DNA from: a virus
Length of the DNA stretch: 28,384 bases
Reading direction: 5' to 3' (one strand)
IMG/VR virus record: IMGVR_UViG_3300043466_000980
Location: 1-28,384 of that record
Part shown: one piece after another, positions 1-28,384 of the stretch
Numbering within the stretch: position 1 is the first letter of the stretch
Layout of the letters: every line of letters starts with the position of its first letter
The notes under the pieces: generated by a model
What the model was told of the DNA's origin: nothing
Seen by the model: the letters and a program-made list of their open reading frames with translations, nothing else
The model's database searches: none
Translations under genes and position numbers: made by a program

Positions 1-976
1 ATTGAACATAGAACAACTGCCGTGTAAAGTTATTCCTGAATACTTCAGCTTAGAACAAATAAAGGCTATCATAATAAAGGATAATATTAGTTTTGGTAGT
101 GACGATGTAGATGCTTTGGCGAATGAATGGGATGTGGCAGATTTAGTTGACTGGGGTTATGAGTTTTCTAATTTTGAGAGTGAAAATGAAGTCATAGAAC
201 TTGAAGCAAAGGAAGATGACTTTGAAATACCAAACGAAATAAAAACCGATATTGTTATTGGCGATTTATTTGAGATAGGCGAACATCGTTTACTTTGTGG
301 CGATAGTACGGATAGCGACCAAGTGGCAAAGCTAATGAATAAAGAAAAGGCGGATATGGTTTTCACTGACCCGCCTTATGGAGTAAGCTATCAATCAAAT
401 ATGCGAACTAAGAGCGAAAAGTTTGATGTATTAGAAAATGACAATGTATTTATAACTGAATGGATAAATAATTTACCATTATTTTCAAAAGGATTTGTAT
501 TTATTTGGACAAGTTGGAAAGTATTAAAACAATGGATTGAGTTTTGTGAACCAATAGGAGAATTATCTAATATGATTATTTGGGATAAAGGCGGTGGCGG
601 TATTGGTGATTTAAAAAAAACATTTTTAACGGATTTTGAAGTTGCTTTAGTTTATCATAGGGGTGCAGAAATAAAAGGTAAAAGACTTGGTAGTGTTTGG
701 AGTGTTGGTAAAGATGCAACTTCTACATATTTGCATCCTACACAAAAACCTATTGAATTATCTGCAATAGCAATAGAAAATATTACTAATAAAAATGAAT
801 TGATTTTAGATTTATTTCTCGGTTCTGGTTCAACAATGGTAGCATCACATCAACTTAAACGTAAATGCTACGGTATGGAATTAGACCCTAAGTATTGTCA
901 AGTTATTATTGATAGAATGCGTAAACTTGACCCTACATTAAAGATTAAAAGAAACGGAATAGATTATAACAATTAA
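1..976 (+). CDS. ParB-like/beta-class DNA methyltransferase, 5'-truncated by window
   Basis: Probable site-specific DNA N6-adenine (or N4-cytosine) methyltransferase, likely protecting phage DNA from host restriction. The frame is open to the window edge; a TTG at 2 is available, but the first 50 visible residues (IIIKDNISFG, ALANEWD, LVDWGYEF) match the C-terminal part of the ParB/sulfiredoxin-like domain that usually precedes this enzyme, so the real start lies upstream. Numbering from that TTG: DPPY catalytic motif at 123-126, HPTQKP at 245-250, and the AdoMet-binding FLGSGST at about 272-278 followed by GMELDPKYC. The DPPY motif preceding the FxGxG motif is the beta-class order. No restriction partner is visible. 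It is followed 11 bp later by an OB-fold gene. The family call is confident; the target sequence cannot be predicted. Confidence 0.9.
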   Translation, partial: LNIEQLPCKVIPEYFSLEQIKAIIIKDNISFGSDDVDALANEWDVADLVDWGYEFSNFESENEVIELEAKEDDFEIPNEIKTDIVIGDLFEIGEHRLLCGDSTDSDQVAKLMNKEKADMVFTDPPYGVSYQSNMRTKSEKFDVLENDNVFITEWINNLPLFSKGFVFIWTSWKVLKQWIEFCEPIGELSNMIIWDKGGGGIGDLKKTFLTDFEVALVYHRGAEIKGKRLGSVWSVGKDATSTYLHPTQKPIELSAIAIENITNKNELILDLFLGSGSTMVASHQLKRKCYGMELDPKYCQVIIDRMRKLDPTLKIKRNGIDYNN

Positions 977-987
977 ACAAAAGTAAG

Positions 988-1314
988 ATGTACAAATTCA
1001 AAGGACAACTAATCGAAAAAAGTGAGATTCAAAATGTAGGTAAGACTACTAAACTTGAGTTCGTAATTAAAGACAGTTCTACACAATGGGAGAACTATGC
1101 TAAATTTGATATATACGGAGACCACATCCAAAAGTTGAAGTATGTGAACCTAAACGATGAAATTGAAGTTGTATTCAATGTAAAGGGCAGACAGTATAAT
1201 GGAAAAGTATATACTAACTTAGTAGCCTATAATATCAATACTGACTATAATAAAAAAGTTGAAACAAACCAAGTGACCGACAATAATTCAAATAACGATA
1301 ATTTACCTTTTTAA
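988..1314 (+). CDS. DUF3127-like OB-fold ssDNA-binding protein
   Basis: Predicted single-stranded DNA-binding protein of 108 residues. It reads as one OB fold: strands around KGQLIEKSEIQ, LEFVIKDSS, YAKFDIYGDH, DEIEVVFNVKGRQYNG and YTNLVAYNI. This resembles the Bacteroidota DUF3127 family, which is related to SSB. After a polar Asn-rich linker the protein ends in DNLPF, very like the acidic C-terminal tip (DDLPF) through which bacterial SSB recruits partners. That supports a role in phage replication or recombination, together with the ERF protein at 24078 and the RuvC-like protein at the right end. It starts at ATG 988, 11 bp after the methyltransferase stop. The family assignment is by eye. 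Confidence 0.7.
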   Translation: MYKFKGQLIEKSEIQNVGKTTKLEFVIKDSSTQWENYAKFDIYGDHIQKLKYVNLNDEIEVVFNVKGRQYNGKVYTNLVAYNINTDYNKKVETNQVTDNNSNNDNLPF

Positions 1315-1315
1315 T

Positions 1316-1501
1316 ATGCCTATTCCTAAACCTAAAAAGACAGAACGTAAACTTGAATTTATCAATCGTTGCATGGCGGATGATGTAATGACAAACGAAT
1401 ATAAAATAGCTGGTCAACGTTATGCAGTTTGTACTTTATCATTTGAGCAAACAAGACAAGCGGAATACCAAGCAAAAAAAGAAAAAAAGGATAAACAATG
1501 A
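1316..1501 (+). CDS. small conserved phage protein (MPIPKP/RCM/QR-AVC type)
   Basis: A 61-residue basic protein of unknown function. The pattern MPIPKPKK, then FINRCMADDVM, then QRYAVCTLSFEQ recurs in short phage proteins and at the N-terminus of some prohead proteases; I recognise the pattern but not a role. The C-terminus is Lys-rich. It starts one base after the preceding stop, and its own TGA overlaps the next ATG (ATGA at 1498), so it is translationally coupled to its neighbour. Confidence 0.6.
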   Translation: MPIPKPKKTERKLEFINRCMADDVMTNEYKIAGQRYAVCTLSFEQTRQAEYQAKKEKKDKQ

Positions 1502-1743
1502 AACAGACAGCAGTAGAATTTTTACAAGAGGCATTATCTATTCATTTTACTCACGAACAAGAGATGCAATTTATAGGGCTTTTCAATCAAGCCTTAGAAA
1601 TGGAAAAGAAACAAAGGGGTTATACAACAGAAGATGTTTTAAAAGCAGGCGAAATGGGCGAAATAAACCATTATGATTATAAACATATTGTTTCTTTATT
1701 AGAAGAGGCAAAAGCTTTAAATTGGGAAATAAAAAAGGAATAA
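1498..1743 (+). CDS. small hypothetical protein, paralogue-like to 13754
   Basis: An 81-residue acidic, mostly helical protein of unknown function. Its beginning (KQTAVEFLQEAL) and the QALEMEKKQ segment resemble the protein at 13754 (KQTAIQWLAEQV, QALELERKN), so the window holds two members of one small family that I associate with Bacteroidota phages. It ends immediately before the hairpin that precedes the terminase small subunit gene. The ATG overlaps the previous stop codon. Confidence 0.6.
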   Translation: MKQTAVEFLQEALSIHFTHEQEMQFIGLFNQALEMEKKQRGYTTEDVLKAGEMGEINHYDYKHIVSLLEEAKALNWEIKKE

Positions 1744-1780
1744 TTTGCGCAAAGTATCGAAAAATGGTACTTATTGCAAA
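1744..1780 (+). other. palindrome/hairpin in the gap before terS
   Basis: The 66-bp gap before the terminase genes opens with a perfect 10-bp palindrome, TTTGCGCAAA (1744-1753). A stem AAGTATC (1752-1758) with GGTACTT (1766-1772), one G-T pair and a 7-nt loop, can be flanked by an outer TTTGC/GCAAA pair (1744-1748 with 1776-1780). There is no T-run, so it is not an obvious terminator. Its place directly upstream of the terminase small subunit makes a packaging or processing site possible, but nothing proves it. Confidence 0.35.
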
Positions 1781-1809
1781 ATAATTCTAAACAGTGAAAA
1801 AACAGAGAT

Positions 1810-2136
1810 ATGCCAAACCCTGAAAACCTTAAACCATTTAAGAAAGGTGAAACTGGAAACCCAAACGGTAGACCAAAGAAACTGCCACCTATCAAAGAAC
1901 TTATTGAGAAAACTTTGGGTGAGGAGAAGAACGGTATTAGTGGAGTGGATGCTATATTCAAAGTATTACTCTCAAAGGCTGTCAAAGGCGATTTAAAAGC
2001 CTCTCAGATGCTACTGGACTATTACTATGGCAAAGCAACACAAAAGACTGAGATAAGCGGAGCAGATGGCGAAAAGATAGAATTTAAAATTGATGTAATT
2101 GAGGCGAAAGAAAATAAACCTTTTCAACCTGAATAA
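1810..2136 (+). CDS. terS: terminase small subunit (DUF5681-like)
   Basis: Predicted 108-residue DNA-recognition subunit of the packaging terminase. The N-terminus LKPFKKGETGNPNGRPKK is the hallmark of the DUF5681/terminase-small-like family, followed by a helical region (about residues 25-75) and a short polar tail. It starts at ATG 1810; its stop overlaps the ATG of the large subunit (TAATG at 2134-2138), so the two are coupled and adjacent as expected for terS-terL. It lies just downstream of the palindrome at 1744. Confidence 0.75.
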   Translation: MPNPENLKPFKKGETGNPNGRPKKLPPIKELIEKTLGEEKNGISGVDAIFKVLLSKAVKGDLKASQMLLDYYYGKATQKTEISGADGEKIEFKIDVIEAKENKPFQPE

Positions 2137-3326
2137 TGAAAACAACTCCAGTTTTCTTATGGAATATATATCCTGAAAAATACTCAAACGTTACAACTGA
2201 TAAGAAAGTTATTTGCGTTAATCAGGGTGGTACTTCAAGTAGTAAAACCTATTCTATATTACAAGTTCTTTTCAAGTTAGCAATAGAGAATGAAAGATTT
2301 GTAATAACAGTAGTTGGTCAAGATATACCAAACTTAAAACGTGGCGCTATCCGAGATGCTGAAACAATAGTACACTCGGATTTTGCTATTCAGTCAATGA
2401 TAACAAAGTATAACGGCTCAGATAAAATTTACTATTTCAAAAACGGTTCTATCTTAGAATTTACCTCTTATGAATCTAGTCAGGATGCAAAGAACGGAAA
2501 GCGCGATGTTCTATTTGTAAACGAAGCAAACGGTATTGACTATTCTATATTCTATGAATTAGATATGCGTACAAAGTTTAGAACGTTTATCGACTATAAC
2601 CCAAACGCTGAGTTTTGGGTACATGAGAAAGTATTAAAGATGCCAAACGTTGCTTTCTTTATTTCTAATTACCAGCACAATCCTTTTATATCTCAATCAA
2701 TAGTTGATAGTATTGAAAGCCTGCAATATTTAGACCCTCAACTCTGGAGGGTTTACGGATTAGGGCAAACTGGAAAAATAGAAGGCTTAGTATTTGATTA
2801 TAGAATAATTAACCAGATGCCAAGATACTTAGATAAAGAGGCTTATGGCTTAGACTTTGGCTTTAGTAATGACCCGACAACTTTAATACATTGCGGTTTA
2901 TCAGACGGTCAAGTTTATGGTCAGGAAATAATATACAATAAAGGGTTAACTAATTCAGATATAAACAACTTATTGAGAAGTAATAATATATCTAAAAATA
3001 GTGTTATCTTTGCAGATAGCGCAGACCCAAAAAGTATTCAGGAACTTAAATTGTACGGCTGGAATATTAGACCAGCAGATAAAGGGAATGATAGTATCAA
3101 TTACTCTATAAGTTTATTAAAACAATACGGAGCGATTAACATAACTCAAAACTCTGTTAACTGGATAAAAGAGGCAAAGGCTTATAAATGGAAAGAGGAA
3201 CGGAATGGGAATAGAACAAACAGTCCTGTAGATGCTTTTAACCATGCTTGGGATGCTTGCAGATATTGGGCGCTCGGTATGTTATCAGCAAATAAAGGTA
3301 AAGGCTTAATGGCATTCAGTAACTAA
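2136..3326 (+). CDS. terL: terminase large subunit, ATPase and nuclease
   Basis: The 396-residue motor that pumps DNA into the prohead and cuts concatemers. The ATPase half has a Walker A loop GGTSSSKT (31-38), a Walker B DVLFVNEA (124-131, catalytic Glu130) and DYNPN (153-157) in the coupling region. The RNase H-like nuclease half has three candidate metal-binding acidic positions: Asp240 in GLDFGF, Asp294 in FADSADPKS and Asp367 in SPVDAFNHAWD. Length and motif spacing fit the Terminase_3/PBSX type. The gene after it is not the portal, which sits 15 kb downstream, so head genes are separated from the terminase here. Confidence 0.95.
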   Translation: MKTTPVFLWNIYPEKYSNVTTDKKVICVNQGGTSSSKTYSILQVLFKLAIENERFVITVVGQDIPNLKRGAIRDAETIVHSDFAIQSMITKYNGSDKIYYFKNGSILEFTSYESSQDAKNGKRDVLFVNEANGIDYSIFYELDMRTKFRTFIDYNPNAEFWVHEKVLKMPNVAFFISNYQHNPFISQSIVDSIESLQYLDPQLWRVYGLGQTGKIEGLVFDYRIINQMPRYLDKEAYGLDFGFSNDPTTLIHCGLSDGQVYGQEIIYNKGLTNSDINNLLRSNNISKNSVIFADSADPKSIQELKLYGWNIRPADKGNDSINYSISLLKQYGAINITQNSVNWIKEAKAYKWKEERNGNRTNSPVDAFNHAWDACRYWALGMLSANKGKGLMAFSN

Positions 3327-3387
3327 CTATATTCATATACATATAAACACAAACAAAATTCTTTTTTTATATCTAAATACATATATT

Positions 3388-3714
3388 ATGACAAACGAAG
3401 ATTTAAAGCAGATTGCAGAATTACTACCAATTTTGAGTAAGTATCCAACTAACTATCAGGCAAAGAGTTTGATGCAACAGATTCAAAGGATTCTAAACAA
3501 TAACTCTGGAAACAGATTCAAGTCAGTTAGAAATACAAACGGCGGTATTTTAGCACCAGAACCAAAGACACAAAGTCAAATCATTGAGGATAAGCGCGTA
3601 TCTCTTATGGAAGCAAAGAGGCTAAATGAAGAAAGTCAAGATAATGAATCAGGTCAAGTTTTAGCACATAGTGAAAACATAAAGAGAACACGAAAACCAA
3701 GAAACAATGATTAG
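3388..3714 (+). CDS. hypothetical protein, polar C-terminus
   Basis: A 108-residue protein with a helical N-terminal half (MTNEDLKQIAELLPILSKY) and a disordered-looking, charged C-terminal half ending in RTRKPRNND. I do not recognise the family. It begins after a 61-bp A+T-rich gap with no clear promoter and overlaps the next gene's ATG by 8 bases. Its place between terL and neck/tail genes suggests a structural or assembly accessory role, but this is only positional. Confidence 0.55.
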   Translation: MTNEDLKQIAELLPILSKYPTNYQAKSLMQQIQRILNNNSGNRFKSVRNTNGGILAPEPKTQSQIIEDKRVSLMEAKRLNEESQDNESGQVLAHSENIKRTRKPRNND

Positions 3715-4474
3715 TCTTACAACAGACAACGGCGTTAAGTTTAAATACCCTGAATCCTTACATGATATTACTTTAAAACAGTATATTGAATATTTGGATT
3801 TTGTTGAGCCTACAAAGCCACAGGTCTTAAAGGATATTGACAAGGCAAATATTAAGATTCAGGAATGCGTAGAAATCAGAGACCAGAAAGGTCTTGAAAT
3901 AGCAAAAAATGAATTAAATGCAAGTATTGATAGTATAGACGATGTTGTTAAATACCAGCAGTTATTCCCTTACTATGCGCGCGTTATTTCATACTTTAGC
4001 GGTTTGGATGTTGCTTTTATCTTAGGACAGGATGGTGGAGCAGGAATGAGAGTAGACCACTTACAATGGCTATATGCTCAAACTATAAACATTTTTAACA
4101 ACTTGCCTGAAGTCGAATATACAAACGTCTTAGAAGTTAATGAAGAACTTTGGTATTTGCCAGAGCGATTCATGGCTAACAGTACGGTCATTGAATTTGC
4201 AGAAGCTGCACAATTTCAGGCTAACATGGCTAAAGTTGAAGGAGGCGAATGGAAAGCACTGGCAAAAATGATGTGTGTACTTGTTAGGAAAAAAGATGAG
4301 CAATATTCTGATAAGTTATTAAAACGTGAAGAATTATTCTTATCTTGGAACTTATATGATTGTTGGACAGTAGCTTTTTTTTTGTCGAAGCAAATCGAGA
4401 AATACGCAATAAGTTCAGCAATCTATACAAACGCGCAGAATTTGATGCGGTTAAAGCAGGAATTGAGCAATTAA
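3707..4474 (+). CDS. tail assembly-type protein, zero-frame product
   Basis: A 255-residue protein of unknown family, mainly helical, with conserved-looking patches (YPESLHDITLKQYIEYLDF; LFPYYARVISYFSGLDVAFI; LSWNLYDCWTVAFF). Near its end the codons GCT TTT TTT TTG (4373-4384) contain a classic -1 slippery heptamer, T TTT TTT. After it the zero frame runs only 30 more codons, whereas the -1 frame stays open to 4665, close to the next gene. A short product plus a -1 frameshifted longer product is the pattern of tail assembly chaperones (lambda G/G-T type). Unlike lambda, five genes lie between this one and the tape measure gene. Function is inferred from the frameshift pattern and location only. 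Confidence 0.6.
   Translation: MISLTTDNGVKFKYPESLHDITLKQYIEYLDFVEPTKPQVLKDIDKANIKIQECVEIRDQKGLEIAKNELNASIDSIDDVVKYQQLFPYYARVISYFSGLDVAFILGQDGGAGMRVDHLQWLYAQTINIFNNLPEVEYTNVLEVNEELWYLPERFMANSTVIEFAEAAQFQANMAKVEGGEWKALAKMMCVLVRKKDEQYSDKLLKREELFLSWNLYDCWTVAFFLSKQIEKYAISSAIYTNAQNLMRLKQELSN
4375..4381 (+). promoter_or_regulatory. candidate -1 ribosomal frameshift site T_TTT_TTT
   Basis: Nine T residues span 4375-4383. In the zero frame the heptamer reads T TTT TTT, matching X XXY YYZ. Slipping back one base after Phe225 continues as FVEANREIRNK for 94 residues, giving a 319-residue fusion. No downstream stem-loop is obvious by eye. A miscounted homopolymer (true length 10 T) would give the same fusion as one plain gene. 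Confidence 0.55.
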
Positions 4475-4665
4475 ATGAGGGGTTTGGTTGGTATTTAACG
4501 ATAAAACAAATAGCAGAGAGCGGTATTTTTAACAGACCAGATGCAACACCTATGAGAAGCGCGGAACTGGCTAATCTTTACGAGGCTTATACCTACCTTA
4601 GTAGTGTCGCAGCTGAGAATGATTACCAAAAACGCTATCAGGATGTCTTAATGAATAAACGTTAA
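4381..4665 (+). CDS. -1 frame extension of the 3707 gene
   Basis: Codons in the -1 frame from the slippery site to TAA, 94 residues (FVEANREIRNKFSNLYKRAE to YQDVLMNKR). It reads as real helical protein and fills the 191 bases that would otherwise be non-coding before the ATG at 4669. The only ATGs in this frame are at 4360, upstream of the slip, and well downstream (at MRSAELANL), with no ribosome binding site, so independent initiation is less likely than frameshifting. If the homopolymer is miscounted, this is simply the C-terminus of the preceding gene. Confidence 0.6.
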   Translation, partial: FVEANREIRNKFSNLYKRAEFDAVKAGIEQLNEGFGWYLTIKQIAESGIFNRPDATPMRSAELANLYEAYTYLSSVAAENDYQKRYQDVLMNKR

Positions 4666-4668
4666 ATA

Positions 4669-5241
4669 ATGAAATTAGTACAAATCTCAAATCTTTTTAA
4701 CCAAATCTGTTTAGCTATCAATCAAAGTACGGCTGGCAGAGTTGGATTCTATCATTACGGTTGGTATTCCGATGTTAATACTAACGTACAAAACAACTGG
4801 ACTGGTCAGAACACAGTAGGGGTTATTTATCCAAGTGTTCAGTTGCTATATCCTACAGCTTCCGTAGAGATTAAGGAAAAATCAGTAAGGGGAACGCTTA
4901 ACTGTCGTTTGATATTCTCAGACTTACAATATTACAATAATGATGCAAGCACTAACCAGCGTTCTATAATCGAAGTACAAAGCGATTTAGAGGACTTGGC
5001 GGTTAATGTATTGAGTGAATTCAATAGAATAGGCAGAACTAAAGACTATCAATGTGGAATTACTACACCTATCTCTATTGACTACCTTAGTGACGCGCAT
5101 AATAACAGTTTAGTTCTGTTAGATACAAGTTTTACTATCTGGTATCAGTGGGACTGTCCTATTGACGTTGCTGACATTTCTACTTTGACTGGAGACTTTG
5201 CAGATGTACCCCCTCCGATAATTGACTTAGAGCAAGAATAA
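4669..5241 (+). CDS. putative tail terminator/neck protein
   Basis: A 190-residue protein with an N-terminal helix (LVQISNLFNQICLAINQS), aromatic beta-rich middle (FYHYGWYSD, VGVIYPSVQLLYP, LNCRLIFSDLQYYN) and acidic C-terminus. The central helix (IIEVQSDLEDLAVNVLSEFN) flanked by strands resembles tail terminator/completion proteins that cap the tail tube. Placed directly before an HK97-gp10-like gene, as is usual for neck genes. Its stop overlaps the next ATG (5241). No catalytic motif is present; assignment is by fold impression and context. Confidence 0.45.
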   Translation: MKLVQISNLFNQICLAINQSTAGRVGFYHYGWYSDVNTNVQNNWTGQNTVGVIYPSVQLLYPTASVEIKEKSVRGTLNCRLIFSDLQYYNNDASTNQRSIIEVQSDLEDLAVNVLSEFNRIGRTKDYQCGITTPISIDYLSDAHNNSLVLLDTSFTIWYQWDCPIDVADISTLTGDFADVPPPIIDLEQE

Positions 5242-5810
5242 TGACACAGGAAGAAGCATTAAATACATTGAGTGAAGAGGTCGCTGAAATCGTTCTAATT
5301 TCTGTTAGGGCAGAACTGGAAGCACAAGGTCATAAGATGACTGGCGACCTTTATAACTCTATTAAGTACGAAATAAGAAGCGAAGCAGGAAAGTCAATAA
5401 TAGACTATTTCTTTTTGGACTATGGTATGGTGCAAAACTACGGTATTAAAGCGGATAGGATTCCTTTTAATCCTGGTAGTGGTGCAAAGAAAAGTAAGTA
5501 TATTGATGGCTTAGTTAAGTTTGTTCAGAATAGAATGGGTAAGTCAGGCAAAGAGGCGGAACGTATCGCTTTTGCTATTGCACGAAAACATAAGACAGAG
5601 GGAATGCCAACAGCTAATAGTTATAGTTCTAAATATACAAAGAATGGCAGAAGGTTAAACTGGATAAGTGAAGGTATAGCTGAAGCAACTCCAAAAGTAA
5701 ACGAGGCTATTTCTAAATACTTTCCTATGGTAATTGATAGTATCATGATTTCAGCCTTTGCAGAAATAAGTAAACAAAATTCTAAAAATCTAAAAGTAAA
5801 TATTAAATAA
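5241..5810 (+). CDS. HK97 gp10-like neck/tail completion protein
   Basis: A 189-residue protein that probably joins head and tail. A helical N-terminus leads to KMTGDLYNSIKYEI, the T-G-x-L-x-x-S-I pattern typical of HK97 gp10-like proteins, then YGMVQNYGIKADRIPF and a long helical C-terminal part (KYFPMVIDSIMISAFAEISK). An embedded segment, GSGAKKSKYIDGLVKFVQNR with AFAIARKHKTEGMPT, is also commonly seen in this family. The ATG overlaps the preceding stop; the next gene follows after 1 bp. Confidence 0.6.
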   Translation: MTQEEALNTLSEEVAEIVLISVRAELEAQGHKMTGDLYNSIKYEIRSEAGKSIIDYFFLDYGMVQNYGIKADRIPFNPGSGAKKSKYIDGLVKFVQNRMGKSGKEAERIAFAIARKHKTEGMPTANSYSSKYTKNGRRLNWISEGIAEATPKVNEAISKYFPMVIDSIMISAFAEISKQNSKNLKVNIK

Positions 5811-5811
5811 A

Positions 5812-6126
5812 ATGGACCAGGAAACAGCTGAATTACAAGCAGGATTTTTAAACGAAATATTGACAGAGTATTTAACGTCTATCATGTTCAAAGTCTTTGC
5901 TCTTTGGGACACTCAATATAAGAAGCAATATCAAACAGTATTGATTCCTACAAAGTATGAAACAGATTATGACAATGCAAGCGAATCAGTACAATTAGCT
6001 TTTGCAAGGGTAAGCATTAAAACTTTGGTATTACCTTACTCTACAGCTGATGACTTTGTTAGTAGCTTTGACAATCAAATTTCGAGCGATACTGAACTTT
6101 ATGCTTACTTAAATCCAAAACCATAA
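5812..6126 (+). CDS. hypothetical tail-region protein
   Basis: A 104-residue acidic protein of unknown family: a helical N-terminal half (QAGFLNEILTEYLTSIMFKVFALWD), then shorter strand-like segments (IKTLVLPYSTADDFVSSF). It sits between the gp10-like gene and a large tail protein, with the next ATG overlapping its stop (6126), so it is probably a minor structural or assembly protein. No motif points to a specific role. Confidence 0.55.
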   Translation: MDQETAELQAGFLNEILTEYLTSIMFKVFALWDTQYKKQYQTVLIPTKYETDYDNASESVQLAFARVSIKTLVLPYSTADDFVSSFDNQISSDTELYAYLNPKP

Positions 6127-7439
6127 TGGCTGTAATTTACACACCGCCCTACTCACCAAATTCGATGTATAGACCTAATGTCTTTGTTACGTCTCAAACA
6201 ACTACTGACAATTTGGTTCTGGCTGTCGCTACTATTTTAGTTGATGGTGTTACTAATATAACATCTATAAGAAAGCCTCCAGCTTACACAACAGGAACAG
6301 CACCGATAACTTACTTTTTTGAGTTTGACGTATCAAAGACATTACAGACAGTATCTGCTCCAAATCCAAAGACAATAACAAGTGTTTTCTCAAAGGATTT
6401 AAATGTAAATTATAATTTTTTAAATACTGACTGCCATACCTCAGTAGGTTTATTGATTCAATATTATTATATTGACCCTGTTACAAATTTATTAACTATA
6501 TATCCAGCAGTTGACATTATCGGAGCAGGTTATAACGCTACAATAGGAACACGACAGACTTTGGACTATATGGGTTTGGATATCTATGCTATAGGCTATC
6601 CGACAACACCCGGTATTTATGATAAATATTGGTTAACTAAACTACCATACGTTTCACCACTTGCATCAGCTACAACAAATAACCCTATTCCTATTTGTAA
6701 AACTGAGAATCTTACAATGTCTTATATTCCTACGGCAGGAACTAACGCTTTAAGAGTTATTATTTATGACCAGAATCAGACAGTTGTAGGTACTGCTGGT
6801 TATATTAGTGTAACTCCAAATAGTTCTTACACACCGAGAACTATTGGCATAGGAATACCACAGTTATCACTTGCAACTTACACTGCTTTTAATCCAACTT
6901 TTGGAACTAATTTAGCAAATATATCTGAAGGTTATTACTACTCTATTCAGGCAGGGAATCTAATTGCACCGAGCGCGTTCACTTTGCAGGGTGTTAAGTA
7001 TATGTTTAAAGTTGTTGACTGTTGTGCTAATAAAGTAAGGTTGCATTGGCTTAATAGATTAGGCGGTTCAGATGCTTACACTTTTACGAATAAGAAAACA
7101 GTCTTAGAATCTAATGCAAGTGAAATAGCGCAAAAAATGCAAACTTGGATACAAGCTACACCGCCATCGCCATCTACTTATACATGGGATAAAGGTAGGT
7201 ATAAGATACAACAGACAGTTTTAAAAGAGTATGAAGTTGAATCTACTTTTTACGATGTTAGTTGGGGGGAATGGTTAGCGGAACTATTGAGCAGTCCAGA
7301 AGTCTACATGGAGACACCGAGCGGTTTAGTATCGGTTGTTATTACTGACAGTCAAATAAAGATTGAAGAAACTAACGAACTGATAAACGTGACTGTGAAG
7401 TTTACAGAATCTAATAATATAAGCGTACAACAAAACTAA
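6126..7439 (+). CDS. large tail structural protein
   Basis: A 437-residue beta-rich protein. N-terminal part (about 1-130) is Thr/Pro/Tyr-rich; a middle part has TENLTMSYIPTAGTNALRVIIYDQNQ, which looks like an Ig/Fn3-like sandwich; a conserved-looking segment RLHWLNRLGGSDAYTF (around residue 305) is one I associate with Bacteroidota phage tail proteins; the end is a compact domain. No enzyme motif is seen. It precedes the 704-residue tail-tip-like protein and the tape measure gene, so it is probably a distal-tail or baseplate component. Start ATG overlaps the preceding stop codon. Confidence 0.55.
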   Translation: MAVIYTPPYSPNSMYRPNVFVTSQTTTDNLVLAVATILVDGVTNITSIRKPPAYTTGTAPITYFFEFDVSKTLQTVSAPNPKTITSVFSKDLNVNYNFLNTDCHTSVGLLIQYYYIDPVTNLLTIYPAVDIIGAGYNATIGTRQTLDYMGLDIYAIGYPTTPGIYDKYWLTKLPYVSPLASATTNNPIPICKTENLTMSYIPTAGTNALRVIIYDQNQTVVGTAGYISVTPNSSYTPRTIGIGIPQLSLATYTAFNPTFGTNLANISEGYYYSIQAGNLIAPSAFTLQGVKYMFKVVDCCANKVRLHWLNRLGGSDAYTFTNKKTVLESNASEIAQKMQTWIQATPPSPSTYTWDKGRYKIQQTVLKEYEVESTFYDVSWGEWLAELLSSPEVYMETPSGLVSVVITDSQIKIEETNELINVTVKFTESNNISVQQN

Positions 7440-9554
7440 ATGGCTGATATTAAGATAATCATAGATAATCAGGTTGTTGATTTACCAGTTAATGACTTGA
7501 ATTTAAACCTTACCTATTCTTTAAAAGATAGAGATGGATTCGCTGTCAATACAGGCTCACGTTCTGAGTATTCCTTTGAACTTCCAAGTACGCATAACAA
7601 CGATATTATCTTTAGCAGGTTTTATGATGTTAGTGAAGAGACAGGGAATAAACAAGTTTTACTTACTGCCAGTATTGAGGTAAACGGCTTACCATTCTTT
7701 AGCGGTTTGGCGCAGTTAACAAGTACAACGATAGAACCTGATTTATACTATTGGAAAGGCAAGACTTACAAGGTCGGTTTTTATGGAAATAATGTAGACT
7801 GGGTCGCTCAATTAAAAGATAAGTATCTATATCAGTATAACTACGGTACTCATACCTTTGACTCAGGAACGGTTTTAAGTAGCTTTAGTAATGTTTATAC
7901 TGACATCTATAAGTACATTCTTATAAAGTGGAAAAATTGGTCTGTAAGCGGTGAGGTTCAATGGTCTGAATTTACCCCTGCTCTATTCGTTAAGGCTATC
8001 TTAGACAGAATCTTTAGCGATATAAGCTATACATATACAAGTAATTTCTTTAGCTTAGATAGTGCAGAACGTTTGATTATGCCAGTACCTTTAGGAGAAA
8101 AAATAACAGACCCTCAATATGGAATTGATTATTTGAATGTTGACGCTAATAGTCCAACATTGATTTTAAATCTACTTAATTACTTTCCCTTACAAATAGA
8201 TAACCAAACTTTAGCACCACTTATAGGGGCGAATCCTTATAATATTGCAACTTATCAATACACAGTTCCAAATACTGGTTTTTATCTTTTAAAGATTAGA
8301 GTTGATGCAACTAATGTAACATTTGGAGGTTATTCATTTTATTTTTTAAAAAATGGCGTTGCTGCAACTTTAGCTATGCCTGTATTTACTAATGACACAT
8401 TTGAATATGAACAGGTAGTTAATGCAAATATAGGGGATATTATAACTGTAAGAGCAGACCAAAATCCATTATCAACTTTAGCTACTGCTGATGTTGATGT
8501 TTATATTAGTATTGTTGGTGAAGCTGAAATAACAGGGGGTATAAATGTTAACTTTTCATATTTCATAAACAAAGAATGGAATAGCCTTGACTTTATAAAA
8601 GGTTTGGCTCATGCTTTTAACCTTACATTCCAGACAGACGTTGACAATAGAAACGTAACGATAGAACCTGCGGATACATACCTTAATCAAAGTAGACCAT
8701 CGGTACAAAATAACGAACAAGGATTTTATGAAACGACTATCTTAGACTTGACTGAAGATGTTGACTTAATCAAGGGCGGTGAGATTTACTCACGTTCTGA
8801 TATTAACCAGTTAGTTAAATTTAGTTGGCAGTATGATAGTAATGACCCTACACTTGAAGCATTAAACGGTATAGAGGCTGTTGCTTTACATCAGGCGCGT
8901 TTTACTTTTATACCTAATAGATTCCAAAAAGACGAAGACCTTATTGAGAATCCTTTTTTCAGTTCTACTTTAGTTATTGCCGATAGTACCATTCAGGGAG
9001 CGAATACAACAAAGACTCCAATGATGCCGATTATCTGGTCTGAAAACTACTTAGAGAATACGAGCGTAACAGAAGCGAACTATGACATTATGCCAAGACT
9101 ATTGGCTACGGATAAAACAGACCCAGAGTATAACGGAACTATAAATATAAATGATGGCGCGACTACTAATGAGTACGATACCCCTGTAGCTTACATGGTT
9201 GACTATAATAATACAACTGGCGATTTCATGAGTCTTAGTTTTGGAAGTGAAACTGTTAATGGCTTTCAGATTCAGGGTTTATTAGAGAGGTTTTATATTG
9301 CTGAGTTTATAAGAAGACAGGCAGGTAAAGAGGTTGAGTGTTACATCTTCTGGGATGCTCTAATGATTCGACAGTTAGACTTTAGAAAGCGCATTAAGAT
9401 TCATGGCGATAATTATATTTTGCAAGAAATAAATAGCTTTTCGGTAACAAGTAATGAATCCACAAAGACCTATTTAATATATGACGATTTAGGTAACGGA
9501 ACGGAGCAGACGCAAATTAGAAACACTTTGTTAATAGGAAAATTAAACGTATAA
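7440..9554 (+). CDS. tail tip/baseplate hub-like protein
   Basis: A 704-residue beta-rich protein. The N-terminus (IKIIIDNQVVDLPVNDLNLNL, YSLKDRDG, GSRSEYSFELPST) looks like a distal-tail-type domain. A central sandwich (about 270-360, TGFYLLKIRVDATN ... DIITVRADQNP) may bind glycan. Then INKEWNSLDFIKGLAHAFNLTF and NRNVTIEPADTYL form a hub-like domain, and the C-terminal part contains VECYIFWDALMIRQLDFRKRI with IHGDNYILQEIN. It begins one base after the preceding stop and is followed after 1 bp by the tape measure gene. In most siphophages tail tip genes follow the tape measure gene; here it precedes it. Confidence 0.55.
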   Translation: MADIKIIIDNQVVDLPVNDLNLNLTYSLKDRDGFAVNTGSRSEYSFELPSTHNNDIIFSRFYDVSEETGNKQVLLTASIEVNGLPFFSGLAQLTSTTIEPDLYYWKGKTYKVGFYGNNVDWVAQLKDKYLYQYNYGTHTFDSGTVLSSFSNVYTDIYKYILIKWKNWSVSGEVQWSEFTPALFVKAILDRIFSDISYTYTSNFFSLDSAERLIMPVPLGEKITDPQYGIDYLNVDANSPTLILNLLNYFPLQIDNQTLAPLIGANPYNIATYQYTVPNTGFYLLKIRVDATNVTFGGYSFYFLKNGVAATLAMPVFTNDTFEYEQVVNANIGDIITVRADQNPLSTLATADVDVYISIVGEAEITGGINVNFSYFINKEWNSLDFIKGLAHAFNLTFQTDVDNRNVTIEPADTYLNQSRPSVQNNEQGFYETTILDLTEDVDLIKGGEIYSRSDINQLVKFSWQYDSNDPTLEALNGIEAVALHQARFTFIPNRFQKDEDLIENPFFSSTLVIADSTIQGANTTKTPMMPIIWSENYLENTSVTEANYDIMPRLLATDKTDPEYNGTININDGATTNEYDTPVAYMVDYNNTTGDFMSLSFGSETVNGFQIQGLLERFYIAEFIRRQAGKEVECYIFWDALMIRQLDFRKRIKIHGDNYILQEINSFSVTSNESTKTYLIYDDLGNGTEQTQIRNTLLIGKLNV

Positions 9555-9555
9555 A

Positions 9556-12363
9556 ATGGCAAATACAGATGTTCGATTCTCGATACAATTTGATGGCACT
9601 GATTCAATTGATAAACTAACAAAAGCTATCAATGAAACAAAGGTAGCAATGAAAGATTTAGATAGGTCTACTGAAGAGTATGCTGAAAATTCTAAATTGT
9701 TAGGAAAAATTGAAGCTGAGTTAAAAGGCGTTAAAAAACAACAAGATGATGTTAATAAATCATTTTTGGAGGCATCAAATGCTTTAGGTGCTTATGACAA
9801 AGCATCATCCAAATTAAATAGACTTAGGAAAGAATATAAAAATTTAGCATTTGAAAACAAAGGCGCTACAAAAGAGGCAAAGGCATTACTTGAAGAGATA
9901 CAAGCATTAGATGCACAGTTAAAAGAAACTGATGGTCAAGTAGGTCAATTCCAGAGAAATGTAGGAAATTATCCAGAAAGTTTTTTTAATGCCAAAACAG
10001 CATTGGTTAAATTTATTCCTGGTCTTGAAGATTTAAATAACAAATTTAAAGAATCTGGAGCAAGTAGTTCAGGTTTTCAAGTTGCTTTAATTGGCGCTTT
10101 TGCAGCATTTGCAGCAGGTCAAAAAATAATTCAAATTATAGGCGACTTAAATGAATTTAATAAAACATTAGGAAAAACTGAACAACAATTAAAAGCATTA
10201 ACAGGAATAACAGGAGATGAATTAGATTCTTTATCTGTTGATATACAAAGTTTAGCAAAAACATTTGATGTTGATTCTAAAAGTATAATTGATTCTGCAA
10301 AGCAAATAAGTGAAAAAACAGGTGTCAGTTTTCAAGATGCAATTGGTCAGATTGAAAATGGCTTATTAAAAGGTAATGAAAGCGCGGATACATTTTTAAG
10401 TAATATAGCTGAAATGCCAGAGGCTTATGCTAAAGTATCTGAAGCCAGCGGTGAATATGCAAATAAACAAAAAGATTTATTAGAATCTAACAAAGAGCTA
10501 ATTGATGGACAGATAGAAGGTGCTAAAAAATTCGAGCAGGTTGGTAGAACAATGGAGGTTCTTGGTAATAATATAAAAGCATATTTAATAGATTATTTAT
10601 TATTTGCATATGAAAAAGTATTTTTGCCATTTTATAATAATGCTTTACTACCATTAGGTAATGCTTTAGACAAATTAATTAAACAGTTTGGAGGTGCTGG
10701 GATATCGTTAGAGTTTTTAGGAAAAATGGTTTATTTAGGTTACAAGCCATTAGAAATATTAATTAATCTTTATGCAAAAGTAATTGATGGATTAGCAGGT
10801 ATTATTCAATACGCTAAAGAAGCTGGACAATATTTAGGTCTTGTATCCAAACAAAGTAAGGAACAATCTGACGCTGCTGTCAATAACATAAAAATGCAAC
10901 AGGATGCTGAACAAAAAGCATTAGCAGAAAAACAAAAGATAGAAGCTGAAAAAGCAAAGGCTGAACAAGATGCAATAAATAAAGAAAAAGAAAGAATTGA
11001 GGCTAATAAAAAAGCTGTCGAAGAATATAAACGTCAACAAGAACAACTTCAAAAAGATAGAAAAAAGTTTATTGATGACGAAAATAAATATATAGAATCA
11101 GCCTTAAAAATAAATCAATCTATAATTGATAAAACAAATAAACTAACAACAGAACTTATAACAGATGAATATAGAAAACGCAGAGTAATAGCACAAGAAA
11201 ATTATGATGCTGAAATTAAAGGTATTCAGGATAGTTTAAATGAACAGAAAAAAGCTAATATCGAAAGAATAAAAGAAGCTGAAAAGTTATTTGGTCTTAA
11301 TTCAGTTCAAGCTAAAAAGGCAAAAGAAGAAGCAAAGGCAAATGAAATAGCAGGTGCTGAAGAATTAGCTAATTTACAAATTTCACTTAAAATAAAATTA
11401 ACTGATGAATTATTAGCTATTGACAAAGACCAAAATAATAAACTAATTGAAGAAAATAAAAAGCTATATGACCAGCGCAAAAATCAAATTCAAAATTCAT
11501 ATACTAATGAGTTAAATATTTTAGATACATTTTTGGCAGAGGGTTTAATCAAAGAAGATGAGTATAATCAAAAAGTATATGAGTTAAATAAAAAGAGAAT
11601 TGAAGACCTATTAGCTTTAAATAAAAATCAGTTAGCTAATAATAAGGATTTAAATACTCAAGAAATTGAGTCTATTGTTAGTTCAAATATTGCATTGAAT
11701 AAAGACTTAGCAAAATTAGAATCTGAAAGAACGCAAAAGTTTAAAGAGGAAAGCGACAAAAGAACTAATAAGGATAAAGAAGAAGCGCAAAAGAGAAAAG
11801 AAAAATTAAACCAAGATATTCAAGATGCTGGCAAATATGCTCAGTTAGCTTTAGATACTTTACAGGGTTTTATTGAGATATCTGACCAGAAGCGAATGGA
11901 GCGATTAGAAAAAGATGCTGAAGCTAATCAACAATTACAGGATAATTTAAACGAGCGTTTACAAACAGCTACTGGTTTAGAGCGTAGATATTTAGAGCAG
12001 CAACTTGAAGCTAACAAACAGACAGCTGAAAACATAGCAAAGGAAAAAGAAAAAGCTGAAAAAGACGCTGCAAAGAAAAAGAAAATAGGAGCAATTATTG
12101 AATCTATTATTAACACAGCTTTAGCTATTTCTGCTGCGAATACTTTAATACCTCCAGCAAACATTCCTGCTATGATTTACGCTGGTATTGCTGGCGCTGC
12201 TCAGACAGCCTTAATCGCTGCACAGCCTCTCGCAAAGGGTGGCGTTGTTGGCAAGGGCGATGAGATAGTCCAGTTCGCTTCAGGTGGTAGAGTTACGTCA
12301 AAAGGAAATATTAAACCTTTGTCAAATGGCTACTTTAAAGACTGGCGAGATCGTGTTAAATGA
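9556..12363 (+). CDS. tape measure protein, main reading frame
   Basis: A 935-residue protein that sets tail length and is threaded through the tail tube. Features in order: N-terminal coiled coil (about 15-130), a hydrophobic Ala-rich stretch (SSSGFQVALIGAFAAFAAGQ, about 170-190), a second hydrophobic part (345-410), a long Lys/Glu/Gln coiled coil (about 440-620 and 720-850), and a C-terminal hydrophobic pair (IGAIIESIINTALAISAAN ... IYAGIAGAAQTALIAA). The frame then reads AKGGVVGKGDEIVQFASGG and stops after LSNGYFKDWRDRVK. Related proteins continue past such Gly-rich repeats; the expected continuation is in the +1 frame from 12326. Using about 1.5 angstrom per residue, the tail would be about 140-155 nm. 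Confidence 0.85.
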   Translation: MANTDVRFSIQFDGTDSIDKLTKAINETKVAMKDLDRSTEEYAENSKLLGKIEAELKGVKKQQDDVNKSFLEASNALGAYDKASSKLNRLRKEYKNLAFENKGATKEAKALLEEIQALDAQLKETDGQVGQFQRNVGNYPESFFNAKTALVKFIPGLEDLNNKFKESGASSSGFQVALIGAFAAFAAGQKIIQIIGDLNEFNKTLGKTEQQLKALTGITGDELDSLSVDIQSLAKTFDVDSKSIIDSAKQISEKTGVSFQDAIGQIENGLLKGNESADTFLSNIAEMPEAYAKVSEASGEYANKQKDLLESNKELIDGQIEGAKKFEQVGRTMEVLGNNIKAYLIDYLLFAYEKVFLPFYNNALLPLGNALDKLIKQFGGAGISLEFLGKMVYLGYKPLEILINLYAKVIDGLAGIIQYAKEAGQYLGLVSKQSKEQSDAAVNNIKMQQDAEQKALAEKQKIEAEKAKAEQDAINKEKERIEANKKAVEEYKRQQEQLQKDRKKFIDDENKYIESALKINQSIIDKTNKLTTELITDEYRKRRVIAQENYDAEIKGIQDSLNEQKKANIERIKEAEKLFGLNSVQAKKAKEEAKANEIAGAEELANLQISLKIKLTDELLAIDKDQNNKLIEENKKLYDQRKNQIQNSYTNELNILDTFLAEGLIKEDEYNQKVYELNKKRIEDLLALNKNQLANNKDLNTQEIESIVSSNIALNKDLAKLESERTQKFKEESDKRTNKDKEEAQKRKEKLNQDIQDAGKYAQLALDTLQGFIEISDQKRMERLEKDAEANQQLQDNLNERLQTATGLERRYLEQQLEANKQTAENIAKEKEKAEKDAAKKKKIGAIIESIINTALAISAANTLIPPANIPAMIYAGIAGAAQTALIAAQPLAKGGVVGKGDEIVQFASGGRVTSKGNIKPLSNGYFKDWRDRVK

Positions 12364-12640
12364 AAGCCAACAAAGGCGAATAGGTTATGCTTCATTAAAA
12401 AAGGCACAGATTCCAAACTTTGCAAATGGTGGATTAGTAGGTGCGCCAAGTACGCTAATAACCAACGCAAATAATTCAATAGCAAATGAGCAAATGAGAG
12501 TTAATTTAATGGATGAAATGATTTCAGCAACTAATAACAGGATTGACAGGTTGTCGGTTGTTTATACAGCGACCACAGACTTTGAAGTCGAAAAGGGTAG
12601 AAACGATAAGAAAACGATTAAAGCAAATTCAACATTTTAG
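12326..12640 (+). CDS. tape measure C-terminal segment in the +1 frame
   Basis: The +1 frame encodes MATLKTGEIVLNESQQRRIG, then AQIPNFANGGLVGAPSTLI, the usual distal end of phage tape measure proteins (x-TGE-x-VLN-x-QQ followed by F-A-x-GG). It overlaps the main frame by 38 bases and has an in-frame ATG at 12326 (104 residues); a GTG at 12284 would be longer. Three explanations remain: a small deletion that split the gene, a programmed +1 frameshift, or a separately translated subunit. The last resembles, in outcome, the C-terminal cleavage of lambda gpH. There is no homopolymer at the junction, so a simple sequencing slip is less likely than at 4375. Confidence 0.6.
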   Translation: MATLKTGEIVLNESQQRRIGYASLKKAQIPNFANGGLVGAPSTLITNANNSIANEQMRVNLMDEMISATNNRIDRLSVVYTATTDFEVEKGRNDKKTIKANSTF

Positions 12641-12642
12641 AT

Positions 12643-12885
12643 ATGTATATTAGAGAAATACCAGAGCAATACAGAGAAGAAATAAAGGCTATAATGGAGC
12701 GTCAAAAAAAGATGCTCTATTTGCCCTTTGATGACCGCAGAACGCTATTCTATTATTACTATCGGTTTATCTATGTCATGAGACAAGGCGAATCTATAGA
12801 GGCTAAAATTGAACAAGATTTAAGATGCGGTTCTTGCATCGGTAAGGTTATGAGTTACTTCAAAAAAACAGTCATAGAATGGTAG
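12643..12885 (+). CDS. hypothetical protein with CxxC
   Basis: An 80-residue helical protein of unknown family with many aromatic residues (RRTLFYYYYRFIYVM) and a single CGSC pair near the C-terminus followed by KVMSYFKKTVIEW. The Cys pair could bind a metal or be redox-active, but with only one pair this is uncertain. The next gene's ATG (12879) overlaps its last codons. It follows the tape measure extension by 2 bp, so it is the end of the tail operon or a morphogenesis accessory. Confidence 0.5.
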   Translation: MYIREIPEQYREEIKAIMERQKKMLYLPFDDRRTLFYYYYRFIYVMRQGESIEAKIEQDLRCGSCIGKVMSYFKKTVIEW

Positions 12886-13214
12886 ATAATGTAAATAGCA
12901 AAAGGCGTAAAAAGTGCAATAGGGATTTTATAGAGTTATTAGATTTGGATATTAACGAAACCTTAGAACGCAAAAAGCAAGATGTATCTATTCAGAATAT
13001 TATTAGCTATTTGATTAGGCATAATGTAGTAAGGCAGAGTATTGTTCACAGGTACGTTGTTATCTTTACCTATCCAAACTACTTAGAGATGTATGGAAGT
13101 AAGGATAAGGCGGTAAGACAAATGGCTAAAGAATACCCTTTGGAAGCTAAAGCTATATATAGCATTTTGGCTAATCATTACGCGTATTTTCACCCTAATA
13201 AGATAGAATTTTAA
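12879..13214 (+). CDS. hypothetical protein
   Basis: A 111-residue basic protein with an Arg/Lys-rich start (NSKRRKKCNRDF) and helical body. The stretch VSIQNIISYLIRHNVVRQSIVHRYVVIF could hold a helix-turn-helix-like pair, but no clear DNA-binding signature is present. It is the last gene before the promoter at 13233; the adjacent A-run of that promoter begins at 13213, overlapping its stop codon. Confidence 0.5.
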   Translation: MVDNVNSKRRKKCNRDFIELLDLDINETLERKKQDVSIQNIISYLIRHNVVRQSIVHRYVVIFTYPNYLEMYGSKDKAVRQMAKEYPLEAKAIYSILANHYAYFHPNKIEF

Positions 13215-13263
13215 AAAAAAGATAACAAAAGTTATGTAATATGAATAAGTTGTTTTAGATTTG
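13213..13263 (+). promoter_or_regulatory. Bacteroidota-type promoter P1 with shared 21-bp element
   Basis: The -7 box is TAGATTTG (13256-13263), preceded after 19 bp by TATG (13233-13236), one base from the TTTG -33 consensus. Directly upstream is an A8-GATAACAAAAG element (13213-13231). The first 21 bases (13213-13233) are identical to 23160-23180, with the same distance to the -7 box. The expected transcript starts near 13270 and the first ATG is at 13297. Confidence 0.75.
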
Positions 13264-13296
13264 TACTTATTAGTTAATTATATAAAACACTTACAC

Positions 13297-13623
13297 ATGA
13301 AAAACTCACTTTTTGCCCTTATGCTTTTGGTTGCTTCTGTAACCTATGGACAGACTTATTACGCGGTACAGGTTATGTCTACTGAGAATCCGCACTTAAT
13401 TAAAAAGGATATGGTTGTTAAGGATACTTGCGATGTTCCTATGATTGACTTAGTAGCTGTGAATAACAGAATGCGCTCACGAATCCTTTATGTTTTTGAT
13501 AACAAGTCAGAGCAGTTGGTTAATCATGCTGAATGGCTCAAGATTTATCCAGATGCTTTACTTGTTACTATGACTGAAAAGCAAGTTAAGGCTTTGAGAA
13601 AGCTATTTGATAACGTACAATAA
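13297..13623 (+). CDS. secreted phage protein with signal peptide
   Basis: A 108-residue protein. The frame is open from a TTG at 13261, but that codon lies inside the -7 box of P1, so ATG 13297 is the logical start. It begins with a clean signal peptide, MKNSLFALMLLVASVTYG, with likely cleavage before or after Gln19. The mature part starts TYYAVQVMSTENPH and ends DALLVTMTEKQVKALRKLF; the layout faintly recalls a SPOR-like fold, which I would not rely on. It is the first gene of the P1 transcript. A phage-encoded envelope protein could modify the host surface, exclude superinfecting phages or aid lysis. Function unknown. Confidence 0.65.
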   Translation: MKNSLFALMLLVASVTYGQTYYAVQVMSTENPHLIKKDMVVKDTCDVPMIDLVAVNNRMRSRILYVFDNKSEQLVNHAEWLKIYPDALLVTMTEKQVKALRKLFDNVQ

Positions 13624-13753
13624 AGAAGATAATCCAATAGCCTCTGATTTATTTCAAGCGCACTATATATCGCGAATGATTACGCGTGAGGGTAGTAGAC
13701 GTACTATCGTAGGATAAACAAGTGTATAGCCACTATTTTAAAAACTAACAAAG
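13624..13753 (+). other. 130-bp non-coding gap with two adjacent hairpins
   Basis: No open frame of note. Two small stems lie side by side: CGCG (13671-13674) with CGCG (13683-13686) around an 8-nt loop, and GGTAGTA (13691-13697) with TACTATC (13702-13708) around GACG, with one G-T pair. ATAGCC occurs twice (near 13637 and 13725). Neither stem is followed by a T-run, so they are not terminators. This may be a leader or processed RNA for the next gene. Confidence 0.35.
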
Positions 13754-13981
13754 ATGGAAAAGAAACAAACAGCAATTCAATGGTTGGCTGAACAAGTTTT
13801 TGAAAATGAAAATAATATTATGAAACATCCATTATCCTATCTTATGGTTCAGGCTTTAGAACTTGAAAGAAAAAATATAATAAATTCATATTATATTGGC
13901 AATTTAAAATATTCAAAAAAAAAATATTACAAAAAATTTGTTGATGCAGAAAAATATTATATCGAAACCTATCAAAAGTAA
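13754..13981 (+). CDS. small hypothetical protein, paralogue-like to 1498
   Basis: A 75-residue basic protein. Its start (KQTAIQWLAEQVFE) and middle (QALELERKNIINSYYIG) match the pattern of the protein at 1498. The C-terminal third is Lys/Tyr-rich (KYSKKKYYKKF). The family is unknown in function. It follows the 130-bp structured gap and precedes 14028 by 46 bp. Confidence 0.55.
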   Translation: MEKKQTAIQWLAEQVFENENNIMKHPLSYLMVQALELERKNIINSYYIGNLKYSKKKYYKKFVDAEKYYIETYQK

Positions 13982-14027
13982 ACCTATAAGTTTACTAATT
14001 TTGTAAAAAGTAAAAATATATTTTAAC

Positions 14028-14354
14028 ATGAGCAGAATAATGATAAACGGAATCTGGTATGTTCCAGAGATAAACTCACATCTTGACATTACTGAGTATG
14101 AAGGTTGCGAATATGACGATGACGAATATTGGTACGAGGCTTCAGTTATTAAAGGGTTAGACAAAACTTTAACGGCTGAAATTTTAGACAAGCGCACAGG
14201 TAAAAAAACTTTCTTTGATAACATTACTTGGATGCAGGGAATACTACACGGACATCCTGAATGTTCTGCAAGCGCTCGCGATTATTTTACTGTTAGCGGT
14301 CTAAATACGTTTATTCAATTTCTTAGACAATTAGAAGATAAAGGCTGGCTATGA
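14028..14354 (+). CDS. hypothetical acidic protein
   Basis: A 108-residue protein with a strongly acidic N-terminal half (HLDITEYEGCEYDDDEYWYE) and a more ordered second half (TAEILDKRTGKKTFFDNITW, LNTFIQFLRQLEDKGWL). I do not recognise it. The small-acidic composition is reminiscent of DNA-mimic or anti-defence proteins, but many phage orphans look like this. The next gene overlaps its stop by four bases (ATGA). A TAATTTTG sequence at 13996-14003 could be a -7 box, but no -33 partner is seen. Confidence 0.5.
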   Translation: MSRIMINGIWYVPEINSHLDITEYEGCEYDDDEYWYEASVIKGLDKTLTAEILDKRTGKKTFFDNITWMQGILHGHPECSASARDYFTVSGLNTFIQFLRQLEDKGWL

Positions 14355-14542
14355 AAACCTATATAGTTTACTTTGAGATATTCGGTAAGAAAATGAAAAC
14401 GGAAGTTAAGGCTCAAGACCCTGCAAAAGCAAGGCAAAAGGTTATTGATAAACTGATATTTCATAAAGTCGAATTTAAAGATAATGTAGGCGATATTCCA
14501 GGCAATATCAAAGATTTATTTGGAGATATATTTAAGTTTTAG
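14351..14542 (+). CDS. small hypothetical protein
   Basis: A 63-residue protein starting YIVYFEIFGKKMKTEVKA, then QDPAKARQKVIDKLIFHKVEF: a beta-beta-alpha-beta pattern of a compact domain seen in small Bacteroidota phage and conjugative-element proteins, of unknown function. Translationally coupled to 14028. It is the last gene before the terminator at 14575. Confidence 0.5.
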   Translation: MKTYIVYFEIFGKKMKTEVKAQDPAKARQKVIDKLIFHKVEFKDNVGDIPGNIKDLFGDIFKF

Positions 14543-14574
14543 TTTTAGTTTAGTTAGTAAAGGTTTTAGTGATT

Positions 14575-14604
14575 ACCTCTGTACAAAAGTGCAGGGGTTT
14601 TTTG
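14575..14604 (+). terminator. rho-independent terminator before head module
   Basis: Stem CCTCTGTAC (14576-14584) pairs with GTGCAGGGG (14589-14597) around an AAAA loop, with two G-T pairs; an outer A-T pair extends it. It is followed by TTTTTT (14598-14603). It separates the tail and small-gene block from the head module. Confidence 0.85.
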
Positions 14605-14651
14605 TTTTATACCATTACGTTAAGATTCACGAAATGCTATTTACTAAAATC

Positions 14652-14684
14652 TTTATTTTTTAGAATATTGCTCAATTAACTTTG
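14652..14684 (+). promoter_or_regulatory. promoter P3 for head genes
   Basis: The -7 box TAACTTTG (14677-14684) matches TAnnTTTG; TTTA at 14652-14655 is a possible weak -33 element 21 bp upstream. It lies just after the terminator and about 18 bp before the protease ATG, giving a very short leader. It lacks the A8-GATAACAAAAG element of P1 and P2, suggesting different timing. Confidence 0.6.
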
Positions 14685-14701
14685 TGTTCAAAGTTTATAC
14701 A

Positions 14702-15757
14702 ATGGAACAAATCGATATAATTGGAGCAATAGATAGTTATTCAGATGCGAACGCTAATAACCTTAGAGCGCAACTTGAAACAGCAAACGGTAGCGATGTA
14801 ACTCTTAACATAGCTTCGGAAGGTGGATCTTACTTTGAGGGTCTTACTATGGCTTCCATGATCTCAACTTATAAAGGAAAAACAACGGCAAAGGGAATCG
14901 GAATTGTTGCCAGTGCAGCAACGGTTGTCTTTTTAGCTGCTGACGAAAAGATACTTACTAAGAATAGTTTCTTTATGATTCATTCTGCGTGGGCAGGTGC
15001 TGAAGGGAATGCAAAAGAAATCAGTAAGACAGTTGAACTATTGAGTAAAGTAGATGAGCAAATGGTTAACATCTATACGGCTCAAATGGAAAGCAAAGGT
15101 AAGCTAATCAATAACTCTATTGAAGAGACTAAAGCCTATGTAAAAGAAATGATGCAGGCAGAAACGTGGCTTAGTGCAGAAGAGGCTGTAGACTATGGCT
15201 TTGCGGATTACATAATGGATGAAGCACAAATACAGGACTATAATACTTATGCAGCGGTAATAAATAAAGTACGCGCTGAATCTAAATTTAAAAACATTCC
15301 AAAAATTAAAAACAGTATGAACGACAAGAAAAGTCTGTTACAAAGTATCGCTTCTGTTTTTGGTTTCAAAGCTGAAATAGTCGAAGAAAAAGATATGACA
15401 GTTATTGAAGAACCAAAGGCTTTAGAGATTGAAATCGAAAGGGAGTTTGAAGATTACACTCCACAGGAAAAAATCGATTACTACAAAAAAATGATTGCTG
15501 AACTTGAAGCTGAAAAAGAAGCAATGTCTACGGAAATGGCTGCCATGAAAGAGAAAATCAAATCTCAGGAAGACATGATGAAAGACAAAGAAGCTGTCTT
15601 ATCTCAAAAAGAGAAAATGATGGAAGAAGCACAGGCTCAAGCATTCGCAAAAATCGCTTACAAAAGTGAAAACAAAGGAACGGCTGTAAAGAGTAAATTT
15701 ACTCAAGACCAGATTGTTCAAGCGTCATCGTTTATCAAATCATTGTTAAATAAATAA
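14702..15757 (+). CDS. ClpP-like head maturation protease with coiled-coil tail
   Basis: A 351-residue capsid maturation protease. A GTG at 14684 is in frame but overlaps the -7 box, so ATG 14702 (MEQIDIIGAIDSY) is chosen. The N-terminal 190 residues follow the S14/ClpP-like peptidase: oxyanion strand NIASEGGS (36-43), nucleophile Ser71 in GIVASAAT, His94 in FMIHSAW, then a likely acidic residue in the AEEAVDYGFADYI region. Residues about 240-320 form a strong Lys/Glu/Met coiled coil (DYYKKMIAELEAEKEAMSTE and following), typical of scaffolding proteins. A protease-scaffold fusion would explain why no separate scaffold gene is visible. First gene of the head operon. Confidence 0.85.
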   Translation: MEQIDIIGAIDSYSDANANNLRAQLETANGSDVTLNIASEGGSYFEGLTMASMISTYKGKTTAKGIGIVASAATVVFLAADEKILTKNSFFMIHSAWAGAEGNAKEISKTVELLSKVDEQMVNIYTAQMESKGKLINNSIEETKAYVKEMMQAETWLSAEEAVDYGFADYIMDEAQIQDYNTYAAVINKVRAESKFKNIPKIKNSMNDKKSLLQSIASVFGFKAEIVEEKDMTVIEEPKALEIEIEREFEDYTPQEKIDYYKKMIAELEAEKEAMSTEMAAMKEKIKSQEDMMKDKEAVLSQKEKMMEEAQAQAFAKIAYKSENKGTAVKSKFTQDQIVQASSFIKSLLNK

Positions 15758-15768
15758 ACCTTAAAAAA

Positions 15769-16581
15769 ATGGCTTTTAATAAAGAAAATTTCTATCAAGA
15801 GGGTAACAGTCAAGAGTTTTTCTTTTCTCGTACAAACCCACTTGCAAACCCTGCTAACGCTGAAATCCTAAAGATTAAAAAAACAGGATGTTGCGATACT
15901 GAATTTGCCTTAGTTGCTGAGTACGCTTACAACGGTATGGGTCAAACATTCGAGATTGACTTTTCTGCTCCTACTTCAACTATCGATTCAAGATATGTTA
16001 AGGTTGTTGTAACAGATGGTCTTGGAAACTTTGCTACTGCTGTAGGAACTGGTACTGTTTCAAGTTTGACAGTTGACGTTGCTAACTTAGATGTTTCAGT
16101 TGTTTGGACTGTATCTGTAGTTATCGAAGTTCTTTCTAACGCTTCTGTAGATTGTCCTTGCATGGTTGAGTACACATTCCCTTACAATAGCTTTGTAGGT
16201 TCTGTAACTGTTGACACTACTACTTTGTATGCTGCGAGAGTTGCTGTGTTTGAAGCTGATGGTACAACTGCTATTGCTGACGCTGGTACTTATGACTTAG
16301 GAACATTCCCTGATGGTGGAACAACTGAAGATTTTAGTATAGTAATTAAAAATACTGGTGCTTCAGTTTTAACTATCAGTTCTGTTACATTTTCTGGTGA
16401 CGTTCTTAGCTTTACGCTTCCAGCTTTTGCAGGTGTTATTTATCCTGGTAACTCAATAACTTTAAAAGGAACTGTTGATGCTTCAGGTGCAGCTGGTTCT
16501 TACACAGGTGCAATTGTTATCAATAGCGATGCTTCAAATGTAGCTGTTTATAATGTTACTATTGATTACACTTTGGCTTAA
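15769..16581 (+). CDS. head decoration-like protein with Ig-like C-terminal domain
   Basis: A 270-residue protein between protease and major capsid, the usual place of a decoration or stabilisation protein. The N-terminal half (with the Cys pair GCCDTEFALVAEYAYNG) is beta-rich. From about residue 145 the protein has a beta-sandwich repeat (YDLGTFPDGG, FSIVIKNTGASVLTISSVTF, FAGVIYPGNSITLKGTVDA, GAIVINSDASN), strongly like ASPM-SPD2-Hydin/choice-of-anchor-D Ig-like domains. Such domains on capsids may bind glycans or mucus. Codon use is more T/GTT-rich than in neighbours, fitting high expression. Followed by the capsid gene after 37 bp. Confidence 0.65.
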   Translation: MAFNKENFYQEGNSQEFFFSRTNPLANPANAEILKIKKTGCCDTEFALVAEYAYNGMGQTFEIDFSAPTSTIDSRYVKVVVTDGLGNFATAVGTGTVSSLTVDVANLDVSVVWTVSVVIEVLSNASVDCPCMVEYTFPYNSFVGSVTVDTTTLYAARVAVFEADGTTAIADAGTYDLGTFPDGGTTEDFSIVIKNTGASVLTISSVTFSGDVLSFTLPAFAGVIYPGNSITLKGTVDASGAAGSYTGAIVINSDASNVAVYNVTIDYTLA

Positions 16582-16618
16582 TCTTAATTTTAAAACTTTA
16601 AATTGAAATATAATAATT

Positions 16619-17608
16619 ATGGCAATATATGAAAACGGTCAGTTCAATATCAATTTGATTGGCGAACAGGCACAGGAATTACTTTTGAAACCAGTGTTTT
16701 TTGATGCTGAAGTTGAAGACATTTTTGATACTATGTTACTTGTTAACAAGAAACAAAATATCGGTTATGTTGGCGAAATGGAAAACATCCTACAATTAGG
16801 CGATGGTTGCGGTTGGACTCCAAAGGGTGCAATGTCTATCTATGAAAGATGTATTGAGACTGAATTTGTAAAGGCAAACGTAGAACTTTGTTTTGACGAA
16901 TTTAAAGATACTGTTTACAAGCAACTTCTTAAAAAAGGAACTCAGATTGATAATCTTGAAGGTACGATCTTCATGGATCTACTTTTGTTAAGAATGCAAC
17001 AAGCAGTTAGAAAACAGGCTTTACTTCTTTCTTTCTTCGGAGACAAGGCTTCTGCTAACAATGACGTTAATATCGTAGACGGTATGTGGTCAGTTTACAT
17101 TCCAAACTTGGTTGCTCTTAACTTAGTTCCTTACATCAACTCAAACTCTGGTGTTCCATTGGGAGCAGGTGACGGTATTGACTTACTACAAGCTGTTTGG
17201 GAAAACTCTACTAACGTATTGAGTGCAGTTCCTGAAGCTGAAAAGGTATTCTTAGTTTCTGCTAACGTTTACAGACAATACTTAGCTGACCTACAAAACA
17301 ACGGTATCTCTTCAAATATGCACCTTGAATTGTTAATGAATGGTACTACCAGATTGACATTTAACGGTATCGAAGTTAAGCCTATGTACGAATGGCAAAG
17401 CTACGCTTTAGCTTATCAAGGAATCAATGACGCTAACTACGTTCTTTACACTAAGAGAGACAACTTAGTAATGGGTACTGACGTTACAAGTCCATTGAAC
17501 CAAGTTCAGGCTTGGCAGGATTGGGAAAGTGAGAAATTGAAAGCTAAGATTAAATTCTACTTAGGTTTCAACTATAAGCACAATGAACTTATCACTGTAG
17601 CATACTAA
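16619..17608 (+). CDS. major capsid protein, HK97-like fold
   Basis: A 329-residue protein placed after protease and decoration genes. It carries the sequence style of Bacteroidota phage capsids: an N-terminal arm (NLIGEQAQELLLKPVFF), a helical spine with KQALLLSFFGDKA, and a C-terminal stretch FNGIEVKPMYEWQSYALA with NYVLYTKRDNLVMGTDV and KAKIKFYLGFNYKHNELITVAY. No N-terminal delta domain is evident, in line with the scaffold being supplied by the protease tail. A hairpin lies directly after the stop codon. The assignment is from context and C-terminal pattern. Confidence 0.8.
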   Translation: MAIYENGQFNINLIGEQAQELLLKPVFFDAEVEDIFDTMLLVNKKQNIGYVGEMENILQLGDGCGWTPKGAMSIYERCIETEFVKANVELCFDEFKDTVYKQLLKKGTQIDNLEGTIFMDLLLLRMQQAVRKQALLLSFFGDKASANNDVNIVDGMWSVYIPNLVALNLVPYINSNSGVPLGAGDGIDLLQAVWENSTNVLSAVPEAEKVFLVSANVYRQYLADLQNNGISSNMHLELLMNGTTRLTFNGIEVKPMYEWQSYALAYQGINDANYVLYTKRDNLVMGTDVTSPLNQVQAWQDWESEKLKAKIKFYLGFNYKHNELITVAY

Positions 17609-17613
17609 AAAAA

Positions 17614-17635
17614 AGGGGGTTGAAATATACCCCCT
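17614..17635 (+). terminator. hairpin after major capsid gene
   Basis: AGGGGGT (17614-17620) pairs perfectly with ACCCCCT (17629-17635) around TGAAATAT. It has seven A residues on its left side and no T-run on its right, so on this strand it may act as an RNA stabiliser or partial attenuator; on the opposite strand it would look like a terminator. Confidence 0.6.
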
Positions 17636-17667
17636 ATATCTATTAACAAAATAAATCTATATTATAT

Positions 17668-18201
17668 ATGAGTTGTTTAACTTCAGGATATAGTGTTAGT
17701 TGTTCAACATCTTGTTCAGGCGGTCTTTATAAGTTCTGGTTGGCAAGTATTGGCGATATAACTTCACTTACCTACACAAGTGGTGAATTGACAGCAATTA
17801 CTATGAATGGTGCTGCTAAATTTTATGAGTTTATCCCTTACCAAGAAACTGGTAGCTGGGTAGAAACTGGTGAGAGAACAAACTGTAATACAGTTGTAAC
17901 TCAAACTTTGACAGGTATATTCCCTTGTCATGCTCAAGACATGAAAGAAGCTATTGACGAATTGAAGGCTTGTTGTTGTGGATTCGTGGTTATTCACGAA
18001 GAAAACAATGGTACAAGATGGATTTGGGGAGTACCTCAATCTTTGTCTTCAAATGGTGTTCACTTCCCTGCTCAATTGACAGCGTTTGAAACTACTACAG
18101 GAACTGCTATCAATGACCAGAATCAGGCTTCAATAACTTTGGTTTCTCGCGGTACTGCTTTGGCATGGCCAGTAGCTTCAGCGGTTACTATTCCAGTATA
18201 G
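17668..18201 (+). CDS. putative major tail tube protein
   Basis: A 177-residue beta-rich protein with an unusual Cys/Ser-rich start (MSCLTSGYSVSCSTSCSGG) and a CCC triplet near residue 92-94. The pattern FVVIHEENNGTRWIWGVPQS followed by TGTAINDQNQASITLVSRGTALA resembles Bacteroidota phage tail tube-type proteins, where a ligand-like NNG-xx-W turn precedes a closing beta-hairpin. The gene has hairpins on both sides (17614 and 18229), typical of a highly expressed structural gene. Alternative: a second decoration protein, as it sits in the head module. Confidence 0.45.
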   Translation: MSCLTSGYSVSCSTSCSGGLYKFWLASIGDITSLTYTSGELTAITMNGAAKFYEFIPYQETGSWVETGERTNCNTVVTQTLTGIFPCHAQDMKEAIDELKACCCGFVVIHEENNGTRWIWGVPQSLSSNGVHFPAQLTAFETTTGTAINDQNQASITLVSRGTALAWPVASAVTIPV

Positions 18202-18227
18202 GCTCTGCTTTGTTCGTTATATATCGG

Positions 18228-18252
18228 AGGGTGGTTAATAGCCACCCTTTTT
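18228..18252 (+). terminator. rho-independent terminator
   Basis: GGGTGG (18229-18234) pairs with CCACCC (18242-18247) around TTAATAG, extended by A18228-T18248, and is followed by TTTTT (18248-18252). Probably limits transcription from the capsid/tail tube genes into the portal gene. Confidence 0.8.
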
Positions 18253-18266
18253 AAAATTTTAAAGCT

Positions 18267-18470
18267 ATGTTTAAAGTAACTGATAAATTTAAAGACTGTA
18301 CTGTTTATTGTTCTCAATTTAACGTATCTTTAAAGGATGCTACACAAGACCAATTAGAGCATTTGTATCACATAGGTCATGAGGGTGTAATTGCAGATAA
18401 AAAAAAGGTAAAGAACAAACCAGTAGACAATCTTGAAAATGAAAAACAAAACGAATCTGAGGGCGAATAG
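18267..18470 (+). CDS. small hypothetical head-region protein
   Basis: A 67-residue protein. N-terminal part FKDCTVYCSQFNVSLKDATQDQLEHLYHIGHEGV resembles short proteins found next to phage portal or capsid genes, in which a TQ-x-QL-x-xLY-x-xGH segment recurs; the rest is a Lys/Glu/Asn-rich tail. Function unknown. It overlaps the portal start by 32 bases. Confidence 0.55.
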   Translation: MFKVTDKFKDCTVYCSQFNVSLKDATQDQLEHLYHIGHEGVIADKKKVKNKPVDNLENEKQNESEGE

Positions 18471-20175
18471 AATCAATGCGAATCCTGCCACCTCGAACAA
18501 AGTCCACGCGTGGACAGGTGTTCAGCTTGGTGTTCGCCCTTTTTTAATAGATGACATCTTTAGAGAACCAACTAAAGAGTTTTTAGATACAACGGTTGTA
18601 GAGTATATTCCTTTTAATACCTATGACCTTTGGCGATTAGATAGGATTCAGGCTATCTGTAATAATTCCACTACTACGTCTTCAATTATTCAACAAAAAG
18701 TAAACTACGCTTTAGGTGATGGGTTTTATAGCGTACCTGCTGCTTCTCTTAATATCCTTTCGAGCGTTCGCGAGCAGTTGGTTGACAAGGCACAGATAAC
18801 AATGGAGCAAGAAATTGAACTAAATGATTTCTTAATGAATGTTAACCCTGAGAATGAAAGTTTAGAGGAATTGAGTGCAAAGATATTTAAAGACTTTGCC
18901 AGTTTTGGTAATGCCTTTATAGAGTTACAAAGAATTAAGGTAGGCGGAACGTTGAAATATACGATGCGATTACTACCTATTACATGGTGTAGACCAAAGA
19001 AGGCAGCTAAAGACGAACTTTACCCTACTCATATAGGTATCAGTTCTGAGTTTGAGCAACACTATATTATAACACCAAAAGACCCTATTGACTTACCACT
19101 TTTCCCACACTTCGAGCGATTCGATAACGTGGAAAAATCTATTATACATTTAAAGAATTACGAACCTACTTTAGTTTATTGGGGTATTCCTGACTGGGTC
19201 AGTGCAAAGATATGGAGCGAATTAGAATATAGGATTCCAAAGTTTAATCAAAGTAAGTTTGAGAATGGTTTCACTCCAAGTGCTATTATTTCTTTATACG
19301 GTTCTACAAATCAGGAAGAGGCTCAGGAAGTAGTAAGGGCGATGCGCGACTGTTTTACTGGTACTGGGAATAATAACAAGATGTTTATTCAGGCTTTGAG
19401 AGATAACAGTTATAAGGCTGATGTACAAGTTTTGGATAGTAGTTTTGATGGCGAATTTATGCAGTTGCAAAGTATAGCACAACAAGCTATTGTTTCTGCT
19501 CACAGATGGACTATGAGTTTAGGCGGTTTTAGTACAGCTGGTCAGCAAGGCACTAACCAACAAACAAGAACAGAGTTTGATATTGTTTATAATACTGTTA
19601 TTAGACCTATACAAAGAATGTTTTTAACTAAGTTTTTAAACCCAGTTATTCAAGACGCTGCTAAATTCTTTGGCAAAGATTGGTCGAATATTGCTTTGGA
19701 TATTGCTAAATCTTATCCTACATCTTTTGCTGGTGATTTAGATATTAAGACTGTTTTAACAACCGATGAGCAAAGAGCGGAACTTGGTTTTCAGCCTTTG
19801 GAGAAAGTAACTCCTGAGACAGAATTACAGCCATTACCTGAAGATCCTATCATGGCAAGTATTAAGGTTCAAGACAGTTATGCTGATTATCCTAAAGAGG
19901 CTATAAATAATGCCAAACGTGCTTTAAAATATGCTGAAGAAAACGGCTGGGGAAGCTGTGGAGAAGCGACAGGAAAAGCGCGCGCTAATCAATTAGCAAA
20001 GGGCGAACCAATTAGTAGAGATACAATTGCAAGAATGGCATCTTTTAAAAGACACCAACAGCATAAGAATGTTCCTTACTCAGAAGGTTGTGGCGGTTTG
20101 ATGTGGGACAGTTGGGGCGGTGACGCAGGAATAGAATGGGCGATTAACAAACTTAAAGAAATAGATAGCAAATGA
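18439..20175 (+). CDS. portal protein with C-terminal GCGGLMWD domain
   Basis: A 578-residue portal, the dodecameric DNA gate of the capsid. A TTG at 18433 is in frame; ATG 18439 is preferred. The crown-wing-stem body spans about 1-450 (LRLLPITWCRP-like MRLLPITWCRPK, YWGIPDWVSAKIWSELEY, FENGFTPSAIISLYG, QQTRTEFDIVYNTVIRPIQR). Residues about 480-578 form a separate domain: DYPKEAINNAKRALKYAEEN, GKARANQLAKGEPIS, TIARMASFKRHQQHK and EGCGGLMWDSWGGDAGIEWA. I have seen this domain attached to other phage head proteins, including prohead proteases. Its role is unknown. ATGA overlap with the next gene. Confidence 0.85.
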   Translation: MKNKTNLRANRINANPATSNKVHAWTGVQLGVRPFLIDDIFREPTKEFLDTTVVEYIPFNTYDLWRLDRIQAICNNSTTTSSIIQQKVNYALGDGFYSVPAASLNILSSVREQLVDKAQITMEQEIELNDFLMNVNPENESLEELSAKIFKDFASFGNAFIELQRIKVGGTLKYTMRLLPITWCRPKKAAKDELYPTHIGISSEFEQHYIITPKDPIDLPLFPHFERFDNVEKSIIHLKNYEPTLVYWGIPDWVSAKIWSELEYRIPKFNQSKFENGFTPSAIISLYGSTNQEEAQEVVRAMRDCFTGTGNNNKMFIQALRDNSYKADVQVLDSSFDGEFMQLQSIAQQAIVSAHRWTMSLGGFSTAGQQGTNQQTRTEFDIVYNTVIRPIQRMFLTKFLNPVIQDAAKFFGKDWSNIALDIAKSYPTSFAGDLDIKTVLTTDEQRAELGFQPLEKVTPETELQPLPEDPIMASIKVQDSYADYPKEAINNAKRALKYAEENGWGSCGEATGKARANQLAKGEPISRDTIARMASFKRHQQHKNVPYSEGCGGLMWDSWGGDAGIEWAINKLKEIDSK

Positions 20176-20813
20176 GTACATTGATTAAGCCTCAAGAGGT
20201 TGTTAATACAGGTATCTATAGAGCAGCGCCAGTTAATACTCGCTTTGATATTAACATTATAGCACCTCACATTAAGAGTGCAGAAGAACGCTTTTTGCTT
20301 CCTTTGTTGGGTTCGGCTTTATATAATGATATGATACTACAACAGAATGCGAACGTATCAAATTATAACCCTGACGCTGGTGCTATCGTTCAAAAGTTCC
20401 CAACTAACGCTGCCTATGAAATCCTTTGGACATCCTATGTTTTAAGATATATAGGTTATGTTATTTATTACGAGGCTTTACCTTATTTGACGTTCCAAGT
20501 TAGTAGTAAGGGTATCTTTACAAATGATAGTGAGTTTGCTTCAAATGGCGGTTTGGCTTCTGTTAAATTCATGCAGGATAACACGCTTCAAAAGATAGAT
20601 AATTTAAAACCTTTAATAGAAAAATACCTTTGTGATAACAAGAATACTTTGCCTCTGTTTGATAGTAAACATTGCGATTGCCATAGCTGTGAGGATGACA
20701 ATAATTGCGGTTGCGGTTATGGTCATGAATGCGGTTATTTTTTAAGATCTGGCTTTTATTGTAGATCTTGCAGAACAAGAAAAAATAATTCAACAAATAT
20801 AATATTATACTAA
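20172..20813 (+). CDS. head-tail connector-like protein with Cys-rich tail
   Basis: A 213-residue protein directly after the portal. The helical body (NIIAPHIKSAEERFLLPLLG, YEILWTSYVLRYIGYVIYYEA, VKFMQDNTLQKIDNLKPLIEKYL) is typical of connector/DUF6712-like proteins of Bacteroidota phages. The last 50 residues are Cys-rich (KHCDCHSCEDDNNCGCGYG, GHECGYFL, YCRSCRTRK), with nine or more Cys, suggesting metal binding. The final RTRKNNSTNIILY looks less protein-like. Starts overlapping the portal stop. Confidence 0.6.
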   Translation: MSTLIKPQEVVNTGIYRAAPVNTRFDINIIAPHIKSAEERFLLPLLGSALYNDMILQQNANVSNYNPDAGAIVQKFPTNAAYEILWTSYVLRYIGYVIYYEALPYLTFQVSSKGIFTNDSEFASNGGLASVKFMQDNTLQKIDNLKPLIEKYLCDNKNTLPLFDSKHCDCHSCEDDNNCGCGYGHECGYFLRSGFYCRSCRTRKNNSTNIILY

Positions 20814-20814
20814 A

Positions 20815-22287
20815 ATGAACATAGTAAAACAGTCAACTGGTAACGTAGTTTTAACTGATAACAGCGGTAATATCTTAAAGGTATTTGTTCAGGTTAATGC
20901 TTTGGATGTTGTTAGTTCAAATGAGATTATCGTTAAGTACGGAATGAATCAATGGACTACACTTTTTGCTGACCAGATAGATAACACTCAGATAGAACCT
21001 GCTGCAGCTGTTCCTTTCAATGGAAACGCTTACTCTTTGGTTTCACTACTTAGTAGCTCTTTTTTTTTTGAGTTAAGTGGGGGCGGTGGGTCTCAGAATC
21101 TAAGTCAAGTTTTAACTGTTGGTAACTCAGCAGGGAATCAGGATATTATTGACATTGACAAATTAGATTTTAACACAGCTACCACAGATACTGCTGGTGC
21201 TGGTCAGCTTGTTTGGAATGATACTTTAGGAACTTTAGACTTAGGTTTAAAAGGTGGCACTACAATTTCAAATGTAGGTCAGCATCTTCATGCAAGGGTA
21301 GTTAATAAGACATCTCCTTTAGTTCCTTTGACTAAGGCAGGTTATCAGGTTGTTATTGTTTCAGGTGCTACTGGTCAGAGGTTATCTGTTAAGTTAGCTA
21401 AGGCTGACAATGACGCTAATAGTGCTGGAACTTTAGGAATTGTTTGTGAGAATATAGCAGTTAACCAAGAGGGTTTTATTGTATCAGTAGGTCAGTTAAC
21501 TAACATCAATACAACTGGTAGCTTACAGGGTGAAACTTGGAACGATGGAGATTCATTGTATTTAAGTCCTTCAACTTTTGGAGCGGTTACAAATGTAAAA
21601 CCGAGCGCACCATTTCACGAGGTTAGGGTTGGTTATGTCGAATATGCTCACGCTATCAATGGTAAGATTTACGTTAAGATTGACAACGGTTATGAACTTA
21701 ACGAATTGCATAACGTAGATATAAACACAGGTACTTTAGCAAATAATGATATTATAGCTTATAACTCAAGTACATTAGTTTGGGAGAACAAAACGATATC
21801 GACAGCTTTAGGTTATACACCTGCTCAAAGCGAAGGATGGACAGTTATTGTAAAAAGTGCAAATCAAAATGTAGTTAATAGTTCAACTTTGGTAGATGAT
21901 ACAGAACTTCAATTTTCTGTAGTAGCTGGTGGAAACTATATGATTCAAATGGTTTTAGCTACAGCTGGAGATAGTACGTTAAATGATTACAAATTTGGTT
22001 ATGCTGTTAGTGCAGGTACTATGACTGGTTCTGGAAATGCTATTTGCAGGAATGCTGCAAATTCTGCTGTTGTAACTGCTATAAACGTCTCTGGTGCAAG
22101 TATAACAAATGCTATCCCTATAGGTCAAATAGGAAATTTAAATGGAATAACAACTGGTACTATTGATTTTGGATTCTATGCGACAAATAATGGTATATTT
22201 AAATTTCAATTTGCTTTAAACTCTGGAGCATCTGGAACAGCCAGAACTTGTAAAGGAACAATTTTAAAATTTAAAAGATTAGATTAA
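20815..22287 (+). CDS. tail fibre/receptor-binding protein
   Basis: A 490-residue fibre-like protein. The N-terminus (1-75) is a small attachment domain, followed by FFFELSGGGGS, a Gly hinge, and a repeat-rich shaft (QVLTVGNSAGNQDIIDIDKL ... TLDLGLKGGTTI). The middle KTSPLVPLTKAGYQVVIVSG with ETWNDGDSLYLSP and HEVRVGYVEYA matches a shaft/knob segment found in many tail fibres. The C-terminal 130 residues (WTVIVKSANQNVVNSSTLVD ... NGIFKFQFALNSGASGTARTC) are a jelly-roll-like sandwich and the likely receptor-binding part. A run of ten T residues lies within codons for the Phe triplet. Confidence 0.7.
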   Translation: MNIVKQSTGNVVLTDNSGNILKVFVQVNALDVVSSNEIIVKYGMNQWTTLFADQIDNTQIEPAAAVPFNGNAYSLVSLLSSSFFFELSGGGGSQNLSQVLTVGNSAGNQDIIDIDKLDFNTATTDTAGAGQLVWNDTLGTLDLGLKGGTTISNVGQHLHARVVNKTSPLVPLTKAGYQVVIVSGATGQRLSVKLAKADNDANSAGTLGIVCENIAVNQEGFIVSVGQLTNINTTGSLQGETWNDGDSLYLSPSTFGAVTNVKPSAPFHEVRVGYVEYAHAINGKIYVKIDNGYELNELHNVDINTGTLANNDIIAYNSSTLVWENKTISTALGYTPAQSEGWTVIVKSANQNVVNSSTLVDDTELQFSVVAGGNYMIQMVLATAGDSTLNDYKFGYAVSAGTMTGSGNAICRNAANSAVVTAINVSGASITNAIPIGQIGNLNGITTGTIDFGFYATNNGIFKFQFALNSGASGTARTCKGTILKFKRLD

Positions 22288-22290
22288 ATT

Positions 22291-22590
22291 ATGGCACTAT
22301 TATTATCAAAAAACACAACAACTATTTTAGTTCAAAATACTGATATTGAACTGGCTTCTGTTTATGTTAGAATTGTTTTCACTTGTAATTTAGATGGAAC
22401 GCTAACAGTAAACTATAAAACGTATTTAAACTATGATAGCTTTTTAGAGGGTAAAGAGTTAAGTACAAATATAGTTAACCTTACTTATAACTTTGCTATA
22501 CTTCCAACTGAGACACAAAGTTTAGAAACGGCTTTGCTTTATATGCAAAATGAATTTATATTGTTAGGGTATAATGTTATAATTGATTAA
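22291..22590 (+). CDS. small fibre-associated protein
   Basis: A 99-residue beta-rich protein (LVQNTDIELASVYVRIVFTC, LDGTLTVNYKTYLN) of unknown family lying between the fibre gene and the holin. A small fibre chaperone or accessory is the simplest reading from position. It starts 3 bp after the fibre stop. Confidence 0.5.
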   Translation: MALLLSKNTTTILVQNTDIELASVYVRIVFTCNLDGTLTVNYKTYLNYDSFLEGKELSTNIVNLTYNFAILPTETQSLETALLYMQNEFILLGYNVIID

Positions 22591-22599
22591 ATTTAAATA

Positions 22600-23064
22600 A
22601 TGAAGACTTTACTATCAGACGTTGTTAACGTTTTACACTCTGTACTACTTACTATATTAGTCTTTTTAAATCCTATTGCAGGTGTTATTTTGACTGTTAT
22701 TAGCTTTGTAACTATTGATACTTTATTTGCTTACTGGAGGGTTAAGAAGGTAGGCATGAAGTGGACAAGTAGAAAGTTAAGAGTAGGTCTGGTAAATAAG
22801 TCTATCACTTATATTAGTTTGATTATTCTTTTTTTCTTAATGGATAAATTTATTTTGAATAGTTTATTTGTTAATTTGGTAAAGATTGAATATTTTATGA
22901 CTAAATTATTAAGTTTAGTTTTTATCTTTATAGAGTTCACTTCAATAGATGAAAGTTATACCATAGTAAAGGGAAAAAGTATCTTCACGAGCGTTAAGGA
23001 ATTAATAGGTAAGGCGAATGATATAAAGAACGATTTAAAGAACTTCAACGAAGACAAACAATAA
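22600..23064 (+). CDS. holin (phage holin family 4-like)
   Basis: A 154-residue membrane protein. Hydrophobic segments at about 12-40 (LHSVLLTILVFLNPIAGVIL, then VISFVTIDTLFAYW), 70-88 (YISLIILFFLMDKFI) and 100-115 (KLLSLVFIFIEF), then the SIDESYTIVKGK segment and a polar helical tail (ELIGKANDIKNDLKNFNEDK). This is the layout of the toxin-secretion/lysis holin family 4. It would form the membrane lesion that lets the endolysin at 27524 reach the cell wall. It is the last gene before a terminator, and it is 4.5 kb from the endolysin gene, which is unusual. Confidence 0.7.
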   Translation: MKTLLSDVVNVLHSVLLTILVFLNPIAGVILTVISFVTIDTLFAYWRVKKVGMKWTSRKLRVGLVNKSITYISLIILFFLMDKFILNSLFVNLVKIEYFMTKLLSLVFIFIEFTSIDESYTIVKGKSIFTSVKELIGKANDIKNDLKNFNEDKQ

Positions 23065-23092
23065 GACAATCTGCATTTTAGACCATGAATGA

Positions 23093-23120
23093 AGGGTAGC
23101 CCCGTAAGGCTATCCTTTTT
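23093..23120 (+). terminator. rho-independent terminator after holin
   Basis: AGGGTAGCC (23093-23101) pairs with GGCTATCCT (23108-23116), with one G-T pair and a CCGTAA loop, followed by TTTTT (23116-23120). It closes the late head/fibre/lysis block. Confidence 0.85.
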
Positions 23121-23121
23121 C

Positions 23122-23157
23122 ATTTTACAGATTAGAGAAAATTTATTTTACAGATTA
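23122..23157 (+). repeat. tandem 13-bp direct repeats upstream of P2
   Basis: ATTTTACAGATTA occurs twice, at 23122-23134 and 23145-23157, start to start 23 bp. They sit immediately upstream of promoter P2, about 55-95 bp before its expected transcription start. Two-turn spacing puts them on one face of the helix, as for an activator or repressor dimer. No copy was seen before P1. Confidence 0.7.
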
Positions 23158-23159
23158 TT

Positions 23160-23210
23160 AAAAAAAAGATAACAAAAGTTTTGTTTTGTAAATATAAGGT
23201 TTTAAATTTG
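23160..23210 (+). promoter_or_regulatory. Bacteroidota-type promoter P2 with shared 21-bp element
   Basis: A perfect TTTG (23180-23183), N19, TAAATTTG (23203-23210) promoter. The upstream A8-GATAACAAAAG element and following bases (23160-23180) are identical over 21 bp to P1 at 13213-13233, with identical spacing to the -7 box. It drives the small genes at 23240 and probably the ERF gene. Confidence 0.85.
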
Positions 23211-23239
23211 ACCTATCAATAACACAAAACACTAATTTT

Positions 23240-23581
23240 ATGCTAAACGAAAACAGAACTTTTGAACATGGCAAATTTTATTTTGTAGCTTTGGATGCTC
23301 AATTTACTATTTGTTGGTACTGCGAACCTCAGAATTGTTTTATCGCTTATGACGATACAAGGATTGGTAGACATTATGCTTACGTTGTAGGCGATGCAAT
23401 CGAAACTCCTGAAGTTAATCAATGGCTAATGAATAAATACTACAATGACCGCAAAGAGTTTATTAAGTACTACGAACCTGATTACTTACCAGAGCAAAAG
23501 TTAAGAATGCTTTATGAATATCAAAGTATTTTAGAGAGTGAAAATCAATTAGACGAATATGAAAACTGGCTTTTAAAATGA
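23240..23581 (+). CDS. hypothetical protein, first gene of P2 operon
   Basis: A 113-residue acidic, Tyr-rich protein of unknown family (HGKFYFVALDAQFTICWYCE, RIGRHYAYVVGDAIETPEVN, LRMLYEYQSILESENQLDEY). It is the first gene after the strong-looking P2 promoter, a place where phages put early host-takeover or anti-defence genes. The next gene overlaps its stop (ATGA at 23578). Confidence 0.55.
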   Translation: MLNENRTFEHGKFYFVALDAQFTICWYCEPQNCFIAYDDTRIGRHYAYVVGDAIETPEVNQWLMNKYYNDRKEFIKYYEPDYLPEQKLRMLYEYQSILESENQLDEYENWLLK

Positions 23582-23790
23582 TAATTACAGACTATGTTAA
23601 CGGCTTTAAGGTAACGCTTCAAATAAGTTGCAAACACAATAAAAAAACTGATATGTCAAAGTTTGAAATAGATAGCATTCACATTGAAGATATTTTTATT
23701 GAAGACTTTCAAAGAGCCTTAAATGTTTTAAACATGGATGTAGTAGAGTTTACTCAATTATTTATTAACAATTATTATAGATTAAATTAG
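23578..23790 (+). CDS. small hypothetical protein, similar to 23793
   Basis: A 70-residue acidic protein. Its frame VNGFKVTLQISC followed by IDSIHIEDIFIED resembles INGLKVTVEAEY and WDIQDIWVEDVN in the next gene, so the two look like a diverged tandem duplication. Function unknown. It is coupled to 23240 by a four-base overlap. Confidence 0.55.
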   Translation: MIITDYVNGFKVTLQISCKHNKKTDMSKFEIDSIHIEDIFIEDFQRALNVLNMDVVEFTQLFINNYYRLN

Positions 23791-23792
23791 TC

Positions 23793-24059
23793 ATGAGCGC
23801 AATTACACACGATTTTATTATTAACGGCTTAAAGGTAACTGTTGAGGCTGAATATTGGAAAGGTTTTAAAGGTAGTCTGGAAGAACCAGCAGAACCTGCA
23901 GGATGGGACATCCAAGATATTTGGGTAGAGGATGTTAATATCTTTGACTTAGATGAAACGGCTCAAGCTGTTGGATACTTCACTTGGTACGAATTGAATG
24001 CAGACCTTAACGATATGCTTAACGAAGAATACCACGATTACATTAAATATAATTTCTAA
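23793..24059 (+). CDS. small hypothetical protein, similar to 23578
   Basis: An 88-residue, very acidic protein of unknown function (GSLEEPAEPAGWDIQDIWVED, FTWYELNADLNDMLNEEYHD). It shares the strand-turn-strand start and the I-x-D-I-x-V/I-ED motif with the preceding 70-residue protein. It starts 2 bp after that gene. Confidence 0.55.
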   Translation: MSAITHDFIINGLKVTVEAEYWKGFKGSLEEPAEPAGWDIQDIWVEDVNIFDLDETAQAVGYFTWYELNADLNDMLNEEYHDYIKYNF

Positions 24060-24077
24060 TCTTTAAATATTTTTATC

Positions 24078-24686
24078 ATGCAAACACAAGAAATAACAGC
24101 GGATTTTTATCAAAGCCAAACTATCACAGACTTAATTCAGTCTATGGTTAAATTCCAAATTGCTTTTCAAAATGCAAGTCTTAAAAAAGATGCAAAAAAT
24201 GAACATCTAAGAAATTCCTATGTAAGTTTAGACAACTTATTGCACGTTATAAGACCTATTCTAAGCGAAAATAACTTAGTCATAGTTCAGTCTTTAGCAG
24301 GCGACTATTTGAGAACTGTTATATACCACGTTTCTGGACAGTATATAGGTTCTAAAATGCCATTTAATCCAATGTCTGGAAACAAAGGAACTAATGCCTT
24401 ACAAGAGTTAGGCGGTGGCATTACTTATGCAAAGCGTTATTCTCTTTCAGCCTTACTTCAGATTTCTGTTGATGTCGATAACGATGGTCAGGATAGTAAA
24501 CTTAAAAGTGAACAATTAAAGAAAGCGCCAGCAAAGAAAAAAGTAGAAAGTATTGAGCAACTAAATAAAATTGTTGACTGGGTTCTGGAGGATTTGAGCA
24601 GGCACGAAAAGGTTAATCAGTTTTATGACTTAGACAAAGGTCAGTTTGAATGGTTAAATATGGAGATTCAGAATAGAACCATGTAA
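24078..24686 (+). CDS. ERF family single-strand annealing protein
   Basis: A 202-residue recombinase that anneals complementary single strands (P22 Erf type), used in phage genome circularisation and recombination-dependent replication. The N-terminal core has FQNASLKKDAKN, YVSLDNLLHVIRPILSENNL, YHVSGQYIGSKMPF, NKGTNALQELGGGITYAKRY and SLSALLQISVDVDNDGQD; the G-x-x-ITYAKRY-x-LSALL-x-I and terminal D-x-DNDG are hallmarks. The C-terminal tail (KKAPAKKKVESIEQL onward) may be a DNA- or partner-binding helix bundle. It should work with the SSB-like protein at 988. Followed by a gap with repeats and a terminator-like hairpin. Confidence 0.9.
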   Translation: MQTQEITADFYQSQTITDLIQSMVKFQIAFQNASLKKDAKNEHLRNSYVSLDNLLHVIRPILSENNLVIVQSLAGDYLRTVIYHVSGQYIGSKMPFNPMSGNKGTNALQELGGGITYAKRYSLSALLQISVDVDNDGQDSKLKSEQLKKAPAKKKVESIEQLNKIVDWVLEDLSRHEKVNQFYDLDKGQFEWLNMEIQNRTM

Positions 24687-24725
24687 ATATAATTTTAGTA
24701 CAACAGCTAAATATAGTTTTAATAC
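24684..24725 (+). repeat. tandem 18-bp direct repeats after ERF gene
   Basis: TAAATATAATTTTAGTAC (24684-24701) and TAAATATAGTTTTAATAC (24708-24725), start to start 24 bp, 16 of 18 identical. The first repeat begins at the ERF stop codon. They lie upstream of the small putative HTH gene at 24838 and could be its operator. A related string occurs in the P2 spacer (TAAATATAAGGTTTTAA, 23189-23205). Confidence 0.65.
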
Positions 24726-24769
24726 GGCGGTCACTATGTTCTATTTGTAACAAAAACCGCCTTATTTTA
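24726..24769 (+). terminator. imperfect terminator-like hairpin
   Basis: GGCGGT (24726-24731) pairs with ACCGCC (24756-24761), with an inner TGTT/AACA pair (24737-24740 with 24749-24752), followed by TTATTTTAT. The large internal loop makes it weaker than the other terminators here. Confidence 0.5.
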
Positions 24770-24837
24770 TATGATTATTATTGAATAGATAAAAGATATA
24801 ACACAAACAAAAAACATAGCTTAAAACGGATATTTTT

Positions 24838-25044
24838 ATGATAGATTTAAACGATAAAAAATTGATTTATGAGCAGGTTATGGAATACTGCAAAGAGAAT
24901 AATATTAGAATTAAAGATTTTTATAGTTCTATTGATATTACAGACGTTGGATTTCGCAAAACGTGGGCAAAGAAAAACCCCCAGAGTATAGAGACTTTGA
25001 TTGATATAATAGACTTTATGAATAAAAACAAGAAAAATGATTAA
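24838..25044 (+). CDS. small putative helix-turn-helix regulator
   Basis: A 68-residue protein. YEQVMEYCKENNIRIKDFYSSIDITDVGFRKTW looks like a short Cro/C1-type helix-turn-helix in which DFYSSIDIT and VGFRKTW would be the two helices, followed by SIETLIDIIDFMNKNKK. The direct repeats at 24684 are a plausible target. There is no strong catalytic motif. The 25-residue ORF at 25037 overlaps its end. Assigned with caution. Confidence 0.45.
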   Translation: MIDLNDKKLIYEQVMEYCKENNIRIKDFYSSIDITDVGFRKTWAKKNPQSIETLIDIIDFMNKNKKND

Positions 25045-25114
25045 TATATTATTCTTAATTTTTGTCATGGTACTATTGAACTGGTATTTAAATTTCTTTG
25101 AAGATGAATCATAG
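25037..25114 (+). CDS. possible 25-residue single-span membrane peptide
   Basis: ATG 25037 to TAG 25114 encodes MINILFLIFVMVLLNWYL followed by NFFEDES: one membrane span and a short acidic tail. It overlaps the preceding stop (8 bases) and the next start (11 bases), the tight packing expected of a real small gene, and it fills the otherwise empty 59-bp gap. Its size resembles lysis, superinfection-exclusion or regulatory peptides. Chance ORFs of this length occur easily in A+T-rich DNA. Confidence 0.35.
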   Translation: MINILFLIFVMVLLNWYLNFFEDES

Positions 25115-25694
25115 TAAGTTAACACCTGAAATGGTAGAGGGTATAAAAAAGGATTACTTAAAAGGAAATACTCAAAAGACAATCATTTATAAGTACAGGA
25201 TTTCAACGGCTACAATGTACAGTATCTGTGAGGGTCTTAAACAGAAGCGTAAAGAGAAAAATATATTTGAAAAGGTGCATTTTGATAGAGAACATTATCA
25301 GTTAACTCTTGGCAAATTAGCAATCAAATACTGTATATCTGAAAACTACGTCAAAAGAATTTTATATAACAAGGAATTTAATGAATATATGAAACATCCA
25401 GATACAGGCTTGAAGCAAAAACTACAAAGTGATATTGTTTATTTGATTCATTCTATTGAATATGTTTACAGTCACACTGGTGCAGAAGACCAAAAGGTTT
25501 ACAAGTATCATAATTTTTTAAAATCAAAGTTGTTTTATATTGAGTTTGTAGACCATCCTGTTTTTGGCTGGTACTACCATTGTGACAGTCGCGGTAAAAA
25601 CATCTGCGACAGTCGCTATGCCAAAAGATACTTTGATAATATTGAAGACTGTAAAAAAGATTTGGGAAAAACCTTAAGAAAGTTGGGATATTAA
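25104..25694 (+). CDS. protein with two HTH-like segments
   Basis: A 196-residue basic protein; ATG 25104 preferred over an in-frame TTG at 25098. The N-terminal part LTPEMVEGIKKDYLKGNTQK with YKYRISTATMYSICEGL is a homeodomain-like (resolvase-type) helix-turn-helix, and LTLGKLAIKYCISENYVKRI looks like a second one. The C-terminal half (FVDHPVFGWYYHCDSRGKNI, then NIEDCKKDLGKTLRKLGY) is unrecognised. A DNA-binding or regulatory protein ahead of the replication gene is plausible; its stop codon is just upstream of the promoter at 25706. Confidence 0.55.
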   Translation: MNHSKLTPEMVEGIKKDYLKGNTQKTIIYKYRISTATMYSICEGLKQKRKEKNIFEKVHFDREHYQLTLGKLAIKYCISENYVKRILYNKEFNEYMKHPDTGLKQKLQSDIVYLIHSIEYVYSHTGAEDQKVYKYHNFLKSKLFYIEFVDHPVFGWYYHCDSRGKNICDSRYAKRYFDNIEDCKKDLGKTLRKLGY

Positions 25695-25713
25695 ATAATA
25701 TTTTTTATATTTG
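25682..25713 (+). promoter_or_regulatory. promoter P4 for the leader RNA
   Basis: -7 box TATATTTG (25706-25713) fits TAnnTTTG. The -33 element is GTTG at 25682-25685 (20 bp spacing) or TTGG one base on (19 bp). Transcription would begin around 25719-25721, just before the first hairpin of the kissing-loop RNA. Confidence 0.6.
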
Positions 25714-25719
25714 TGAATC

Positions 25720-25815
25720 GAAATGATTGTCGGGAAGCAATCAGATAAATTTATAACAGCCTCAGGGGTTATTATGTCTTCCCGCATAGTAACTTTTCTG
25801 AGGCTAATTTTTTTT
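25720..25815 (+). ncRNA. kissing-loop leader RNA with intrinsic terminator
   Basis: Hairpin 1: TGATTG (25724-25729) with CAATCA (25738-25743), 8-nt loop TCGGGAAG. Hairpin 2: a long stem AGCCTCAG (25758-25765) with CTGAGGCT (25798-25805), enclosing GTTATTATG (25768-25776) with CATAGTAAC (25785-25793; one G-T pair), 8-nt loop TCTTCCCG, followed by T8 (25808-25815). Both loops start with U and are otherwise exact 7-nt complements (CGGGAAG with CTTCCCG), predicting a loop-loop kiss as in ColE1 RNA I/II. Hairpin 2 is also an intrinsic terminator ending 5 nt before the initiator ATG. It may be a stand-alone small RNA of about 95 nt or an attenuator of the initiator gene. Confidence 0.8.
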
Positions 25816-25820
25816 AATGA

Positions 25821-26810
25821 ATGAAATATAATATTCAGATTAACCAAAAAGCTATAATAGATTTAAGGTTAAATCTTACCTTGGAAGAGGCTATTATTTT
25901 AGATTTTTGCATGCAATTTGTAAACTCACCACAGGCAGTTAAAATCTATTATAACAATTCAATGTATGTTTGGATTAGCCATAATTTAATACTTGAAAAT
26001 TTACCTATATTGAAACTAAAAAAAGATTCAATTTATAGGAAAATGAAAGAACTTTGCGAAAAACAATTTTTATTGATACATCCTGAAACGCAAAAACTTG
26101 GGCGTTCATATTATTCAATAGGAATAAATGCAAATAAACTTATATTTTCACCCTCGGAAGAAAATCCGAACCCTCGGATAAACACCCATAGCCCTACGGA
26201 TAAAAATCCGAACCCCTACGGAAATAAATCCGAAGCCCCCTCGGAAGAAAATCCGAACTATAATAATATAAATTATAATACTATAAATAATAATTATATA
26301 ATAGATAATAAAGAAAGCGTTTCTGTTTCTGAATCCGAAATTGAATCTGTTAAGTATTATTTTGAAACTAACCAAATCTTAGAACTGCTAACAGAAAAAA
26401 CTGGAGCTAAATATAAGATACCAAAAACTAAATCGCTATTATTACGCTACGGAGTTTATAAGCTAATCAAAGAACGCTTTGAAGATGGCGCTATCTTAGA
26501 AGACTTTGTCAATATTATAGAGTATAAATATAATGAGTGGATAAACACCAAATTTATTTCTTACTTAGTCCCAGATACACTATTCCGAAAATCTAATTTT
26601 GAAAAGTATCTTACACAAATTCAAATTAAACCTATTTCTAACAACACAAATAATTTAATCGATGACAATGGAAATTACGCAAAGACCGATGAGGGTAGAA
26701 AGTTGTTTCATGCTAACGTTGCAAAAGGTGCAGCAGACGCTATCCGTGCAATCAGAAACGGCGAAAGAGATGATTTTTGGCTACGAATATCCAATGCGAA
26801 ACCAGAATGA
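25821..26810 (+). CDS. replication initiator with internal origin (lambda O-like)
   Basis: A 329-residue initiator. N-terminal winged helix (about 1-108: LNLTLEEAIILDFCMQF, YVWISHNLILENLPIL, KKDSIYRKMKELCEKQFLL, GRSYYSIG) for origin binding. The linker (108-175) is Asn/Pro-rich with the repeated SEENPN string because it is encoded by the iterons and A+T-rich tract. The C-terminal domain (about 180-265: ILELLTEKTGAKYKIP, LIKERFEDGAILEDFVNIIE, KYNEWIN, YLVPDTLFRKSNFEKYL) matches the conserved phage replisome/Phg_2220-type C-terminal domain. Start ATG is 5 bp after the RNA terminator T-run. The next gene overlaps its end. Confidence 0.8.
   Translation: MKYNIQINQKAIIDLRLNLTLEEAIILDFCMQFVNSPQAVKIYYNNSMYVWISHNLILENLPILKLKKDSIYRKMKELCEKQFLLIHPETQKLGRSYYSIGINANKLIFSPSEENPNPRINTHSPTDKNPNPYGNKSEAPSEENPNYNNINYNTINNNYIIDNKESVSVSESEIESVKYYFETNQILELLTEKTGAKYKIPKTKSLLLRYGVYKLIKERFEDGAILEDFVNIIEYKYNEWINTKFISYLVPDTLFRKSNFEKYLTQIQIKPISNNTNNLIDDNGNYAKTDEGRKLFHANVAKGAADAIRAIRNGERDDFWLRISNAKPE
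26153..26258 (+). repeat. origin iterons (CGGA-N6-TCCG x5)
   Basis: CGGA starts at 26155, 26175, 26197, 26219 and 26242, spacing 20, 22, 22 and 23 bp. Copies 1, 3, 4 and 5 are followed by TCCG after six bases (TCCG at 26165, 26207, 26229 and 26252), each a 14-bp interrupted palindrome; copy 2 keeps only its left half. They lie inside the initiator gene, the lambda ori arrangement. Confidence 0.8.
26259..26312 (+). other. A+T-rich tract next to iterons, likely unwinding element
   Basis: Only two of 54 positions are G or C (26281 and 26304), with repeated TATAATA-type strings. It directly follows the last iteron, as the DNA unwinding element does in iteron-type origins. It encodes an Asn/Ile/Tyr-rich linker that can tolerate such composition. 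Confidence 0.7.
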
Positions 26811-27519
26811 TGCAGAACTGGGGCCAGCTTTAGGTGCAGCTTTATCTATTTGCGCTGAAGTTTATTGTGGTATCAAAGAAAATACTCTTAACCAAAATAT
26901 CCTTATTGAATGTTCTAAGTTCGTTTATAAATATTATAAGGATTTGGGCCTGTTAGAAATCCGCGAGGCTTTTGAAATGTGCGCTAATAACAAATTTGAA
27001 AAGGTAAACATGAGAGCGTACTACGGTCAATTTAACGTTTCAATGTTAGGAGATATTCTAAGCGCGTACAAATCTGAAAGGAATAAGGTTTTAAATAAGA
27101 TACTTCATGAACATGAGCGCGCTATCTCTGGCGAATCATTTATGGATATTGTAGAACATAAAAACTATATAGCCAGACAGGAAGTTATCGCAGAGTTTAA
27201 AGAGCAAATTGAACGTAGAAAAAATGGCTTAGAACTTAAATATAAAACAGTTGACGAAATACGTATTCACTGGCCCAAAATTTTAATTGATAACGGAATC
27301 ATTGAATTACCTATTGAAAGAAAGCGCGAAATCTGGAATGAAGCCAAAGAGTTAGTTATGAAAAAACTTAGAAAAACAGCTGCTAACTTTCAAGATATTT
27401 ACGAAGCCAAAGGAGCGCGTCAAATGATTAAAACTATTGAGACAAACGGACAAAAGACGATCAGAGAAAAAACAGAGGTTCTGTATGGTAAATTATACGT
27501 TTGGGAATTTTTAAAATAA
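26770..27519 (+). CDS. hypothetical replication-region protein
   Basis: A 249-residue helical protein of unknown family, following the initiator in the position of a helicase loader (lambda P). The frame is open from 26662, but that stretch overlaps the initiator; ATG 26770 (MIFGYEYPMRNQ) or ATG 26794 is the probable start. It is rich in Lys/Glu helices (DLGLLEIREAFEMCANNKFE, MRAYYGQFNVSMLGDILSAY, VIAEFKEQIERRKNG). There is no Walker A motif, so it is not a DnaC-type ATPase; a helicase-loader-type role without ATPase is only positional inference. Confidence 0.55.
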   Translation: MIFGYEYPMRNQNDAELGPALGAALSICAEVYCGIKENTLNQNILIECSKFVYKYYKDLGLLEIREAFEMCANNKFEKVNMRAYYGQFNVSMLGDILSAYKSERNKVLNKILHEHERAISGESFMDIVEHKNYIARQEVIAEFKEQIERRKNGLELKYKTVDEIRIHWPKILIDNGIIELPIERKREIWNEAKELVMKKLRKTAANFQDIYEAKGARQMIKTIETNGQKTIREKTEVLYGKLYVWEFLK

Positions 27520-27523
27520 TACT

Positions 27524-27988
27524 ATGAATCTATTATATAAAATCGCTTTAGTTTTATTTTTAGAACCTCAGACCCAGAGCGAATACTGCCAGAAATACTA
27601 TCCTATTGCTTACCTTTGTGAGATAGCCTATGGAGTTCCAGTATCAATACAATTAGCGCAGGCATTACAGGAATCTGGAGGCGGAAAGTCAAACATCGCT
27701 AAAAACTCTAATAACCACTTCGGTATTAAGTACTATAAGAACGCTTACAACGGTCATTACTTTATAGATCGCAAAGGTATAAAATGGAGAGCGTACGATT
27801 CCGTTTATGAATCCTATATTGACCATGCAAAGTTCTTACATAAGCATTACAGACGCGCCTGTTTTAAAGATTACAGCTATTGGTCTAATTTAAACGGATA
27901 TGCAGAAAAAGGTTACTGGAAGCATATTTGTAAAATAGCAAAAAATAAAAAACTTTATTTATTAGATAACCACAAAACACAAAATTAA
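27524..27988 (+). CDS. glucosaminidase-family endolysin
   Basis: A 154-residue cell wall hydrolase of the endo-beta-N-acetylglucosaminidase/FlgJ type. Core: VPVSIQLAQALQESGGGKSN, with the catalytic Glu at position 50, then SNNHFGIKYYKN and YDSVYESYIDHAKFLHKHYR, with the C-terminal YAEKGYWKHICKIAKNKKL. The first 18 residues are hydrophobic (LLYKIALVLFL), possibly a weak signal or signal-arrest anchor. It sits among replication genes, 4.5 kb from the holin, so lysis genes are not clustered. It could alternatively be a packaged or injected wall hydrolase. Confidence 0.8.
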   Translation: MNLLYKIALVLFLEPQTQSEYCQKYYPIAYLCEIAYGVPVSIQLAQALQESGGGKSNIAKNSNNHFGIKYYKNAYNGHYFIDRKGIKWRAYDSVYESYIDHAKFLHKHYRRACFKDYSYWSNLNGYAEKGYWKHICKIAKNKKLYLLDNHKTQN

Positions 27989-27991
27989 ATT

Positions 27992-28216
27992 ATGAAAAAA
28001 GATGAATTTATCAAATCGCAAATGATTTACAGACCAACTATTCCGAGCGTTAAAATCAAAGGGAATAAAAGAATCATGATAGAAATAGATGAGCAAAGAA
28101 TGGTTAACAAGTTTGAAGAGCCAAAAAGGCTAAAGATAACCTGTTTTGACTTTCAACTGGCTGAAACCTTAGAGCGTTACAAATCTCGCAACCCTATAAT
28201 ATTAAAAGAATGGTAA
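27992..28216 (+). CDS. hypothetical protein
   Basis: A 74-residue basic protein (MIYRPTIPSVKIKGNKRIMI, LKITCFDFQLAETLERYKSR) of unknown family. It starts 3 bp after the endolysin and overlaps the next ATG (28210). No function can be suggested beyond its membership in the replication/recombination operon. Confidence 0.5.
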   Translation: MKKDEFIKSQMIYRPTIPSVKIKGNKRIMIEIDEQRMVNKFEEPKRLKITCFDFQLAETLERYKSRNPIILKEW

Positions 28217-28347
28217 GCATAAACCCTCAATATTTAATAGAAGCTGTTAGCAAATTGTTTGAATTTAAAACAAATGATATTGTTATTAAGTATATAGAAT
28301 CCGAAAGAATTAAAGAACTTATTGATAATCCTAAATTTGAACAATGA
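28210..28347 (+). CDS. 45-residue hypothetical protein
   Basis: ATG 28210 to TGA 28347. It starts MVSINPQYLIEAVSKLFEF and ends in a Lys/Glu-rich helix. The INPQYLIEAV string resembles the last domain of a DNA polymerase III beta clamp (NPKYLLDAL), but the protein is far too short to be one. Both ends overlap neighbouring genes (ATG inside the previous gene; ATGA with the next), supporting a real gene. Confidence 0.45.
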   Translation: MVSINPQYLIEAVSKLFEFKTNDIVIKYIESERIKELIDNPKFEQ

Positions 28348-28384
28348 TAATAATAGGAATAGACCCAGCAATAAGAAAAAACGG
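28344..28384 (+). CDS. RuvC-like Holliday junction resolvase, N-terminus only
   Basis: ATG 28344 overlaps the preceding stop by four bases. The visible 14 residues, MIIIGIDPAIRKNG, match the first strand of RuvC-family resolvases, with the first catalytic Asp in GIDP. Only 41 bases are in the window, so the assignment rests on that motif plus the recombination context (ERF, SSB-like, initiator). Confidence 0.6.
   Translation, partial: MIIIGIDPAIRKN

What the first reader, a model, noticed from the sequence alone, without database searches (positions are those of the whole stretch)
25724..25815. Kissing-loop RNA that is also an intrinsic terminator, just upstream of the phage replication initiator
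Seen: two hairpins with 8-nt loops, UCGGGAAG and UCUUCCCG, complementary over 7 consecutive bases; the second hairpin is a long, nested stem ending in U8; a TAnnTTTG box lies just upstream; the initiator ATG is 5 nt after the U-run. Known: 7-nt loop-loop kisses control ColE1-type replicons and some leader RNAs. Inference: a cis kiss could stabilise, destabilise or time the terminator and so set initiator expression, or the RNA is a trans-acting copy-control RNA that dimerises with other copies. I do not recognise this as a described RNA class.
Basis: partly seen in the sequence, partly recalled or inferred. Interest (0 to 1): 0.88.

Follow-up and report, generated by a model that had tools for sequence, protein, structure and literature searches.

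The report
Kissing-hairpin leader RNA in Bacteroidota phages
Just upstream of a phage's replication-start gene lies a short RNA whose two hairpins touch through seven matching loop bases; unrelated phages of Bacteroidota-type bacteria keep this contact while changing its letters, so it is a real, apparently undescribed RNA element that probably throttles the gene behind it.

Summary
Loops UCGGGAAG (25730-25737) and UCUUCCCG (25777-25784) pair over 7 nt. A TTG-N20-TAnnTTTG promoter precedes them; U8 ends 5 nt before the initiator ATG (25821). The kiss is real. In 16 distinct aligned sequences (15 loop pairs counted in all) every kiss cell pairs, all 7 pairs show changes on both sides, and the covariation score is 0.85 against 0.18 shuffled and at most 0.20 slid. 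The nearest relative differs at 5 of 102 nt, all structure-preserving, including one compensatory pair in the kiss and one in the stem. The same layout occurs in unrelated cultured phages: before initiators in Flavobacterium phages FCL-2 and FCV-1, and before a primosomal-protein operon in Cellulophaga phi19:1/phi10:1. It also precedes homing-endonuclease genes in other phages, where RNA and endonuclease sit together at different genome positions. Five other Bacteroidota phages showed none. Rfam has no match, and I found no description in the papers searched. Best mechanism (inferred): a 5'-terminal hairpin kisses the terminator hairpin in cis and sets premature termination, limiting initiator or endonuclease expression. 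Trans copy-control is possible but unsupported. Transcription, termination and the kiss itself are untested.

The parts
25683..25713 (+). Bacteroidota sigma-A type promoter: TTG (25683-25685), 20-nt spacer, TATATTTG (25706-25713); predicted start about 25718
   Evidence: box position relative to the start from PMC9723704; box kept in L009, L016, L043, L057, FCL-2, FCV-1, phi19:1
25724..25743 (+). HP1: 5'-terminal hairpin, 6-bp stem, 8-nt loop
25731..25737 (+). kiss strand 1, CGGGAAG (in loop 25730-25737)
25744..25758 (+). A/U-rich linker, 15 nt
   Evidence: sequence
25759..25804 (+). HP2: about 19-bp terminator-like hairpin with a 2-nt bulge and an 8-nt loop
25778..25784 (+). kiss strand 2, CTTCCCG (in loop 25777-25784)
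25808..25815 (+). U8 tract of the putative terminator
   Evidence: sequence
25821..26810 (+). replication initiation protein with Phg_2220_C C-terminal domain
25104..25694 (+). upstream HTH DNA-binding protein; the promoter overlaps its last codons

Best explanation
This is a short leader RNA of about 100 nt. Transcription starts at a TAnnTTTG promoter within a few nt of HP1. HP1 folds first, then HP2, whose 8-nt loop pairs 7 bp with the HP1 loop in cis across an A/U linker. HP2 plus the U tract acts as a partial intrinsic terminator directly before the start codon. The kiss stabilises or times HP2, so most transcripts stop as a short compact RNA and only a fraction reads into the gene, holding down synthesis of a DNA-acting protein: the replication initiator here, a homing endonuclease in other phages. 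Shown (computationally): both hairpins, the conserved kiss, the promoter-like box, the U tract, position before the ATG, and recurrence in unrelated phages. Inferred: transcription from this promoter, termination, cis rather than trans pairing, and the sign of the kiss effect.
For: Kiss: 16 distinct sequences, 112/112 cells paired, 7/7 pairs changed on both sides, covariation score 0.849 vs 0.175 (sd 0.045) shuffled and at most 0.195 slid; 15 loop pairs, 1 of 210 non-cognate pairings complementary. Nearest relative L009: G25732>T with C25783>A (kiss) and T25772>G with G25789>T (stem), plus one U-A to U-G change; no other difference in 102 nt. Layout: box, then 9-33 nt to loop 1 in most, 40-62 nt to loop 2, U tract, ATG within about 40 nt. 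Independent recurrence: FCL-2 before a PF09524 initiator; FCV-1 at the same site with different letters and an 8-bp kiss; phi19:1/phi10:1; homing-endonuclease cassettes found by a pattern that did not encode the kiss. Cis geometry: linkers 13-32 nt, at or above the rough minimum to span the coaxial stack in 17 of 18. G-U pairs in the stems on the + strand would be A-C mismatches on the other strand. Only 5 nt lie between U tract and ATG in the window, so gene transcription must cross HP2.
Against: No transcript, termination or probing data. The U tract is displaced by UAA in the window family and is weak in L018, L022 and L043 (UAAUUUAUUUU or UUAAUUAUUUU). The linker/stem correlation is weak over all 18 (Spearman 0.39, p 0.11; 0.59, p 0.012 without FCL-2), not corrected for relatedness, and uses hand-defined stems. 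Cells in the covariation test are partly related sequences. Purine-rich loop 1 is not explained. Not universal: not detected in 6H, FL-1, TCUEAP2, phi46:3 (first 40 kb of 73 kb), nor before the phi39:1 initiator, which overlaps its upstream gene.
Confidence: 0.5

Rival explanations
1. Trans-acting copy control: terminated leader RNAs accumulate with genome copies and kiss other leaders (loop 1 to loop 2 of another molecule), giving negative feedback on the initiator, with allele-specific incompatibility as in plasmids.
For: Loops differ between related phages while staying complementary, as expected of incompatibility determinants; placed before initiators; FCL-2 and FCV-1 infect the same host species with non-cross-pairing loops.
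Against: The cis partner is tens of nt away, so cis pairing should win; no TTG-N-TAnnTTTG promoter on the minus strand near the RNA; endonuclease genes share the element; linkers are long enough for cis pairing in 17/18.
Confidence: 0.17
2. Translation or stability leader: the 5'-terminal kissing fold protects the mRNA 5' end or limits 30S access to the start codon 16 nt after HP2, with little termination.
For: HP1 is at the predicted 5' end; HP2 base lies 16 nt before the ATG; F. johnsoniae initiation is tuned by mRNA structure (PMC6847099 abstract); T4 endonuclease genes use leader hairpins (PMC2988022).
Against: A U tract follows HP2 in nearly all members, which a pure translation leader does not need; start codons themselves are not base-paired by HP2.
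Confidence: 0.18
3. A stand-alone small RNA with its own function elsewhere (host or phage target), for which the downstream gene is incidental.
For: Promoter and terminator-like end make a self-contained unit; downstream gene varies (initiator, GIY-YIG, HNH, 69-81-aa genes).
Against: An ATG always follows closely; loops vary too much to fit a conserved host target; in the window neither loop string occurs elsewhere on that strand (host not searched).
Confidence: 0.1
4. DNA inverted-repeat operator: the two 7-mers are half-sites of a DNA-binding protein, and hairpins are incidental.
For: The 7-mers are inverted repeats in DNA; covariation could follow protein specificity.
Against: In all members they sit in apical loops of stems; spacing 40-62 nt is not helically phased; G-U pairs in stems and one G-U in the kiss (L090).
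Confidence: 0.03

Closest known systems
Guanidine-II riboswitch (mini-ykkC)
   Same: Two hairpins joined by a linker whose loops kiss, proposed to be intramolecular (PMC7357161)
   Different: From general knowledge, its short conserved ACGR loops bind guanidine; here 7-bp kiss, letters vary freely, no Rfam match
IncI-alpha/IncB repZ leader pseudoknot and inc antisense RNA
   Same: Loop-loop pairing in the leader of a replication initiator gene (cited in PMC10724649)
   Different: Needs an antisense RNA and (general knowledge) a coupled leader ORF; no antisense promoter seen and the leader ORF is not conserved
ColE1 RNAI/RNAII
   Same: 7-nt loop-loop kisses (general knowledge)
   Different: Pairing of RNAs from opposite strands; here both loops are in one transcript
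phi29 packaging RNA
   Same: Phage RNA with two mutually complementary loops (PMC7357161)
   Different: Its kiss is 4 bp and intermolecular, in a packaging motor; no Rfam match here and location is a replication or endonuclease operon
T4-type homing-endonuclease leader hairpins (I-TevI, segB, mobE)
   Same: RNA structure in front of phage homing endonucleases restrains expression (PMC2988022)
   Different: There a hairpin sequesters the RBS of readthrough transcripts; here two kissing hairpins plus U tract lie inside the local transcript

Membership tests
Any Rfam 15 family | score at or above the gathering cut-off | tested here: not met
   whole window, 0 hits; only chance-level hits
Intrinsic terminator | GC-rich stem followed directly by a U tract | tested here: inconclusive
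   stem plus U8 but 3-nt offset in the window; direct in L026, L028, L057, L059
Intrinsic terminator | termination of transcription | not testable with these tools
   needs 3'-end mapping
Kissing-loop RNA (structural kind) | compensatory changes in two apical loops | tested here: met
Guanidine-II riboswitch | conserved ACGR loops | tested here: not met
   15 different 7-nt loop pairs
ColE1-type antisense copy control | countertranscript from the opposite strand | tested here: inconclusive
   no TTG-N18-22-TAnnTTTG on the minus strand near the RNA; other promoter types not covered
IncI-alpha repZ-type leader | conserved leader ORF coupled to rep | tested here: not met
   a 33-codon ORF overlaps the window RNA but the sequences of L043, L039 and L018 do not keep it
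phi29 pRNA | match to the pRNA family | tested here: not met
   no Rfam match

The most novel reading that the evidence does not exclude
A new RNA class of Bacteroidota phages: a portable kissing-hairpin attenuator with freely variable loop letters, shared between replication initiators and homing-endonuclease cassettes, in which allele-specific loop pairing also acts between co-infecting genomes to sense copy number or exclude relatives.
Probability: 0.15. Interest if true: 0.9.

Novelty: new variant of a known kind. Interest (0 to 1): 0.72.

Why it matters
A long loop-loop contact conserved across unrelated phages with every pair exchanged is rarely seen, and the element sits where phage replication is switched on. 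Because it occurs in cultured Flavobacterium and Cellulophaga phages, the mechanism can be tested directly. It could show how phages of bacteria that do not use Shine-Dalgarno sequences meter initiator and endonuclease synthesis, and the loops offer orthogonal kissing pairs as parts for RNA control.

Tried and rejected
Similarity search of the RNA region in the phage collection: no match. Exact-loop pattern in IMG/VR: no match. Conserved-flank pattern found 8 stretches, only two true (L009, L012). Genome-contig scans with Erf and capsid alignments: no relatives, so the host of the window phage is unknown. MAFFT of full leaders misaligned the loops, so hand-cut inner hairpins were used for counting; a first attempt shifted two rows, so L018 and FCL-2 were left out (both pair 7/7). 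Conserved leader peptide rejected. crAss-like phage endonuclease genes have no such leader. No covariance model was built.

Full report
Observation. The described hairpins, loops, promoter-like box, U8 and start codon are present as stated. The only correction is that U8 begins 3 nt after the GC stem, so a strict terminator scan misses it. The window is a 28,384-base IMG/VR virus record with terminase, capsid, ERF recombinase, initiator and endolysin genes.

Test in close relatives. A relative with a 99%-identical initiator C-terminus but a different N-terminus (L002/L016) has the same layout with entirely different loops, GUAGAGA and UCUCUAC. L009 differs from the window at only 5 of 102 leader positions: one compensatory kiss pair (25732/25783), one compensatory stem pair (25772/25789), and one U-A to U-G change (25801). 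Searches with the ERF and capsid alignments brought more contigs. A scan for hairpin pairs with complementary loops, completed by inspection of the same site, found the element in the contigs of this group that cover the initiator start. Ten loop pairs from this group are all 7/7 Watson-Crick.

Independent recurrence. A pattern for HP2 alone, without any kiss requirement, was run over IMG/VR. Outside the original group it gave seven contigs (L075/L084, L077, L089, L090/L092, L095; two pairs look like near-duplicates) with a 7-bp kiss to an upstream hairpin (6 bp plus G-U in L090/L092). In each the next gene is a GIY-YIG or HNH homing endonuclease by Pfam or by its start sequence. L077 and L089/L090 are syntenic phages that carry RNA plus endonuclease at different junctions, each lacking it where the other has it, so the two appear to travel together. 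In complete genomes of cultured phages the scan then found the element before the PF09524 initiator of FCL-2. Inspection of the same site in FCV-1 showed different letters and an 8-bp kiss. The scan also found it before a 72-aa gene and a primosomal-protein-like gene in phi19:1, and the same sequence is in phi10:1. It was not found in 6H, FL-1, TCUEAP2 or the first 40 kb of phi46:3, and phi39:1's initiator has no leader space.

Statistics. On 16 distinct inner-hairpin sequences, every kiss cell is a standard pair, all seven pairs have changes on both sides, and the covariation score exceeds all 500 shuffles and all slid versions. Sequences are partly related, so this is not a formal probability, but independent lineages and the compensatory L009 pair make chance implausible. 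Markov-null and whole-genome scans put the chance rate of such pairs low.

Mechanism. The start predicted from the flavobacterial -7 box (PMC9723704) is at or a few nt before HP1 in most members. In the window only 5 nt separate U8 from the ATG, so transcription of the initiator must cross HP2. Linkers are A/U-rich and long enough to let both stems stack on the kiss in 17 of 18 cases, though the length correlation is weak. A cis kissing attenuator is therefore the preferred reading. Trans pairing, a translation or stability role, and a stand-alone RNA remain open; a DNA operator is unlikely.

Comparison. The nearest described systems are guanidine-II riboswitches, repZ-type leaders, ColE1 RNAs, phi29 pRNA and T4 endonuclease leader hairpins (ColE1 and ACGR details from general knowledge). 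It does not meet the tested defining features of any of these families. No paper describing this element was found; the library lacks most subscription journals.

Noticed in passing
window 25723-25824: A 33-codon ORF starts in HP1 and ends in TGA overlapping the initiator ATG (ATGA). It is not kept in relatives; in L009 the same frame is fused to the initiator.
   Followed up: partly
window 25821-26300 versus L016, L009, L018, L022: The initiator N-terminal half is swapped between close relatives while its C-terminal domain and the leader RNA position stay; the RNA marks a recombination joint.
   Followed up: partly
L098/L108 (Flavobacterium phage FL-1) 10434-10574 and 31715-31874: Two other leaders with a TATCTTTG box and terminator-like hairpin before a GIY-YIG gene and a hypothetical gene, without a 7-bp kiss.
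   Followed up: partly
L059 6465-6970 (- strand): About 125 nt with its own terminator-like hairpin lies between the conserved promoter and HP1.
   Followed up: no
L047 19895-19988: ARAGORN reports a tRNA-like gene with an odd 4-base anticodon; similar sequence in L045 is not called.
   Followed up: no
window 26662-27519: A 285-aa protein overlapping the initiator end, 46-54% identical across the relatives aligned, matches no Pfam or PHROG family.
   Followed up: no
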